A stretch of DNA of 64,000 bases from Sporomusa sphaeroides DSM 2875 (GTDB lineage: Bacteria; Bacillota; Negativicutes; Sporomusales; Sporomusaceae), in contig NZ_CP146991.1 of NCBI RefSeq assembly GCF_001941975.2, positions 2,820,501 through 2,884,500 on the forward strand. The letters run 5' to 3'. Numbering within the stretch: position 1 is the first letter of the stretch; every line of letters starts with the position of its first letter. A program made the translations under genes and the position numbers. This document shows positions 1 to 64,000 of this stretch, one piece after another. The notes under the pieces are model-generated. The model worked only from the letters and a program-made list of their open reading frames with translations, did no database searches and had not been told where the DNA came from.

Positions 1-609
1 GCGGAGCGAAATGTTGGCATCACAACGCAGGCTGCCTTCTTCCATTTTGCAGTCGGAAACATCGATATATTGAAGAATGCTTCTCATTTTTTCCAGATAG
101 GCTTTGGCCTCTTCCGGCGAGCGGAGATCCGGCTCGGATACAATCTCAATCAGCGGCACGCCGGTACGGTTGTAATCCACCAAAGCATACTCGCTATTAC
201 TGATTGTGCCTGAATGCACCAGTTTGCCGGCATCTTCTTCCATATGGACACGGGTAATGCCGATACGTTTGGTTTCGCCATTGACTTCGATATCCAGGTA
301 GCCATTAACGGCAATCGGCAGATCATACTGGGAGGTCTGGTAGTTCTTCGGCAGATCAGGGTAATAGTAGTTTTTGCGGTCAAATTTGCTAAACGGCAGT
401 ATTTGGCAGTTAAGAGCCAAGCCGGCCCGCACGGCAAATTCCACAACTTTTTCATTAATGACAGGCAATACACCAGGCAAGCCGAGGCAGACCGGACACA
501 CGTTGGTATTTTGATCGGCACCGAATTTGGTGCTGCAGCCGCAGAATATTTTCGATTCGGTTTTAAGCTCACAATGGACCTCAAGTCCAATGACTGTTTC
601 GTATTTCAT
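1..609 (-). CDS. gatB: Aspartyl/glutamyl-tRNA amidotransferase subunit B (partial, C-terminus beyond window)
   Basis: The minus strand from 609 reads [20 protein letters not shown] and continues open to base 1, so about the first 203 of an expected ~475 residues are present. The opening, the two CxxC pairs (FCGCS and CPVCLGLPG), and the [15 protein letters not shown] and MEEDAGK stretches are typical of the GatB catalytic (kinase-like) domain. With GatA and GatC it converts Glu-tRNA(Gln) and/or Asp-tRNA(Asn) to the amidated forms: GatB activates the misacylated tRNA with ATP and accepts ammonia from GatA. It is the last gene of a gatC-gatA-gatB operon, beginning a few bases after the gatA stop. 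The rest lies to the left of the window. Confidence 0.96.
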
Positions 610-613
610 GGCA

Positions 614-2074
614 TTAACCCTCCCCCAGCGGCGCAAAACGCGTATGATAATCGTTGGCCTGTTCGAAGGCGTAAGCAGCTTGAATAATGGTGGCCTCGGC
701 CAACGGTTTGCCGATGATCTGCATGCCGACAGGCAAGCCCTGAGCAAAACCGCAGGGTATTGAGATCCCGGGCAAACCGGCAAGGTTGACGGGAATGGTG
801 CAAATATCCTGCAGATACATGGCCAGCGGGTCACTGAGTTCGCCGATTTTGAAGGCGGTAGTCGGTGCTGTCGGGGCAATAAGTACATCGACTTCGGCAA
901 AAGCTTTATCAAAATCCTGCTTCACTAAGGTGCGCACCTGCAATGCTTTAAGATAATAAGCATCATAATAGCCTGAACTTAAGGCATAGGTTCCCAGCAT
1001 GACCCGGCGCTTGACTTCGGGGCCAAAGCCTTCACTCCGGCTTTTTTTGTACATATCGATAATATCACTGCCAGAAGCGCGATGACCAAAGCCGACACCG
1101 TCATAGCGGGCCAGATTGGAGCTGGCTTCCGCCGGAGCAATGAGATAATAGGCAGGCAGGGCATACTCGGTATGCGGCAGGGAAACCTCCCTGACTTCCG
1201 CCCCCATGGCGACAAGCTGGTCAACAGCCTTTTGAATAGCGGCCGCCACTTCCGGCTGGATACCGGCAGCGAAATACTCTTTCGGCAGGCCAATTTTGAG
1301 ACCTTTGACATCCTGTACCAGCGCCTTGGTATAGTCCGGCGCCGCGGCATTGATGGAGGTGGAATCCTTGGCGTCATGCCCGGCAATGGCATTAAGCACC
1401 AGGGCACAATCGGTAACGTCTTTGGCAAAAGGGCCGATTTGATCCAAGGACGAGGCATAGGCTACCAACCCATAGCGGGATACACGGCCATAGGTTGGCT
1501 TAAGGCCGACATTGCCGCAATACGCTGCCGGCTGGCGGATAGAACCGCCGGTATCTGAGCCAAGCGCCCAGATGGCTTGTCCGGCCGTTACTGCCGCCGC
1601 AGAACCGCCGCTGGAACCGCCGGGAACCCGGTCTGTGTCCCAGGGATTACGGGTAATGAAAAAGCCCGAGTTTTCCGTTGAACCGCCCATGGCAAATTCG
1701 TCGCAGTTGGTTTTACCCACAAGCACAGCATCCTGTGCTGCCAGCTTGTCTACAACGGTGGCATCATAGGGCGGCACAAAATTGGCCAGAATCCTGGAGG
1801 CGCAGGTAGTCTTAACGCCTTTGGTGCAAATATTGTCTTTCAGCGCGCCGGGAATACCGGCCAGTGGCGCAATTTGCTCGCCCCGTGCAATCTTGTTGTC
1901 AACGGCGGCGGCCTGAGCCAGCGCTTGTTCCCTGGTTTCTGTTATGTAAGAGCGCAGCTTGGGCTCGACAGCATCGGTGCGGGCGAATACGGCATTGGTC
2001 AGTTCGACTGCCGATATCTGTTTGCTTTGCAGCATGTCATGCAGAGCATGCGCAGTATGTTTAAATAATTCCAC
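614..2074 (-). CDS. gatA: Aspartyl/glutamyl-tRNA amidotransferase subunit A (glutaminase)
   Basis: Amidase-signature enzyme that hydrolyses glutamine and channels ammonia to GatB. From the proposed start the Lys-cisSer-Ser catalytic triad falls at K79 (GALKDN), S154 (PGGSSGGSA) and S178 (DTGGSIR), the positions known for GatA proteins, which supports the start. I chose the GTG at 2074 because GGGAGGT lies 6-7 bases before it; the in-frame ATG at 2089 is five codons earlier and overlaps that same ribosome binding site. About 486 residues, the usual family length. It lies 17 bases downstream of the gatC stop and just before gatB, so the three are certainly co-transcribed. Confidence 0.97.
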
Positions 2075-2091
2075 TTCTTGACCTCCCATCC

Positions 2092-2382
2092 TTACCCTTC
2101 CATGATCTTAGGTACTTTGAAATAGCCGTCTTCCGCCTCAGGCGCATTAGCCAGAGCCAGTTCCCGCGGCAGCGAAGGCTTGACTTCATCAGGCCGCATG
2201 ACATTTTTGAGCGGCAGCACATGGGCTGTGGGTTCCACGCCTTTGGTATCAAGCTTATTGAGGATATCGGCATACTCTAAGATTGCATTAAGCTGAACGG
2301 CATATGCCTCCAGTTCCTCCGGCGTCATTTCCAGACGGGATAACAGGGCTACGGTTTCAACATCTTGACGGTTTATTTTCAT
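2092..2382 (-). CDS. gatC: Aspartyl/glutamyl-tRNA amidotransferase subunit C
   Basis: Small (96 residues) structural subunit that wraps around the GatA-GatB interface and stabilises the amidotransferase. The sequence [20 protein letters not shown] and the ending with [15 protein letters not shown] are characteristic of GatC. The ATG at 2382 is preferred over a GTG nine bases earlier because AGGAAGG sits 7 bases upstream of the ATG and touches the GTG. First gene of the gatCAB operon; a gap of about 90 bases separates it from ligA upstream on the same strand. Confidence 0.96.
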
Positions 2383-2474
2383 AAGTATCACCTTCCTATA
2401 AGGTTACGTAAGAACACACCTTACCCCAAGTACCCGGCAGGGTGTGTCACCATTTTCCAATAAATTTTATTATA

Positions 2475-4529
<2,055 letters not shown>

Positions 4530-6752
4530 TTAGACTCTGCTGATTGGCGCCAGTTGGGCCAGCAGTTTTTTGATGCCTTCATTAGGAAAGGCAATGCTAA
4601 GCTGCATATTGTCACCACTGCCGCTGACGGCCACCACCGTGCCTGTGCCCCACTTGGCGTGATACACCTTTTCCCCGGCTTTCCATTCCAGGTTCTGTGG
4701 CTTAGCCGGGTTTTGCACCGGGCTTTTCAGGATAGTGAGTTCTGGTTTGACCGCTGCCTTAGGCAGCGAAGCGGCGGCAACCGGACGGCTGCCGGGCATG
4801 GATGACAAATAGGCAGGGCGCCCAGGCGCATAGCGTTCCATGAGCTCAGGCGGTATTTCATCCAGGAACCGGGACGGCGAATAGCATACCGTATTCCCGT
4901 AAATCATGCGCTGCCGGGCATTGGATATATACAGCTTGCGCTCAGCCCGGGTGATACCGACATAACACAACCGCCGTTCTTCCTCAATTTCCCGCTCGTC
5001 CATCAGGGTGCGGACATGGGGGAAGATACCTTCTTCCAGTCCGGCAAGAAACACGACAGGGAACTCCAGCCCTTTGGCCGAATGCAGGGTCATGAGGGTC
5101 ACCTTGTCATCAGAGAATTCATTATTATCAAGATCTGTCAGCAGCGACACATGGCTTAAAAATTCTTCCAGCGTATTTTCCGCTTCGGTCTCGGCAAATT
5201 TTTTGGCGTCACTGACAAGTTCCTTTAAGTTTTCAATGCGGCTCATCGCCTGCGGGTCGCTGTCGGCTTCCAGCTCGGCCAGATAACCGGAATCGCGCAT
5301 GACTTTATCCACCAGTTCGGGCACCGGCAGCGTATTCTGGCAGGACATCAAATTGAAAATCAATTCGGCCAGCCCTTCCAGCTGATGCTTAGCCCGCTTA
5401 GTAAGTCCCGGCACCAAGTCAGGGTTGGACACGGCATCGAACAGCGGCACACCCTGCCCGGCCGCATATTCTTCCAGCCGGCCAATGGTAGTATTGCCAA
5501 TCCCCCGGCGGGGCACATTGATAATACGCAGCAGGCTGACGGCATCTGCCGGGTTGAAAAGCACCTTGATATACGCCATGATGTCTTTTATTTCCTTACG
5601 GTCATAGAACCTGAGGCCGCCCACCATGGTATAAGGAATAGCGGCATTGCGCAGGCCTTCCTCAATGGTGCGTGACTGGGCATTGGTACGGTACAATATG
5701 GCGATATCTTTATAAGGTGTACGATACACCGTATTGAGTTTCACAATATTATCGGTGATATACCGGGCTTCGTCCCGTTCATCCATTGCCAGATAGTGAG
5801 TTATGGTATCGCCTGCCTGGTTATCTGTCCATAATGATTTGGGCTTGCGGTTGCAATTGTTTTCGATGACAGCATTGGCGGCATCGAGTATCGTTTGGGT
5901 GGAACGGTAATTTTGCTCTAATTTAATGACTTTGGCATCCGGATAATCGGATTCAAAATCAAGGATATTCTGAATATCCGCACCCCGCCAGGCATAAATA
6001 CTCTGGTCAACATCACCTACCACGCAGATGTTTCGATGTTTGGCCGCCAGACGTCGGGCAAGCAGGTATTGAGCACGGTTGGTATCCTGATACTCGTCGA
6101 TTAGGATGTAGTGAAATTTTTGCTGATATTTTTCCCGAACCGTGGCATTATATTCCAGTAGTTCCACCGACAACATCAGGAGATCGTCAAAATCCAGCGC
6201 ATTATGGACTTTGAGTTTGCTCTGGTACAGCTTGTACACTTCGGCTACTCTGAGATTGTAAAAATTGTCGGCCTGCGAAGTGAACTCCCGCACATCCTGC
6301 AGCGCATTCTTGGCATTAGAGATGGTGGATTGCACGCCGCCGGGCGTAAACTGCTTTTCGTCAAGGTTGAGTTCCTTCAGACAGGTTTTGATCAGCGACT
6401 GCGAATCGCCGGCATCATAGATGACGAAATTGCGGGTATAGCCGCCCAGGTTTTCAATCTCCATCCGCAGGAATTTGGCGCAGAAGGCATGAAAGGTACT
6501 CAGCCAAATATCTTTGGCAACCAGGCCAACGATCCCGGCCACCCGCGCTTTCATTTCGGCAGCCGCTTTGTTGGTAAAGGTTATGGCCAGAATATTATAA
6601 GGTGCCACTCCCTGTGCTAAGAGATTGGCAATCCGGCTTGTCAGGACCTTGGTCTTGCCTGAACCGGCTCCAGCCATGATTAGGAGCGGCCCGTTTACAT
6701 GGGCAACAGCTTCCTGCTGCGCCGGGTTCAAGCGGTCAAATATGTTATTCAT
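4530..6752 (-). CDS. pcrA: ATP-dependent DNA helicase PcrA (UvrD/Rep family)
   Basis: Superfamily 1A 3'-5' helicase involved in nucleotide excision repair, plasmid replication and clearing of RecA filaments. Seen: Walker A GAGSGKT near residue 28, the DEYQDTN Walker B motif, the YAWRGADIQNI motif, QNYRST, VTLMTLHSAKGLEFPVVFL and the VGITRAE motif VI, followed by a C-terminal Tudor-like segment ending WKAGEKVYHAKWGTGTVV. About 740 residues, as expected for PcrA. Start set at the ATG at 6752, which has GGAGG 4-5 bases upstream; a longer frame opens at a TTG overlapping that site and is unlikely. Immediately upstream of ligA. I saw no LexA-type box in front of it. Confidence 0.97.
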   Translation of the reverse strand: MNNIFDRLNPAQQEAVAHVNGPLLIMAGAGSGKTKVLTSRIANLLAQGVAPYNILAITFTNKAAAEMKARVAGIVGLVAKDIWLSTFHAFCAKFLRMEIENLGGYTRNFVIYDAGDSQSLIKTCLKELNLDEKQFTPGGVQSTISNAKNALQDVREFTSQADNFYNLRVAEVYKLYQSKLKVHNALDFDDLLMLSVELLEYNATVREKYQQKFHYILIDEYQDTNRAQYLLARRLAAKHRNICVVGDVDQSIYAWRGADIQNILDFESDYPDAKVIKLEQNYRSTQTILDAANAVIENNCNRKPKSLWTDNQAGDTITHYLAMDERDEARYITDNIVKLNTVYRTPYKDIAILYRTNAQSRTIEEGLRNAAIPYTMVGGLRFYDRKEIKDIMAYIKVLFNPADAVSLLRIINVPRRGIGNTTIGRLEEYAAGQGVPLFDAVSNPDLVPGLTKRAKHQLEGLAELIFNLMSCQNTLPVPELVDKVMRDSGYLAELEADSDPQAMSRIENLKELVSDAKKFAETEAENTLEEFLSHVSLLTDLDNNEFSDDKVTLMTLHSAKGLEFPVVFLAGLEEGIFPHVRTLMDEREIEEERRLCYVGITRAERKLYISNARQRMIYGNTVCYSPSRFLDEIPPELMERYAPGRPAYLSSMPGSRPVAAASLPKAAVKPELTILKSPVQNPAKPQNLEWKAGEKVYHAKWGTGTVVAVSGSGDNMQLSIAFPNEGIKKLLAQLAPISRV

Positions 6753-6826
6753 AGCTTCCTCCAAGTCTTAAGTAGGATAAACATTAATATTTTCTCCATA
6801 TGTTTGCCTTTTCCTGTTGATTTTTA

Positions 6827-6858
6827 GAAAAAAAACAGAGCCTGCCTATGCAGACTCT
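6827..6858 (-). terminator. Rho-independent terminator after the DUF3343 gene
   Basis: On the minus strand an imperfect stem (AGAG-CTGC paired with GCAG-CTCT, arms at 6837-6845 and 6850-6858) is followed by a run of eight to nine T residues (A run at about 6827-6835 on the plus strand). It lies 16 bases beyond the DUF3343 stop and before pcrA, so it would end DUF3343 transcription. Confidence 0.75.
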
Positions 6859-6873
6859 TTAAAAAATGCGGTA

Positions 6874-7110
6874 TCAATACGCCTGTACCAGCTTGACACC
6901 TTTTTGCAGCATAACGATTCCCTTGGCCCCCAACACTTCAACAGCCTTGTCAACGTCCTGTTCCGCAACCTGGGCTGCCAAACCTTCACAAGAGGCACTC
7001 AGTTCACGCGGTACAGGCACAAGCTCGGCGACAATGCTGTGTTCTTTTAAAATCTTTTTCGCCCGGAAGGCGTGATATACTGACGGAAATGTAATTACAC
7101 AACTGAGCAT
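6874..7110 (-). CDS. DUF3343 domain protein (putative Se/S carrier-like)
   Basis: 78-residue protein starting MLSCVITFPSVYHAFRAKKI. Features matching the DUF3343 family: an N-terminal beta strand followed by HAFRAKK, the segment LVPVPRELSASCEGLA with one cysteine, and a C-terminal half with a KGVKLVQ motif. Family members are annotated in databases as putative Se/S carrier-like proteins because some are fused or adjacent to selenium/sulfur metabolism genes; the activity is not established. SD GAAAGGG lies 6 bases before the ATG. It is monocistronic and divergent from a LysR regulator across 331 bases, which suggests, but does not show, control by that regulator. Confidence 0.8.
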   Translation of the reverse strand: MLSCVITFPSVYHAFRAKKILKEHSIVAELVPVPRELSASCEGLAAQVAEQDVDKAVEVLGAKGIVMLQKGVKLVQAY

Positions 7111-7441
7111 TTACTAACCCTTTCCCTATGCACTCGCAAAGTATACTATGATTAGATTATTTTGTTATATGGATAGTATACTCACCGCCGGCCTCAGAAC
7201 ATTCCGGCCGGAAGTTCTGCGACTTGGCAAATTTAATAATAAGTCCTTTAGATCAAATATATTCGCCACAGTCCATCAAACTCCTTTGCTTATCGGTACA
7301 ATAAATATTACATGCTTATAATAATATTCCTGCTAAGACATTGTTTAAGAGGAAATTGTATCTTAGTTTCCGAATTATACAGCTATACAACACACGTTAA
7401 AAATTTCATTTGGAATATCTATTTATATCTGAGGTGAGCAT
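7111..7441. promoter_or_regulatory. Divergent intergenic region with palindromes (DUF3343/LysR)
   Basis: No gene seen. The 331-base spacer carries two copies of the palindrome AGTATACT (7140-7147 and 7175-7182, 35 bases apart) and the 12-base palindrome TTCCGGCCGGAA (7202-7213). These are candidate operators or promoter parts for the divergent DUF3343 and LysR genes. LysR-family proteins usually bind T-N11-A sites in the spacer with a divergent target gene; which element is used here cannot be decided by reading. Confidence 0.4.
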
Positions 7442-8329
7442 ATGTCCTATATTCAATCATTAACCGTATTTTTACAAGTAGCCGAAGAAGGCAGCTTTTC
7501 CGCCGCTGCAAAAAAACTCGCCCTAACCCAGCCGACCGTTTCCTTTCATATCGACAACCTGGAAAAAAATTTTGGCTGCCCGTTATTTACCCGGACTTCC
7601 AAAGGGGTATCACTAACTATCTACGGAGAAAAGCTATACGAAACTACCCGGACAATTAACGGCCTGGTTGCCAGCACCCATAGTGAAATTCAGGCCATGA
7701 CACAAGGTTCCAGAGGCCGGATACTGCTTGGTGCCAGCACAATCCCGGCAGATTATATCCTGCCGCCGCTATTGGCCAGGTTTCTCAGCGAACATCCCGG
7801 ACTGACGCTGTCTTTGGTAACAGGCGACAGCCAAACCATCTTGAAAAGGTTTACCCAGGGCGAATTTCCCATTGCCGTCATCGGCTCGAAACCCGATGAC
7901 AGCCTTATCAGTCAGCCCTTATGGACAGATGCCCTGGTACTTGCCGCCCATCCGGATTTTAAACCGGTCAGCGGCACATCCCCGGTCAAAGACTGGCTGC
8001 CTGCCTTACCGTTTATTTTGCGCAAAGAATCCTCCGGCACGGCACGCTCGGCGCTGGATGCACTGGCACGGCTGGGCATAACAGCCGCTGACCTTACTGT
8101 CGTGATGGAAGCCGGCAGTAATCAAGCAATTAAAGCCGCCATTATGAACAAAATCGGCGTGGGCTTTATCTCTGCCTGGGCCGTGGAGAGCGAGCTTGCC
8201 TCCGGTCAGCTTATTGCACTGCCACTGCCGGGTACCGCCATCAAACGCCAATTCTATGCCCTTAGCCGTCAGCCGCTGCGCCCGGCATGTCTGGAGACCT
8301 TCTGGCAGTATTTAATCAAACAGAATTAG
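7442..8329 (+). CDS. LysR family transcriptional regulator
   Basis: 295 residues, typical LTTR length. The N-terminal winged helix-turn-helix (LTVFLQVAEEGSFSAAAKKL with ALTQPTVSFHIDNLEKNFGCPLFTR) is followed by a linker helix and a periplasmic-binding-protein-like effector domain from about residue 90 (GRILLGASTIPADYILPPLL). The architecture resembles the CysB/CbbR/YeiE side of the family (selection of the substrate anion is not readable). SD GAGGTGA is 4 bases before the ATG. It is divergent from the DUF3343 gene and convergent with the diguanylate cyclase gene, whose end lies 13 bases beyond its own. Confidence 0.93.
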   Translation: MSYIQSLTVFLQVAEEGSFSAAAKKLALTQPTVSFHIDNLEKNFGCPLFTRTSKGVSLTIYGEKLYETTRTINGLVASTHSEIQAMTQGSRGRILLGASTIPADYILPPLLARFLSEHPGLTLSLVTGDSQTILKRFTQGEFPIAVIGSKPDDSLISQPLWTDALVLAAHPDFKPVSGTSPVKDWLPALPFILRKESSGTARSALDALARLGITAADLTVVMEAGSNQAIKAAIMNKIGVGFISAWAVESELASGQLIALPLPGTAIKRQFYALSRQPLRPACLETFWQYLIKQN

Positions 8330-8342
8330 CAGTCTTCCAGAA

Positions 8343-9326
8343 CTAGCATTCAGCCACTTTGACCCGGTTGCGGCCGCTGTGCTTGGCTTCATACAGCGCC
8401 TTATCGGCCCGGGCAATAAAGTCGGACGGCTTGTCCGCCAGTGTTACACGGCCGCCTGCCACACCTACGCTCACCGTCACATGCGCAGCCACCGGCGAAG
8501 CGCTATGCGGTATATTGCACCGCTCGATAGCTTGCCGAATGGCTTCCGCAACCTCGACAGCGCCGGCAATGGAGGTTTCCGGCAAAATAACAACAAATTC
8601 CTCACCGCCATAGCGTGCCACTAAATCACCCGGCCGTTTTAAAACCTGGCCTGCGGCTGCCGCCACCTGTTTCAAGCAATCGTCGCCTTCCTGGTGCCCA
8701 TAGGTGTCATTGTAGTATTTAAAAAAATCAAGATCCAGAAACAGAACCGACAGTTCGCTGCCTGTTCTTGCCGCCCGCCGCCACTCCATATCATAGATTT
8801 GTTCAAAATGCCGCCTGTTCGCAATGCCGGTTAAACCGTCCAGCGAAGACAGGCGGCTTAATTCTCTATTGGCATTTTCCAGTTCTTCCAGCACCTTTAC
8901 CAATTCAGCCTCCCGCGCTTTACGCTGATCGATTTCATATTTGATTTTCAAAGCCGAAAGCACCCTTGCTTTGAGTTCCAGCGGCTTGACCGGTTTGGTG
9001 ATAAAATCCATAGCCCCGGCGGTAAATGCCCTTTCCAGCGTCTCTGTGATATCACTGGCCGTGATGACAATAATCGGAATATCTTTTAAACATCGATTGG
9101 CTTTTATCAGCCGGCAGGCTTCAATCCCATCCATGTCCGGCATAATTACATCCATGAGAATAAGATCAATGCGCGTGGATACACAGGCCGGCTGGTCCAT
9201 TCCCAATAAGTCAAAAGCGGCGAATGCCGTTTCGGCGGTAATTACCTCACTAAACCCATTTTTCTCCAATAAGCGTTTAACCAATACCCGGCTGTCTGCC
9301 GAATCGTCAACAATTAAGATAGCCAT
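8343..9326 (-). CDS. Response regulator with diguanylate cyclase (REC-GGDEF)
   Basis: 327 residues. Residues 1-125 form a receiver domain with the acidic pair VDDSADSR, phospho-acceptor D59 (LILMDVIMPDMDG) and the lysine of ITKPVKP. Residues ~160-325 are a GGDEF domain with LDGLTGIANRRHFE and an intact active loop YGGEEFVVILPE, so it should make cyclic di-GMP. A short coiled coil (AREAELVKVLEELENANREL) joins the two. It is the last gene of a kinase-HPt-regulator operon, 18 bases after the HPt gene, and is therefore the likely output of that phosphorelay. SD GGGAGG is well placed before the ATG. Confidence 0.95.
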   Translation of the reverse strand: MAILIVDDSADSRVLVKRLLEKNGFSEVITAETAFAAFDLLGMDQPACVSTRIDLILMDVIMPDMDGIEACRLIKANRCLKDIPIIVITASDITETLERAFTAGAMDFITKPVKPLELKARVLSALKIKYEIDQRKAREAELVKVLEELENANRELSRLSSLDGLTGIANRRHFEQIYDMEWRRAARTGSELSVLFLDLDFFKYYNDTYGHQEGDDCLKQVAAAAGQVLKRPGDLVARYGGEEFVVILPETSIAGAVEVAEAIRQAIERCNIPHSASPVAAHVTVSVGVAGGRVTLADKPSDFIARADKALYEAKHSGRNRVKVAEC

Positions 9327-9344
9327 CTGAGTACTCCTCCCTGC

Positions 9345-9641
9345 CTATTCATAGCAGATTTCAACAACCTCGAGATATTGCTTCAATTCCTGGGCTAATT
9401 CGCGGGCTCTAACCGGTTCCTGTTGTTTTCCGGCCTGTTCAATGGCTGCCCCGAGCTCGGTGATTCTGTCAAAGCCATAGCCGCCGCCAATACCTTTTAG
9501 TGTATGCCCAATCACCCGTATGGTCTCAGAGTCCTTACTATCTGCGGCAGTTACAATAGCGTTGATATCTTCCTGCCGCTTTTGCAGAAATCCTGGAATC
9601 AAATCCTCCAGATCACGATCAATAACAACACTGTATTTCAC
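9345..9641 (-). CDS. Histidine phosphotransfer (HPt) protein
   Basis: 98-residue all-helical protein. The motif IGHTLKGIGGGYGFDRI contains the phospho-accepting histidine of HPt domains (HxLKGxG), near residue 47. It starts at a GTG that overlaps the last codons of the hybrid kinase gene by 4 bases (ATGTGA overlap), with GAGGAGG upstream, implying translational coupling. As an isolated HPt between a kinase with a receiver domain and a REC-GGDEF protein, it very probably relays phosphate from the kinase receiver to the cyclase. Confidence 0.93.
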   Translation of the reverse strand: MKYSVVIDRDLEDLIPGFLQKRQEDINAIVTAADSKDSETIRVIGHTLKGIGGGYGFDRITELGAAIEQAGKQQEPVRARELAQELKQYLEVVEICYE

Positions 9642-12007
9642 ATCAGGTTCCTCCTCGCAAAATGTGCTATAGCATCCAACAGAACACGCTTCTTAATGGG
9701 TTTGGTGAGATGGGCATCACAGCCTGAATCACGTGTTTTTATGCCATCTTCCTGCAACGCATACGCTGTCAGGGCAATAATGGGTGTACGGGTACGGCCC
9801 TGTTCCTGTTCCCAGTTTCTGATGGTTCTGGTGGCCTGATAGCCATCCAGCACCGGCATTTGCATATCCATAAACACTAAATCATATTGGCGGGCCATAA
9901 ACTTTTCCACAGCAATCTGGCCATTGTCAGCTATATCCAGCTTATACGGAGTCTTTTTGAGATAGGCCTCAATCAGCAGCTGGTTATCTGCCGAGTCTTC
10001 CACCAGCAAAATATTCAGAGGCTCCTGCCGGATGGCTTCAGGCATTGGCTGCTGACAGGTGATAAACCCGGTGCAGGACAGGTGAGCGGCTTCTGTAGTT
10101 TCATTTCCCTGACCAACTATTACGGTAAAGTAAAAAGTACTGCCCACTCCCAGCATACTTTCCACCCAAATACGGCCTTCCATTAATTCCACCAAACGCT
10201 TGGCAATGGCCAGCCCTAAGCCGGTGCCGCCATATTTCCGGGTATCGGAAGCGTCAACCTGTGTAAACCTCTCGAAAATAGGTCCGAGCTTGTCCTGAGG
10301 AATGCCAATACCGGTATCGCGCACAACAAATAGCAATTCGACAAAGTCGGCTTCCGGTTGGCTTCTTTGCGATACCTCAAGCGTAACCTCACCGGCTTCC
10401 GTGAATTTAACGGCATTGGCCAGCAGGTTGATGAGCACCTGCTGCAAGCGAACCGGATCACCAACCAGACGGGAAGGTGTTTCCGGCTTGATATGCCAGT
10501 GAAGCGCAATGCCCTTTTGCTGGGCCTGCAGCAGTATAATCTGACAAGTCTCTTCCACCGCGATAAATAAATCAAACTCGCTTTTATTTAAAGTTGGATG
10601 CCCAAGCTCTATCTTGGAAAGATCCAGGATATCGTTGATAAGATTAAGTAAATTTTCTCCGGCCGACCGGGACACCCGCACATATTTTTCCTGTTCAGGC
10701 GTAAGCGGGGTTTCTCCCAGCAGCTCGCCCATTCCTAAAATTGCATTTAACGGCGTGCGGATCTCATGACTCATATTGGCTAAAAACTGTGATTTTGCCA
10801 CCGAGGCTGCGAGAGCTGCATCTCTGGCAACAGTAAGCGCCTGATTGGCATCATTCAGCGTTTCTGTTTTCGTACGGATGTTTTCCGCCATATAATTGAA
10901 AACATTGCATAGGGTTTTGATCTCCGAAACCGAAACATCAATAAGGCTCTGCTCAACCCGGTAGCTATAATCACCGGCCCGCATGGCGTCTGCCCCGGCG
11001 ATCAACCGCCTGATGGGAGTTGCCAGCCGCTTTTCCAGCACCATGGTTAATGGCAGGGTCGCCAGCATTAATACCAGGAAACAGATAAGCATAATGCTGA
11101 TTTGCCGGTAAAAGGACTCTAATATTTCCCCTTTTTCAACCTCGCCAATGATAATCCAGTCACGGTTAATCAGCTGGCGATAGGCACCGATAACCTCTTG
11201 GCCGCGGTAGTTGGTATAGGCGGCAGTACCTGTTTTGCCCTGGCTGACCACTTGCAGCGTTTCGCCGTTAATCGGGAAACTCAGCCTGGCATTATCCTTG
11301 GCAACCCCGTTTTTTACCAGTTGACCAATAAACCGCGACTCGGTAATCATTAACCCCTGTTGATTAATCAGATAGGTTTCTCCTGTACGTCCAAACTGAA
11401 ACTGCTTCATAATCTTGTCAATGGTGGCAAGCTTGACCGCTCCCAGCATCAGACCTTTAAATTGACGGTGTTCGTCAAAGACAGGTGCTGAAAAAACAAC
11501 TACAGGCTGCCCGTCGGCGGCCCCCCGTGCTGTCAGCACATCACTTATATATTCCTGTCCCTGGGCGGCTTTCTGATAATAAGGACGGTCAGATATATCA
11601 ATTCCTGCCGTCGCAAACGGGGCAGCAACCGTAACTCCCGCTTTATTTACATAAATGACAGCAGAAAATTCATCCTGACTTTGCAGGAACTGCCGGATTC
11701 TTGCATCGATAGACTCAATATCCTCTGTTTCGGCTTTAAGCACCGGCCAGTTGGCCATATCTCTAATGACGGCAGCGCGCTCATGAAACCACTTATCAAT
11801 GGTATCCTGCTGCATCGTAATCATCTGCTCGAGATTCTCGGCGCTTTCCCGCTTGGTATTCTGCAGCTCGTAATAAGTAAAAATAAGCATTAACGTAATA
11901 CAAGGCAGCAAAACCAGCATAAATCCCCAAAACCGCAGCAACGACTTGAGGGTATTAAGCCCAAGCAGAGCATTGATGCAATTAAACAAACGGCCAAGTA
12001 CCTGCAT
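9638..12007 (-). CDS. Membrane hybrid histidine kinase (Cache-HAMP-HisKA-HATPase-REC)
   Basis: 789 residues. A first membrane segment (about residues 25-47, [19 protein letters not shown]) and a second near residue 300-322 ([18 protein letters not shown]) flank an extracytoplasmic double-Cache sensor domain. Then HAMP, a HisKA dimerisation domain with the phospho-histidine in [18 protein letters not shown], an HATPase_c domain ([40 protein letters not shown]) and a C-terminal receiver ([30 protein letters not shown]). It would sense an external small molecule and pass phosphate through its own receiver to the downstream HPt. First gene of the three-gene operon; SD CCGGAGG before the ATG. Confidence 0.95.
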
Positions 12008-12114
12008 AACAGCCTCCGGAAAAAATAAATGTTTCTTACATTCGATAATTCGACAATTACCCCTATTATTCCTGCCATTCCTGCCGTATTAGCTTATTTA
12101 TCAGCCAGTTGAAA

Positions 12115-12153
12115 GAACAAACGTTTGCAGAACATATGTTCTTATGTTATAAT
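12115..12153 (+). promoter_or_regulatory. LexA (DinR)-type double operator and promoter of the radical SAM operon
   Basis: A perfect GAACATATGTTC (12130-12141), the GAAC-N4-GTTC core of Gram-positive LexA boxes, is preceded at a 15-base centre spacing by GAACAAACGTTT (12115-12126, one mismatch). A likely promoter overlaps them: TTGCAG (12125-12130), 17-base spacer, TATAAT (12148-12153). The perfect box fills the spacer, the classic position for repression. The radical SAM gene starts at 12228. LexA itself is not in the window, so its binding is inferred. Confidence 0.72.
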
Positions 12154-12227
12154 TATGCTAGTATTTCCGTTCACATTCGTTGAGTTTGTACGCGCCGTAC
12201 GTTACAATACATATTGGTGGTGAAACC

Positions 12228-13454
12228 ATGAAAACGCTGGACCCACTGGCTAAGCTGAAAATTTTGGGCGAAGGGGCTAAATATGATGTGTGTGCCTCAA
12301 CCGCCACCAGAGTAAAAAAGCCCGGACAATGGAATATTGGGGCAACCGCCCCCAGCGGCATATGTCATTCCTTTACTCCTGACGGACGCTGCATTTCCCT
12401 GTTTAAGGTGCTATTGACAAATTACTGTGAAAAAGACTGTGCCTATTGTCCCAACCGCGCCGGACGCGATGTCGCCCGCACCAAGTTTGCTGCCGATGAA
12501 TTGGCCGGACTATTTATGGAATTTTACCGCCGCAATTATGTGGAAGGCTTGTTTTTAAGTTCAGGTGTTACCCACTCCACCGGCCATACCATGAGTGAAA
12601 TCCTTAAAGTGGCGGAAGTCCTCCGCAGCCGCTACAAATTTGGCGGCTACATCCATCTTAAAATTTTGCCGGGTGCCGCCGATGCCGATGTGGCCGCCGC
12701 CATGCGGTTTGCCAACAGGGTATCGCTGAATATGGAGGCTCCCAGCGCCGCTCATTTGGCCCGGCTTAGCAGCAGCAAGAACTTTACCGGCGAGATACTT
12801 GACGGTATGGCCAAAATCAGCCGCCACCTGAGAAATCATCCGGGAGTCAGTCATTCCACCCAATATATTGTGGGCGCTGCCCAGGAAGCCGACCAAGATA
12901 TTTTGCAGTCGGTAACCAGCCTCTACCACCAGTACAACCTGAAACGCGCGTATTTCAGCGCCTTTCAGCCGGTAGACGGTACACCGCTTGCCACCGTGGG
13001 CCAGACACCGCTGCTGCGGGAAAACCGCCTGTACCAGTCTGACTTTCTCCTGCGCCTCTACGGGTTTCGCTACAGTGATTTGGTTTTTGATACCTGCGGC
13101 AATCTGGATCAGGACCTTGATCCCAAACTGGCCTATGCGCTCCATCATCCTGAAATCTTTCCACTGGAAATAAATAAGGCCTCGTTTCAGGACTTGCTCA
13201 AAGTGCCCGGCCTGGGCCCGCGCTCGGCCGCCAAAATTGTCCGGGTCCGCCGTGAATACCGCTTCACACAGCCGGCAGAATTAAAAAATGCCGGGTTAGT
13301 GCTTAAACGCGCATTATCCTTCATTACCATCGATGGCCGGTTTTATGGCGACCGCATCAAACTCGCCAAACCCAACCGCCAAAATTATACGCAACTCAGT
13401 TTATGGGGGGACACACGTGATCATCTGCTCACAGTCGCCATGGCCGATCATTAA
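12228..13454 (+). CDS. Radical SAM protein of the putative DNA modification/repair family (TIGR03916 type)
   Basis: 408 residues from the ATG at 12228 (GGTGGTGA upstream); a longer frame opens at 12180 but adds residues not expected in the family. The cluster motif CEKDCAYC near residue 65 (CX3CX2C) binds the radical SAM [4Fe-4S] cluster. The C-terminus carries a helix-hairpin-helix DNA-binding motif (INKASFQDLLKVPGLGPRSA). Proteins of this type are found beside a UDG-like partner and are annotated as putative DNA modification or repair proteins; the reaction is unknown. The downstream gene overlaps it by 38 bases and is that partner. The LexA-type boxes upstream agree with a role in the response to DNA damage. 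Confidence 0.88.
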   Translation: MKTLDPLAKLKILGEGAKYDVCASTATRVKKPGQWNIGATAPSGICHSFTPDGRCISLFKVLLTNYCEKDCAYCPNRAGRDVARTKFAADELAGLFMEFYRRNYVEGLFLSSGVTHSTGHTMSEILKVAEVLRSRYKFGGYIHLKILPGAADADVAAAMRFANRVSLNMEAPSAAHLARLSSSKNFTGEILDGMAKISRHLRNHPGVSHSTQYIVGAAQEADQDILQSVTSLYHQYNLKRAYFSAFQPVDGTPLATVGQTPLLRENRLYQSDFLLRLYGFRYSDLVFDTCGNLDQDLDPKLAYALHHPEIFPLEINKASFQDLLKVPGLGPRSAAKIVRVRREYRFTQPAELKNAGLVLKRALSFITIDGRFYGDRIKLAKPNRQNYTQLSLWGDTRDHLLTVAMADH

Positions 13455-14184
13455 AGCCGCGCTGCTGGCTCAAATACATAATGACCTGCCTTGCTTCCAC
13501 AGCGAACAGGATAGTCTCGGCCTGTTTAAGGATACCACCGTATATAATGCGGACGAAATACCCCTGGCAGCCTTGCTCAAACAGGTATCTGACACCTGCG
13601 GTCTGAACGCCGCCTGGCTGCTGGACAGCCCTGGGCAGACGCTCACACGGCTGGTGGCGGCCAATCTGCGTTATCAGGCGGCCGACCGGTCGGCTGTCAT
13701 TTTTGCGGCAGCCGAACAGGCTATCCGTTACGGACATTCCTATTGTTTCTGCGGTATTGGTGATATCAGCCGGATGTTTCTTTCCCGCGCCAAGGTAGTA
13801 TCGCACGAAGTGCACAAGATGCTGGGGTTTATCCGCTTTCACCCGGCTCCGGACAATACCCTGGTGGCACGGCCAAAACTGTTTCATCAAACCGCTGATC
13901 TCATTTTAAAAAAGTTTGTTGCCCGTTACCCGAACACCCGGCTTGTTTTCCTGCTGGAAGATACGGCACTGGTATTAATGGAGGGCAAGCTAACACAGAC
14001 TGCCGCCGCCCCTTACTTGCCTTATCTGGAAAATCAGGATTTTGCCGCCGCCTGGGAAACTTATTATCAGTCACAGTATATTGCCGCCCGCAAAAACATC
14101 AAACTAGCCCAGCATGTCATTCCGAAAAAATACTGGAATTGGCTGGCCGAAGGCAAAATACTGGAAAGTGAGGCTTCTAAATAA
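13417..14184 (+). CDS. TIGR03915/DUF4130-type DNA metabolism protein (UDG-linked partner)
   Basis: 255 residues from the GTG at 13417, which has GGGGGG 6 bases upstream and overlaps the end of the radical SAM gene by 38 bases; an earlier in-frame ATG has no ribosome binding site. The central part FLSRAKVVSHEVHKMLGFIR and the segment LILKKFVARYPNTRLVFLLEDT match the family that accompanies the radical SAM DNA-repair protein and that is fused to uracil-DNA glycosylase in some genomes. Its biochemical function is not known. The overlap suggests translational coupling and stoichiometric production. Confidence 0.8.
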   Translation: MIICSQSPWPIIKAALLAQIHNDLPCFHSEQDSLGLFKDTTVYNADEIPLAALLKQVSDTCGLNAAWLLDSPGQTLTRLVAANLRYQAADRSAVIFAAAEQAIRYGHSYCFCGIGDISRMFLSRAKVVSHEVHKMLGFIRFHPAPDNTLVARPKLFHQTADLILKKFVARYPNTRLVFLLEDTALVLMEGKLTQTAAAPYLPYLENQDFAAAWETYYQSQYIAARKNIKLAQHVIPKKYWNWLAEGKILESEASK

Positions 14185-14187
14185 CCC

Positions 14188-14976
14188 ATGCATAAACACC
14201 TGCCGCAACCGTACTTCAGCCGGTTTGTCAGAGCAATTATCGAATTTGACATGCTCCAGGACGGGGACAAAATCCTTGTCGGCCTGTCCGGCGGCAAAGA
14301 CAGCCTGTTTCTGACCTATGCCCTGGCAGTTCTCAAAGACATTTCACCGGTAAAATTTGAGCTGGGCGCCTTTACCCTTGACCCCCTGTTCACTACTGAT
14401 TTTGACCCTGCGCCGTTGCTGGATTTTTGTACCAGGCTGGGGATTCCTTTTGGCACCAGCCAAGCCAATATTGCCGGTATCATTGAGAATAACGCCGGGA
14501 AGGACCCTTGTTTCACCTGTGCCTTTTTCCGGCGCGGTGCCGTAAATAATTATGCCAAACAACACGGCTACAACAAAGTAGCTCTGGCACACCATCACGA
14601 TGATGCGGTAGAAACCTTCTATATGGGACTGCTGTACGCCGGTCACTTAAAAACCTTTGCTCCGGTAACCTATTTAAGCCGTACCGGTCTTACCGTCATT
14701 CGCCCGCTGGTATACTTCCGGGAAAAAGAGCTCCGGGAAAGCGTCAGCCTGCACGGCTTAACACCCATTGCCAGTCCCTGCCCGATGAACGGTAAAACCA
14801 AACGCCAGGAAATCAAAGAACGGATTGCCGCGCTGGAAGCAGCCGACCCGGCGTTTTACGCCCACCTTGCCGCCGCCATGCGCGGCGGCAAGGCTGCCGA
14901 ACTCTGGCCGGAACCACCCGAGCGCCGCCAGCTCAAAGTCAAGCATGACGCCTTTTGGCGGCAAAACCGGCAATAA
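14188..14976 (+). CDS. TtcA-like PP-loop ATPase (tRNA 2-thiolation family)
   Basis: 262 residues. The PP-loop ATP pyrophosphatase motif LVGLSGGKDSLFL is near residue 32, followed by a CxxC pair (DPCFTCAFFRRGAV) and a third cysteine in SPCPMNGKTKRQ, the pattern of TtcA/TtuA-class Fe-S thiolases that activate tRNA with ATP and insert sulfur. ALAHHHDDAVETF is also typical of the family. It begins 3 bases after the UDG-linked gene, so it is the third gene of the LexA-boxed operon. Whether it thiolates cytidine 32 of tRNA or has a repair-related role here is not visible. Co-transcription with repair genes makes an unusual substrate possible. Confidence 0.85.
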   Translation: MHKHLPQPYFSRFVRAIIEFDMLQDGDKILVGLSGGKDSLFLTYALAVLKDISPVKFELGAFTLDPLFTTDFDPAPLLDFCTRLGIPFGTSQANIAGIIENNAGKDPCFTCAFFRRGAVNNYAKQHGYNKVALAHHHDDAVETFYMGLLYAGHLKTFAPVTYLSRTGLTVIRPLVYFREKELRESVSLHGLTPIASPCPMNGKTKRQEIKERIAALEAADPAFYAHLAAAMRGGKAAELWPEPPERRQLKVKHDAFWRQNRQ

Positions 14977-15077
14977 ACAGTAGAAAAGCTTGTAAAATTC
15001 CTCAAAAAAGAGGAAAAGTTTGGATAAGCATAGAAGAATACCTCTACTTCAAAACTATCTGATTGTGAGGGATGTCT

Positions 15078-15515
15078 ATGACCTGGAAAAATAAACTCTG
15101 TTTATTGCTTTGTATGATTATAGCAGGCTTAAGCATGCTGCCGGCAGCAGCCTCGGCCAGCAGCAGTGATCTTACCAAAGTAACAGTCGCAGTAAAAATC
15201 GAAAAGCCGGATTATTTCTGGCAGTATCCGTTTTTAGGAAAGCAACTCACCGGCATCACAATTACCAGCTTTGGTAAAACCTTTTCCATTCCGGCCATGA
15301 CTGATGCCGATACCCTGGAAATTGACGTGCCGCGAGGCTATCATGCCCGCCTCAATATCCAATTGCAGCATGATGACATCATACTGCAAACCCTCTCCTA
15401 TGTTTCCAAGCGCAGGGTTTCTCCTAACAATGCGAATTTTACCATTGTGCTAAAAGCGCCTGAACCACAGTCAATCTCCTTTTCATCTGCCGATTTTGAG
15501 AGTTCCCGCCCCTAA
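15078..15515 (+). CDS. Secreted protein of unknown function
   Basis: 145 residues from the ATG at 15078 (GAGGG seven bases upstream; an ATG six bases earlier is too close to it). N-terminal signal peptide: MTWKNK, a hydrophobic stretch LCLLLCMIIAGLSML, then a signal peptidase I site near PAAASASS. The mature part (~110 residues) looks beta-rich with no cysteines and no motif I recognise. It stands alone between the TtcA-like operon and a bidirectional terminator. Function unknown. Confidence 0.75.
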   Translation: MTWKNKLCLLLCMIIAGLSMLPAAASASSSDLTKVTVAVKIEKPDYFWQYPFLGKQLTGITITSFGKTFSIPAMTDADTLEIDVPRGYHARLNIQLQHDDIILQTLSYVSKRRVSPNNANFTIVLKAPEPQSISFSSADFESSRP

Positions 15516-15534
15516 CCTCCTGATAGGAAAATAT

Positions 15535-15572
15535 GGAAAATGCCCTGCCGTAAACCCGGCAGGGCATTTTCC
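15535..15572. terminator. Strong bidirectional terminator hairpin
   Basis: Perfect 16-base-pair stem GGAAAATGCCCTGCCG / CGGCAGGGCATTTTCC with a 6-base loop, flanked by A-rich and T-rich sequence. It lies between the converging secreted-protein and DUF3786 genes and can serve both. Confidence 0.88.
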
Positions 15573-15601
15573 GTATTTTCCGCTTTTATTTAGCTACCGG
15601 T

Positions 15602-16252
15602 TTAATCCCATAACGGGTCTTCCTTTCGGCCTGCAATGGGCAGCCCGGATGCCTGTGCCAGCTTATACCCCAGATAATAGCCAAAACAGATAATGGTCTC
15701 CACCGGTGAAAAGTATTCCACCGTGGTGTCAAATAAGAAATTGGCGTTGCCGCCAAACTCCTCATCGGCTTCCCACAGCAATACCGCCAGCGGCACCCGG
15801 GGGAAAGCCTGGAAAGAGTAAGCACTATGCGCCATTTTTAGCTTTTCGCCGCCAAAGGCAGCGGCGGCGCGGTCAAAGGCGGGCAAGTCATGCTGAAAGG
15901 TATTTACCAGACCGTCCAGCACCTCTTTTTTAAAGGCTGGAAAAAAAACCATGCCGCCATTGGGTACTTCTTTTAAGGTTATCCATTTCCCGGACGGTTC
16001 AACATCCTGGGCAAAAGCCAGATAATGCAGAATCAGCATCCCGGTGCCCAAGGCACAACGCCGGCCGGTTGCCTGCTCATAAACCTCACCGCCGGCAACA
16101 TTCACCACATAAGGCTTTTGGAAAAAAGGAACTACATAGGTTCCGGAAATTGCCGAATACTCGGCCACAGCATTATGACATACAACTGCCGGCTTCTTTT
16201 CTTTTAAGTCGGCGACCGCCTTATCATAGGCAAACTGATAGCTTGATGCCAT
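15602..16252 (-). CDS. DUF3786 domain-containing protein
   Basis: 216 residues from the ATG at 16252, which has GGAGGTGGGGAAG upstream; the longer frame starts inside that site. The sequence ISGTYVVPFFQKPYVVNVAGGEVY, the middle part GKWITLKEVPNGGMVFFPAF and AVLLWEADEEFGGNANFLFD match DUF3786, a family common in anaerobes that carry acetyl-CoA pathway genes. No activity is established. It follows a polysaccharide deacetylase-like gene by about 22 bases on the same strand and probably shares its transcript. Confidence 0.8.
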   Translation of the reverse strand: MASSYQFAYDKAVADLKEKKPAVVCHNAVAEYSAISGTYVVPFFQKPYVVNVAGGEVYEQATGRRCALGTGMLILHYLAFAQDVEPSGKWITLKEVPNGGMVFFPAFKKEVLDGLVNTFQHDLPAFDRAAAAFGGEKLKMAHSAYSFQAFPRVPLAVLLWEADEEFGGNANFLFDTTVEYFSPVETIICFGYYLGYKLAQASGLPIAGRKEDPLWD

Positions 16253-16274
16253 CTTCCCCACCTCCATTAGTTAG

Positions 16275-17486
16275 TTAATCAAGCAATTCGTTCACATATA
16301 CCAGCCGGATACCGCCGGCTTCTATTTCGGGAATCATTTCCCGCACGGCAGTAACCGTATTGGGCCGGGCATGGCCAATAACTGTCACACTGCCATTTTT
16401 TTGCGCCATTTTCACGGCTTTACGCAGTTGGTCTTTTATCAGTTCAATATCAGAACTATTGTCTAAAAACAGTTCGTTTTCCCCGGTCCTGAGCCCCAGC
16501 TGCCGCGAAGTCTCGGCAGCAATGGTCTGCCCGTTGGTGCGGCTGTCGATAAAGAACAGATTGTTGGCTTTGATCACCCCAAGCACGGTTTTCATTACCC
16601 GGCGGTCCGCCGTAGCCTTCGAACCTTGATGGTTATTGACGCCCTTCACCCCAGGTGTGGCAGCAATGGCTTTTGCCACCTTATCCTTGATTTCCGCATC
16701 ACTCATAGCAACAGTAATTACTGTGGGCTCAGTCTCCTCGGCGGCCGACAGCGGTTCCAGCGGCAAATGCAGCATCACCAGATGGCCGGCGCTCAAAGCG
16801 CGTGTTGCGGCTTCATTGCTGTACGCACGATAGGGCAGCACAGCAAAGGTTATCGGGCGCCCCATGTTGGCAAAACCGGCAATCGGTTCTCTGGTATAGC
16901 CAAAATCGTCAATGATAATGGCCATACTGCCTGATTTCCGCTCAACCTTAGGCTTAGGTTTGGACGGCACTGCCTTTTTCTCTTTGATAATATATATCCG
17001 GTCAGTTACTAAGGTAAGCGGTTCATTGTTCAGGCTATCTTGAATGCCAACATCAATGCGGACCGCCGATGTGCCGTTATAGTTGTCCGGTTCTGTGCCG
17101 ATGACCTTGCCGCCGGCATTGGCAGCAAGCGGCTTGATGGCTTGTTCCAGAGTTTCAGGCGATACGGTTTCCGGCAGTTCCAGCAAAATATTCCGGGTGT
17201 GCCAGCGGATAATCCCCTCTACACCTGTCCGGGGAACTTCCCGCTTGGCTTCCTTTACCTCCCGGGGAGTTACCTTACTATTTGCCAAACCGCTGTCAAC
17301 CGCCGCATGAAGTTTTAATGACTGCTCGGAAAAGTCAAGTATTACCCCGGCTCCTGTTTTTTCCATATTGTAGCCGGGCTCAGGAGGCTGAGCCGGCTTT
17401 TGGCCGAACTGATAATACATAATAACTGCCAAAACACCCATAAGCGCGAGTATCCAGATAAAATGATTGCTTCGTTTCTTTGCCAT
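16275..17486 (-). CDS. Divergent polysaccharide deacetylase family protein (YibQ-like)
   Basis: 403 residues. The N-terminus has a single membrane anchor (HFIWILALMGVLAVIMYYQF, about residues 8-27), then a proline-rich linker, a small alpha/beta domain and from about residue 190 the deacetylase-like fold: MAIIIDDFGYTREPIAGF, FAVLPYRAYS, HLVMLHLPLEP, GVNNHQGSKATAD, FFIDSRTNGQT. These match the divergent polysaccharide deacetylase family (PF04748), thought to act on envelope polysaccharide; the substrate is unknown. The protein should sit in the inner membrane facing the periplasm. It precedes the DUF3786 gene in a two-gene operon. Confidence 0.88.
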   Translation of the reverse strand: MAKKRSNHFIWILALMGVLAVIMYYQFGQKPAQPPEPGYNMEKTGAGVILDFSEQSLKLHAAVDSGLANSKVTPREVKEAKREVPRTGVEGIIRWHTRNILLELPETVSPETLEQAIKPLAANAGGKVIGTEPDNYNGTSAVRIDVGIQDSLNNEPLTLVTDRIYIIKEKKAVPSKPKPKVERKSGSMAIIIDDFGYTREPIAGFANMGRPITFAVLPYRAYSNEAATRALSAGHLVMLHLPLEPLSAAEETEPTVITVAMSDAEIKDKVAKAIAATPGVKGVNNHQGSKATADRRVMKTVLGVIKANNLFFIDSRTNGQTIAAETSRQLGLRTGENELFLDNSSDIELIKDQLRKAVKMAQKNGSVTVIGHARPNTVTAVREMIPEIEAGGIRLVYVNELLD

Positions 17487-17609
17487 TAAATTCTCCTTAT
17501 ATACCGTTTATCAAATTAATATACCCACATACCCACTCACCTGGTAACTAAATTATATATTTGTAAACTACCTATTGTCTACTGTCTCCTAAACACACGC
17601 AGTGCCATT

Positions 17610-17640
17610 CTTAACATAATCTTAACATAATCTTAAAAAT
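17610..17640 (+). promoter_or_regulatory. PhoP-box-like 11-base direct repeats upstream of the chemoreceptor operon
   Basis: CTTAACATAAT occurs twice in perfect tandem (17610-17620, 17621-17631), followed by a degenerate third copy CTTAAAAAT. The TTAACA cores are 11 bases apart, the spacing at which OmpR/PhoP-family response regulators bind in Firmicutes. It lies about 95-125 bases before the GTG start of the chemoreceptor gene. Binding by PhoP is inference only. Confidence 0.45.
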
Positions 17641-17733
17641 CCCCGGGAGGAAAACGACTCATCCTGAACTAATTCTTTTAAGGACACTAGGTAAAAAGTC
17701 CCATCCCACAAAGTATACCATAAGGAGTATAAT

Positions 17734-19677
17734 GTGAAAAATTTCAAAAAGCTCGCAGCCATTTTCGGTAAATTTTGTGACAAAATTAAATTGCGTAAAC
17801 TCCCTAACCCCTTCGGCACCAAAGCACTTAGCGGCTTTAAATTATCATTGAAACCACCTGCACCTGCTTCGAACTACCGCCGAAAACTGACTGGCATGTG
17901 GAATAGCTTGGCTGTTTGCGCACATAACAAAGGCTTCCGCCTGAAACCTTTGGAAAGATGCTTTTACAGCCTCAGCCTTAAAGCCAAGTTAGCTACAGTT
18001 ATAGCAATTATGTCCTTGCTGACAATTTGCGTTGGTGTTATCGGCCTGCATGGAATAAAAAATTCCAATGACTCTTTGAAAGCCATGTACAACAACCGCA
18101 TCGTGTCACTGCAGGAACTGAAACTAATGTCAGACAGTTTCACCGTAAACATTGTGGACACCTGCCATAAAGTAAAAAACGGACACATGGCCTGGGCGTT
18201 AGGACGCAATAAACTTAACGAAGGTACCGCAATAATTAAAGAACAATGGGCTGCTTACAAAAACAAAACACTTACAGCTGAGGAAGAACGTATGGTAGCC
18301 CAAATTGACGGCTTTTTTGGTATAGCTGACGGCGCAATCGCCAAAGCCGCTGATATTATGGTCAAAGAAGATAAAGATGCATTATCCGCTTTCATGGTCG
18401 AGGAAATGTACTCAAGTATTGAACCGGTATCCGGCAAATTGTCCGAGTTACTGAGTTTGCAGCTCACTCTTGCCAATAAGGAATATCAAGACGCAGATAA
18501 CAGATATCATTCTTTACTAATCCTATTTAGTACTATCATTATTGCCGGACTCATCATGGCCATTGGCTTAGCTTTCTTCATCCTGCAGCTGACCCTCAGA
18601 GAAATTCATGTCATGGTCGCCTGTGTGGAAGAAGTCGCCACAGGTAACTTAGCAATACCGGAAATTAAGGTTACCTCTCATGACGCAGTCGGCCGGCTAG
18701 GTACAGCGATCAATTCCATGGTGGTAAATCTGCGTTCGGTAGTGCAAACGGTATCACAATCTGCTGAACAGGTTGTAGCCGCGTCGCAAGAAACGGCAGC
18801 TTCAGTTGAGCAGGTATCAGGCACCGCCGCAGCTATAGCCGCTAGCAGCGCCGAGCTTGCCGGCGACGCTGAAATCGGTACTGTATCTGTCGTCGAAGTT
18901 TCTAAATCCCTGCTGGAATTGTCATCGCTGACCGATATTGCCAAACGGGAAGCAACCTCTGGTGCAGCAAGATCAAGAGAAACACTGACCGCAGCGCTTG
19001 AAGGGCAGCAGACCGTTGTTCACACAGTAACTTGTATGGACAATATCAAAAATAAAACACTGGAAACAGAACAGGAAATTGCCACACTCAACCAATATAT
19101 AAAGCAAATTAGTGCTATCACTGACACCATAACCAACATTGCATCCCAAACCAATCTCTTATCACTTAACGCTGCGATTGAAGCCGCCCGCGCCGGCGAG
19201 GCGGGACGTGGCTTCGCTGTAGTAGCCAAAGAAGTTAAGCGGCTGGCCGAGCAGTCTACACAAGGCGCAACTGAAGTAGCTGCGCTGATTGGCAAGGTGA
19301 CCCAAAGCACAGCGGCTGCTGTAGCAGCTATGCAAAGCAGCCGGATCGAGGTTGATGGCGGAGTTGCCAGCGCTACTCAGGCCCGTCAGGCGTTAAAAAA
19401 CATTTTAACCGCCGTAAACAACACAGTTACCGATATCGAAGCAGTACTGACAATTACCGATGAAGAAGTTACGCAGTCCGACCAACTGATTGATCTGATT
19501 GATTCACTTGCCACAGTAATTGAAAACACTGCTCACCGGGCCAAAGAAGTTTCCGTTGCTACTAAGCAGACCTCAACCGTTATGGAATTTTTGTCTGCTA
19601 ACTCTGTTGAAACCAATAATATGGCTACCAATCTTAAACTGGCCATGACTCAATTTAAAACCGACGCTGACCGGTAA
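17734..19677 (+). CDS. Methyl-accepting chemotaxis protein with 4HB sensor and long N-terminal extension
   Basis: 647 residues from a GTG with AAGGAG seven bases upstream. Unusually, about 85 basic, proline-containing residues precede the first membrane helix (~86-106). Then a periplasmic four-helix-bundle ligand-binding domain ([17 protein letters not shown]), a second membrane helix near 263-286, HAMP, and a signalling domain with the conserved tip [20 protein letters not shown] and [14 protein letters not shown]. It would couple to CheA/CheW, which are not in the window. Followed 34 bases later by a STAS-domain gene. A later start at the methionine before [10 protein letters not shown] is possible but has no convincing ribosome binding site. 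Confidence 0.9.
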
Positions 19678-19711
19678 TAACTATATTGTTAATAAAGGAG
19701 AGAACTGCTTT

Positions 19712-20038
19712 ATGGAAAAACAAAAGTTTCAAATTATGGACAGTCAGGTCATTATTAACCTGACCGGCGACCTGCAAGGTGAATTGGCCGCTCAAATCAG
19801 AGAGGCGATCCTCAGCTATATCGATAAGGGTTACTCGACTTTTCAGCTTGATTTTTCCAACGTTGACGGCATTAACTCGACCGGTTTGGGTATGCTGGTT
19901 AATATTCAAAAACGAGCCTTCCAAAACGGTGGCGATGTTATGATTCACGGTCTCACAGGCATCGTAAAAGCAGCTTTTGAACGTACCCGCCTAACCCGTG
20001 CTTTTAACATCTTTGAGGATCAGCATGCAATAGTATAG
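19712..20038 (+). CDS. STAS domain protein (anti-sigma factor antagonist type)
   Basis: 108 residues covering a single STAS domain. The loop FSNVDGINSTGLGMLVNI contains the serine that anti-sigma kinases phosphorylate in SpoIIAA/RsbV-like proteins. It follows the chemoreceptor gene closely with its own SD (AAGGAGAG) and ends before a strong terminator, so the two are an operon. That pairing suggests a partner-switch input or output linked to the receptor rather than a sigma factor circuit, since no anti-sigma kinase gene is adjacent. Confidence 0.9.
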   Translation: MEKQKFQIMDSQVIINLTGDLQGELAAQIREAILSYIDKGYSTFQLDFSNVDGINSTGLGMLVNIQKRAFQNGGDVMIHGLTGIVKAAFERTRLTRAFNIFEDQHAIV

Positions 20039-20080
20039 ACAGCAGTATAGTTCATACAGACAGTATCTTCAAAGTAAAAG

Positions 20081-20113
20081 AACGGGATTGCTTACTTGCA
20101 ATCCCGTTTTTTT
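20081..20113 (+). terminator. Rho-independent terminator after the MCP-STAS operon
   Basis: Perfect 11-base-pair stem AACGGGATTGC / GCAATCCCGTT (20081-20091 and 20098-20108), 6-base loop, then a run of seven T residues. It may also help end yajQ transcription from the other strand. Confidence 0.92.
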
Positions 20114-20130
20114 ACTTAGTGTGTGCATAT

Positions 20131-20625
20131 TTACGAACGGAAGTTAATAAACTGTAATTCTATCCCAAAATCTTTTTCTTTAAGCTTTTGAATAACAGCC
20201 TGCAAATCATCTTTCTTCGCACCAATTACCCGCACCTGGTCATCCATAATTTGTGCTTGTACTTTGAGCTTCTGTTCTTTAATGTAGCTAACTACGGCTT
20301 TGCCCTTTTCCTTGCTGATACCTTTTTGAATCATGACCGTCTGCTTGACTGTGCCGCTGAAAGCTGATTCAATTTTCCCGGGGTCCAGACACTTCAAGGG
20401 AACATTGCGCTTCACCATTTTGGTGCGCAGAATATCAAGCATGGCCCCCAGCTTATATTCATCTTCAGCCGATAATTTTAAAGAGTCCTTCTCCAGAATA
20501 ATTTCGGCTTTGCTGCCTTTAAAATCATAGCGCTGTCCAATCTCCTTGGTAGTTTGATTGACAGCATTATCCATCTCCTGCATATCCACTTCTGACACAA
20601 TATCAAAGGAACAATCTTTCGCCAT
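20131..20625 (-). CDS. yajQ: YajQ family cyclic di-GMP-binding protein
   Basis: 164 residues, the usual length. [35 protein letters not shown] and the end [15 protein letters not shown] are nearly invariant in YajQ/UPF0234. Members fold as two ferredoxin-like domains; the Xanthomonas homologue binds cyclic di-GMP and acts as a transcription cofactor, while others bind nucleic acid. The role here is not known. Monocistronic; converges on the MCP-STAS operon. The window also encodes a GGDEF protein, so cyclic di-GMP is present in this organism. Confidence 0.95.
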
Positions 20626-20757
20626 AACCAGTAACCCCTTTCATCCAAAAACATTAGTCAAAAATATAATACCATATTTCTCTATTTTGTCCAAAAAAAC
20701 CTGCTAATGGAAGCTTCAATAAACACGGGGCAGACATAATGTCTGCCCCTAACATAC

Positions 20758-21573
20758 TTATTGGTCTATGTCCCATATTCTTTTAACATCCTCCGGGGTG
20801 GCAATTTCCCGGCCCATGGCTTTGGCTATATTGGCTATGCGTTCTACTAACGCAGCATTGGTGGCCAGAATGCCTTTGGCATAATAGATATTATCCTCTA
20901 CTCCCACCCGGACATGCCCGCCCAGGGACATAGCCATAACCGACAGATTAACATGCTGGGGGCCTATGACCGAGACACTCCAGACAGCGGCAGGCGGCAG
21001 GCTCTCTACCAGAAAGAAGAGGTTTTTGGGCGTAGCCGGCAATGAGCCTTTAACGCCCAGTACCAGGTTAAACTGCAACGGGTCTTTAATGAGGCCTTTT
21101 TTCTTTAGTTCCAGCGCATTATGTATCATAGCGGCATCAAATACTTCGATTTCCGGTTTAATGTTTCTTGCCAGCATGGTTTTCGCCAGGTACTCTACCA
21201 ATGCAGGCTCATTCAGATTGGCCGAATTGGGGAAATTGGACGACCCGGTGGACAAACTGGCGGAAACCGGATTGAGTACCAGCGCCGCGGCACGGGCTTC
21301 GGCTGTTTTTCCCGCCCTGGCACCGGTAGATATCTGCTTAATGACAGGACAGGCCGTTTGGTCAATGGCCCGCACAATTTCGGCAAAATACTTCAGCTCC
21401 GAGGCAGGCTTTCCCTCTTCGTCCCGGGCGTGAATGTGCGCTACGGCAGCCCCCTGGGCGTAACAGGCTGAAATATCCCGGGCAATCTCGTCAGCCGTTA
21501 CCGGTACATAGGGTGTCATGCTTTTTGTCGGCACATTTCCGGTTGGCGCTATTGTAATAATCAGTTTTTCCAT
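20758..21573 (-). CDS. BKACE family beta-keto acid cleavage enzyme (3-keto-5-aminohexanoate cleavage type)
   Basis: 271 residues with the BKACE (former DUF849) fold. The metal-binding HIHARDEEGKPASEL segment near residue 46 gives two of the zinc histidines; QISTGARAG, EIEVFDAAMI and GGHVRVGVEDNIYYAKG are further hallmarks. The family cleaves a beta-keto acid with acetyl-CoA to acetoacetate and a new acyl-CoA; the first member acts on 3-keto-5-aminohexanoate in lysine fermentation, but substrates vary widely. It lies 17 bases after a class III aminotransferase gene on the same strand, so the aminotransferase may supply the keto acid. No kdd or kamA-type lysine fermentation genes are adjacent. 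Confidence 0.92.
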   Translation of the reverse strand: MEKLIITIAPTGNVPTKSMTPYVPVTADEIARDISACYAQGAAVAHIHARDEEGKPASELKYFAEIVRAIDQTACPVIKQISTGARAGKTAEARAAALVLNPVSASLSTGSSNFPNSANLNEPALVEYLAKTMLARNIKPEIEVFDAAMIHNALELKKKGLIKDPLQFNLVLGVKGSLPATPKNLFFLVESLPPAAVWSVSVIGPQHVNLSVMAMSLGGHVRVGVEDNIYYAKGILATNAALVERIANIAKAMGREIATPEDVKRIWDIDQ

Positions 21574-21590
21574 AGCGTGTCTCCTTATCC

Positions 21591-22928
21591 CTACATAGGA
21601 AGGGCAATTTTTTTCTCAAATTCGGCAAACCCGGCAGCCAGGGCTGCCACAAGCTCGTCGGCCTGTTCTGCCGTCATGGTCAGCGGCGGAGCCAACAGGA
21701 ACTGATCACCGTTTTCACCGTCAGCATTGCCTGTACCCGGATAAACAATCACACCGTGCTTTACCAGAGTCAGCGTTAATTTTTCCGCGATCCCCAGCGA
21801 AGCCGCAAATGGCTCTTTGGTAACCTTATCCCTGACCAGTTCCACGCCAAGCATCATGCCTTTGCCACGAACATCGCCCACATACCAGAAAGGCAGCAAT
21901 TCTTCCTGCAGCCGGCGCAGCAGATAAGCCCCGACTACCCGTGATTTTTCTACCAACTCATCCTCAACCAGAGTTTTGACTACAGCTACGGCCACGGCCG
22001 CCGATAGCGGATTGCCGCCATAGGTGTGTCCATGCACAAAAATACCCGAACCTTGCTTAAAGGCATTGTAAATTTCTTCTTTGGCAATGACTCCGCCCAG
22101 CGGCGAGTAACCTGCACTCATGCCTTTAGCGACACAAATCATATCAGGAATTACATCCCAGTCCTCAATGCTGAACATAGTGCCGGTACGCCCGAAACCT
22201 GCCATGACTTCATCATCAATAAACAATATATCATAATGATCGCAAATCTGGCGGATAATTTTAAAATAGTCTTTATGGGGAACAATGGCCCCACAGGCTG
22301 CGCCGCCGACGCTTTCGGCAATAAAGGCGGCCACATTGTCGGCCCCCTCCATTTTAATAGCCCGTTCCAAATCCAGAGCGCATTCGACGCCGCAGCTTTC
22401 CTGATTTTTGCCAAAAGGACAGCGGTAGCAATAGGCAGGCGCAATATGGGGGAAATCTAATAACAGCGGCGTATATTTTTTGCGGCGTTTATCGCCAGTC
22501 ATGGATAAAGCGCCGATGGTATTGCCATGAAAACTCTTCCAGCGGGAAATAATCCTGTATTTACCCGATTTGCCGTCCCGCTCAAGGTAATACTGGCGTG
22601 CCATCTTGAGAGCAGCTTCGGTAGCTTCCGAACCCCCTGACACCAAATACAGTTTATTAAGAGAACCGGGGGCCAGTTTGGCCACTAAGGCGGACAATTC
22701 CTTGATCGGGGCGGAAGTCCAGCGGGAAAGGTGGCTAAAAGCAACTTTGTTTGCTTGCTGCGTCATAGCCTCAATAACCCGTGGATGGGCATGCCCCAGA
22801 TTAGCTACGGCAGCCCCTGAGCAAGCGTCAATATAGCGGTTGCCTTCAGTATCATACAGATAGATGCCCTCGCCACGCTCAACTTCCAGATAATTTTTAT
22901 TGATATTCCGGTAGAATACATTATCCAT
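21591..22928 (-). CDS. Class III PLP-dependent aminotransferase
   Basis: 445 residues from the ATG at 22928, preceded by GGAGGGAGG; the longer frame begins upstream of that site. Class III features: YIDACSGAAVANLGHAHPRV, SGGSEATEAALKMARQYYLE, the FIDDEVMAGFGRTG acidic motif and the PLP lysine in CVAKGMSAGYSPLGGVIA. Such enzymes transaminate omega- or beta-amino groups, usually with pyruvate or 2-oxoglutarate. Cysteine-rich YCYRCPFGKNQESCGVEC in the middle is a subgroup trait. It heads a two-gene operon with the BKACE gene and is divergent from a LysR regulator, its likely controller. Donor substrate unknown; a beta-amino acid would fit the BKACE neighbour. Confidence 0.9.
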   Translation of the reverse strand: MDNVFYRNINKNYLEVERGEGIYLYDTEGNRYIDACSGAAVANLGHAHPRVIEAMTQQANKVAFSHLSRWTSAPIKELSALVAKLAPGSLNKLYLVSGGSEATEAALKMARQYYLERDGKSGKYRIISRWKSFHGNTIGALSMTGDKRRKKYTPLLLDFPHIAPAYCYRCPFGKNQESCGVECALDLERAIKMEGADNVAAFIAESVGGAACGAIVPHKDYFKIIRQICDHYDILFIDDEVMAGFGRTGTMFSIEDWDVIPDMICVAKGMSAGYSPLGGVIAKEEIYNAFKQGSGIFVHGHTYGGNPLSAAVAVAVVKTLVEDELVEKSRVVGAYLLRRLQEELLPFWYVGDVRGKGMMLGVELVRDKVTKEPFAASLGIAEKLTLTLVKHGVIVYPGTGNADGENGDQFLLAPPLTMTAEQADELVAALAAGFAEFEKKIALPM

Positions 22929-23114
22929 TATTTTTCCTCCCTCCAGGTAAATTCCCCACATCTAAAAAAATCCACATCCTCCAAGACCTGTTGTTCTGCT
23001 TTCATTTTGGTATAGACTTCTGTTTACTGGCAGTATATCATGTTATATATATGAGCAAAAATTATTGTTTTTTATGGTATTAATTACTTTTATTAATACC
23101 TGAGAGGAATGGCT

Positions 23115-23996
23115 ATGGAATTAAGACAGCTGCAAATATTTGTTACTGCCGCGCAAACCCTCAATTTTACCAAGGCAGCCATGAAACTAGGGTATACCCA
23201 GTCAAACATTACCAGCCAAGTTCGCCAGTTGGAGGAAGAATTACAGGTAAAACTATTCGAACGGTTTGGCAAAGGCCTCCGTCTGACCAGCGAAGGCAAA
23301 CATTTTCACCAAAGCGCAGAAAACATACTGGAGCAATGTGAAAAGGCCAAGAGCGAACTAACCCCTGATATATTTCAGGGAGTGCTCACCATCGGAGCAG
23401 CCGAAACACTTTGTGTAAACCGCCTGCCCAAAATATTACTGGAATACCGAAAAAAATACCCCCGGATTGAAATCAGAGTTCAAACCGAGAGTTGTTATCA
23501 GCTTTTTCAATTATTGCGGACCAATAGTGTTGACATTGCTTTAGCTCTGGCCGGTAATATTCAGCAGCCGGATATGATCGTGAGAACCCTTTATGAGGAA
23601 GCAATGACTGTCGTAATCAGCCCGCTCCACCCGCTTGCACAGCAACAGAAGCTGGAACCAGTGGATTTAGCCGCAGAGTGCCTCATTCTTACTACCGAAG
23701 GCTGCGGCTACCGCCCGGTTGTGCTCGCCGCATTAGAACATCAGCAGGTTAAACCCGGCGCCATCATGGAGCTTTCCAGTGTCGGCGCTATCAAGGAATG
23801 CACTGCCTGCGGCCTGGGGATTGCCATATTGCCAAAAATCGCCGTACATGACGAACTGCTGCGTAAAAAACTTATCGAACTTAACTGGCTCGGCCCGCCA
23901 CTTGATGTCAAAACACAATTAATCTATCACCGGGATAAGTGGCTGTCGCCCGCCATCCAGGCATTCCTGGAGTTATGTGAGACCATGGGAAAGTAA
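23115..23996 (+). CDS. LysR family transcriptional regulator
   Basis: 293 residues from the ATG at 23115; GAGAGGA is 6 bases before it, too close to an ATG two codons earlier. N-terminal winged HTH (MELRQLQIFVTAAQTLNFTK, LGYTQSNITSQVRQLEEELQ, VKLFERFGKGLRLT) and a typical effector-binding domain. Divergent from the aminotransferase-BKACE operon across 186 bases, and convergent with lrgB. LTTRs of this CidR/CynR-like type may regulate either side; the divergent operon is the more usual target. Confidence 0.93.
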   Translation: MELRQLQIFVTAAQTLNFTKAAMKLGYTQSNITSQVRQLEEELQVKLFERFGKGLRLTSEGKHFHQSAENILEQCEKAKSELTPDIFQGVLTIGAAETLCVNRLPKILLEYRKKYPRIEIRVQTESCYQLFQLLRTNSVDIALALAGNIQQPDMIVRTLYEEAMTVVISPLHPLAQQQKLEPVDLAAECLILTTEGCGYRPVVLAALEHQQVKPGAIMELSSVGAIKECTACGLGIAILPKIAVHDELLRKKLIELNWLGPPLDVKTQLIYHRDKWLSPAIQAFLELCETMGK

Positions 23997-24023
23997 GGAG
24001 CCAAGCAGCAGCAGAGAGAATTG

Positions 24024-24713
24024 TTATCCTACAAACAAAGCGATAAGCACTGGTGCCAACACTGATGTAAAGATGCCGGCCAAAGCCATGGCCACTCCCG
24101 CCATGGCACCTTGCTGCTCCCCCTCTAAGAGCGCCATGGCCGTTCCCTGGCCATGTGACACCGTCCCCATAGCCAGCCCCCTGGCGACAGGATTGTAAAT
24201 TTTGAACCGGCTAAGCAGACTTAGCCCAATAACTGAGCCAAATGTCCCGGTAGCTACCACAAAAGCGACCGCCAGCGCCGGATTTCCCCCTGCCAGTGCC
24301 GCCACTTCAACCGCAAAAGGAACGGTTGAGGATTTGGGGATAATCGAAACGATAATTTCCCTTGATAAACCGCCGATTTGCGTGATAAACAGCACTGATG
24401 CCATCGACACCAGTGTTCCCAGACCAACACCAGTGAATATGGCAATACCATATTGCTTTAACAGATGCCGGTTCCGGTACAGCGGCACCGCCAGTGCAAC
24501 AGTAGCCGGCCCCAGCAGAAAAGTCATCACATCTTTGGCCGGAGTGTATGCCGCATAATCCTGTTTGCCCACAACCAGGATGGCGATAATCACCGCAGCG
24601 CTCAACAGCACAATATTAATTAACGGATGGTTATAGCGAAAATACAAATAGCGGCAAATCAAATAAATGCCAACGGTAAGAATAATAAATCCGGCAGACA
24701 GCATTACTTGCAT
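24024..24713 (-). CDS. lrgB: LrgB/CidB family membrane protein
   Basis: 229 residues, six to eight hydrophobic segments. Conserved LrgB features: LLGPATVALAVPLYRNRHLLK, SIIPKSSTVPFAVEVAALAGG, and the C-terminal MGTVSHGQGTAMALLEGEQQ. LrgAB/CidAB pairs influence murein hydrolase export and in several bacteria transport pyruvate; which applies here is unknown. The start overlaps the end of the lrgA gene by 10 bases, with SD GGAGG inside lrgA, indicating translational coupling. Confidence 0.93.
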   Translation of the reverse strand: MQVMLSAGFIILTVGIYLICRYLYFRYNHPLINIVLLSAAVIIAILVVGKQDYAAYTPAKDVMTFLLGPATVALAVPLYRNRHLLKQYGIAIFTGVGLGTLVSMASVLFITQIGGLSREIIVSIIPKSSTVPFAVEVAALAGGNPALAVAFVVATGTFGSVIGLSLLSRFKIYNPVARGLAMGTVSHGQGTAMALLEGEQQGAMAGVAMALAGIFTSVLAPVLIALFVG

Positions 24714-25072
24714 TTCTTGTCCTCCTTATATACAAGCTGGGTAATAATCCCTACGGTAAAAAAGGGCAAGACCGCCCCGGCCACTATGGCCAGCGTCAAC
24801 ACTGCGGCATGTTTGTAAAACATAGCTCCCCAGTCCATTAAGCCAACAGCTATCGGTATAAAGAAAAACAACATATGTTTAAGTAAAAAATCAGCAGCCT
24901 CCTGAATATAACTAAGTTTAATAATTCCACACAAAAGCAGCAGAAATAACAGCACCATCCCAAATACGGTACCGGGGATAGGCAAACCGGTAATGACGGT
25001 AATTTGATTGCCAAGCCAGTAAATAATCCATAACAACATAACTTGTCCAGTCATTTGCAGTAGTTTCAACAT
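24704..25072 (-). CDS. lrgA: LrgA/CidA family membrane protein
   Basis: About 122 residues, four membrane helices, holin-like. GLPIPGTVFGMVLLFLLLL and FFIPIAVGLMDWGAMF are typical of CidA/LrgA. The gene begins ATGATG; GGAGG is five bases from the second ATG (25072), which I take as start. It is the first gene of an lrgA-lrgB operon, with the LysR gene converging from the left. Confidence 0.92.
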   Translation of the reverse strand: MLKLLQMTGQVMLLWIIYWLGNQITVITGLPIPGTVFGMVLLFLLLLCGIIKLSYIQEAADFLLKHMLFFFIPIAVGLMDWGAMFYKHAAVLTLAIVAGAVLPFFTVGIITQLVYKEDKKCK

Positions 25073-25226
25073 CATAGCCTCCTACTTTCGTCATGGTGAT
25101 TGCTTTTACATTCCTACTATAGTAGCGTATATGACGCCGGGTAATTCTGTCAACTGATTTGATCACACCGTCATAAAGAAAACACGGCTTGCACCAGGCT
25201 TTGGCAATGGTGAGCTGTTGGAGTAA

Positions 25227-25260
25227 AAAAAATGCACCTGCCCGCCCAGGTGCATTTTTT
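25227..25260. terminator. Bidirectional terminator between lrgA region and the RACo gene
   Basis: Perfect 14-base-pair stem AAAAAATGCACCTG / CAGGTGCATTTTTT with a 6-base loop; A-run on one side and T-run on the other, so it can work both ways. It follows the end of the RACo gene on the minus strand by about 45 bases. Confidence 0.9.
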
Positions 25261-25305
25261 CAGCAGCTAATTTGTTCGATTACAGTAAATATGGACACTA
25301 ACCGG

Positions 25306-27141
25306 TTATCTTTGCGGGAAATTCAGATTTTCCAAAAAGCGTTGCTGAAATCCTGGCTGCGCTGCCAGTTCTACATAGCCGGTTTTGGCAGCAGTCGCAA
25401 TACAGCGCTCTTTTCTTTCCCGTGATAACAAGGCTTGCACAGCACCTGTCCCGGCAGCATTCCCGGCAGAGAAAACCTGTTCTTGCCTGATTCCCGGCAG
25501 CAGGCCAATTGTCAAGGCACTGTCAATATCAATATAGTTGCCAAAAGCGCCTGCCAAGTATACCTTTAGTTCACGGTCCGCGTCCACCCTATCGAATAAA
25601 AATTGAATACCTGTGCATATAGATGATTTCACCAGCTGAATCTGGCGTACATCAGCCTGAGTAATCGAAATGTCGGTACCGGTAGCGCTGTCTTCCCCGT
25701 TAACCAGCACGAACTCCCATTGTCCATCCTGATTTTTCAGGCGCTGCCGCAGCTGTGCCGGTAAGGTTTCCATCACCGCTTTGTCAAACCGCCCGCCGGC
25801 ATTTATTATCCTGTGCTTTACCAGTTCGGCAACGGCCTTGACAATCCCTGAGCCGCAGATTCCGGCAGGCCTGGCATGGCCAATGGCTCGGATTACAACC
25901 TCATCCCGGTTAATGACCACATCGGTAATCGCTCCCTCTGCCGCCCGCATGCCGTCCCGGATATGAGCACCTTCAAAAGCCGGACCGGCAGCAGTGGAGC
26001 AGGCGTACAGGCTCCTGCCGTCCCCGATAACCATCTCGCCGTTGGTGCCCAAATCCACCAGCAGCAGGGGAGCTGCCGCTCTATCCTGGTCAACAGCCAC
26101 AATGGCAGCCGTTGTATCGGAGCCGATAAAGCTGGCAATACCGGGCAATACGATAATTTTTCCCTGGGGATTTATCGCCAGTTCTATCTCCTGCGGGCTG
26201 AGCGGCGCTATATATTTGAACAGCGCCGCATAAGGCTTGCGTACCAAGGTTGACGGTGAAATCTCCAATACCAAATGCGCCATGGTGGCATTCCCGGCAA
26301 TGGTTACCGCGTAAATATCCTGTGACACGATGTTAGCCGCCGCGCATAAATCGGCAACAATCTGATTCAGGCAATGCCGGATAAGCTGGGACAGGCGCTC
26401 CAGCCCGCCTTCCAGCTCGTGTGTGGCCTGAATCCGGGAAATAACATCCGCACCCATTGAGGCTTGGGGGTTATTTCTTGAAGACACGGCAACCACCTTG
26501 CGGGCACTAACATCCACCAGCATACCTACAACCGTGGTGGTGCCGATGTCAAAGGCCACGCCATAGAGCCGGCCGGCTGTATCACCGGCTTCAATGGTGA
26601 TAACCTGCCTGTCAAGCAAAGTAAGAGTAATGCACGCAGGCTTCTCTGCCGCCACCTGGTCTAACCTGCGCAGCAGGTCCGGGGTTGCAAAGAACGCATC
26701 ACCGGAGCCGCCTGTCCGGTCAGCCAACGCCTGCGCAAGCATGTCCTGCAAGGAATAATGCTGTTCTACCGTAGGATATACGGGAGTGAGCACCACCTTA
26801 CTAATCAGCGGGCTGCCCTCTTCCACAACGATTTCGGCAGTCTGTCCTTTTTGACTGGCCCCGGCCTGCTTCAGGCAGATAGTGATGTCAGTTTGCGGAT
26901 AAATCCGGCAGGCCAGGTAGCTATTCTCGCCGTCAGGCTCGACAGGCGACCTGTCTTTACCGGCCACCTGACCGCCGGTCACTTGCAGTTTGCACTTCCC
27001 GCACGTGCCTCTGCCACCACAGTTAGCTTCTACAAATACGCCGCCGGCGATGAGTGACTGCAAAACAGTCTGGTTCCGGCTGCAGGCCAGAACCCGGTCG
27101 CTGCCTTCCACCAACAGCTTATACCTCTTATCTGTGTTCAT
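25306..27141 (-). CDS. Reductive activator of corrinoid proteins (RACo-like, ferredoxin plus ASKHA domain)
   Basis: 611 residues. An N-terminal plant-type [2Fe-2S] ferredoxin domain has C41, C47, C50 (CGGRGTCGKC) and C78 (YLACRI). After a linker comes an ASKHA-type ATPase domain (DUF4445) with GVAFDIGTTTVVGMLVD, VTIAGNATMAHLVLEISP, LLVDLGTNGEMVIGDG and CGSGIVKAVAELVK. This is the architecture of RACo and RamA-like activators that use ATP hydrolysis to drive re-reduction of the corrinoid from Co(II) to Co(I) after accidental oxidation. It is the last gene of the run from the methyl-THF methyltransferase at 30.2 kb leftwards and serves, by inference, the two corrinoid proteins of this region. 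Confidence 0.93.
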   Translation of the reverse strand: MNTDKRYKLLVEGSDRVLACSRNQTVLQSLIAGGVFVEANCGGRGTCGKCKLQVTGGQVAGKDRSPVEPDGENSYLACRIYPQTDITICLKQAGASQKGQTAEIVVEEGSPLISKVVLTPVYPTVEQHYSLQDMLAQALADRTGGSGDAFFATPDLLRRLDQVAAEKPACITLTLLDRQVITIEAGDTAGRLYGVAFDIGTTTVVGMLVDVSARKVVAVSSRNNPQASMGADVISRIQATHELEGGLERLSQLIRHCLNQIVADLCAAANIVSQDIYAVTIAGNATMAHLVLEISPSTLVRKPYAALFKYIAPLSPQEIELAINPQGKIIVLPGIASFIGSDTTAAIVAVDQDRAAAPLLLVDLGTNGEMVIGDGRSLYACSTAAGPAFEGAHIRDGMRAAEGAITDVVINRDEVVIRAIGHARPAGICGSGIVKAVAELVKHRIINAGGRFDKAVMETLPAQLRQRLKNQDGQWEFVLVNGEDSATGTDISITQADVRQIQLVKSSICTGIQFLFDRVDADRELKVYLAGAFGNYIDIDSALTIGLLPGIRQEQVFSAGNAAGTGAVQALLSRERKERCIATAAKTGYVELAAQPGFQQRFLENLNFPQR

Positions 27142-27263
27142 TGGATCAGCCTTCTTTCGGTCGGTATAATAGAAACCAAAAAAGAAGAACTGTTATATGA
27201 TTGTTCTTCTTTCTGGTGAAATGTATGTAGCGTGCCTGTCTAAGGCAGGCATCGGAACAGCTT

Positions 27264-27659
27264 TTAGTTGGCAAGCCCGTATCCAATCGCATTCTTGCGG
27301 AAAACAGCCAGTGAATCTTCCACCACTGTTTCAATCGTCTTGTCATCATGCCCAAAAACCAAGACATTGATATCCAAATCAATACCATCCCGTGAATCAT
27401 CTGCCCCAGCAGGCCAGCGGGAAGAAGTTTTGCTATCCACCCGGTCCATTCTTGTCAGTGACAAAAATAAAAATTCTTCCTCTGTCAGCTTTGCCAGTAC
27501 TTTAATATGCCCCATAATAACCCCTTTGTGGGCTAAAGGCCTGCCGATATCCTGAATCAGGCAATTGGCAAGCTTTTCAATAACCGGCCTGGCAACCAGC
27601 CTGGCAAAGACAATATTGTACTTTTTACTGAACACCACCGCATCATCCAGCTTATTCAA
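27264..27659 (-). CDS. Unknown protein of the corrinoid methyltransferase operon (131 aa)
   Basis: 131 residues beginning at a TTG that overlaps the stop of the CobW-like gene by 8 bases, with GAGGAGG eight to nine bases upstream. I do not recognise the family. The N-terminal half (FARLVARPVIEKLANCLIQD, then GRPLAHKGVIMGHIKVLAKL) looks like an alpha/beta domain with a glycine-histidine motif GHIKVLAK; a hydrophilic loop (DRVDSKTSSRWPAGADDSRD) is followed by DLDINVLVFGHD and a helix. One cysteine, no membrane segment. The tight coupling to the metal-binding GTPase and its place before the RACo gene suggest a role in corrinoid loading or repair; this is guilt by association only. Confidence 0.75.
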   Translation of the reverse strand: MNKLDDAVVFSKKYNIVFARLVARPVIEKLANCLIQDIGRPLAHKGVIMGHIKVLAKLTEEEFLFLSLTRMDRVDSKTSSRWPAGADDSRDGIDLDINVLVFGHDDKTIETVVEDSLAVFRKNAIGYGLAN

Positions 27660-28245
27660 AACGAATGACCTCCTCGATTACCGCCGGCGCCAGCCTGTCG
27701 GCCGCACTGGTAATCATAACCGGCGCACCACCGGCAATTTCCCTGATGTCCTCCATAACTTCCCGCTCATCGGCACCGGCAAGATCAGCTTTGTTAACAA
27801 GCACAAGATCGGCTTTCTCCACCTGCCCGGTAACCAGCGGCCCGATCATTTCCTTCAGTTCCAGCCAGCGTCCCATATCAGCAATGGTTATTGTTTTGAA
27901 ACCGGTATAAAAGTTGCAATATTCATGAATCAGTTTGGCAATATTACCCGGAATGGCTAAACCGGTCATCTCAATGATCAGCCAGTCGGGGCGGATGGTT
28001 TCTTTTATCTCTCTGACGGCAGTTACGAGATCACTGGTTATCTGGCAGCATACGCACCCGCCAAACAGCGGTTTTACTTGCAAGCCGCTATCATTCAAAA
28101 GCTGATCATCAATCCCCGCTTCGCCAATTTCATTTTCAATAATTGCCACCGTTTCCTGCTTGTTTACCGTAATATATTTGGCAATTTGCAGTATGGTAGT
28201 TGTTTTGCCAGAGCCCAGGAAACCGCCAAAAAGCAAAATACGCAT
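27652..28245 (-). CDS. Short CobW/COG0523-like G3E GTPase
   Basis: 197 residues from the second of two tandem ATGs; GGGGAGGG is five bases before it. G3E GTPase motifs: Walker A GGFLGSGKTT (residues 7-16), the metal-binding CxCC at C64-C66-C67 (GGCVCCQIT), Walker B-like WLIIEMTG (89-95) and the guanine specificity motif NKAD at 151. It lacks the C-terminal CobW_C domain of ordinary CobW proteins (~300+ residues). Such GTPases deliver metal or prepare cofactors for metalloenzymes. Between a corrinoid protein gene upstream and a RACo gene downstream, it may deliver or chaperone cobalt or the corrinoid, or zinc for a methyltransferase. The open frame extends far upstream of the ATG without coding character. 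Confidence 0.88.
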   Translation of the reverse strand: MRILLFGGFLGSGKTTTILQIAKYITVNKQETVAIIENEIGEAGIDDQLLNDSGLQVKPLFGGCVCCQITSDLVTAVREIKETIRPDWLIIEMTGLAIPGNIAKLIHEYCNFYTGFKTITIADMGRWLELKEMIGPLVTGQVEKADLVLVNKADLAGADEREVMEDIREIAGGAPVMITSAADRLAPAVIEEVIRFE

Positions 28246-28355
28246 CATATCCCTCCCCTGATTGCTTGCATTGCAAGCAGCCTGCACGATTAAAATAAGT
28301 ATACCATATTTATATTTATGGAAATTCCACTGAGAAAAATTCTTTGTAACTGCAC

Positions 28356-28398
28356 TTAGCAGGAATCCGGATTGCCATACAACCCGGATTCCTGCTAA
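28356..28398. other. Long perfect hairpin inside the methyltransferase operon
   Basis: TTAGCAGGAATCCGG pairs perfectly with CCGGATTCCTGCTAA (15 base pairs, 13-base loop). It lies in the 163-base gap between the 88-residue gene and the CobW-like gene. No T-run follows on the minus strand, so it is more likely an mRNA stability or processing hairpin, or a partial terminator that lowers expression of the activator genes, than a simple terminator. Confidence 0.7.
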
Positions 28399-28408
28399 AG
28401 AAACATTT

Positions 28409-28675
28409 TCACTGTCGGGATGTAACCGGCGCTGCCGTCTCCATGTTATCATTTTCCACCGGGACTTTGCGTTCACTCAGCCAGCCAATTTCCTGCGCAA
28501 TGGTTAACATCCTGTCAATAATCTGGCGTACCTCTTCAGCGCCGCACGTTTCCTGCCCATTCTGACCGTCAGGCAGGATCTTCTGCTTATCGGCGCTGCC
28601 CGCATTACCGGTATTTCCTGATTCAGCTTTGCCGGCGGCAGCCTTGGGCTTGCCGGCTTGTGCTTCATATTTCAT
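28409..28675 (-). CDS. Small Ala/Gly-rich protein of the corrinoid operon (88 aa, unknown)
   Basis: 88 residues starting at an ATG with AAGGGGGG upstream. The first ~40 residues are low-complexity (repeated G, A, K, N, S), then an amphipathic helix EEVRQIIDRMLTIAQEIGWL and a hydrophilic tail. One cysteine, no membrane segment. Not a family I know. It lies 66 bases after the corrinoid protein gene on the same strand and before a strong hairpin. A small accessory or adaptor subunit of the methyltransferase is conceivable, but nothing shows it. Confidence 0.6.
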   Translation of the reverse strand: MKYEAQAGKPKAAAGKAESGNTGNAGSADKQKILPDGQNGQETCGAEEVRQIIDRMLTIAQEIGWLSERKVPVENDNMETAAPVTSRQ

Positions 28676-28741
28676 AGCAGTGATCCCCCCTTATATCAGT
28701 TTAGTTAGTAAAACCCGCACATGCCTAAGGATACTGCAGTA

Positions 28742-29371
28742 TTAGTTAGCGCCGGAAGCCTGTTTCGACATTTCCACAGCATCATAGGCATTTTTACAAT
28801 ATCCGTCGGCCGCACACCATTTGGCAACATTGGGATCAACAGGACCGCCGCCAACCAAAACAGTGGCACTTGTGCCGGTGGCTTTTACCGCCGCCACAGT
28901 TTCTTTCATCACATCAAATGCAGTTGTCAGCAGGCAGAACATGCCGACTACATCAGGTTTATGGGTTTTTACCGCCTCAACAAAGGTCTCGATCGGAGCA
29001 TCTACACCGATATCCACTACTTTGAATCCATTGCAGCTAAGAATTGTTGATACAATATTTTTACCGATGTCATGTATATCATCTTTTACTGTTCCCAGGA
29101 TGACGGTACCAATTGCCTTTTGATCGCCGCCTTCCGCAAGGGCCGAACCCAAAAGCGCCGCCGCATTGGAGAATACTTCGGCAGACATAATCAATTCGGA
29201 CAGGTAATACTCATTGGCTTCATAAAGCTTGCCGACTCCTTCCATGCCTTCCTGCAGCTGGCCGAGGATTTCAACCGCCGGCACACCGTCGGCAAGCTGC
29301 GCCTTCACTGCCTCAATTACCAAATCTTCTTCCAGCTCGGTTACCGCTTTTACCAAATCAACTTTTGCCAT
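28742..29371 (-). CDS. Methyltransferase corrinoid protein (MtaC/MtbC type)
   Basis: 209 residues from the ATG at 29371 (GGGGGAATG upstream); this start gives the normal length of the family. N-terminal four-helix cap domain (~1-85) and a B12-binding Rossmann domain with D98-x-H100-x2-G103 in VKDDIHDIGKNIV, whose histidine is the lower axial ligand of cobalt, plus the glycine-rich VLVGGGPVDPNVA. It carries the methyl group as methyl-Co(III) between a substrate methyltransferase and the methyl-THF methyltransferase encoded directly upstream (67 bases). A second corrinoid protein is encoded at 48.8 kb. Confidence 0.95.
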   Translation of the reverse strand: MAKVDLVKAVTELEEDLVIEAVKAQLADGVPAVEILGQLQEGMEGVGKLYEANEYYLSELIMSAEVFSNAAALLGSALAEGGDQKAIGTVILGTVKDDIHDIGKNIVSTILSCNGFKVVDIGVDAPIETFVEAVKTHKPDVVGMFCLLTTAFDVMKETVAAVKATGTSATVLVGGGPVDPNVAKWCAADGYCKNAYDAVEMSKQASGAN

Positions 29372-29437
29372 TTTACATTCCCCCATATTCTTAATTTTTC
29401 CCACAAAGTTCATGCAAGTAAGTTCACCGGACTGCAA

Positions 29438-30241
29438 TTATTCGTACAGACCCTTTCTATGGGCTTTCAAATATTTGCTGCAGTATCTGTCATTGCCAAG
29501 CAGCGCCCGGGAGGCATATACCACACCCATCATGGCTTTATCGGTCGGGTTCAGGATATAGCCGTCCATCCCTACCGTCATGGTTTGTACCACAAATAGC
29601 CGGTTGAGAACCGCCCGGTTAGGCAGGCCATAGGAAATATTACTCAGGCCACAGGTGAGATGTACGGCAGGGTATTTTTTCTTGATGGCGTAAATGGCAT
29701 CCAATACCGATTTTCCATATTTATCATTGGTACTTAATGGTTTAATCAGGGGATCCAGATAGATATCATCCTGCGCAATTCCTTCTTTTGCCATATCGTC
29801 GACCAGCTTGCTGGCAATCCGCAAACGGTCTTCGGCCGTTTCCGGCATACCGGCATCCTCAATACAAAGAGCCACTATCTTGGCATTGAATTCTTTTACC
29901 AGCGGAATCACCGCCTGATAACGCTTTTCTTCCGCTGTTGTGGAATTGATCATGCGTTTGCCGTTAGCCGTTTTCGCCAGCAGCAACCCGGCCCGCAGCG
30001 CATTTTCGTCAGGGCTGTCAATACAAAGCGGCATGTCGGTAACTTCCTGAATGGTATTTACCAGCCACTCCATGCATTCAATTTCCTGCCCAACCATGGT
30101 ACCGCAGTTTACATCCAGATAATTGGCGCCTGCAGCCTCTTGCTGTCTGGCAACCTCTTGTATATATGCGGCATTCCTTGTTTCAACAGCTTCACGAATG
30201 GCTTTACGGCTGGTGTTAATAAGTTCTCCGATAATTAACAT
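29438..30241 (-). CDS. Methyltetrahydrofolate:corrinoid methyltransferase (MtrH/AcsE-like, MT-II)
   Basis: 267 residues with the pterin-binding TIM-barrel fold of AcsE and MetH. LDVNCGTMVGQEIECMEWLV, PLCIDSPDENAL, MINSTTAEEKRY, DIYLDPLIKPLSTND and CGLSNISYGLPNRAVLNR line up with AcsE. It should move the methyl group between the corrinoid protein encoded next and tetrahydrofolate, so that methyl groups enter the Wood-Ljungdahl pathway as methyl-THF. First gene of the operon; ATG 9 bases after GGAGG. It is transcribed from a TTGACA promoter whose -10 abuts the GTATATACATCTATAT operator, so it belongs to the GntR regulon. Confidence 0.92.
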   Translation of the reverse strand: MLIIGELINTSRKAIREAVETRNAAYIQEVARQQEAAGANYLDVNCGTMVGQEIECMEWLVNTIQEVTDMPLCIDSPDENALRAGLLLAKTANGKRMINSTTAEEKRYQAVIPLVKEFNAKIVALCIEDAGMPETAEDRLRIASKLVDDMAKEGIAQDDIYLDPLIKPLSTNDKYGKSVLDAIYAIKKKYPAVHLTCGLSNISYGLPNRAVLNRLFVVQTMTVGMDGYILNPTDKAMMGVVYASRALLGNDRYCSKYLKAHRKGLYE

Positions 30242-30269
30242 ATGAACTGTTCCTCCAATTCGGTATGTT

Positions 30270-30316
30270 GTATATACATCTATATGTATAGTAACTCTCT
30301 TCTGCTATTTTGTCAA
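30270..30316 (-). promoter_or_regulatory. Promoter and GntR-type operator, site 1 (methyl-THF methyltransferase operon)
   Basis: On the minus strand: -35 TTGACA (30316-30311), 17-base spacer, -10 TACTAT (30293-30288). Overlapping the last -10 bases is the inverted repeat TATACAT-CTAT-ATGTATA (30273-30290). The plus-strand 16-mer GTATATACATCTATAT (30270-30285) is shared with three other promoters. GTATATAC fits the GT-N-TA-N-AC pattern of HutC-subfamily GntR regulators; such a regulator is encoded at 49484-50212. Confidence 0.85.
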
Positions 30317-30410
30317 CACTATTTTCTTATATTTCAAATAAATCATATTTGCCGCAAAAGCGGAACAAATCATACCATACAAGCACTTACTATCCAGTAT
30401 TCTAAGCCAA

Positions 30411-30498
30411 TAAAGATTACAGCAGAGTGTTAGTAAGAGCGCCGGTTAAACGCCAGCGGCAAAACATTACTAACACCCTGCTGTAGAAAAAATCTTTA
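30411..30498. repeat. Large imperfect hairpin between the methyltransferase promoter and DUF2284 gene
   Basis: ACAGCAG-GTGTTAGTAA (30419-30436) pairs with TTACTAACAC-CTGCTGT (30467-30484) with one internal mismatch; an outer TAAAGATT/AATCTTTA pair (30411-30418, 30491-30498) extends it, and the inner part is GC-rich. It starts 8 bases beyond the DUF2284 stop and may terminate that gene, or be a small dispersed inverted-repeat element. Confidence 0.6.
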
Positions 30499-30505
30499 TT
30501 TGATT

Positions 30506-31063
30506 TCATATCGGATTAAACAAGATAAGACCAACGTATGAGACAGTGTTTTTTCCATTATAGTACGGAATCCCGCAGGCCTTTTCCAATTGAATAACAT
30601 CAATTCCGTAGGCTTCCACCGAGGCAAAGGCTTCTTCCGGAAACCGGCAGGGCTCGTTGTCCAAATAGGAGCATTTGGCGCAAAATTCACAGGCGCCGGC
30701 ATTCAAAGGCAGAATGTCCCGGAGGTTGTGCTTGTTTCTCACAGCGGCCAGGATGTCTCTGAACACCTTGTCATGCATTTTCTTAGCCGCCATCATGCCT
30801 TGCCAGTCAAATGAACTTTTCATTTGATGCACGGTCTGAAACAACAGTCCGTGTGCATACCGGCAAGCCCGGGCTTTTAATTCGGCAAAAGCTCCGACAG
30901 CCGGCGGGCAAACCCAGTTGGTATTGTATTTCCTGCATACATTTTGCTCACAGGCTTGCCGGAATTCCTCGACAAATTTGATGGCTGACACTTCTGCAAT
31001 GGCAGCATAATCGGCTTTAGCCGCTAAGGCCGCCTGCACTAATTCATCATAAACAGTTTCCAT
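30506..31063 (-). CDS. DUF2284 metal-binding protein
   Basis: 185 residues from the ATG at 31063 (AAAGGGG upstream). Cysteine-rich: CEQNVCRKYNTNWVCPPAVG in the N-terminal half and ACEFCAKCSYLDNEPCRFPE in the C-terminal half, the signature of DUF2284, predicted to bind Fe-S clusters or other metal. The family is frequent in anaerobes beside corrinoid methyltransferase genes, but no activity is established. It is on the same strand as the methyltransferase operon but has its own upstream region, with a perfect inverted repeat at 31084-31110 just before the SD. Confidence 0.85.
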   Translation of the reverse strand: METVYDELVQAALAAKADYAAIAEVSAIKFVEEFRQACEQNVCRKYNTNWVCPPAVGAFAELKARACRYAHGLLFQTVHQMKSSFDWQGMMAAKKMHDKVFRDILAAVRNKHNLRDILPLNAGACEFCAKCSYLDNEPCRFPEEAFASVEAYGIDVIQLEKACGIPYYNGKNTVSYVGLILFNPI

Positions 31064-31083
31064 ACATTTTCCCCTTTGCGTTT

Positions 31084-31110
31084 GGGACAAGGGGACAGGT
31101 CCCTTGTCCC
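31084..31110. repeat. GGGACAAGGG inverted repeat upstream of the DUF2284 gene
   Basis: Perfect 10-base-pair stem GGGACAAGGG / CCCTTGTCCC with 7-base loop GACAGGT. The sequence resembles small palindromic intergenic repeats found in many copies in some Firmicute genomes. It lies about 10 bases upstream of the ribosome binding site of the DUF2284 gene, so a transcript starting upstream would carry this hairpin in its leader. Confidence 0.6.
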
Positions 31111-31182
31111 ACTCTAACTAAATAGCAAGTTGTACCTTGCAAAAAACTAACGGATAATCCTTGCTCATATGCCCTGTTATTC

Positions 31183-32544
31183 TTATAGTATAATACTAAC
31201 GTGTTCCTGAGCTAGTTGATCAAGGGATTTCCCCTTAGTCTCTCTTTTAACAAAAACATAGGCTGCTAACCCACCAATAACTGCCGGAATAATGTAAAAT
31301 AGAAACGACATCTGAGGTCCTAGGTTCATTGTCATTATTATTCCGGCAACAATAGGCGCCAAAGCCCCCCCAAGCCGACCAAATGCCTGACACCAGGATA
31401 CCCCTGTATTCCTAAATTCGGTCGGGTAACTCTCTGCCATCAGAGGTTGAACAGCGGTAATCGCATAGTTAATAGCAAAACCCATAAAAATATTGGCTGC
31501 CAGGATGGCAGCAAAATTACTGGGAACGAAGGTCATAATAAGAATAGCAGCACCACCAATAAAATAGCTAAAAATGAGATTTTTTCTGCGACCAACTATT
31601 TCAGCGACAAAGCCAGTCGAACAATTAGCGATTACTGCCGCAGCATTATTGGCGATTGCCAACCCATAGGCAGACGATAGCTTTAAACCTTTCTCCAGCA
31701 TTAGAGAAGGCAGCCAAGCATTGATGCCATAAACGATGAAGCAACCGCAGAAATAGGTGATCCAGACACCGGCAGTTGCCACTCTATAATCTTTGGAAAA
31801 AAGGGCTTTAGGGCCGACAATCTTGGACTTTGGCGGAACTATTAAGGCATTAGGATCCCACTCAGTAACTCTTCCTGCGGCAGTTTTTTCAATATGCTGG
31901 AGAACTCTTACAGCTTCTAGCTTCTGTCCATTATTGGCCAGCCAGTGAGCAGTTTCATGCATCCTGAAATGCAGGAAAATGGCATATAAAAAAGGTAGCC
32001 CTCCTATCAGATAACATATTCTCCATCCGTACAGGGGAACAAGCAGGGTGGGTATAAGCCCGCCCAGCACCCAACCAACAATCATCCACGCCATACCAAA
32101 TGTAATAAACAAAGCCCGACGATTGGTCGGTGTAGTTTCAGAAAATATTGTAGTAACAACAGGGATACAAGCGCCTAATCCCACTCCAGTCAACACACGG
32201 AAAAACGCAAACCACTCAAAGCTCTGGACAAAGTAGATCGGAATGGTCAAAAGTGAATATGCGGCGATTGAGTATATCAAAGTTTTCCTTCTACCAATTT
32301 TGTCAGAGATGATACCAGCCAGCGCTCCACCAATGATCAACCCGAAGAGACTCCAGGAAGACAGACTACCGGTTTGTATCTTGTCTAAACCCCATTCAGC
32401 AGATATTTGCGGCATAGTGTAGGATACGACCATGTAATCATAACCATCGAAGACCATTGCCATGCCGAGAAAGAAAAATACGGACCAGGTAAACTTGTTG
32501 ACCCCCAAAGAATCAATTACCTCAGAAACGGTAAAGCTCTTCAA
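31183..32544 (-). CDS. MFS transporter, aromatic acid:H+ symporter (AAHS)-like
   Basis: 453 residues, twelve predicted membrane helices. The loop 2-3 motif GIISDKIGRRKTLIYS and the N-terminal MAMVFDGYDYMVVSYTMPQI with conserved D-G-Y-D are typical of the AAHS/sugar-porter-like branch that takes up benzoate-type acids; loop 8-9 FVAEIVGRRKNLIFS is the second-half equivalent. It starts at TTG, with AAAGGAGG about 12 bases upstream. Codon use is visibly more AT-rich than gatCAB or ligA. It lies between the methyltransferase operon and the porin gene. The likely substrate is an aromatic or other organic acid anion; the exact one is unknown. Confidence 0.88.
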   Translation of the reverse strand: MKSFTVSEVIDSLGVNKFTWSVFFFLGMAMVFDGYDYMVVSYTMPQISAEWGLDKIQTGSLSSWSLFGLIIGGALAGIISDKIGRRKTLIYSIAAYSLLTIPIYFVQSFEWFAFFRVLTGVGLGACIPVVTTIFSETTPTNRRALFITFGMAWMIVGWVLGGLIPTLLVPLYGWRICYLIGGLPFLYAIFLHFRMHETAHWLANNGQKLEAVRVLQHIEKTAAGRVTEWDPNALIVPPKSKIVGPKALFSKDYRVATAGVWITYFCGCFIVYGINAWLPSLMLEKGLKLSSAYGLAIANNAAAVIANCSTGFVAEIVGRRKNLIFSYFIGGAAILIMTFVPSNFAAILAANIFMGFAINYAITAVQPLMAESYPTEFRNTGVSWCQAFGRLGGALAPIVAGIIMTMNLGPQMSFLFYIIPAVIGGLAAYVFVKRETKGKSLDQLAQEHVSIIL

Positions 32545-32652
32545 AATTTCTAAAACCTCCTTTGAGCGTTAGTGATAGGGGCAGAAGACGACCCCGAACA
32601 AGTCGGGGCCCTTAAACCGGCCCGGCTGCACTTTGCCAGGCTTTATTGCATT

Positions 32653-34110
32653 TTAATAGAAGAATTCGAGTTTCGTCATGTAGGTTTTATCCAGTCTGTC
32701 CTTGGTCAGGGAGGTTAAGCCTCTATCCTTAATTTTGTAATCCTGATATTCGAGAGACAATACCACGTTTTTGGCGACAACCTTTTGATAGGCCAGGAAC
32801 CAGGCATTAACATTGTCGGTGCTGTGAGTAAACACGTTGTAAGGCTGGCCGGGGTTAGCTACCGAGGTAGTGTCAAAACCGCCCGCACCGGACGGCAGAG
32901 CGCCCGCATCCACACTGCGGTAAGATACCATCCAGGCATCTGTGCCTTTTTTGGCCGGATTGACCAGACCGACTGCCTGATACATGGCCGGTGGCGCCTG
33001 ACTGTTGCTAAACTGGACAGCCCAGCCTTTGGGATTATCAGGTAAATCGACCGCTCTGTCCAGTTTGCTGCCCACATAGTCGCCCAGCAGCGTGTATTTG
33101 CCCATTTTATAAACTACAGAGCTTGTCCAGCCTTGGGAACTGTCAAAAGAACCGCGATTGGTATTAAGTAAGCCTTTGCCACTCGGGTCGCTGCTTCCCG
33201 GAACATCCGCCCAGTAGTAGCCGCCATAGAGCGTAAAGTTTTTAGAAAGTTTATAGCCTAACTGGCCGGTGGTGAACTGGTAGGAGTCATTATCGCCATA
33301 TCTGGCATTAGCCGCATCCCATTTGTTGGTTTTAATATTGCCGGTCCATCCTTTAAAGCTGAGCTTATCCCAGCTGTTGGTCAGCAAAATGCCGTCCACA
33401 TTCATCGGCTTACCAATCAGGCCGGTGGTGATAAAATCCAACGCGCTGCGGCCGACGCGGATGGAATCAAACCCAAGCGTATCCTTGGCGGTCACTGTCA
33501 TTTGATCAAGCGCGATTTCCGAGCCGGAAGCATACTCGGCATTGCCGAATTTATTGCCGCCGGTAGTGGCGATACGCCCAAAGAAAGTCATATTATCATT
33601 GACATTGCCCCAGAATTTAATCCGCTGCCTAAATTCAAACGTATCCGAACCGGACAGCTTGTTGCCTATGCTAGGATCATTGCCCACCACCCGGAAGCGG
33701 GTTTCGCCGCCGATCCAGGTATTGGTCTTGGTTTCCACTCTTGCCACCCTGGCACCCAAACGGTTGAGTTCACCGGCAAATTCGGCGGAAAGCTTATCAA
33801 TAAGCTGTTTATTCTTTTCATCCGCTGTTTCAAATTTATCCATCGCTTTGGCAATAATGATGGCAAATTCATAGCGGCTTATGGTTTTGTCGCCCTTAAA
33901 GGTATTATCGCCATATCCGTCAACAATACCGGCCTTAACTAAATCATCTACTGCACCATAAGCCCAATGGCCAGCCGGAACATCGCTGAAAGATGTCGCT
34001 ACAGCAGCATGAACAGGGCTATCGAGTACCGGAATTCCAGCCATAGTAATCGACATAAGTGCCAATGGTACGATAGCTGCCCATTTTTTCAATGATTTTG
34101 TTTTCTTCAT
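32653..34110 (-). CDS. SLH-domain outer membrane porin (OmpM-like)
   Basis: 485 residues from the ATG at 34110 (GGGGGAG upstream). Signal peptide (KKTKSLKKW, then AAIVPLALMSITMAGIPVL, cleavage near VHAAVA). Residues ~33-85 are one SLH domain (FSDVPAGHWAYGAVDDLVKA, DGYGDNTF, ISRYEFAIIIAKAM), followed by a coiled coil (KQLIDKLSAEFAGELNRLGA) and a ~370-residue beta-barrel ending in the aromatic LEFFY. In Negativicutes such OmpM proteins tether the outer membrane to peptidoglycan through the SLH domain and form a pore. This is the best sign of a diderm Firmicute. The two MFS genes on either side suggest a dedicated outer-membrane route for the same substrate. Confidence 0.92.
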   Translation of the reverse strand: MKKTKSLKKWAAIVPLALMSITMAGIPVLDSPVHAAVATSFSDVPAGHWAYGAVDDLVKAGIVDGYGDNTFKGDKTISRYEFAIIIAKAMDKFETADEKNKQLIDKLSAEFAGELNRLGARVARVETKTNTWIGGETRFRVVGNDPSIGNKLSGSDTFEFRQRIKFWGNVNDNMTFFGRIATTGGNKFGNAEYASGSEIALDQMTVTAKDTLGFDSIRVGRSALDFITTGLIGKPMNVDGILLTNSWDKLSFKGWTGNIKTNKWDAANARYGDNDSYQFTTGQLGYKLSKNFTLYGGYYWADVPGSSDPSGKGLLNTNRGSFDSSQGWTSSVVYKMGKYTLLGDYVGSKLDRAVDLPDNPKGWAVQFSNSQAPPAMYQAVGLVNPAKKGTDAWMVSYRSVDAGALPSGAGGFDTTSVANPGQPYNVFTHSTDNVNAWFLAYQKVVAKNVVLSLEYQDYKIKDRGLTSLTKDRLDKTYMTKLEFFY

Positions 34111-34185
34111 GAAAATCTCCCCCATTTTTCATTTAATTACTAAAAGCCATTCCCTCATTTATCCTTACGTGTAAAGTACAGCTAC

Positions 34186-35469
34186 TTATACACTTTTAGA
34201 ACATTGCGAACTGGTAGGCGGCTTAGGCATGGATGCAAAAATTACTATAATTACACCTAGAAAAACGATAGCTGAATTAAGCTGGAAAGCCGGAGTATAA
34301 CTATGGAACATATCAAATAGTTTCCCGCCAACTACGCCGGCGCAAGAAACAATGACTGCGGTGATTGCCTGTAGCGAACCATTAATTTTCGGAAAAGCGG
34401 CAGGACCGAAGAAGTTGCCCAGCATCGTGTTTTGGGCTACAAAGGTCCAGCCAAAACCGGCACCATACAATACAGCTGCTATATAAGCTGACAGCATCGC
34501 ACCAGGTCCAGCCTGCACAGCGAGATATGACCCAACAAGATAACAACACATACCTAGCATAAAGACATAACGAGCAGCAATTTTGTCCATTAACCAACCA
34601 CTGATCAACCGTCCAAAAATCCCGCCCATGGTAAACATGCCCATAGCAAATGCGGCATCTGCCGGTAAAATTCCTTTGCCTTTTAAATGCATAATCCAGT
34701 GAGCGGTAAAGAAGAAAAATGGCCATTGACTGGCCGCCGCGGCCAACACGGTCATCCAGTATGTAACTGATTTGTATACATCGGCCGGCTCCCAAACATG
34801 TTTTGTAACTAATGCACTGTTTGCAGTTACTGCGGTTGAAGTTTCCTCCGCAACTTTTCCATCAGGAATTTGCCCAAGATCTTGCGGGCGTTCTTTTACA
34901 AAGAGCCACGCGACAATTGCACTAACAACGGCAATTCCTGCTACCACCATCCAGGCTAACCGCCAGTCACCCCCGCTTGATGCTATTAATTTGTTCATAG
35001 CCGGGGCACCGATAAAACCGGCAAATCCGGACGCGGTCATAGCCATGGCCATTGCTCTTCCCCGGAATTTAACAAACCAGCGGGTAATCGTTGTCGACAG
35101 AGCGACAATTGTACTAAACCCAATACCGCTGCCTACCAGAACGCCAAAACCCACTAAATAATGCCAAGGTTGAGTGGCAACCTGAGATAACCAGAAAGCC
35201 CCTATAACAAGTAAACCTGAACCAATTATAAATGTCTTGCGAACTCCCCATTTGGTAATTGTCATTCCGACAAGTATGGCAGACAGACCAACAAATAAAT
35301 TCAAGAGCGAAAAACCCAACCCAAAAGTAGTGCGGTCCATTGCTATTTCCTTCATCATATAGGAGTTAATTACAGCCCCCCCATACAGTGGAAATCCCAT
35401 ATTCAGCAGATACAGGAACCACAAGGCACCAACCAGTTTCCAACCATAAAACTTTTGCTCATTCTCCAT
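34186..35469 (-). CDS. MFS transporter, oxalate/formate antiporter (OFA)-like
   Basis: 427 residues from the ATG at 35469 (GGGAGG upstream), twelve predicted membrane helices. FYGWKLVGALWFLYLLNMGFPLYGG at the N-terminus, RTTFGLGFSLLNLFVGLSAI and RFVKFRGRAMAMAMTASGFAG-like segments are typical of OFA-family monocarboxylate carriers. The gene is AT-richer than the housekeeping genes. Its promoter carries operator site 2 (35576-35596), so it should be switched on with the methyltransferase genes and is the best candidate for uptake of the methylated substrate or export of the demethylated product. Confidence 0.9.
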   Translation of the reverse strand: MENEQKFYGWKLVGALWFLYLLNMGFPLYGGAVINSYMMKEIAMDRTTFGLGFSLLNLFVGLSAILVGMTITKWGVRKTFIIGSGLLVIGAFWLSQVATQPWHYLVGFGVLVGSGIGFSTIVALSTTITRWFVKFRGRAMAMAMTASGFAGFIGAPAMNKLIASSGGDWRLAWMVVAGIAVVSAIVAWLFVKERPQDLGQIPDGKVAEETSTAVTANSALVTKHVWEPADVYKSVTYWMTVLAAAASQWPFFFFTAHWIMHLKGKGILPADAAFAMGMFTMGGIFGRLISGWLMDKIAARYVFMLGMCCYLVGSYLAVQAGPGAMLSAYIAAVLYGAGFGWTFVAQNTMLGNFFGPAAFPKINGSLQAITAVIVSCAGVVGGKLFDMFHSYTPAFQLNSAIVFLGVIIVIFASMPKPPTSSQCSKSV

Positions 35470-35575
35470 GATTAAACCTCCCATAATAAAATTTTTCAGC
35501 GCGCAACTCTCTTATTGGCCAATGAAGGGCAGACGATGAACAAATTCCATCCCGGCAATTTAAAATGCATTTTAT

Positions 35576-35624
35576 GTATATACATCTATATGTATATGCT
35601 ATACGATGTCAGAATGTTTGTCAA
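35576..35624 (-). promoter_or_regulatory. Promoter and GntR-type operator, site 2 (OFA-like transporter)
   Basis: Minus strand: -35 TTGACA (35624-35619), 17-base spacer, -10 TAGCAT (35601-35596). The perfect inverted repeat TATACAT-CTAT-ATGTATA (35579-35596) starts where the -10 ends. The shared 16-mer GTATATACATCTATAT is at 35576-35591. Same arrangement as at 30.3, 47.9 and 50.3 kb; the gene starts at 35469. Confidence 0.85.
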
Positions 35625-35740
35625 TCGCTTTCTCTGACATTTCAGAAAAATATGTTTCTTTAAAGAAAAGCAGTCTCATTAGCTAACGCAGACAACTCTT
35701 CTCCCGTATTACAAAATAATTGCTACTTATTGCTGAACCG

Positions 35741-36559
35741 TTACAATGTTTTTGAAATTTGATCAATCTCGTTTAATGAAGCTGTTAATTGCTGCATCGA
35801 CGCAAATATTTCTTCTGTAGAAGCCGCTTGTCTTTCACCTAATTCTGCAGTATTCATCATTGTATCAACTACTGATTTCGCCTCATTATGAATATTTTGC
35901 AAAATAGTTTTAATTTCGTTTACCGATTGCGCACTATTTACAGCCATTTGCCGAATTTCTTTGGCAACAACAGAAAATCCACGGCCTTGCTCGCCTGCCC
36001 TAGCAGCTTCAATTGCGGCATTAAGTCCTAGCAAATTAGAATTGTCCGCCACTTCACTAATAAACTTTAAAATATTGTTAGTTTTATTAACCCATGACAG
36101 GACATTCTCTCCGCCTTGCCTTACATTAAGAAGACAATCAGACAATTGGTTGGCTGAATTGGACAGTTCAGCCAAAGCCATATTTATTTCCTGGGAAGTC
36201 GTTGCAATAGACCGAGTAGCTTGTTGTAATATGGCTTGCGTTTTGTAACTAGTAGCTATACCAAGGATTCCTGCAAATTCCCCATTATCCTCAAAAATCG
36301 GATAAATAATCGAAGATAGCTTTATTCCATAAACATGTTCGGGAATCATACCTTTAACGACTTTCTTAGTAGATATACATTCCTTTATTGGTCCGCCTGA
36401 AGCAATATTGCCGATTTTGATATTTGCAGTTGAGAAAGTTATTGGATGTTCATGATGAAGAAATCGTCCTTCCGAATCACAGACCACAATATCACAATCA
36501 AGCACACTAGTATCTCGATAAAATTTTGCGGCAGTAATTACTGCTTCTAAATTTTTCAT
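35741..36559 (-). CDS. Soluble chemoreceptor with short N-terminal sensor domain
   Basis: 272 residues from the ATG at 36559 (GGAGATGATC upstream). No membrane segment or HAMP. Residues ~1-105 form a PAS/Cache-like sensor domain ([56 protein letters not shown]); the rest is a short MCP signalling hairpin with [20 protein letters not shown] at the tip. A close paralogue is encoded at 46916-47728. It follows fixX by 44 bases with a terminator-like hairpin between them, so it may be read through from the sigma-54 operon. It probably steers motility or another Che-type output according to a cytoplasmic metabolite of this pathway. Confidence 0.88.
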
Positions 36560-36572
36560 AAGATCATCTCCA

Positions 36573-36599
36573 AAACAAAAGTGTTCTCCACTTTTGTTT
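36573..36599 (-). terminator. Terminator or attenuator hairpin between fixX and the chemoreceptor gene
   Basis: Perfect 11-base-pair stem AAACAAAAGTG / CACTTTTGTTT with 5-base loop; on the minus strand the 3' arm itself is T-rich (CTTTTGTTTTGG). It lies 5 bases after the fixX stop. A partial terminator would reduce chemoreceptor expression relative to the fix genes. Confidence 0.7.
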
Positions 36600-36603
36600 A
36601 ACC

Positions 36604-36894
36604 TTAACCGTAGCGAAAAGAGACTCCCATCGTTCCGCGCGGATAAGTCCACTTGATTATCCCTTTATTTTTACAGACAATCCGGCAGGTGCCGCATTCC
36701 AGGCAGCCGGCATAGTCAAAGTTGACTTCACCGTCTTTCAGGGTATATAACACCGCCGGACAAACAACCAGACAGGGTTTTTCTTTACAGCCTGCGCAAA
36801 TAGACTTATCAAGAACAATGTGAGGTTCTTCTTCATCAACGACGAACTTATTAATGCCAAGAAGCTCCTCCGGCGAAAGTTTTTTTACTGTCAT
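36604..36894 (-). CDS. fixX: Ferredoxin-like protein FixX
   Basis: 96 residues, the usual FixX size. Eight-cysteine ferredoxin pattern: [14 protein letters not shown] and [15 protein letters not shown]. The ending [18 protein letters not shown] is the hallmark of FixX. It accepts electrons from the FixAB flavoprotein complex together with FixC, passing them to quinone. Its ATG overlaps the fixC stop (ATGA), implying translational coupling. Confidence 0.95.
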
Positions 36895-38174
36895 ACCGCT
36901 TTAAACCCCTTCCAACCGTCGGCAAGCAATTGGCCGAAGGTAACATGCTTTTTCAATACTTTCAGCATAGCCTTGTCCATCCGTTCAGGCAGCTTGCCGT
37001 CTACCGCAAACAAAACCTGCAGCATGTCATTTGCCATGGCCGGATAGGTGGATACCATCCGCCGGTTGCTCATAAGTTCATGAAATTTCGCATAAAGCTT
37101 CATGGTTGCCAGCAGTTCCAAGGTTTCCAGTTCTTTACGGTAGGCCGGCCCGACATTGCTGCTGTTTTCATTTTTAAGGATTGCCTGCGCCGCCGCCACA
37201 CCGCTCACAATGGCCAAATCAATACCGCGGATGATGGTGCCGGTATTGACAACCATGCCGGCGGCATCACCAACCAGCAGCAAACCGTCCCGGTATAATT
37301 TTTCTGGCATGGCATGATAGCCGATCTCCGGTACAAGGTGCGCACTATATTCGACGGTTGTACCATCTTTAATCAGCGGATAAATAGCCGGATGCATTTT
37401 CAGTTCCTGCATAATCTCGTGAATTTGTTTGCCCTGACCGGCCAGGTCGGCCGGATTCAGCACAAGCCCCAGCGAAATGCTCTCTTTGTTGGTGTAAAGA
37501 AAGCCGCCTCCGAGGACATTGTCCGAACAGCCGATGAGCACCCGGGCCGCACCTTCGCCGCCGGTTACCTGGAAGCGGTCTTCAATGACGTTTGCCGGCA
37601 ATTCAATGACCTCTTTGACGCCAACACCGACGGTATGGGCGTCAATATCCCGGCGCAGTCCGGCCTTTTGTGCGATAAAGGAATTTACTCCGTCGGCGGC
37701 AACGACTACCGTCGCATAAATTTCATCCTCACCGGCCTTTATCCCGACAATTTTACCGTCAGCTTCAATCAGCTCATCAACAAGAACTCCCGGCGCCAGC
37801 ATGGCTCCCCGGGCTTCGGCCTGCGCGGCAAACCACTCGTCGAAAGGCGCCCGCAGCACAGAATAAGATTGGGGAACATTTTGCCCGAAATCATAATTCA
37901 CATAATCAATAGTTGTTGCGCTATTTTCTCCCAGCATCATAATTTGCTCGCGTACCACAATTCTTTCCAGCGGCGCGTGCCTGTACAGGCCGGGTTCAAC
38001 CAGTTCCAGTGCATAGGTGTATAAGCGTCCGCCGGTAACATTTTTACTGCCTGCGCTTACGCCCCGTTCTACCAGCAAAACACTTTTTCCGTTTTTCGCC
38101 AGAACGTAGGCGCAGGCGGTGCCGGCCGGGCCGGCACCGATAATTATGGCATCAAATTTTTCATCGTCTGACAT
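36891..38174 (-). CDS. fixC: FixC, ETF:quinone oxidoreductase-like flavoprotein
   Basis: 427 residues. N-terminal FAD dinucleotide fold AIIIGAGPAGTACAYVLAKN, the FixC signature SKNVTGGRLYTYALE near residue 45, and LLVGDAAGMVVNTGTIIRGI for FAD binding. FixC is homologous to ETF-ubiquinone oxidoreductase but with FixX as a separate Fe-S subunit. It should move electrons between FixAB and the (mena)quinone pool at the membrane. In nitrogen fixers FixABCX bifurcates NADH electrons to quinone and ferredoxin; in the carnitine system it feeds an acyl-CoA reductase. Here it is co-transcribed with two acyl-CoA dehydrogenases. SD GGGGGGATATT before the ATG. Confidence 0.95.
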   Translation of the reverse strand: MSDDEKFDAIIIGAGPAGTACAYVLAKNGKSVLLVERGVSAGSKNVTGGRLYTYALELVEPGLYRHAPLERIVVREQIMMLGENSATTIDYVNYDFGQNVPQSYSVLRAPFDEWFAAQAEARGAMLAPGVLVDELIEADGKIVGIKAGEDEIYATVVVAADGVNSFIAQKAGLRRDIDAHTVGVGVKEVIELPANVIEDRFQVTGGEGAARVLIGCSDNVLGGGFLYTNKESISLGLVLNPADLAGQGKQIHEIMQELKMHPAIYPLIKDGTTVEYSAHLVPEIGYHAMPEKLYRDGLLLVGDAAGMVVNTGTIIRGIDLAIVSGVAAAQAILKNENSSNVGPAYRKELETLELLATMKLYAKFHELMSNRRMVSTYPAMANDMLQVLFAVDGKLPERMDKAMLKVLKKHVTFGQLLADGWKGFKAV

Positions 38175-38201
38175 AATATCCCCCCTACTGTAACCCTGTT
38201 T

Positions 38202-39140
38202 CTATTTTTTCTGCAAAGCGGCGGTTAACAAGGGAACGACTTCGTACATGTCCCCTACTATGCCGTAATCGGCTGCTTCAAAAATCGGAGCTTTTTCATT
38301 AGTATCAATGGCGACAATAATTTTAGCGTCCCTGATACCGACAACATGCTGCACCTGGCCGGAAATACCCATCCCGATATACAGCTCCGGCTTGATTTTC
38401 TGGCCGGAAATGCCGATATAGCGATCACTGGGCAGCCAGTGATAATCTTCCGCGATACCGCGGGTGCAGCCAATTTCGGCGCCGGCGGCAGCCGCAAGCT
38501 GCTCTGCCATTGTCAGATCTTCCTGTCTGGCCAAGCCGCGGCCCACGCACACCACCCGGCCGGCGGCGGCAATATCGGCGCCCTGGCGAAGGATCGGGCA
38601 GACATTGCTGACCGTCACTCTGTCATCTGTATTCTCGACTTCAATGGTACGTATTTCCCCTTGTCCGGCCTGAGCCGCAGCTTCAGCGAAAGTCCGGGGG
38701 GGAATGGTCACAAGGGCCGGTAAGGCAGCCGTTTCCGTGCACACGGCTAAACCGCCATACAGCAAACGTGTGGTCTCAATTGCACCGTCAAGATATTGAA
38801 GGCTCAACGCATCGGTAACCAGACCGGTATTGAGACCTGCCGCAACCTGTGCGGCCAAATCTTTGCCGCGCATGGTCGCCCCGGCCAAAAATACACTTGC
38901 CTGCTCTTGCTCCAAAATACCGGTGATAGCCGCAGCATAGCTTTCCGGCCAAGGATTGGTGCCTGCAAGCACATATACCCTGTCGGCGCCGGCATTAGCG
39001 AAACCTGGCGCAGCCTCAGGGTTAAGTGTAATTACATTAACAGGCTGCTGCATGACTTGTTTTAATTCCAGGCCTGCCGTCAAAAGCTGCCTGACAACTG
39101 CGCTGTCTTCAGAATAAATCCAAATTCCTGGCATGTTCAA
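38202..39140 (-). CDS. fixB: Electron transfer flavoprotein alpha subunit FixB
   Basis: 312 residues, FixB/EtfA length. The C-terminal FAD domain shows CVGRGLARQEDLTMAEQLA, IAEDYHWLPSDRYIGISGQK and LYIGMGISGQVQHVVGIRDA, with ending NEKAPIFEAADYGIVGDMYE. It forms the flavoprotein heterodimer with FixA. The start is TTG at 39140 or the ATG two codons later; AAGGGG is 6 bases before the TTG. It sits between fixA and fixC in the operon. Confidence 0.95.
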   Translation of the reverse strand: MNMPGIWIYSEDSAVVRQLLTAGLELKQVMQQPVNVITLNPEAAPGFANAGADRVYVLAGTNPWPESYAAAITGILEQEQASVFLAGATMRGKDLAAQVAAGLNTGLVTDALSLQYLDGAIETTRLLYGGLAVCTETAALPALVTIPPRTFAEAAAQAGQGEIRTIEVENTDDRVTVSNVCPILRQGADIAAAGRVVCVGRGLARQEDLTMAEQLAAAAGAEIGCTRGIAEDYHWLPSDRYIGISGQKIKPELYIGMGISGQVQHVVGIRDAKIIVAIDTNEKAPIFEAADYGIVGDMYEVVPLLTAALQKK

Positions 39141-39155
39141 AACTACCCCTTTCCT

Positions 39156-39932
39156 TTAGCACAGTCCCTCTTGGGCAAGACTGGCAACTAATTTGGCGAC
39201 ATTATCGGCTGGATTGGCTTCTTTAAAAATGACCTTTTTCCGATCCATGCTGTAGCCCTTGAGACTGGTAGAGCGCACTTTAGGCGTCAATTTTTCGGCG
39301 GCAAGTCCCAGGTCGGTCACTTTTATTTCCTCGGAAGGCTTTTTGGCGGCAGCCATAACCTGCTTCAAACCGGGTATACGCGGCTTGTTAATTTCCGGCA
39401 GGACGCTGATTACGGCCGGGCCGGTTACAGTTATTTCTTCGGTGCAATCACCCAGCTTACGGATTGCCACAATGCGTCCGTCAACAACAGTAAGCTGTTG
39501 AACATAGGTTATGGCCGGAACCCCGAGTAAACCAGCCAGCCGTGGGGCTGTCTGCTGACTATAGGAGTCAGAACTGCCTTCGCCGCACAGAATCAGGTCA
39601 AAGGACCCGATTTTATTGACAGCGGCGGCCAATATATTGGCCGTTACAAAGGCGTCCGCCTGTTTGCCCGCTTCATCGCCAATCCAATACACCTTGTCAA
39701 GACCTCTGGATAAAGCGTCTTTCAGTGATTGTCTGGCCGCCTCAGTCCCAAAGGTAAGGGCTTCAACGCCGGCACCATGCTTTTCCGCTAACAGTACACC
39801 CTCTTCAATTGCATTTTTGTCATAGTCGCTGATTTTGTATTTGGCCCTGCCGGTGTCGAGAGACAGATCTCCCGCTATTTTTATATCTTGTTCGTCCAAT
39901 ACCCACTTGTAGCAGACAAGAAGCTTTTGCAT
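39156..39932 (-). CDS. fixA: Electron transfer flavoprotein beta subunit FixA
   Basis: 258 residues. KLLVCYKWVLDEQDIKIAGD, NAIEEGVLLAEKHGAGVEAL, LILCGEGSSDSYSQQTAPRL and the DLGL segment near residue 210 match FixA/EtfB. Partner of FixB; takes electrons from, or gives them to, the acyl-CoA dehydrogenases encoded directly upstream, and exchanges with FixCX. SD AAAGGGG seven bases before the ATG. A short hairpin (AGGAGAG/CTCTCCT, about 39953-39969) lies in the 64-base gap after the upstream dehydrogenase gene. Confidence 0.95.
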   Translation of the reverse strand: MQKLLVCYKWVLDEQDIKIAGDLSLDTGRAKYKISDYDKNAIEEGVLLAEKHGAGVEALTFGTEAARQSLKDALSRGLDKVYWIGDEAGKQADAFVTANILAAAVNKIGSFDLILCGEGSSDSYSQQTAPRLAGLLGVPAITYVQQLTVVDGRIVAIRKLGDCTEEITVTGPAVISVLPEINKPRIPGLKQVMAAAKKPSEEIKVTDLGLAAEKLTPKVRSTSLKGYSMDRKKVIFKEANPADNVAKLVASLAQEGLC

Positions 39933-39996
39933 GGTTTACCCCTTTCTTGATACAGGAGAGAGCCTCTCCTTCCAATTCATAGTCGACTTGCCAATA

Positions 39997-41136
39997 TCAG
40001 GCCAGCAGGTTGCCGGCAATGATTTTTTCCGGGAAATCCAGTGAACTGTCTTTAATAACCACGCCTTTGACATCGCGATACAGGCGGGAGGCCGGCATTT
40101 CCTGGCTGTAACCATAACCGCCTTCCACCTGAATAACATCAATAAGCGCGCTTTGCCCGGCCCTGGCGGCAAACAGCCTGATGATGGCCGCCTCATTGGC
40201 AAACGGTTCGCCTTTTTCCAGCAGACTGGCAGCATCATAGACAGCCAGGCGCAGCAGATGAATGTTGGCAGCCATGTCAGCCAGCATGGTCTGAATTGCC
40301 GGGAAGCTGGCAATAGGACGCCGGAACTGAATTCTCTGCTTGCCGTATTTCACGGCATCTTCCATAGCCGCCTGGGCAATACCCACCATCATGGCCCCCT
40401 CGGCGATTGCTGCCGCCGCCTGTGCTTCTGCGGCAATGGCCAGCCCGGTGCCTTCCGCACCTAAAAGATTGGCGGCTGGTATTTTTACATTGTTAAACTC
40501 CAGTTCGGCCGACTGGCAGCCGCGCAAGCCCATTTTGCCAATTGTCCGCACTACCGACAACCCTGCTGTGCCGCTGTCCACAATAAACGCGCTCATTCCC
40601 TGTGCACCGGCCTCCGGCTTGGTCTGGGCAACTACAATATAGACTCCGGCGGCACCGCCATTGGCGACATAGCATTTGCGGCCATGTAACACATAGTCAT
40701 CGCCGTCTTTGTGTGCCACCACTTTTTGCTGGCCGGCACCGGGAGCCGCACCCGGCTCCGCCAGCGCAAAGGCACCCAGTTTTTCTCCCTGACAAAGCGC
40801 CGCCAGATAGGTTCTCTTTTGCTCGCCGGAACCCCAGCGGCTAATACTGTAGGCCGCCAGCGAGGCATGATTGACAAGAATGGCAGCCACTGCTCCGCTG
40901 ACCCGGGAAATTTCCTCAATAATTAGTGAGTAACTGAGATAGCCGGCCTCAGCACCGCCAAATTCTGCCGGCATAAAAATGCCGAGAAAATCCTGTTCCA
41001 CCATTTTCGCTACAATATCGGCCGGATGTGCGCCTGTATGATCAATTTCAGCAGCTGCCGGCGCTATATACTCCTGGGCAAATTCCCGGGCATTCTGCTG
41101 AATAAGCTGTTGTTCTTCCGTTAATAGATAACCCAT
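39997..41136 (-). CDS. Acyl-CoA dehydrogenase family protein, paralogue 2
   Basis: 379 residues, FAD-dependent acyl-CoA dehydrogenase fold: LTEEQQLIQQNAREFAQEYI, GAFALAEPGAAPGAGQQKVV (FAD/substrate motif, but GAAPGA replaces the usual GSDA), YVLHGRKCYVANGG, and the catalytic-loop GGYGYSQEMPASRLYRDVKG with Glu at the usual base position. After RDVKG the usual IYEGT-xx-IQ motif is replaced by VVIKDSSLDFPEKIIAG, an atypical C-terminus. Probably acts on an acyl- or enoyl-CoA made by the CoA-transferase, with FixAB as electron partner. Adjacent to another dehydrogenase; the two could be alternative enzymes or a heteromeric pair. Confidence 0.9.
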   Translation of the reverse strand: MGYLLTEEQQLIQQNAREFAQEYIAPAAAEIDHTGAHPADIVAKMVEQDFLGIFMPAEFGGAEAGYLSYSLIIEEISRVSGAVAAILVNHASLAAYSISRWGSGEQKRTYLAALCQGEKLGAFALAEPGAAPGAGQQKVVAHKDGDDYVLHGRKCYVANGGAAGVYIVVAQTKPEAGAQGMSAFIVDSGTAGLSVVRTIGKMGLRGCQSAELEFNNVKIPAANLLGAEGTGLAIAAEAQAAAAIAEGAMMVGIAQAAMEDAVKYGKQRIQFRRPIASFPAIQTMLADMAANIHLLRLAVYDAASLLEKGEPFANEAAIIRLFAARAGQSALIDVIQVEGGYGYSQEMPASRLYRDVKGVVIKDSSLDFPEKIIAGNLLA

Positions 41137-41168
41137 GCGTTACCCTCCTTTTCCTTATGCCGCTCAAT

Positions 41169-42311
41169 CTAAGAATTAAGCAAAATGCCGGATATTACAA
41201 TCCGTTGAACCTGATTGGTGCCTTCATATATTTGCGTAACCTTGGCATCCCGCATGAGCTTTTCCACGACAGAATCCCTGGAATAGCCGTACTGTCCCAT
41301 AAGTTCCACCGCATCGGCGGTCACCCGCATGGCGGCATCGGTGGCAAAGGTTTTGGCCATGGCGGCTTCTTTGGTATACGGCACGCCGGCATCTTTCAGC
41401 CGCAGCGCGTTGCGTACCAGTTGTCTCGCGGCTTCCACCCGTGTAGCCATATCGGCCAGTTTAAAAGCCACTGCCTGATGCTGGCCAATAGGCTTGCCAT
41501 TAATGTCAAGATACTCTTTGGCGTATTTAACGGCTTCATCAAGTGCCCGCCGGCCAACGCCGACAGCAAGCGAAGCCACGATAGGACGCGCCATATCCAG
41601 TGTTTTCATGGCCAGCTTCATGCCTTCGCCTTCTTTTCCCAGCAGGTGGGACTTTGGCACCCTTACATTCTTTAACAGCAATTCCACCGTATTTGAGCTG
41701 CGAATTCCCATTTTGTGCTCCACCGCACCAACAACGACGCCTTCGCGCTCTTTCTCAACAATAAAGGCGCTTAAGCCTTTAACCCCTTTGCTGGGGTCGG
41801 TGGAAGCGAAGATCACCATGATATCGGCATAACCGCAGGTAGTGGCAAAGCACTTCGTCCCATTAATAATCCATTCGTCTCCATCAAGTTTGGCAATCGT
41901 GGCGCAAGCCCCGGCATCAGAGCCCGCCCCCGGCTCGGTAAGGGCAAAACCGCCCATACCGCCGTTTACCAGCCGGCCGTAATACAGCCGCTTTTGTTCA
42001 TCTGTACCGGCTATCGCCAGGGGGTAAGAGCTCAGGCCGTTGCCGCCAAGCGTTGTGGCAAAGGCCGCGCAGCCATAGCCCCATTCTTCGGCTACCAAGG
42101 ACTGCGTAACGGCGTCATAGCCGGGACCGCCGTATTCCTGGGGGACGGCCATGCAGTTCAGTCCGGCTTTTTTCACTTCTTCCAGGATGAATTCATGAAA
42201 TTCACCTTTTTCATCCCACTCCCGGTCTACCGGCAGGATGTGCTGTGCCGTAAATTCCCGGGCTAATTGTTGTATTCTTTGTTGTTCAGGGGTAAGCGAC
42301 ATATCAACCAT
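41169..42311 (-). CDS. Acyl-CoA dehydrogenase family protein, paralogue 1
   Basis: About 380 residues. MSLTPEQQRIQQLAREFTAQ, GGFALTEPGAGSDAGACATI, WIINGTKCFATTCGYAD, VEHKMGIRSSNTVEL and RDAKVTQIYEGTNQVQRIVI are standard for butyryl-CoA dehydrogenase-like enzymes. At the catalytic-base position the sequence is GQYGYSRDSVVEK: Asp where most relatives have Glu. The start is uncertain among ATGs at 42317, 42311 and 42302; 42311 has AAAGG nine bases upstream. Second gene of the sigma-54 operon, just after the CoA-transferase. It may reduce an enoyl-CoA (electrons from FixAB) or oxidise an acyl-CoA. Confidence 0.92.
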   Translation of the reverse strand: MVDMSLTPEQQRIQQLAREFTAQHILPVDREWDEKGEFHEFILEEVKKAGLNCMAVPQEYGGPGYDAVTQSLVAEEWGYGCAAFATTLGGNGLSSYPLAIAGTDEQKRLYYGRLVNGGMGGFALTEPGAGSDAGACATIAKLDGDEWIINGTKCFATTCGYADIMVIFASTDPSKGVKGLSAFIVEKEREGVVVGAVEHKMGIRSSNTVELLLKNVRVPKSHLLGKEGEGMKLAMKTLDMARPIVASLAVGVGRRALDEAVKYAKEYLDINGKPIGQHQAVAFKLADMATRVEAARQLVRNALRLKDAGVPYTKEAAMAKTFATDAAMRVTADAVELMGQYGYSRDSVVEKLMRDAKVTQIYEGTNQVQRIVISGILLNS

Positions 42312-42316
42312 AATCA

Positions 42317-43891
42317 TCAACCTTTCGTGTTGGCTTCAATAATCTGCTTGAGCTGGCCCCATTTGGCCTGGAAAATTTCGCTCGGCATGGTTGTCAGGTT
42401 AGGAGAAATAACCGGTTTAAAGTCCATAAGCGCTAATACGTCTTGTTCCAAATCAATGCCGGGGGCAATCTCAGTAAGTGTTACCTGGCCGTTTTCCAGG
42501 ACAAATACGGCACGCTCGGTTACATAGACCACCGGTTGGTTTACCCGGGCGGCATATTTACCGCTGAAAGTAATCTGCTCGACACGCTCAATGAACTTTT
42601 TATTTTTTCCTTCTTTAATGATGACCAGCTTGCCGTCCTGCCCCGCAACCTCAAGCCCCCCGGCGGTAAAGGAGCCGCAATACACCACTTTCTTAGAGCT
42701 TTGCGTAATATTGATAAAGCCGCCGCAGCCCATCGGCCGGCCTTTAAATTTGCTGACATTCACGTTTCCTTCTTTGTCTGTCTGGGCAAGCCCCAGGAAG
42801 GCTACATCAATCCCGCCGCCGTCATAATAGTCAAATTGCGAATGATGCTCGACAATGGCCTGCGCGTTATAGGCCTGGCCAAAATGGGGAAGACTTGCCG
42901 GTACACCGCCAATGCCGCCGGCCTCGGTGGTCAGGGTCAGCAGCTCTGTGGCATTTTCCTCGGCGGCAATGGCAGCCACATCACTGGGAATGCCCACCCC
43001 TAAGTTGACAATGGTATTGGGGGCCAATTCCATAGCGGCGCGGCGGGCTATGATTTTGCGTTCGTCAAGCGCCAATTCGGGGATACTGTTAAGCGGCACT
43101 TTAATATCACCGGAAAAGGCAGGATTAAAATACAAGCCTTCTGTTTGCCAGCAGCATTCCTGTTTGGTTGCGATCACAATATGATCCACGAGAATTCCCG
43201 GAACTCTTACCTGCTTAGGATGAAGCGAGCCGGCTTTCGCCAGATATTCAGCCTGAACAATAACAATGCCACCGGAGTTTTTCGCAGCCTGGGCCAGCGG
43301 CAGGGCTTCCATCAGCACGCCCTCATTTTCCATGGTAAGGTTGCCGTGTTCATCTACCGTTGTTCCCCGGATGAGAGCCACATTAATGGGGAAGGTTTTA
43401 TAGAAAAGCCATTCCTCCCCTTCAAACTCGACCACTTTTACAATATCTTCGGTAGTGGCGGTATTCATTTTCGCGCCGTCAACCCGCGGGTCGACAAAGG
43501 TTCCCATCCCTACTTTGGTAATCAGCCCCGGGCGTTTGGCGGCAATTTCGCGGAATAACTGGACGATAACCCCTTGTGGCAAACAATAGGCTTCTATTTT
43601 ATTTTCTGCCAGTAATTTGGACATACCGGCCGATGAACCAATATGGGCGCCAATCCATCGCTTGACAAGACCTTCCTTGCCCAGGCGGGTTGTCCCGCGT
43701 TCTTTCCAGTCACCAATAGCTGACGCATGTGTCAGGGTTATATTCCTGGGATGACCGGTTTCCACAAATCTTTTTTCGATTGCCTGTGCAATCTCTTCTG
43801 CCCAGGCGGCAAGCCCAAACCCGGTTGCCGCTACGGTGGCGCCATCTTGAATCAAGCTGGCTGCCTGCTCGGCTGTTATAATTTTTGACAT
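42317..43891 (-). CDS. Family I CoA-transferase (fused alpha-beta, propionate/acyl-CoA:acid type)
   Basis: 524 residues, fused two-domain family I CoA-transferase. N-terminal half: ITAEQAASLIQDGATVAATG and KVGMGTFVDPRVDGAKMN; C-terminal half: ERKIIARRAAMELAPNTIVN with LGVGIPSDVA, then LLTLTTEAGGIGGVPA, where the glutamate aligns with the covalent catalytic residue of YdiF/propionate CoA-transferase. It would activate an organic acid using acetyl-CoA or the product acyl-CoA as donor, without spending ATP. First gene of the operon with two acyl-CoA dehydrogenases and FixABCX; its transcript starts at a sigma-54 promoter about 45 bases upstream. Substrate unknown; an aryl-acrylate or short acid is plausible. 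Confidence 0.92.
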   Translation of the reverse strand: MSKIITAEQAASLIQDGATVAATGFGLAAWAEEIAQAIEKRFVETGHPRNITLTHASAIGDWKERGTTRLGKEGLVKRWIGAHIGSSAGMSKLLAENKIEAYCLPQGVIVQLFREIAAKRPGLITKVGMGTFVDPRVDGAKMNTATTEDIVKVVEFEGEEWLFYKTFPINVALIRGTTVDEHGNLTMENEGVLMEALPLAQAAKNSGGIVIVQAEYLAKAGSLHPKQVRVPGILVDHIVIATKQECCWQTEGLYFNPAFSGDIKVPLNSIPELALDERKIIARRAAMELAPNTIVNLGVGIPSDVAAIAAEENATELLTLTTEAGGIGGVPASLPHFGQAYNAQAIVEHHSQFDYYDGGGIDVAFLGLAQTDKEGNVNVSKFKGRPMGCGGFINITQSSKKVVYCGSFTAGGLEVAGQDGKLVIIKEGKNKKFIERVEQITFSGKYAARVNQPVVYVTERAVFVLENGQVTLTEIAPGIDLEQDVLALMDFKPVISPNLTTMPSEIFQAKWGQLKQIIEANTKG

Positions 43892-43938
43892 AAGATGTAC
43901 TCCTTTCTATTCTAAAAACTGATTGCGCTACAATATAT

Positions 43939-43954
43939 TGCAAAATTAATGCCA
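43939..43954 (-). promoter_or_regulatory. Sigma-54 (-24/-12) promoter of the CoA-transferase/fix operon
   Basis: The minus strand reads TGGCATTAATTTTGCA from 43954 to 43939: the GG (-24) and GC (-12) elements are 10 bases apart between the pairs, exactly as in TGGCAC-N5-TTGCA. It lies 48 bases before the CoA-transferase start, and a sigma-54 activator gene lies upstream on the same strand. Confidence 0.88.
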
Positions 43955-44065
43955 ACTGCAAAAAAAACCGTAAACCTCAGTACATTCAGGCATAGTAAGG
44001 CCTGCCATTTACTGCTTGTGTTAGGTTAGGTACCAATATTGCGACATTTACCAAAATTCAAAAAA

Positions 44066-44091
44066 TTGATGTACCTAAACAGGTACATCAA
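44066..44091. promoter_or_regulatory. Dyad, probable upstream activating site for the sigma-54 regulator
   Basis: Perfect inverted repeat TTGATGTACCT-AAAC-AGGTACATCAA (11-base arms). It is about 112 bases upstream of the -24 element, a normal distance for an enhancer bound by a Fis-type sigma-54 activator dimer. The activator gene begins its stop only 110 bases away. Binding is inferred. Confidence 0.75.
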
Positions 44092-44121
44092 AAGCGGATT
44101 GTTACAGCACCATCCGCTTTT
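44090..44121 (-). terminator. Terminator of the sigma-54 regulator gene
   Basis: AAAAGCGGAT / ATCCGCTTTT perfect 10-base-pair stem with 12-base loop; on the minus strand the 3' arm ends in TTTT. It abuts the dyad at 44066-44091 and follows the regulator stop by about 80 bases. The rest of the 309-base spacer 43892-44200 holds only the promoter and dyad described separately. Confidence 0.65.
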
Positions 44122-44200
44122 GCAAAAAAAAAACTGAAGGTACAGTAAGACCATACCATTCAGCCGCTATTGCGTAATCGTATTACACGACTATGCTGCG

Positions 44201-45625
44201 CTATTTGTTTTTTTCATCATCCTGCTCAAACGCTCTGAGCTTCCGGTATAAAACAGTACGGTAAATCCCCAGTTTTTCAGCCGTCTCACCGATTCTGCCG
44301 CCACATTGGTTCAACACCTGGTAAATATACTGCTTTTCCAAAGACTTCATAACTTCCTTTAAGGTCCCGTTAAGTCCGGCTGCCTGCAAATAACCATTTT
44401 CCTGCTTAAAGCCCGCCATACGCTGCTCAAGTTCCAGAAACTCCGCGGAATAATTTTGCAAACTGTTAATCACCAGACGTTCAATAACATTTCTCAGTTC
44501 ACGGACATTGCCCGGCCAGTTGTGTTTATACAGGGATTGAATGGTATCCGGGTCCAGCTGGACATCCAAATCGTATTTCTTCTTGAAGTAATCAAAAAAC
44601 TTTAAAGCCAGTGCGATCATATCTTCCGGCCGCTCCCTGAGCGGCGGTATCTGCACAGGTATGACATTCAGCCGATAAAATAAATCGGTACGAAAGCTTC
44701 CTTCCTGGGTCATTTTGTGCAAATCCTTGTGAGTAGCAACAATTAACCGGAAATCCAGCTTCCGGTCAATATGGCTGCCTAACCGTCTTACTTCGCGGGT
44801 TTCCAGTACCCGGAGAAGTTTGGACTGGAGCGGCAGCGGCAATTCAGCAATTTCGTCTAAAAATAGCGTACCCCGGTGAGCGGCTTCAAATAAGCCGATT
44901 TTCCCCTCCGTGCTTGCACCGGTGAAAGCTCCTCTTTCATAGCCAAATAATTCCGATTCCACCAGATGATCAGGCAGTGTGGCGCAGTTTACGGCAATGA
45001 AGGCTTCGCCGGAACGTTTACTGTGACGGTGCAGATATTTTGCCAAAATTTCCTTACCTGTTCCCGACTCGCCGTTTAACACCACCGTGCTGTCTGTCTG
45101 GGCAACGGCATGCACCTTCAGCAAGAGCTGCTTCATAACTTTGCTCTCAGCTACAATTGTTTCTTTATCCAGCACATAGCTTCGCAGGTATTCCATTTCC
45201 CGTTTACGCCGATTGCTGCACTCCCGTTCCTCCACCCCCGTGTTTTTCTCCGTAGACTCTGCCGGCCTGCCTGTAGTCAATACCAGAATAACGTTTCCTT
45301 CCTCATCCATAATCGGCGTACTGGTGGACAGCTGTTTAATGCCGAGTTTAGTTGTCAGTTCGCCCTTTACCACGCATTTTTGGGCAGCAGCCTCTACTGC
45401 GTACGATTTATTATAGTACTCCTTATCAACCAGATCGCGCACATTGGACTTTAACAGTTGATCCAGTGACATATCCAGCGTCAAGGCAGTCGTTGAATTG
45501 GACAACAACACATTACCATACCGGTCAGTAACAAATATCGGATCAGGCAGATTAGCAAATATTTGATCCAAATTCTGTTTTGCCAGTTGATAATTACGCC
45601 TCGTCTTTTTTGCAACGCGCGGCAC
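44201..45625 (-). CDS. PAS-AAA-Fis sigma-54-dependent transcriptional activator
   Basis: 474 residues. A PAS domain at ~16-125 (LDQIFANLPDPIFVTDRYGN) could bind a small ligand. The AAA+ domain has Walker A GESGTGKE (185-192), the sigma-54 contact loop GAFTGA (232-237), Walker B TLFLDEIAELPL and the arginine-finger region GNVRELRNVIERL. A Fis-type helix-turn-helix closes the protein (IGETAEKLGIYRTVLYRKL). No receiver domain, so it should respond to a ligand rather than to a kinase. It probably binds the dyad at 44066-44091 and activates the -24/-12 promoter of the CoA-transferase/acyl-CoA dehydrogenase/fixABCX operon. Confidence 0.95.
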   Translation of the reverse strand: MPRVAKKTRRNYQLAKQNLDQIFANLPDPIFVTDRYGNVLLSNSTTALTLDMSLDQLLKSNVRDLVDKEYYNKSYAVEAAAQKCVVKGELTTKLGIKQLSTSTPIMDEEGNVILVLTTGRPAESTEKNTGVEERECSNRRKREMEYLRSYVLDKETIVAESKVMKQLLLKVHAVAQTDSTVVLNGESGTGKEILAKYLHRHSKRSGEAFIAVNCATLPDHLVESELFGYERGAFTGASTEGKIGLFEAAHRGTLFLDEIAELPLPLQSKLLRVLETREVRRLGSHIDRKLDFRLIVATHKDLHKMTQEGSFRTDLFYRLNVIPVQIPPLRERPEDMIALALKFFDYFKKKYDLDVQLDPDTIQSLYKHNWPGNVRELRNVIERLVINSLQNYSAEFLELEQRMAGFKQENGYLQAAGLNGTLKEVMKSLEKQYIYQVLNQCGGRIGETAEKLGIYRTVLYRKLRAFEQDDEKNK

Positions 45626-45695
45626 AGAACCACCTCCTTTCAGTACTTCGGAATATTCGGCATATTACGACAATATTCCTGTAAAGAAAAATAAC

Positions 45696-45741
45696 CCCGA
45701 AACAGGGCAAAACAGTTCCACGCATGGTGAAACTGTTTTGC
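45696..45741 (-). terminator. Terminator after the UroD-type methyltransferase gene
   Basis: On the minus strand GCAAAACAGTT pairs with AACTGTTTTGC (arms at 45731-45741 and 45707-45717, inner CCA/TGG), followed at once by a smaller CCCTGTTTCGGGG hairpin and TTATTTTTCTTT. It begins 11 bases beyond the methyltransferase stop. Confidence 0.8.
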
Positions 45742-45751
45742 AAAATACAGG

Positions 45752-46885
45752 TTAATTATAACGGCCGTATTTCTCCACTGCGGCAAAGAAGGCATCCACA
45801 TTGGCCCGTTTGGCATTCATCGGCAGATTGCAGCCTGATGAATAAATCAACCCTTCACCATTGCGGAAGGTGTTAATTAATTTTTTCGCGTATTCGTCCA
45901 GCTCACTGGGAGCAGCAACGGTAAATAATGCCGGGCTTACGTCCCCCTTGATGGCGCAATGCCCCTTAAGTATCTCGTGGGCTTTAAAGATATCTGTCGC
46001 ACTGTCCAATTCCAGGATAAATTTAGCTTTAGGCAGGTCAAGGAAGTATTCTAAATTCTTGGTCCAGTCAGCATCAAAATGAAGAACAGGAACAATATCC
46101 TTTTCCACCAGCCGTTCAACCATAACCTTCAATTGCGGCCAGACAAAACGTTCAAAGTTTTTCTTATTAATGAACTGGCCGGCGCCTCTTACCCCGCCGA
46201 CAAATATGCGGTTTATCCCGGTTGCCTTGGCTGCCGCCTCACTGCCGGCAATCACAGCATCATTAATAATCCATAGCAGTTCTTCCACCTGATCCCCGAT
46301 TTGATACATATCTTTATAAAAACGTTCCATGGAGCGTACAATAGATAAGGCATCAAACGGCACCGTACCCATGATGGCTCCCCAGGTTAAGCTCTGACCG
46401 CGTGCCAGGCTGCGATCGATCTCATCTTGCCGCAGTTTTGCCATTTCCTGCTGACCGGCAAGCACTTCCTCACGACTTACGTTATGAATTCTTTCAAGAA
46501 AAGTCATACGATACTCGGCCCAGCCTTTTTCTTTCAGCAGAGGGTAATCCTCACGGGTCATTGCCTCATATTCATGGATTTGATATTGGGCGTTTTCCTC
46601 CAGTTCTTTGCCAGGCATTCTGAATTGGCCCGGGCCGCATTTCGTAGCTACCGGCCCAATTCTTCCGTGCAGCATGTAGGCATTGCTATCCCATACCGGG
46701 TAATCCTCCCATACCTTGTGGATAGCCGCCTGGGCTTTGTCCCAGTTCCAGAGGAATTCTTTGTTGGTTAACCCCACATGTTGTCCCGCATACTGCTCAA
46801 TAATAGGTGCACAGACTACCCTGTCCACCGGTTGAAGATTAATTGAGGCCACCAGTCTCTCTTCTGCAGTCATTACATCTTTCAT
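45752..46885 (-). CDS. Uroporphyrinogen decarboxylase-fold methyltransferase (corrinoid MT-I type)
   Basis: 377 residues of the UroD/MtaA/CmuA superfamily: ERLVASINLQPVDRVVCAPI, WGAIMGTVPFDALSIVRSME, FVGGVRGAGQFINKKNFERF, LHFDADWTKNLEYF. In MtaA/MtbA zinc is held by H-x-C and a distant Cys; here the first motif is H269-F-D271, with C352 in YSSGCNLP as the distant Cys, so the metal site is a variant. Such enzymes demethylate methoxy-aromatics, methylthiols or chloromethane and pass the methyl to a corrinoid protein. It is cotranscribed with a soluble chemoreceptor from operator site 3 and lies next to the corrinoid protein operon. Likely the substrate-specific methyltransferase of this system; the substrate is unknown. 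Confidence 0.88.
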   Translation of the reverse strand: MKDVMTAEERLVASINLQPVDRVVCAPIIEQYAGQHVGLTNKEFLWNWDKAQAAIHKVWEDYPVWDSNAYMLHGRIGPVATKCGPGQFRMPGKELEENAQYQIHEYEAMTREDYPLLKEKGWAEYRMTFLERIHNVSREEVLAGQQEMAKLRQDEIDRSLARGQSLTWGAIMGTVPFDALSIVRSMERFYKDMYQIGDQVEELLWIINDAVIAGSEAAAKATGINRIFVGGVRGAGQFINKKNFERFVWPQLKVMVERLVEKDIVPVLHFDADWTKNLEYFLDLPKAKFILELDSATDIFKAHEILKGHCAIKGDVSPALFTVAAPSELDEYAKKLINTFRNGEGLIYSSGCNLPMNAKRANVDAFFAAVEKYGRYN

Positions 46886-46915
46886 TTCATCCCACTCCCC
46901 AAATGTTTAATTATC

Positions 46916-47728
46916 TTACACAGAGTCTGCAACCTTCTGTATATCAGCCGCAGTCGCGGCCAGCTGCTGCATGGATGCCGAGATTTCACCTGTAGAAACG
47001 GCTTGTGTGCTGCCCAATGCCGCAGTTTTCACTAAAACCTCCACTACATTGGTAGTATCCTGCTGTATGGTGCTAAGTATGGCAGCTATATCTTTGACCG
47101 AATTTCCACTGTTAACAGCCATTTTCCTAATTTCCTCCGCGACAACGGCAAAGCCGCGGCCATGTTCGCCCGCTCTTGCTGCTTCAATCGCAGCATTAAG
47201 CCCCAACAGGTTAGAGTTGGCGGCAATGTCGCTGACAAACCGTAAAATATCGGTTGTTTTATGAATGTCTGCCAGAACTTTCTCTCCGTCCAGGCGAACC
47301 TGGGCAAGATCCCCGGAAAGCTGGCCGGCTGTTGTTGTAAGATTTTCAACTGTTGCGCTCAATTGCTGAGAAGTTGCCGCAATCGTTTGCGCGGCATTTT
47401 GCAGAATTTCATGGGTGTGCATGCTTATAGCCGCGCCGACTATGCCAATAAACTGCTGATTTTCATCAAATATGGGCCTGACAATGGCTTTGCATGGAAT
47501 TCCGTATATCGCCTTAGGCAGCGAAGCCACTACTTTCTTACGGGTCTTGATACATTCCAGCATAGCCCCGCCTTTGGCAATTTCACCAATTTTGACCTCA
47601 GCGTAAAATGTTTCTGCCGGCGAATAATGAAGGATGCGTCCCTCAGTATCACATACCATAACGGAGCAATCAAACACATTAAGTTCACGAAAAATATCGG
47701 CAGCTTCTATAACATCCTCAAGTTTCAT
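46916..47728 (-). CDS. Soluble chemoreceptor, first gene of the UroD-methyltransferase operon
   Basis: 270 residues from the ATG at 47728 (AAAGGAG eight bases upstream; the GTG three codons earlier touches it). No membrane helices or HAMP. N-terminal sensor domain ~1-105 ([60 protein letters not shown]) closely similar to that of the receptor at 35741-36559; then a short MCP signalling hairpin ([20 protein letters not shown]). It lies 30 bases before the methyltransferase gene and after operator site 3, so it is made only when the methyltransferase is. Conserved cysteines (FDCSV, MLECI) are shared by both paralogues and might bind metal or a cofactor. Confidence 0.88.
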
Positions 47729-47884
47729 ACCCTGCACTCCTTTGACTTAGATGTTCCCGAATATCCTTACCCCAATGCAATTGCAGTGCCATTATGGGTA
47801 CCAGCTAAAGCAGACTTAAGTACGCTCATCCACTATAGAATGAATACCATAAAACAAGTAGTTGTAACTATGTCCGGTTATCTT

Positions 47885-47927
47885 GTATATACATCTATAT
47901 AATAATCTGTGACACTTGACTTGTCAA
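47885..47927 (-). promoter_or_regulatory. Promoter and GntR-type operator, site 3 (chemoreceptor/UroD-methyltransferase operon)
   Basis: Minus strand: -35 TTGACA (47927-47922), 17-base spacer, -10 TATTAT (47904-47899). The shared 16-mer GTATATACATCTATAT occupies 47885-47900, so here the -10 overlaps the weaker half-site (ATAATA instead of ATGTATA). The chemoreceptor starts at 47728, leaving a leader of about 160 bases with no gene. Confidence 0.82.
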
Positions 47928-48037
47928 TATTTTTTTGACTTTTCTTTTAATTTTAAACAATAGCCATAGTTGATCACCTGTCCCTTTTGGATAACATTGT
48001 TGCGTCACACCTCACCGCAAGGATAAGAGATGGCAAA

Positions 48038-48063
48038 ATAAAAAGGCTACCTCCCAGGTAACC
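48038..48063 (-). terminator. Terminator after the GntR-corrinoid-DUF1638 operon
   Basis: On the minus strand GGTTACCT-GGG-AGGTAGCC (48063-48045, with one G-T pair) is followed by TTTTTATTTT. It lies 45 bases beyond the DUF1638 stop. The 379-base gap 47729-48107 otherwise holds promoter/operator site 3. Confidence 0.85.
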
Positions 48064-48107
48064 ACAAAAGTATATTTTTCTGCTCTGTTTGTATTTGTCA
48101 TTGGTAA

Positions 48108-48806
48108 TTATAGAGATTTCGGAAGATTAACTTGAGACTGTCCGTCACTACTGCCGCATATATCGCTCATAGTAACGGCATTTCCCGGTTCCAGCACCAA
48201 AAACTCCTCATCCCAGGGACCTGTCAGCAGCTTATGGAATAAACGCAGGGAGCCTTGCGCCACCTCATGCTGCATGGTAAGACGTTCGGCAAATGCTTGT
48301 GTTCGGGGCAGTACTTCCTCTACCGGATATGCTCCGGTATCTATCAACATAAACCGCTTATAATGGCCAAGCATTATTTTCATTATCTTTGAGGTTCTAA
48401 CCTGCCCATACCGCTCAATACAACGGTCATATTCGCGCAATAAATTATTCTCATAATCAAGCCAGCCTTTTGTCAAAAAATATGTTCCCATTTCCTTGGA
48501 TATATTTTTTCTGGCTTCGCAGGAACCTAAGAGCAGCGGAATACAATCATCAACCTTAGGAATTACGAGTTTGGCTTTATCTGATTTAATACCCAGCAAA
48601 CTATTGCCACAGTATCCAAATAATAGTAATATTACATCAATATTATCAATTCTATTGATTTCTTCCTGAATTCTTTTGTGTAATAATTCAGGGGTATTAT
48701 GCAGCCCTGATTCAACATAAATGGTAGGAAAACTTACGCCGGTTTCTTTAATGGTCAGTTTAAGCTCATCTCTGAGTGTCTGGCATGCCAGTATCGCCGT
48801 CCCCAT
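48108..48806 (-). CDS. DUF1638 domain-containing protein
   Basis: 232 residues. MGTAILACQTLRDELKLTIK, IYVESGLHNTPELLHKRIQE, LLFGYCGNSLLGIKSDKAKL (conserved GYCGN), PKVDDCIPLLLGSCEARKNI and GTYFLTKGWLDYE match DUF1638, a family repeatedly found beside corrinoid methyltransferase genes in methanogens and acetogens. Conserved cysteines suggest metal or thiol chemistry; the function is not established. Third gene of a GntR-corrinoid protein-DUF1638 operon, 26 bases after the corrinoid protein gene. AT-rich relative to the housekeeping genes. Confidence 0.87.
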   Translation of the reverse strand: MGTAILACQTLRDELKLTIKETGVSFPTIYVESGLHNTPELLHKRIQEEINRIDNIDVILLLFGYCGNSLLGIKSDKAKLVIPKVDDCIPLLLGSCEARKNISKEMGTYFLTKGWLDYENNLLREYDRCIERYGQVRTSKIMKIMLGHYKRFMLIDTGAYPVEEVLPRTQAFAERLTMQHEVAQGSLRLFHKLLTGPWDEEFLVLEPGNAVTMSDICGSSDGQSQVNLPKSL

Positions 48807-48832
48807 CCTCTGCCACTTCCTTTATATAACAA

Positions 48833-49480
48833 TTACACAATCTGCTTATCGGCAACCAGGATATTACGGCAAAGTTCCGCGACCTTGGCACAATCAGTCG
48901 CCCAATAGTCAGCACCTGTATATTTTCTCACACTTTCATTTACCAGGCCGCCGATAATAACAGTAGTCATTGGACGAAGCCCCGCCTCTTCCAGACACAC
49001 TACCGTATCACGCATAGAGTCATAAGCGTCAGTAATAAGCCCGGTTAAACATACAACCCGGCTGTTATGCAAGGTGACGGCCTCAACAAATTTCCTGGCA
49101 GGCACATCTACGCCCAAATCACAGATGCCAAAACCATTATACTGCATAATACCTGTTGTAATATTTTTGCCAATATCGTGAATATCATCTTCCACCGTAC
49201 CAAAAATAACAGTAGGATAAATCTTGCGGGCGTTAACAACCCTATCCTGATTTACCAGTGCCAGCACATCCTTAAATATTTCGGAAGCCATAATGAGATC
49301 TGACAAAAAGTACTCGCCCTTGCTGTACAGCTCACCCACCCTGTCAGTGCCCTGCCGGATTTCTTCCAGCAGCACATAAGGATTGATTCCCATCTTAAGG
49401 CCTTGCGTCACCAGGTTCATTACCATGGCTTCATCCAGTCTGGCCATGGCACCAACTAGCATCTTCTGGATTTTCAGCAT
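48833..49480 (-). CDS. Methyltransferase corrinoid protein, second copy
   Basis: 215 residues. Helical cap domain (MLVGAMARLDEAMVMNLVTQ to about 85), then the B12 domain with VEDDIHDIGKN (D99-x-H101-x2-G104, lower cobalt ligand) and VIIGGLVNE. It differs clearly from the protein at 28742-29371 (for example DLGVDVPARKFVEAV against DIGVDAPIETFVEAV), so the region encodes two distinct methyl carriers. It follows the GntR gene by 3 bases. By location the UroD-type methyltransferase at 45.8 kb is its likely methyl donor enzyme. SD GGGAGG nine bases before the ATG. Confidence 0.94.
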   Translation of the reverse strand: MLKIQKMLVGAMARLDEAMVMNLVTQGLKMGINPYVLLEEIRQGTDRVGELYSKGEYFLSDLIMASEIFKDVLALVNQDRVVNARKIYPTVIFGTVEDDIHDIGKNITTGIMQYNGFGICDLGVDVPARKFVEAVTLHNSRVVCLTGLITDAYDSMRDTVVCLEEAGLRPMTTVIIGGLVNESVRKYTGADYWATDCAKVAELCRNILVADKQIV

Positions 49481-49483
49481 AAT

Positions 49484-50212
49484 TTATAACCTCCCTGAAA
49501 GTGGATAGGAAGTCGCCTTTAATTCAAACCGGTCTTTATGGCAAAGCGTGACAGAGACCCCCAGCGGGATGTCGTCTTTCGAGTAAATAACCTGCTTGAT
49601 TACCAGCGCCGGCAATGCTTCGTCCGCCTCCAGCAGTTTCGCCTGTTCGGCTGACAACGCTGCCACCGATATCACCATATCATTGCGAACCGGCACACTT
49701 TCCTGATGTTTGGCAATCAGTTCCGGAAAATCAGCGTACTCCAGCTGAGTTTCCAATAAGGGCTTGCCTTTTTGGTACCGCAAAAATTTTTCTTCAATAG
49801 CCACCGGCATGCTCTCATTAAATAAAAGCTGTTTTACTGTTATCACATTGGATTCTCCGGTAAACCCCAAGTCATTGGCTAATTCCGGATTGTTGCGGAT
49901 TAGATTAACGGCCAGGAGTTTGGGGCGCAGCTGCCCATTGTTGGCTGCACTATGTTTAAGATCAATAACCAGCTGATTTAGGCGGGGCCGGGTCACAAAA
50001 CTGCCTTTGCCCTTAACGGTATCAATGAGTCCCGCTTCCGCCAGCAAAGCAAGCCCCTGCCGCACTGTCATCCGGCTGATGGCGTATTTTTCCCCCAGTT
50101 GCGCCTCTGTTGGCAAAAGGTCTCCGTCCTTTAATTCACCGGATTCAATCTGTTTTTTTACATCTTCGGCCAAACGATAATATACAGGAATTAGATTTTC
50201 ACGACTTCTCAT
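49484..50212 (-). CDS. GntR family regulator, HutC subfamily (HTH-UTRA)
   Basis: 242 residues. N-terminal winged HTH (YYRLAEDVKKQIESGELKDG, LPTEAQLGEKYAISRMTVRQ, GLALLAEAGLIDTVKGKGSF) and a UTRA ligand-binding domain from ~90 (FLRYQKGKPLLETQLEYADF, LSAEQAKLLEADEALPALVI). HutC-type regulators are usually repressors released by a pathway metabolite. Its own promoter carries the GTATATACATCTATAT element (site 4), and three other promoters of this region carry the same element, so it probably autoregulates and controls both methyltransferase operons, the OFA-like carrier and a chemoreceptor. SD GGAAGG before the ATG; cotranscribed with corrinoid protein 2 and DUF1638. Confidence 0.94.
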   Translation of the reverse strand: MRSRENLIPVYYRLAEDVKKQIESGELKDGDLLPTEAQLGEKYAISRMTVRQGLALLAEAGLIDTVKGKGSFVTRPRLNQLVIDLKHSAANNGQLRPKLLAVNLIRNNPELANDLGFTGESNVITVKQLLFNESMPVAIEEKFLRYQKGKPLLETQLEYADFPELIAKHQESVPVRNDMVISVAALSAEQAKLLEADEALPALVIKQVIYSKDDIPLGVSVTLCHKDRFELKATSYPLSGRL

Positions 50213-50248
50213 AATAAACCTTCCTTCGGAATACTGGGTAAAACCACA

Positions 50249-50298
50249 GTATATACATCTATATATAGATTTTATACGAGCACTTACTATTCTGTCAA
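50249..50298 (-). promoter_or_regulatory. Promoter and GntR-type operator, site 4 (gntR-corrinoid operon)
   Basis: Minus strand: -35 TTGACA (50298-50293), 16-base spacer, -10 TATAAA (50276-50271). The 16-mer GTATATACATCTATAT is at 50249-50264, directly downstream of the -10; the second half-site is degenerate (ATATAGA). The GntR gene starts at 50212. Confidence 0.85.
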
Positions 50299-50407
50299 TT
50301 TATTTATTGATTTTAGTTACTGCGGATAGAAAACGGTCCGAAAAGTATATCTGCCTGTTACCGGTATGCCGGACGGCCAATATTAAATTATAATACGGAG
50401 GTAAATT

Positions 50408-50647
50408 ATGAAACCCCTGCAACTCACCAAAGAGCAGCAGAAAGAATCTATTGAAGCTATAAAAAGTTACTACTTTAATGAGCGAGAGGAGGAAATTACA
50501 GAATTAGCTGCCACACTGCTGCTTGACTTCATCGTAAAAAACATTGGGCCGCATATCTACAATCAGGCACTAACAGACGCCCACAGCTTTATGGGCGAAA
50601 AAATTGATGAACTGTTTACTTTGGAGAAGTCTCCTGCAAGTAAATAA
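50408..50647 (+). CDS. DUF2164 family protein
   Basis: 79 residues. LTKEQQKESIEAIKSYYFNE, REEEITELAATLLLDFIVKN, IGPHIYNQALTDAHSFMGEK are typical of DUF2164, a small cytoplasmic helical family of unknown function. ATG 4 bases after GGAGGT. Divergent from the GntR gene; ends just before a strong GC-rich hairpin. No functional link to its neighbours is visible. Confidence 0.87.
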   Translation: MKPLQLTKEQQKESIEAIKSYYFNEREEEITELAATLLLDFIVKNIGPHIYNQALTDAHSFMGEKIDELFTLEKSPASK

Positions 50648-50676
50648 TGCGAAGACATAGGGATAAGCTGCAAGAA

Positions 50677-50700
50677 GGCCGGCGGATTTTTCCGCCGGCC
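50677..50700. terminator. GC-rich hairpin after the DUF2164 gene
   Basis: Perfect 10-base-pair stem GGCCGGCGGA / TCCGCCGGCC with a TTTT loop. No T-run follows on either strand, so termination is probable but not certain. It separates DUF2164 from the degenerate small reading frame on the other strand. Confidence 0.65.
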
Positions 50701-50725
50701 GCTATATTGTATATCAATTGATAAT

Positions 50726-50829
50726 TTACAGTTCACCCTGAAAGCATTTAACAGCACCGGCCGCTTCCAGCCTGGCGATATCTGCCGCTGCATAGCCATA
50801 TTTCTCGGTTTCTTGACCATTTTTACATA
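50726..50829 (-). pseudogene. Small frameshifted or start-less reading frame (33 codons)
   Basis: On the minus strand AGGAGAG (50840-50834) is followed four bases later by ATG (50829-50827), but the next codon is TAA. Skipping the single T after the ATG gives MKNGQETEKYGYAAADIARL and then LEAAGAVKCFQGEL up to a TAA at 50726. That peptide has clear coding character (amphipathic helix YAAADIARLEAAGAV). So this looks like a tiny gene broken by a one-base insertion just after its start, or one started at a non-standard codon. Family not recognised. Confidence 0.45.
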
Positions 50830-50981
50830 TTATCTCTCCTATTTTTTATTTATTTTACACAATTTCATTAAGGAGCAAAACGCGGAATATCTAGCATATT
50901 AAAATAAATGAACTGCAGGATTTGCCGGAAATCTTTAGAATATATGTTAAAGATTACATTGTAATGAAAGGAGTTTTTCTG

Positions 50982-51347
50982 GTGAATTCTTGTATTTCCA
51001 AGGTGTTAATTTGTGATGATTCCATGCTTGTTCGCAAAAAACTTCGTGATTTGCTGGAAGAAATGCACTGCCAGGTGTATGAAGCTAAAGACGGGGCCGA
51101 ATGTGTAGAATTATTTAAAAATCATCAACCAGGCACAGTTTTTATGGATATTGTTATGCCTGAATTAGACGGTTTGGCAGCACTTAAACAAATTAAAACA
51201 CTTGATAAATGCGCTAAAGTTATCATGCTGTCATCCACCGGCACCTCAACCAAGGTATTGGAGGCACTGAAACACGGCGCAACTGATTTTATTCAAAAGC
51301 CCTATACCAGAGACCAGATTGCCAAGGCTATCGGCTATTCTGAATAG
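50982..51347 (+). CDS. CheY-like single-domain response regulator
   Basis: 121 residues from the GTG at 50982, which has AAAGGAG eight bases upstream; earlier in-frame starts lack one. Receiver domain: acidic pair in VLICDDSMLVRKKL, phospho-Asp in TVFMDIVMPELDGL, Thr/Ser at MLSSTGTSTK and Lys at FIQKPYTRDQI. No output domain. The next gene, 14 bases downstream, encodes a protein with a CheX/CheC-like phosphatase motif, so the pair probably form a phosphorylation-dephosphorylation module feeding the flagellar motor or another target. A 334-base gap upstream holds only the terminator and the small broken frame described above. Confidence 0.92.
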   Translation: MNSCISKVLICDDSMLVRKKLRDLLEEMHCQVYEAKDGAECVELFKNHQPGTVFMDIVMPELDGLAALKQIKTLDKCAKVIMLSSTGTSTKVLEALKHGATDFIQKPYTRDQIAKAIGYSE

Positions 51348-51361
51348 TAAAGGAGACAAGC

Positions 51362-52234
51362 ATGTTTACGCAATATTTTGGCCAATATCTTTTCAATAAA
51401 GGCATTCTTTCAGCCGATCAGCTTTGTGATTTGCTGTCTTATGAACAATCCACCCATGTAAAGCTTGGCGTATTGGCTCTCAACTCGGGGCTAATGACAG
51501 CGGCTCAAATTGAAGAGGTGCATGAGCTGCAGCGAACCATGGACCGCCGTTTCGGCGAAATTGCTTTAAGCAAAGGCTACCTTACCCAACCACAGCTTGA
51601 CAACCTGCTTAGTCAGCAAAACAGCCGCCATTTAGGCTTAAATCAGGCTATTCTTGATAGAAACTGTCTTACACTCAGTCAGTTGGAAACCGCTCTCGAA
51701 AACTTTAAACAGGACACCGGACTGTCACAAGGGCAATTGCAGGCCTTACAAAGCGCCGATATTGACCAAATCGTGCCCTTATTCCTCGACTTTTCGCAAG
51801 ATGAAATAGGCCGATTGCATTATGACTATGTGGCCCTGTTATTAAAAAATATCGTCCGGTTCCTTAACGACCGGCCGCTGCTGTCCCGCCCTGTGCCGCT
51901 GCCCAAGCAGCCGGAAGGCTGGATTATATCCCAGCAAGCTGTTGGTGATCATACCCTCTCTACGGCCTTAGTGCTCAGCGATTCATCACTAATTGACCTT
52001 GCCACCCGTTTTAGCCAGGAAGAAATATCCCAGGTTGACGATTTGGCGAAAGACAGTGTGGCCGAGTTTTTGAATCTGCATAACGGTATTTTCTTAATCA
52101 ATATGTCGGACAGAGGTTTAGAACTCGACCTTAAACCTCAGACTGCTCAGGTCTGTTCCGCCAGCGTGAGTGGCTACCGGATTCCTATTACTCTCACCTC
52201 CGGCTCGATTGAACTCGTACTCTCCATCACCTAA
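51362..52234 (+). CDS. Two-part protein: MshEN-like repeats and CheX-like phosphatase domain
   Basis: 290 residues. The N-terminal ~120 residues contain tandem repeats of the GSPII_E/MshEN kind: FGQYLFNKGILSADQLCDLL, then KLGVLALNSGLMTAAQIEEV, FGEIALSKGYLTQPQLDNLL and HLGLNQAILDRNCLTLSQLE. MshEN domains can bind cyclic di-GMP. The C-terminal ~150 residues resemble CheX/CheC phosphatases, with the ExxN active-site motif in DSVAEFLNLHNG. It follows the CheY-like gene directly, so it likely dephosphorylates it, possibly under control of cyclic di-GMP. The domain call is from pattern recognition, not a search. Confidence 0.72.
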   Translation: MFTQYFGQYLFNKGILSADQLCDLLSYEQSTHVKLGVLALNSGLMTAAQIEEVHELQRTMDRRFGEIALSKGYLTQPQLDNLLSQQNSRHLGLNQAILDRNCLTLSQLETALENFKQDTGLSQGQLQALQSADIDQIVPLFLDFSQDEIGRLHYDYVALLLKNIVRFLNDRPLLSRPVPLPKQPEGWIISQQAVGDHTLSTALVLSDSSLIDLATRFSQEEISQVDDLAKDSVAEFLNLHNGIFLINMSDRGLELDLKPQTAQVCSASVSGYRIPITLTSGSIELVLSIT

Positions 52235-52280
52235 GCCGGCAAACCAGAGCAAGGGGCTGTCGCTCTAAAAGTTCCGTGCA

Positions 52281-52336
52281 ACAACAAAAAATGGCAACCG
52301 GCATATCAAAATTGCCGGTTGCCATTTTTTTGTTGT
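52281..52336 (+). terminator. Long terminator hairpin after the CheY/CheX-like pair
   Basis: A 23-base arm beginning ACAACAAAAAATGGCAACCG (52281-52303) pairs with 52313-52336 around a 9-base loop, with one extra T; the distal arm carries TTTTTTT. Strong and probably bidirectional. Confidence 0.88.
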
Positions 52337-52441
52337 AAACTATCCCCAATACGGTATCGTATCCAGTATGTACCGCAGCAAGAAAATTTGTCAGGCGCCA
52401 GTGCCTCTAGCTGCGGCCAACACATAAAAGAAATTAGCTGA

Positions 52442-52810
52442 CTACCGCTTGCAGGAAGCATTGTGCTTTTGGGGCGCTATCGGTTCTGCTGTATTAGCAT
52501 AGGTAAGACCCCATTGACACAAAGTATCTAATATCGGCAAGAGACTTTTACCTGCTGGCGTAAGAGAATATTCTACTTTCGGCGGAATTTGTGTATATAT
52601 GAATCGTTTCACCAGTCCGCTGGCTTCCAATTCCCGCAGTTGTTGGGTCAACATTTTTTGCGTTATTTTGGGCAAGGTCTTTTTTAACTCACTAAATCGC
52701 AGGGTGTTTTCCCCTAAATGCCAGAGAATCAAAGCTTTCCATTTGCCGCCAATAAGGTCTAGTGTTAGTTCCATCGAACACTGATATTGGACATTTTTGA
52801 AGGTAATCAT
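52442..52810 (-). CDS. HxlR family transcriptional regulator
   Basis: 122 residues with the HxlR winged helix: [80 protein letters not shown]. The cysteine near the start (QYQCSMEL) is conserved in redox- or electrophile-sensing members of this family such as YodB. Divergent from a DUF2148 gene, with an inverted repeat in the spacer that could be its operator. Confidence 0.92.
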
Positions 52811-52851
52811 GTGCGGTCACTCCAATAGTTTTAGTTATAATTACAATGTAC

Positions 52852-52868
52852 AGTATACAAAAGATACT
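52852..52868. promoter_or_regulatory. Candidate HxlR operator
   Basis: Inverted repeat AGTATAC-AAA-AGATACT (AGTAT/ATACT arms, 7-base spacer) lies in the 187-base spacer between the divergent HxlR and DUF2148 genes, 42 bases from the HxlR start. HxlR-type dimers bind inverted repeats of this sort. Confidence 0.45.
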
Positions 52869-52997
52869 ATGATACAATTAAGTGCGTAGTTGCTCAAATA
52901 TATCCTATGGTTTACTATTATATCAGAGAAGACCTGTTATGAAAAGGAATTGCTAATTTGTTTATCTGTACTTTGCAGAAAGAATGGAGGATTTGTG

Positions 52998-53525
52998 ATG
53001 ATTATTAGTAGTCAAGAGGCTGAGAAACGCGCAGTTGAGCAGATTGCCTGTCTGATGTGCGTTGCGGCAAGAACAGCCCCCAAAGCGCGGGGAATTGATG
53101 ATCTGGTAACTTTGGTTGTAAACGGGCAAGAAAAAGAACAGCTATCAGCAGAAATGCGGCGTATTGCTCAAGAATCAGGCGCACAATTTTTCGAACGTGA
53201 TGCCAATTGCCTTGATAAGTCACCGGTAGTTGTATTGCTAGGACAAAAAGTGAAACCATTAGGAACCAAGCCCTGTGGCTATTGTGGTTATGCTAACTGT
53301 GCAGAGTGTGCACAAGGTACAGGGATGTGTGCTATCAGCACCGGAGATCTGGGAATAGCCCTGAGCTCAGCAGCTAATACCGCTGCTTTGCATCATGCCG
53401 ATAACCGGATTATGTTCAGCATAGGTAAAGCCGCCATCAATATTGGCCTGTTTGCAGAAGAAGTCAAAATAGCTTATGGAATTCCGCTTAGTATAACCGG
53501 CAAAAGCCCGTTCTTTGACCGGTAG
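52998..53525 (+). CDS. DUF2148 ferredoxin domain-containing protein
   Basis: 175 residues from the ATG at 52998, seven bases after GGAGG; a longer frame from 52890 has no ribosome binding site. IISSQEAEKRAVEQIACLMC, VVLLGQKVKPLGTKPCGYCG, YANCAECAQGTGMCAIST and the end KIAYGIPLSITGKSPFFDR match DUF2148. The CGYCG-x3-CAEC spacing resembles the Fe-S domain of the acetyl-CoA pathway corrinoid iron-sulfur protein, and the family is common in anaerobes. Function unknown; probably Fe-S binding. Divergent from the HxlR regulator, which may control it in response to oxidative or thiol stress. Confidence 0.87.
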   Translation: MIISSQEAEKRAVEQIACLMCVAARTAPKARGIDDLVTLVVNGQEKEQLSAEMRRIAQESGAQFFERDANCLDKSPVVVLLGQKVKPLGTKPCGYCGYANCAECAQGTGMCAISTGDLGIALSSAANTAALHHADNRIMFSIGKAAINIGLFAEEVKIAYGIPLSITGKSPFFDR

Positions 53526-53545
53526 TAAATACATATGAAGCCAGT

Positions 53546-53584
53546 GGGGCGCTTTGCACTTTTTCATAAAGCGCAAAACGCCCC
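53546..53584. terminator. Convergent terminator hairpin
   Basis: GGGGCG-CTTTGC (from 53546) pairs imperfectly with GCAAAA-CGCCCC (to 53584) between the converging DUF2148 and glycosyltransferase genes. T-rich loop and flanks; likely a shared terminator. Confidence 0.65.
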
Positions 53585-53611
53585 CTTCGTCCTACAAACC
53601 GTCATCTTGTA

Positions 53612-54544
53612 TCAAAAATTAGTCTTTTTTCTGATAAAATACAGCGGCCGGCGTTTGGACTCATTATAAATCCTGCCGATATACTCGCCGATGACCCCCA
53701 GGGTCATCAACTGAGCGCCGCCAAAGAAGAAGATGGCTACCATCATGGAAGGATAACCTGCCACCGGATCGCCGTACAGCCAGGTTTTCACAATAATATA
53801 GGCGATATATACGCCGGAAAACAAAGCTGTCAGAAACCCCACATAGGTTGCCAGCTGCAGCGGCACAAAGGAAAAGGAGGTAATCCCCTCCAAAGCAAAA
53901 TTCCAAAGCTTCCAGTAGTTGAAACTGGTTATGCCCTTGTGGCGGCGGTTGCGGAGGTAAGGAATGCTGGTCTGCCTGAAGCCTACCCAGCTAAACAGCC
54001 CTTTCATAAACCGGTGGGATTCGGTGCACTGGTTGACCGCCTCCACCACCTGCCTGGTCATAAGCCGGAAATCGCCGGTATCGGGGGGTATATTCACTTT
54101 GGCAAGACGGCGCATAACCCGATAAAATAGGAAGGCGGTCACTTTCTTTAAACTGCTTTCCCCTTCCCGCACCAGCCTGGTAGCGTAAACAACATCATAG
54201 CCTTCCTGCCATTTTTCGATTAACGCCGGGATGAGTTCCGGCGGGTCCTGCAAATCGGCATCAATGGGGATGACGGCATCGCCCTTGGCTTCAAAAATAC
54301 CTGCAGTCAGAGCAATTTCCTTGCCGAAATTCCGGGACAGTTCAATTATTTTGACCTTTTTATCTTTATCTGCCAGCAATTCAATTTTCTCCAATGTATT
54401 ATCAGTGCTGCCGTCATTGATACAGATAATTTCATAGTCATATGCCGTCAAAGCACCCATGACCTCAGCTATTTTTTGATAAAAACAGTCTATATTCTGG
54501 CTCTCGTTGTACATAGGCACAACAATGGAGATTAATGGTTTCAT
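53612..54544 (-). CDS. Family 2 glycosyltransferase, membrane-bound (GtrB/DPM1-like)
   Basis: 310 residues. GT-A domain: ISIVVPMYNESQNIDCFYQK, ICINDGSTDNTLEKIE, AVIPIDADLQDPPELIPALI (catalytic DAD/D-Q-D-PPE motif), DVVYATRLVREGES, then two C-terminal membrane helices (LATYVGFLTALFSGVYIAYI and SMMVAIFFFGGAQLMTLGVI) with GEYIGRIYNESKRRPLYF. Such enzymes load a sugar on undecaprenyl phosphate for transfer outside the membrane. It lies 20 bases after a large membrane glycosyltransferase gene, its likely partner in glycosylating an envelope component. SD AAGGAGG before the ATG. Confidence 0.93.
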   Translation of the reverse strand: MKPLISIVVPMYNESQNIDCFYQKIAEVMGALTAYDYEIICINDGSTDNTLEKIELLADKDKKVKIIELSRNFGKEIALTAGIFEAKGDAVIPIDADLQDPPELIPALIEKWQEGYDVVYATRLVREGESSLKKVTAFLFYRVMRRLAKVNIPPDTGDFRLMTRQVVEAVNQCTESHRFMKGLFSWVGFRQTSIPYLRNRRHKGITSFNYWKLWNFALEGITSFSFVPLQLATYVGFLTALFSGVYIAYIIVKTWLYGDPVAGYPSMMVAIFFFGGAQLMTLGVIGEYIGRIYNESKRRPLYFIRKKTNF

Positions 54545-54564
54545 CAGTCAGACCTCCTTCTGTG

Positions 54565-56112
54565 TTACTCCTGCGCAGGCAAGGGCGGCACAGGCCCCGG
54601 TTCTTTTTGCAGCAGTGATCCGACAAACACAAAGCCTTTGTGGCTTAAATAGGGCATATCGTAAACACGGGCAAAATCAATAACCTTGAACACCGGCTCG
54701 CTTTTTCCCAAATGACCGTACAATAGCTGGGAATTGGCACCTTCGATTAACCAAATTCGCCCTTGGTAGCTTGCCAGGGCATTTAAATCATATATAAATC
54801 TAAGCTCCGGCTGGAAGGGATTAGGCTTAGACTCCTCCTGCCCGCCCGGAAAGAACATGTAATGCTGATGCTGAGGGAAGGCAACCATATAAATCCCTGC
54901 CGGATGAATGTCTGTGTACAAAAAGATATCGTCAGGCTTGAGGCTGTAAGTGACATCAGCCCGCAAAGCATTGTTTTGAGGACTGTAAATTTTATCATAA
55001 TGCAAATAAAAATTCGCTGATGAAGCAATGAAAATCACTGTACATAAAACAGCAGCCACACCTTGCCGCCTGACAGCAGCCAGCCCGCAGGCCAGGGCAA
55101 TAAATAAAAATCCCGAGTTTGGCATTAAATACCGGGTTATGAAAATAGGCTTTACCTGGGACAAAATGAGCGCCAGACCAAGCACGGCCAGATAAATAGC
55201 CAGGCTGTTAAGTGCAATTCCCGTATAGTGCTTCTTCTCTTTAACAGCCGTATACAACCCAAAACCGCATACCGCCAGCCAGCCAAAACTCAGCAGCTTG
55301 ATAGCAAGTGACGGCAGGTTTTCAGCAAAATAAAACACCAGCAAATCCCTGAGCAGATGCTGATAATTGATGACAATCCAGTATTCCTGGGTCACCGCAA
55401 CTATTTGGCTGATTAATACAAACAGCCACGGCAAATAAAGAATTATCTGGGCCAAAATTGTCAACAGACAGGGTTTGAGCAAATATCGGTTCCTGGTAAA
55501 AACCGCAATCAACAGGCTAAGATTAATAAAAAAAGCACCAAGCAGAGCATAATTGTGGGTATAAGCGCTGCCCAGCGACAAGGCTGCAAACAATACCCAA
55601 TGGTACCATTGATTTTGCCGGTAGGCCAGATAAGCATATATCCCGGCACCGGTTGTAAAAAACATGGCCCACGAATACATTCTGGCTTCCCCTGAATACT
55701 CCAGCATCACCGGTAAAAATACGGCAAAAAAGGTAAAATAGAGACCCGCCCGGTCACCGCACAGCCGGCGGATATGGCTAACGCCCAGCAGCACAAACAG
55801 CAGCATCCCGGTTACCGACACCAGCCGGTAAACCACAATATCCTGCCCCCAGACCAAGGACGCCAGCTTGGCCAGCATATAGTACAAAGGTGGATGAACA
55901 TCACGGGCTGTGATTTCGCAAATTCTAAAAAAATCATGTCTGACCATAGCTACGGTATACGCCTCATCAAACCACATTTCCTTATAAAAGGCACATGAGA
56001 CGAAAAATAAAAGCCCGGCAAAGAGTAGCCCTGCATAGCCTAACTGCCAGTACCGGTCCAATCTGTCTGTTAATGTAAAGCTTCGATAATTGTGCATAAA
56101 CTTTGCTAACAC
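54565..56112 (-). CDS. Polytopic GT-C glycosyltransferase (GT39/ArnT-like)
   Basis: 515 residues with about eleven predicted membrane helices and a C-terminal soluble part. The first periplasmic loop has the catalytic acidic motif YKEMWFDEAYTVAMVRHDFF, then ARDVHPPLYYMLAKLASLVW, typical of GT-C enzymes that use polyprenyl-phosphate sugars. Start uncertain: GTG at 56112 or ATG at 56097; neither has an ideal ribosome binding site. Directly upstream of the GtrB-like gene: the pair could make and use undecaprenyl-phosphate-sugar to decorate lipopolysaccharide or a surface protein. Acceptor unknown. Confidence 0.85.
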   Translation of the reverse strand: MLAKFMHNYRSFTLTDRLDRYWQLGYAGLLFAGLLFFVSCAFYKEMWFDEAYTVAMVRHDFFRICEITARDVHPPLYYMLAKLASLVWGQDIVVYRLVSVTGMLLFVLLGVSHIRRLCGDRAGLYFTFFAVFLPVMLEYSGEARMYSWAMFFTTGAGIYAYLAYRQNQWYHWVLFAALSLGSAYTHNYALLGAFFINLSLLIAVFTRNRYLLKPCLLTILAQIILYLPWLFVLISQIVAVTQEYWIVINYQHLLRDLLVFYFAENLPSLAIKLLSFGWLAVCGFGLYTAVKEKKHYTGIALNSLAIYLAVLGLALILSQVKPIFITRYLMPNSGFLFIALACGLAAVRRQGVAAVLCTVIFIASSANFYLHYDKIYSPQNNALRADVTYSLKPDDIFLYTDIHPAGIYMVAFPQHQHYMFFPGGQEESKPNPFQPELRFIYDLNALASYQGRIWLIEGANSQLLYGHLGKSEPVFKVIDFARVYDMPYLSHKGFVFVGSLLQKEPGPVPPLPAQE

Positions 56113-56451
56113 CCTTTCCTGCCAATAACATTACCGTTACTGTCAGCCTCCTGCCCCTGACGAATAACGGAGATAACGTTAATTGGCATTAAGCATAATT
56201 CTCCATTCCGGCTTTAAAGCCCTCCCAGTTTAAAAAATTAACCCTCTAAACCCTAAGGCCGGAAATATGGTTTCACTATATACGGAATGCTGTGGCATTG
56301 TTATCAATTTATTTGGCATATTGCCAAATAAAAAAATGCACCTGCTATCCAAAGTGCATTTTCCTGGCTTTTATATAAAATTTATTGCTTCGGCCAGCCA
56401 GACCAATGCTGCAAATAGCCGGCCAGACATGCTGGCTTTAGGACAAAAGAA
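56113..56451. other. Intergenic region with inverted repeats and a terminator
   Basis: No gene seen in this 339-base gap. AAAATGCAC (56333-56341) and GTGCATTTT (56354-56362) form a hairpin that on the minus strand is followed by TTTTTTTATTTGG, a likely terminator for the 98-residue gene. Near the glycosyltransferase start an imperfect inverted repeat (GCCAATAAC at 56121, GTTAATTGGC ending 56187, with inner ACCGTTA/TAACGG parts) spans about 67 bases and may be part of its leader. Confidence 0.6.
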
Positions 56452-56748
56452 TTATGGTTTTTTCATTGTCGGGACTTCGTATCCTGTCAGCTCATGTATT
56501 TCTTTTGCGATAGAAGTTATCTGCCCGACAATCTGTATGACTTCCGGCGTGGTGCTGTCAAGAGCGCCTATCTTTTTGCAAATCAGCTGAAACGTTTCTG
56601 CAAGCTGCTGCAATTCATTGCCGACAACCGGGCTTCTTAGTTGTACAGAATTTGCTGTGTCGTTCGTAAAGCAGCAGCTAAGCCTCTGCTGAACTTCTAT
56701 TACTGAATCCGCTTCCTGGTACTGCCCTGTTGAACGGTATCTCTGCAT
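56452..56748 (-). CDS. Small protein of unknown function (98 aa)
   Basis: 98 residues, ATG preceded by GGCGGGAG. Mostly hydrophilic and helical: VVGNELQQLAETFQLICKKI then STTPEVIQIVGQITSIAKEI. The second half resembles fragments of MCP signalling helices (IVGQITSIAKEIHELTG) but without the conserved tip, so this may be a degenerate or purpose-built helical fragment. Two adjacent cysteines (LSCCF). No recognised family; stands alone with its own terminator. Confidence 0.55.
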   Translation of the reverse strand: MQRYRSTGQYQEADSVIEVQQRLSCCFTNDTANSVQLRSPVVGNELQQLAETFQLICKKIGALDSTTPEVIQIVGQITSIAKEIHELTGYEVPTMKKP

Positions 56749-57006
56749 ACAATCTCCCGCCTAAACATAATGTCACTATAATATATGCTGAAACAAGCTA
56801 AATAAACCGCAATTGCTGTTTGCACCGCACATCATTCCATATTATCCCTTAGGTTTTAGATTATCTTATCACAATTTGATTTAAGAAGCAAAAATAAACA
56901 TCTTTGCTGCTGCGTTGTACGCAGGAAATGGGGACAAACTAAAAAGAGCAGAGCATTTGCTCTACTCCTCAGTGCTGCTTCCTGCGGGAGATCAAAGGTA
57001 AGTCCT

Positions 57007-58248
57007 TCACTTTATCGAGTCAATAGTTAGTAACACTTTCTGCTTCGTCTCCCGCATGAGCAGAGCCACTACGACCAGCGCAACTTCAAAGCCTATTACA
57101 ATTATGTCAAGAGCAGCCATGTAGCCATATGCCTTGCTGAGATATCCCATCGCCGGGCCGGAGAAAAAGGAAGCAAAATACATGCACGCACCAACAAGGC
57201 CGGTTGCCAGACCTACCTGACGGGCATCCACCGCATCCTGTCCAATGGTGTAACCTAGAATGTACAGGGCATGCAGGCCTATTCCCATCATACCGCCAAC
57301 CAGATACAAAACAGGCAGGTTGTCGTTGGGAATAACATGGAAAATAAGATAGCCGCAAATGACGTTTAAAATTGCCATTGTCAAAATAACAGGCTTGCGG
57401 CCAAACTTATCGGCAAAGTGTCCTAATACCACCGAACTCAAGCCACCGATACCATAGATAATACCAAAAAATTGTCCCGCCATCGTAGCCGAGAAACCCT
57501 TGAAGGACATGAAGAGGTATGGACCCATAGCAGCAAAGCCCCAATACGGCACAACATTTAAAATTTGGACAAGAACGGCAAGCCAGACGCCACGATTAGT
57601 ACCAACAGTCCGCAGTGCTTCAGTAATATGCATGGTTTTAATATCCTTGGAAACGTCGGTGTCTTTAGCTTTAAGTCCCCAAATAAGAACACAGGCAAAT
57701 AAAACCGTCGTAGCACCCATACTGAGCAGGCCTGCTCCCCAATTGCCGGGGTTCATTTCCAGCGTCCACCCATAATAGCTGGGTCCAACATAGGCCCCTA
57801 CCGAGTAAAAAGTCATCATTAAGCCGTTAATCATTGCACGACTGGCCGGGAATATAGAACCTGCGACTGAATACATTACGATGTTCCAGATGCCTTCAGC
57901 AGCTCCAAACAAAAATCTCCAGGTAGCTGCAGCCAGGAAGCTGTTGGCAGTAGTAACGGCCATCGTCGCAAAACCAATACCGAACATGCCGAGCAGCAGC
58001 ATTCTTTTGCGGCCCAAACGGTCGGACAAATAACCGGCAGGAATATCAATAAGCGCTTGTCCAAGGGTAAAGATAGTACCCAGCATACCTACCTGCATGG
58101 CGGTCAAGGCGAACTGGGCTGCGATGGACTTAAGACCGACGCCGAAGGCCAGTCTGTTTGCAGAATAAAACGCATAGCCCAAAGCCAGAAAAAACAATTG
58201 AATCCAAATACGTCTGGGAATACCCAGCGGTCCTTTCTTTTCTTCCAT
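57007..58248 (-). CDS. MFS transporter, anion:cation symporter (ACS/GlpT-like)
   Basis: About 413 residues, twelve predicted membrane helices. GYAFYSANRLAFGVGLKSIA, DIPAGYLSDRLGRKRMLLLG (loop 2-3 motif) and GHFADKFGRKPVILTMAILN (loop 8-9) fit the ACS branch that carries organic or phosphorylated anions. ATG at 58248 has GGATGG eight bases upstream; another ATG lies four codons earlier. A palindrome GACTCACATGTGAGCC 66 bases upstream is shared, with one change, with the upstream region of the chemoreceptor gene at 59569-60414. Substrate unknown; a carboxylate such as lactate or a sugar acid is possible. Confidence 0.88.
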   Translation of the reverse strand: MEEKKGPLGIPRRIWIQLFFLALGYAFYSANRLAFGVGLKSIAAQFALTAMQVGMLGTIFTLGQALIDIPAGYLSDRLGRKRMLLLGMFGIGFATMAVTTANSFLAAATWRFLFGAAEGIWNIVMYSVAGSIFPASRAMINGLMMTFYSVGAYVGPSYYGWTLEMNPGNWGAGLLSMGATTVLFACVLIWGLKAKDTDVSKDIKTMHITEALRTVGTNRGVWLAVLVQILNVVPYWGFAAMGPYLFMSFKGFSATMAGQFFGIIYGIGGLSSVVLGHFADKFGRKPVILTMAILNVICGYLIFHVIPNDNLPVLYLVGGMMGIGLHALYILGYTIGQDAVDARQVGLATGLVGACMYFASFFSGPAMGYLSKAYGYMAALDIIVIGFEVALVVVALLMRETKQKVLLTIDSIK

Positions 58249-58313
58249 TGTAATTACCATCCTTTATAATTTTTCACTTATCAAATTGCATCTATTATTT
58301 TCACATAGAAATA

Positions 58314-58329
58314 GACTCACATGTGAGCC
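58314..58329. promoter_or_regulatory. Palindromic operator GACTCACATGTGAGCC
   Basis: A perfect 12-base palindrome CTCACATGTGAG (58316-58327) within a 16-mer that recurs with one base change at 60595-60610 and degenerately at 60626-60641. It lies 66 bases upstream of the MFS gene start, a normal operator position. The regulator is not identified in the window. Confidence 0.6.
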
Positions 58330-58516
58330 TGCAGAAAAATGCGGCTCTCTGGGTATTTATTATTCCAATATAACATAACTACCACATATTCTCCGCATAC
58401 CTTGTTCCAATGGCTCTTTCCTGTCTTTAGCAGTGATACTCATAAACCACTTGATTCTTGGTATCGTTATTGTATAATATTACCATAAATAAAATTAAAG
58501 TAAGGAGTGTTGATTC

Positions 58517-58912
58517 ATGGATGAAGTGCTAGCATTTCTGAAAGACAATCCCGTGTTTTACCTGGCTACGGTGGAGGGCAATATTCCCAAGGTGCGGCCT
58601 TTCGGCTTTGCCATGAACTTTGAAGGCAAACTGTATTTCTGCACCAGCAACCAAAAGCCTGTCTTCCGGCAGCTTAAAGCCAATCCTAATTTTGAAGTAT
58701 GCACAACTTCAAAAACGAACGAATGGCTGCGTTTAAAAGGCAAGGCCGTGTTTAATACCACCAGACAAACCAAACAGGCTGCCCTTGATGCCATGCCGAT
58801 GCTTAAAAACATGTACAGCGTGGACGATTCCCTGTTTGAACTGTTTTACATTGAAGATGCGGAAGCAACCTTCAGTGACATGAAAGGCGGCTCGCGGACC
58901 ATCAAGCTGTAA
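58517..58912 (+). CDS. Pyridoxamine 5'-phosphate oxidase family protein (FMN-binding split barrel)
   Basis: 131 residues. MDEVLAFLKDNPVFYLATVE, VRPFGFAMNFEGKLYFCTSN, KPVFRQLKANPNFEVCTTSK and EWLRLKGKAVFNTTRQTKQA fit the PNPOx-like split-barrel family common in anaerobes (FMN- or F420-binding flavoproteins of unsure substrate). SD AAGGAG before the ATG. Monocistronic with a strong terminator. Confidence 0.88.
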   Translation: MDEVLAFLKDNPVFYLATVEGNIPKVRPFGFAMNFEGKLYFCTSNQKPVFRQLKANPNFEVCTTSKTNEWLRLKGKAVFNTTRQTKQAALDAMPMLKNMYSVDDSLFELFYIEDAEATFSDMKGGSRTIKL

Positions 58913-58926
58913 AAGCCATCCCTGTG

Positions 58927-58953
58927 CCCCGCCTCTGTTGGAGGCGGGGTTTT
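58927..58953 (+). terminator. Rho-independent terminator after the PNPOx-like gene
   Basis: Perfect CCCCGCCTC / GAGGCGGGG stem (58927-58935, 58941-58949), TGTTG loop, then TTTTAC. Confidence 0.9.
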
Positions 58954-59061
58954 ACTGTTTTACCCGGGAGTGGATTTGCCATTTTGTAAAAATTAAGCTA
59001 GTATATGATTTAACAGTAATTACGGCTTGTTTTTATTTTTTTTGTAAAGGAGACATGCTTT

Positions 59062-59553
59062 ATGTCATTAGAAACAGTTAAAATGTATTTTGCCGCTCTG
59101 GGCAGGGCTCAGGATGTGCGGGAATTTGCCGTTTCCAGCGCTACAGTGGACCTGGCGGCCCAAGCACTGAATGTAGAGCCGGCCCGTATCGCCAAAACAC
59201 TTTCCTTTCAAAACAATACCGACGGCAATTGTATTCTGGTAGTCGCTGCCGGCGACGCCAAGGTGGATAACGGCAAATTCAAACGGCATTTTGGTTTAAA
59301 GCCCAAGATGCTCACTCCGGATGAAGTTGCCCAGTTGACCGGCCATGCTGTCGGCGGGGTATGCCCTTTTGCCAACCCGGCCGGTGTTAAAACCTGCCTG
59401 GATATTTCCCTTAAGCGTTTTGCCACGGTTTTCCCCGCCTGCGGCAGCAGCAGCTCAGCTATAGAACTCAATTGTGACGAACTCTACCGGTATGCGCAGG
59501 CCCTCGAATGGGTGGACGTCTGTAAGAGCTGGCAGCCGGAATACAATGATTGA
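59062..59553 (+). CDS. YbaK/ProX-type aminoacyl-tRNA deacylase
   Basis: 163 residues. SSATVDLAAQALNVEPARIA, KTLSFQNNTDGNCILVVAAG, GDAKVDNGKFKRHFGLKPKM (invariant lysine of the family) and GHAVGGVCPFANPAGVKTCL (G-G-x-P motif) mark the YbaK/EbsC fold. Such proteins hydrolyse mischarged tRNAs, for example Cys-tRNA(Pro) or Ala-tRNA(Pro). SD AAAGGAG before the ATG. Not linked functionally to its neighbours as far as can be seen. Confidence 0.92.
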   Translation: MSLETVKMYFAALGRAQDVREFAVSSATVDLAAQALNVEPARIAKTLSFQNNTDGNCILVVAAGDAKVDNGKFKRHFGLKPKMLTPDEVAQLTGHAVGGVCPFANPAGVKTCLDISLKRFATVFPACGSSSSAIELNCDELYRYAQALEWVDVCKSWQPEYND

Positions 59554-59568
59554 TTAAGAAGATACATG

Positions 59569-60414
59569 TCAGAGTTGCTCACAAAGTTCGTTAGCCACAT
59601 TATCCAGTTCCCCAGCCAAAACGCTGACATCCTGCGTGATCGCCGTTAGGCTCAGCATAGCGTTCGCGATATTAACCACTGCCTGTTCAACTGAAGTAAC
59701 TTCCTCCGTGACTCTGATACTGTTTGACTGGATAATACTGACAATGTCCACAACGTTTTTAACAGACAACGATCCGGTTGTAGCCAATTTCCGGATTTCC
59801 TCGGCCACTACCTGAAAGCCCCGACCCGATGTTCCTGCCCTTGCCGCTTCGATACTGGCGTTCAGGCCAAGCAGGTTTGTCTGCGAAACAATTCCCTTCA
59901 GCAATAACAGCACTTGTTCCGTTTCTTTGGCTTGTTGCTGGGAATCTTTCGCCGTTTGCAGCAGCATATTGATGATTGCCGTAATTTCTTCAGTCTGACC
60001 GGATATCGTTTCACATGTCTCGGCAAGGGTTTTGACCTGATTATTTAAATTGCAGGCCATATCTTTGGTTTTTTCATAGGTGTCGACAGGCATGGAAGTG
60101 GCGAAAGCGCCCACTACCCGGCCGCCTTCGTCCCGGATTGGCTGAGCACAGCCGATATAGGGCAAGCCGCGGGCCGACTTGTCAACTTTCAAGAAGATCT
60201 TCCGCTCTTCTTTCATGGCTTTATCGACAAGGCTGCCTTCCCGGATTGGCTGACCTACGGGCAGGTTTAACTGCAACCGGTCTGCCGGTTTGTATACCAG
60301 GTATTTTTCCCTGTCTGTGATTGTTACTCCAATGTTGTATGGCAGAGACTGCAGAAAGATAGGATAGGCCCGTAAAACTGCATCAAGAATATCTTGATCG
60401 AAATTTTGCTGCAT
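59569..60414 (-). CDS. Soluble chemoreceptor with PAS/Cache-like sensor domain
   Basis: 281 residues from the ATG at 60414 (GGGGGAGG upstream); the open frame runs further but without coding character. No membrane helix. N-terminal sensor ~1-125 ([60 protein letters not shown]) and a short MCP signalling hairpin ([38 protein letters not shown]). Similar in design to the receptors at 35.7 and 46.9 kb but with a different sensor sequence. Two GACTCACATATGAGCC-like palindromes lie about 180-227 bases upstream, a motif also found before the MFS gene at 57 kb, hinting at shared control. Confidence 0.88.
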
Positions 60415-60594
60415 ATTTGTCCTCCCCCTTAAATTGGCATGATAGTAGTTAAGATTGCAATAATTTATGCATTTTTTATGCCAATAAGCAGGGAAAGACC
60501 CGGTATTGAAAAGCCGGTTCCGGGGTTTTGGCGTGTTATCGGGCTGCGCCGCCTTTTTCAGCAGCCGTTCCGCAGAGAACCGCACCTTCCCGCA

Positions 60595-60641
60595 GACTCA
60601 CATATGAGCCACCTTCCGAGCGATTGGCTTATATATGAGCC
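60595..60641. promoter_or_regulatory. Two palindromic operators (GACTCACATATGAGCC type) upstream of the chemoreceptor
   Basis: GACTCACATATGAGCC (60595-60610) and GGCTTATATATGAGCC (60626-60641) are 31 bases apart centre to centre, about three helical turns, which would put two bound dimers on the same face. The first differs by one base from the site at 58314-58329. The 465-base gap 60415-60879 shows no convincing gene besides these sites and the hairpin at 60706. Confidence 0.55.
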
Positions 60642-60705
60642 TGTGAAGACTGCACCGGCAATTTCGGAAATTAGCCGCAGACCCTTTTGCAACAAACTCT
60701 AATAG

Positions 60706-60752
60706 TAAAGAACCATAAACACTTCTATCGTTGAGGTATTTATGGTTCTTTA
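60706..60752. terminator. Hairpin beyond the lactate permease gene
   Basis: TAAAGAACCATAAA (60706-60719) pairs perfectly with TTTATGGTTCTTTA (60739-60752), 14 base pairs, 19-base loop. AT-rich, without a long T-run. It lies 128 bases beyond the permease stop and may end that transcript or shield the chemoreceptor promoter from it. Confidence 0.55.
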
Positions 60753-60879
60753 TGAGATTTTAAACTCGGTCTGCCTAGAGAGTATATACTAATTTTTCAA
60801 GACTTTTACTGTCTTTTCTTTTTTGTGCGGATTCCCCTCTGTCAGATTTTCCTGGGGTAACGCTTAACTGCAGCAACTA

Positions 60880-62556
60880 TCATGAGTATTGGGTAAGCAT
60901 GACCGCTGCAATCTTTGGCAATATATTCGGGAATGCCCAAGCTTGCAGTAAAATGATAACAATAACGAACAGCAGGAGATAGATCGAATATTTCACCGTC
61001 AGCCGGAAAATATCAGTTTCCCGTCCGACAAGGCCAGTAGCAGCGCAGGCCACAGCTATCGACTGAGGGGAAATAAGTTTACCGATAACGGCGCCGAACA
61101 GGTTTGCAGATATGGTCAACAGGGGATTAAGACCCAGATGGGAGGCTGTTACTTGCTGCAGCTTTCCGAACAGGGCGGCAGAAGAAGTGACCGAGCCGGT
61201 CAGGAACACCCCGAGATAACCGATGACCGGGGAGAAAATCGGGAAGAACATGCCGGTATAGGTGGCGAAAGCAAGGCCGAGGGTGTACGACATACCGGAA
61301 TAGTTAGCCAAAAAACCAACGCCAAGAACCGCAGTCAGAGTAATCAGGGAATACATGAGTTGGTTAAAGGTTTTTTTGAATACTCTTACACCTGCAGCCG
61401 GGCTGAGACCCAGCACAACCATGGAGAGTATAGCAGAAATCAGCATTGCCGTCCCGGCGGCAGAGAAAAAGTCCATCCGGTAGCTGGCTGCGTATTTTGA
61501 CGGCACAGCCACAATGGGTGCCGCACGATATACGATTCCGTCCAGACCAGGCCAGGAGGGAATTGTAATGAACCACTTAAGCTCTTGGGCGACCCAGGCT
61601 TTGAACGCAGGCGTTCCCCAGATGCCCATAACAATCATAAGGATGATAAACGGCGACCAGGCCTTGATGATTTGTCCGGCACTATATCGATGGGTAGAAT
61701 CTTCCGCAATGTCCGAATCGTTGGGAAAACGCCAGATCGTAGCGGGCTTCCAGAACTTGAGAAAGACTACTAAGCAGATCATGGACACGAAGGATGAAAA
61801 AATAGCCGGGAGCTCTGGGCCAAAGTTCTGACTTACCAGATGGTTAGTGACTGCGTAACTGATGCCGGCGACCAGAGCCGCCGGCAAAGCTCCCATGACG
61901 TTCTTCCGTCCGGCTACAACCACCAGCATAAAAATCGGGATAACAAGAGCTAAAATCGTCATATCCAAGCCGATAGCCCTCCCGACAATCGAGTTGGGGA
62001 GTTCAGTAACGGTAGCCATCATAATGGTCGGCGTACCCACAGGACCAAAAGGAACAGGGGGCGTGTTGCCGACAAGGCAGATAGCTGCGGCAGGCAGCGC
62101 GGGAAAGCCTAAACCGATTAACATTGCTGCAGCAACAGCCACCGGCGCACCCTGACCGGCAACACCTTCCATAAATGCGGAAAAGCAGAAAGCAACCAGC
62201 AAGGCTTGAATTCTCCGGTCAGGTGACAAAGAAGAAATAGAGCTTTTTATAATGTCGAATTGTCCTGTTTCCACGGTCAAATTGTATAAAAATACCGCAG
62301 TAAGAATGATCCAGCCAATCGGAAAAAGCCCGTTGAGCATTCCAAGTACCGAGGCGGAAATAGCGACATTTACCGGCATACCGTAAACAACAACTACAAC
62401 GACAATGGTAAGCAGCAAAGTGGTTAGGCCGGCAATATGTCCTTTCATTCGTTTAACGGCAAGAGCCCAAAAAAGATAAAAAATCGGAATCGATACTGTT
62501 ATAGCGGTGAGGCCGAGGCTGTCTCCTAAAGCTGAGTAGTTATGTAGCCACTGCAT
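60880..62556 (-). CDS. L-lactate permease family transporter (LctP/LldP)
   Basis: 558 residues from the ATG at 62556 (AAAGGA upstream), with about thirteen membrane helices. LGDSLGLTAITVSIPIFYLF, GLFPIGWIILTAVFLYNLTV, AFMEGVAGQGAPVAVAAAML (family signature) and the C-terminal FLTGSVTSSAALFGKLQQVT with LLTISANLFGAVIGKLISPQ fit the lactate permease family, which imports lactate or glycolate with protons. Divergent from a D-2-hydroxyacid dehydrogenase gene, suggesting joint use in 2-hydroxyacid metabolism. No lactate-utilisation Fe-S oxidase genes are seen in the window. Confidence 0.95.
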   Translation of the reverse strand: MQWLHNYSALGDSLGLTAITVSIPIFYLFWALAVKRMKGHIAGLTTLLLTIVVVVVVYGMPVNVAISASVLGMLNGLFPIGWIILTAVFLYNLTVETGQFDIIKSSISSLSPDRRIQALLVAFCFSAFMEGVAGQGAPVAVAAAMLIGLGFPALPAAAICLVGNTPPVPFGPVGTPTIMMATVTELPNSIVGRAIGLDMTILALVIPIFMLVVVAGRKNVMGALPAALVAGISYAVTNHLVSQNFGPELPAIFSSFVSMICLVVFLKFWKPATIWRFPNDSDIAEDSTHRYSAGQIIKAWSPFIILMIVMGIWGTPAFKAWVAQELKWFITIPSWPGLDGIVYRAAPIVAVPSKYAASYRMDFFSAAGTAMLISAILSMVVLGLSPAAGVRVFKKTFNQLMYSLITLTAVLGVGFLANYSGMSYTLGLAFATYTGMFFPIFSPVIGYLGVFLTGSVTSSAALFGKLQQVTASHLGLNPLLTISANLFGAVIGKLISPQSIAVACAATGLVGRETDIFRLTVKYSIYLLLFVIVIILLQAWAFPNILPKIAAVMLTQYS

Positions 62557-62902
62557 ATTATCAATCCTTTCCTTTGTTTTTTTGTACTGGGGTACATTTA
62601 GGTGCAAGCATGACTAAACAATTGCAAATAGAAACCATCTTTTTGCTTGCCCTGCTGTATAGCAAATTCGGTCAAATACAACCTCCTTTTCGATGACAAA
62701 TTGTGAAATAAATATCAAGCTCTTACAAGAATGAATTTCTCCCGAAAATTCGAAAATCCTCCGGTTTGATGGAGGATATGGCTATTGTATTAAAGCATAC
62801 TGACTATGCCAATATTCTATTTTACCGGTTTGACTTTTGATGGTATATTAATAGGTGTTTTGGACGCAGAATATGATATTATTTCAAAGGGAGTGTATTC
62901 TG
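62557..62902. promoter_or_regulatory. Divergent spacer between lactate permease and dehydrogenase genes
   Basis: No gene seen in 346 bases. It contains GTAC-TGGG-GTAC (about 62584-62595) and a small hairpin ATCCTCC/GGAGGAT (62756-62762, 62771-62777). The promoters of both divergent genes must lie here, but I could not pick -35/-10 pairs with confidence, and the GACTCACATRTGAGCC motif is absent. Confidence 0.4.
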
Positions 62903-63865
62903 ATGAAAATGAAAACCGTTTTTCTCAACTCGGCCAAAGTTGATTTTGATCAAAAACTAGATTATTCAAAATTTGAGGAAGCAACCGAATTCACGAAATA
63001 CGATGATACCGTCACCGACGAACAAATTCTGGAACGGGTTCAAGGGCAAGAAGTTGTTATTACCAAGGAAATGTCTATCGGCAGGGATCTCATTCTGAAA
63101 TTCCCGGCATCGGTAAAGCTTATATGCGAAGCAGGAACAGGCTTTAACAACATCGACCTTGACGCTGCCAAGCAAAAGAACATCGCCGTTTGTAATGTAC
63201 CTTCATACAGTACCGAATCTGTTGGCCATCTGGCGATCACATTTGTATTAATGTTAAGTGCGTCGTTGCACCTCCAGCAAAAGATGCTGGACAAAGGCAA
63301 TTACGATAACTTTTCAAAGTACCTGCAGGTACCCCATTATGAGGTGCTTGGCAAAAACCTCGGGGTAATTGGCGGCGGTGCCATCGGCAGGCAAACAATA
63401 AAAGCCGGGCTGGCACTAGGTATGAATGTACTTATTTGTGATCCGTTTCCGCAGCCCTGGGGCGACGCCGCTGTCCAGTATGTTCAGTTAGAGGAGTTAC
63501 TCAAAAATAGTGATTTTATTTCCCTCCACTGCCCGCTGATGCCGTCGACGAAACATATCATCAATAAAGAAACACTGAACCTTGTCAAGCCTTCTGCCTA
63601 TCTCGTCAATACTTCACGCGGACCGCTGGTCAATGAGGCTGATTTGGTCGAAGCTCTTAAGACAGGAAAACTTGCCGGTGCCGCACTTGACGTTCAGGAA
63701 GTCGAGCCGGCGACTCCGGACAATCCCTTATTCCATTTGGATAACGTCATCATGACCCCTCACATCGGCTGGAGGCGTTTTGAATCACGCCAGCGCCTGT
63801 TCAATCTGGTTGCCGTCAATATTACCGCGTTTTCCCAAGGGAAGCCTGTGAATATCGTAAATTAA
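62903..63865 (+). CDS. NAD-dependent D-2-hydroxyacid dehydrogenase
   Basis: 320 residues from the ATG at 62903 (AAGGGAG about nine bases upstream; a second ATG follows two codons later). D-isomer-specific dehydrogenase: ICEAGTGFNNIDLDAAKQKN, NAD fold LGVIGGGAIGRQTIKAGLAL, and catalytic residues Arg in LVNTSRGPLVNEADL, Glu in DVQEVEPATP and His in IMTPHIGWRR. It should interconvert a 2-keto acid and the D-2-hydroxy acid (lactate, glycerate or glycolate type; substrate not readable). Divergent from the lactate permease and followed by a strong terminator. Confidence 0.93.
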   Translation: MKMKTVFLNSAKVDFDQKLDYSKFEEATEFTKYDDTVTDEQILERVQGQEVVITKEMSIGRDLILKFPASVKLICEAGTGFNNIDLDAAKQKNIAVCNVPSYSTESVGHLAITFVLMLSASLHLQQKMLDKGNYDNFSKYLQVPHYEVLGKNLGVIGGGAIGRQTIKAGLALGMNVLICDPFPQPWGDAAVQYVQLEELLKNSDFISLHCPLMPSTKHIINKETLNLVKPSAYLVNTSRGPLVNEADLVEALKTGKLAGAALDVQEVEPATPDNPLFHLDNVIMTPHIGWRRFESRQRLFNLVAVNITAFSQGKPVNIVN

Positions 63866-63895
63866 CGGCAAGAATCACTTAGAGACAGCAAAGTA

Positions 63896-63944
63896 CCCCC
63901 TAAAGTAGTTGCGGTAAAATAGAGCGGCTACTTTAGGGGGTTTT
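63896..63944 (+). terminator. Rho-independent terminator after the dehydrogenase gene
   Basis: Perfect 13-base-pair stem CCCCCTAAAGTAG / CTACTTTAGGGGG (63896-63908, 63928-63940) with 19-base loop, then TTTT. Confidence 0.9.
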
Positions 63945-64000
63945 AACATAAAATAAAGAAACAAAACTGTGAAAAGATGCCTTCAATCGTTCTACTATAG

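Follow-up and report, generated by a model that had tools for sequence, protein, structure and literature searches.

The window (the whole 64,000-nucleotide stretch of Sporomusa DNA analyzed here) contains three closely packed genes on the forward strand, which encode a radical SAM protein (rSAM) of 408 aa (pos. 12228–13454), a DUF4130 protein (pos. 13417–14184), and a TtcA-like PP-loop protein (pos. 14188–14976). The DUF4130 gene starts with GTG and overlaps the rSAM gene by 38 bases, and the TtcA-like gene, the last of the operon, follows after a gap of only 3 bases, as the initial annotation had described. Upstream of the rSAM gene lie two LexA-type boxes, box 1 (GAACAAACGTTT; pos. 12115–12126, forward strand) and box 2 (GAACATATGTTC; pos. 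12130–12141), the latter a perfect palindrome; both match GAACRNRYGTTY, which we take to be the B. subtilis-type LexA consensus, and box 1 is conserved in relatives. The starts of the boxes are 15 bases apart, with a 3-base spacer between them. Direct reading of the sequence also revealed a sigma-70–type promoter on the forward strand (TTGCAG-N17-TATAAT; pos. 12125–12153), composed of TTGCAG (pos. 12125–12130), a 17-base spacer, and TATAAT (pos. 12148–12153), and the distance from the −10 element to the likely ATG of the rSAM gene (pos. 12228) is 75 bases. The −35 element is placed between the two boxes and the promoter spacer is filled by box 2, so that bound LexA would cover both. The initial annotation had proposed this arrangement, a perfect box and a second box offset by 15 bases that overlap the promoter 75 bases before the rSAM gene, and every element of it was found in place.

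The rSAM protein scored 412.8 bits against TIGR03916, above the curated cut-off of 343.5, and matched PF04055 and HHH_3 in Pfam. Its CX3CX2C motif (C67, C71, and C74; pos. 12426–12449, forward strand) is invariant in a 43-sequence alignment, and a helix-hairpin-helix DNA-binding motif (PF12836) occupies residues 314–354 (pos. 13167–13289, forward strand). The predicted model (pLDDT 84.3) is a radical SAM barrel, close in structure to lipoyl synthase (rmsd 3.1) and HydE (rmsd 2.6), with Z 18.2. The rSAMs of the class are of two kinds, canonical (most of them 590–684 bits) and divergent (403–426 bits); the divergent kind was found in 15 genomes including Sporomusa, and both kinds were present only in G044. 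In a tree of 70 rows, from which six fetched rows shorter than 380 aa after trimming were left out, the 15 divergent rows were set apart from all others by a branch whose SH-aLRT support was 100. The window protein belongs to this divergent clade of TIGR03916/COG4277, and shares about 44% identity with the canonical rSAMs.

Near its C-terminus, the rSAM carries a predicted beta-clamp–binding motif, QLSLW (residues 389–393; pos. 13392–13406, forward strand), within a low-confidence tail whose pLDDT is below 50 from residue 394 onward. According to the portions of PMC12309361 and PMC4549789 considered here, QL[S/D]LF or QxxLF is the bacterial clamp-binding consensus and is often C-terminal; QLSLW fits it with F replaced by W. 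The pattern Q[LMIV]xL[FW] was present in the last 80 residues of 57 of the 76 class rSAMs (shuffle mean 0.54, largest 3), 33 of these 57 tails having QL[SD]LF, and no site was found in the remaining 27,576 aa outside the tails. The 19 tails without the strict pentapeptide include some contig ends or broken sequences as well as variants such as EPMSLF, EEMDLF, QPSLF, QTNLW, and QSSLW. Among relatives from other taxa, for which the best 80 of 592 confirmed named loci were analyzed, 23 carried the pentapeptide, 38 carried QLxLxF (shuffle mean 4.6), and 60 carried either form; those with neither form mostly had close variants. This conservation suggests that the rSAM may be recruited to replication forks, and docking of the protein on the beta clamp is likely. 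A literature search joining “radical SAM” and “clamp-binding motif” found no paper.

The DUF4130 protein scored 83.1 bits against TIGR03915, below the curated cut-off of 112.25, and 77.9 against PF13566, above the cut-off of 27; the protein was therefore filed under DUF4130 only, as a relative of TIGR03915. Foldseek analysis of its predicted model (pLDDT 90.0) gave a PAP phosphatase as the best match (E 1.3e-3, probability 1.00, TM 0.41), with several RecJ chains next in rank, and none of the matches had an E value of 0.001 or lower. In the VIA list for the same model, the titles of rows 1–40 (Z 9.4–6.1) all name RecJ, Cdc45/CMG, or another DHH protein, and unrelated rows appeared from Z 5.9 down; the top DHH match had Z 9.4 and an rmsd of 4.6. 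The Pfam DHH profiles matched none of 51 DUF4130 members at E values up to 1, and a sequence search for a solved DUF4130 structure returned a chance-level match only. The N-terminal motif YDG[ST], which we take to be perhaps a remnant of DHH motif I, was present in 58 of 58 canonical and in 0 of 15 divergent DUF4130 proteins. The model comparisons thus provide moderate evidence that DUF4130 adopts a RecJ/Cdc45-like (DHH) fold, and we consider this assignment probable. In a passage of PMC3765255, DUF4130 is predicted to be a mutagenesis-related enzyme and is linked with both SplB-like enzymes and uracil-DNA glycosylase (UDG).

The initial annotation had allowed that the LexA of this genome might recognize a different motif; analysis of the genome revealed one LexA above the TIGR00498 cut-off, and lexA, recA, and uvrB carry the motif of the operon. 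The lexA promoter, common to a divergent LysM gene resembling YneA (54.2 bits, cut-off 60), carries three boxes (AAACATTCGTTC, GAACATATGTGC, and AAACATATGTTC), spaced at 39 and 27 bases, which differs from the rSAM operator. Strict sites were located 178 bases upstream of the recA ORF, 103 bases upstream of uvrB, and 177 bases upstream of a Y-family polymerase; the remaining strict sites lie inside ORFs or near unrelated genes. The exact 12-mer GAACATATGTTC occurs once in the window and three times in the genome, one copy being upstream of the Y-family polymerase. With up to two mismatches, the window contained 7 matches compared with 2.19 expected, and 1 of 100 shuffles reached 7. The double-box pattern RAACN4GTTYN3RAACN4GTTY has a single occurrence in the Sporomusa genome. 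A small ORF downstream of the box pair at C1:4759391 had no Pfam or NCBIfam match. The strict motif showed no genome-wide excess (30 strand matches versus 41 for the backwards pattern), and such an excess was dropped as evidence; the case for LexA control thus rests on position and conservation.

The initial annotation had called for a search for GAAC-N4-GTTC–type boxes before orthologous operons, and such boxes proved to be common. In a sample of 200 genomes from the class, presumably Negativicutes, TIGR03916 was found above the cut-off in 77 (78 rSAM rows), from which 76 rSAM operons (75 loci and the window) were analyzed, G130 and G085 being left out as cut by contig ends. A strict box was located between −350 and +110 of the rSAM ORF in 60 of the 76 operons; at the rate of the remaining sequence of these loci (5 sites in 638 kb), 0.27 sites would be expected. 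The scanned stretch of the other 16 operons contained no strict box. Among other ORFs of at least 150 aa in the same 75 loci, a strict box was located upstream of 1 of 331; an earlier version of this control had given 30 of 371, most of these windows reaching the rSAM promoter from a divergent neighbor, and every window that extended into this promoter zone was then excluded. The exact double-box arrangement was present in 34 of the 200 genomes, once in each, with 25 sites at the rSAM operon and 9 elsewhere; the backwards control was found in 10 genomes, likewise one site each. Of the 9 sites elsewhere, 6 belong to a single family (f10) and could be true operators that control other genes. Within the family of the Sporomusa genome, 9 of 12 genomes had the double box, once each and always at the rSAM operon (backwards pattern, 2 of 12). 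By type, it was found at 11 of the 14 fetched divergent loci and in the window, and at 12 of the 61 canonical loci. With the boxes observed at the locus and across these relatives, LexA (SOS) control of the operon is almost certain, with LexA predicted to repress it and DNA damage to induce it. The genome's own LexA-type regulon and the conservation in the class strongly support the argument of the initial annotation that SOS control points to a role in DNA damage.

Comparison of the two kinds of operon revealed that the rSAM and DUF4130 genes are matched by type. Canonical and divergent versions share about 44% identity in rSAM and about 18% in DUF4130; a canonical rSAM accompanied a canonical DUF4130 in 57 loci, and a divergent rSAM accompanied a divergent DUF4130 in 14 loci and the window. 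The exceptions were L066, in which a canonical pair is joined by an extra divergent DUF4130, and L111, in which the canonical DUF4130 is split; two further loci (L083 and L092) are cut short by contig ends. Within the family, canonical operons (L031, L033, L035, L036, and L037) and divergent operons (L038, L039, and the window) have the same downstream neighbors, a yibQ-like gene and a chemoreceptor gene. In G006, a remnant consisting of a divergent leader and rSAM start lies between the double box and a canonical rSAM (its score of 65 in comparison with the window was reached by 0 of 1000 shuffles), and in G003, the tail of a divergent DUF4130 lies between a canonical DUF4130 and the TtcA-like gene (scores 27–31, reached by at most 1 of 1000 shuffles; canonical tails score 12 and 15). 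These remnants, together with the common neighbors, indicate that the pair was swapped where it stood, while the operator before it and the third gene after it stayed the same. Two distant versions of the pair thus take each other's place behind one operator, and in relatives the canonical version has come in for the divergent one.

The double box might instead serve a different repressor that acts on this operon alone. Its occurrence once per genome, nearly only at the rSAM operon, and the different spacing of the boxes in the lexA promoter fit such a repressor; however, either box taken by itself matches the sites upstream of lexA, recA, and uvrB, and rSAM operons outside the order carry a single ordinary box. 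Passages of PMC8565304 also place COG4277 and its partner under LexA control in Bacteroidetes, Verrucomicrobia, and Alphaproteobacteria, where the rSAM is the same but the LexA motifs differ, and a dedicated repressor is highly improbable. A base-excision system centered on UDG, the reading suggested by the “UDG-linked” label in the initial annotation, is only marginally less improbable. The label holds only as a family name, a base-excision reading is offered in part of PMC8565304, and a UDG domain is fused to DUF4130 in 2 of the best 80 of 592 other-taxa loci, those of Asaia (L271) and a Rhizobiales MAG (L276). Yet a search with one family-4 UDG seed found no UDG beside the operon in any of the 75 class loci, nor, with one seed, in 78 of those 80 other-taxa loci, and the two UDG-superfamily genes of the Sporomusa genome are both located far from the operon.

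The third gene raises the further alternative of a single pathway comprising all three genes, in which sulfur would be added to DNA or tRNA by the TtcA-like protein in the damage response. This protein contains SGGKDS, CFTC, and a later Cys and has TtuA, NcsA-type, and TilS proteins as solved relatives, but scored 156.7 bits against the NCBIfam TtcA model, below the cut-off of 272, and is therefore called TtcA-like only. The close packing of the genes, with the 3-base gap here and 4-base overlaps in L126 and L128, is consistent with a single pathway, as is the situation within the order, where the TtcA-like gene was found in 12 of 28 genomes and always adjoined the rSAM genes (read from the fetched loci in 11 cases and from coordinates in G130). 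In addition, the linked state requires 3 changes when mapped on the TtcA tree, and more than one linkage event is therefore possible. With 12 of 12 genes linked, a dedicated sulfur or base-repair pathway looked convincing in the order itself, but the unlinked genes without boxes across the class led to its rejection. The gene was present in 114 of the 200 class genomes (E up to 1e-30); outside the order, 80 of the 102 genomes that have it carry no rSAM scoring above the cut-off; among the 22 with both, 18 were unlinked, 2 were at contig ends, and only 2 (G033 and G044, with 4-base overlaps) were linked. No strict LexA box was found within 350 bases upstream of the 18 TtcA-like genes located outside the rSAM operon (one of which had just 210 bases of upstream sequence), and the TtcA-like gene adjoined the rSAM in none of the best 80 of 592 other-taxa loci. 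The gene was also retained through the pair exchange in G003. Homologues of yibQ flank 21 of the 75 rSAM loci and 3 of the 18 unlinked TtcA-like loci, which suggests that the cassette landed beside a TtcA-like gene already present, and a shared locus can thus account for the linkage. The nucleic-acid sulfur or base-repair step raised by the initial annotation is left unsupported by these distributions. A single three-gene pathway is unlikely, and it is equally doubtful that the TtcA-like protein is a functional partner of the rSAM pair; the gene is presumably induced along with the operon and is probably a passenger encoding a tRNA thiolase.

We therefore favor an SOS operon that produces a clamp-tethered rSAM and its DUF4130 partner as an exchangeable pair, with the TtcA-like gene as passenger, and regard this explanation as a whole with good, though not high, confidence. 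LexA bound to the two abutting boxes would cover the −35 element and spacer and keep the promoter off, and DNA damage would release it through RecA-stimulated cleavage of LexA. The induced operon would then yield the radical SAM enzyme and a DUF4130 partner of matched type. The rSAM would bind DNA by its helix-hairpin-helix, and the conservation of the C-terminal motif suggests that QLSLW may tether it to the beta sliding clamp and that the enzyme may act at stalled forks or gaps. There, a 5′-deoxyadenosyl radical may act on a damaged base, reversing the damage or modifying the base, with lesion and chemistry both conjectural, and DUF4130, with its predicted RecJ/Cdc45-like fold, may serve as a DNA-binding partner. 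That the pair acts on damaged DNA is very likely; that radical chemistry directly reverses or modifies a base has about an even chance. We extend the explanation only tentatively to the whole TIGR03916 family as clamp-held replication-fork repair enzymes with a RecJ/Cdc45-like DUF4130, forming within the class an exchangeable cassette behind a double LexA operator. A widespread rSAM family annotated as “putative DNA modification/repair” gains in this way an SOS operator, a predicted clamp peptide, and a predicted partner fold, and the glycosylase-based reading of the system is corrected, none having been found beside the operon in the class studied. If the clamp link is true, radical chemistry would take place at the replication fork, and the search for the lesion would narrow to those met by replication.

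A PADLOC search gave no matches. The closest known systems are the TIGR03916/COG4277 and DUF4130 systems of PMC8565304, which, in the parts of that paper considered here, share the rSAM family, the partner domain family, and LexA control with the present operon; LexA control of this rSAM in other phyla is already known from that source. The operon described here differs in its divergent clade, its other LexA motif, and its double operator, and in having a TtcA-like third gene, with no UDG found. The clamp motif and the DHH-like fold seen here are not described in the parts of PMC8565304 considered, and these two features, the double operator, and the in-place exchange appear to be new within the literature searched. 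SplB (spore photoproduct lyase) is another radical SAM enzyme of DNA repair, with a link to the SOS response in some species according to passages of PMC8565304 and PMC3765255; however, SplB belongs to another family (COG1533), and the rSAM here has a helix-hairpin-helix and, unlike SplB, has lipoyl synthase, HydE, and BioB as fold neighbors. RecJ and Cdc45 of the DHH superfamily resemble DUF4130 in the predicted fold of residues 1–206, whereas DUF4130 has no DHH sequence match and its divergent clade lacks YDG[ST]. The TtcA, TtuA, and NcsA thiolases share the PP-loop SGGKDS, CxxC, and third Cys with the protein encoded by the third gene, although that protein scores under the TtcA model cut-off. 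The C-terminal pentapeptide of the rSAM, finally, resembles the QLSLF at the C-terminus of PolC, as given in the part of PMC12309361 considered here.

Upstream of the operon in the window, a hybrid histidine kinase gene (9638-12007, minus strand) is oriented divergently from it, and since its start is 108 bases from box 1 (12115-12126), the LexA-type boxes might influence this gene as well. A second box pair, with a spacing of 24 bases, was located elsewhere in the source genome (G000:C1:4759391-4759426; loci L312 and L313) within a 134-aa ORF on the minus strand (L312, 1245-1649). An internal ATG of this ORF (MENKNKISIGIT...) lies downstream of the pair and is likely the true start of a small gene; this gene, for which Pfam and NCBIfam gave zero matches, is a candidate unnamed SOS gene. 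The third exact GAACATATGTTC, at G000:C1:3463087 (L019, L305), has an ABC-F ATPase on one side and, on the other, a long ORF that matches no Pfam family.

Among the relatives, DUF4130 is split into two ORFs in L111 (genome G102) and rSAM likewise in L122 (G126), possibly reflecting decay or sequencing errors. DHH-DRTGG-CBS proteins occur near TtcA-like genes located away from the rSAM operon (L172, L182). In L066 (G043; 3790-5411), an extra divergent-type DUF4130 gene directly follows the canonical rSAM and DUF4130 genes.
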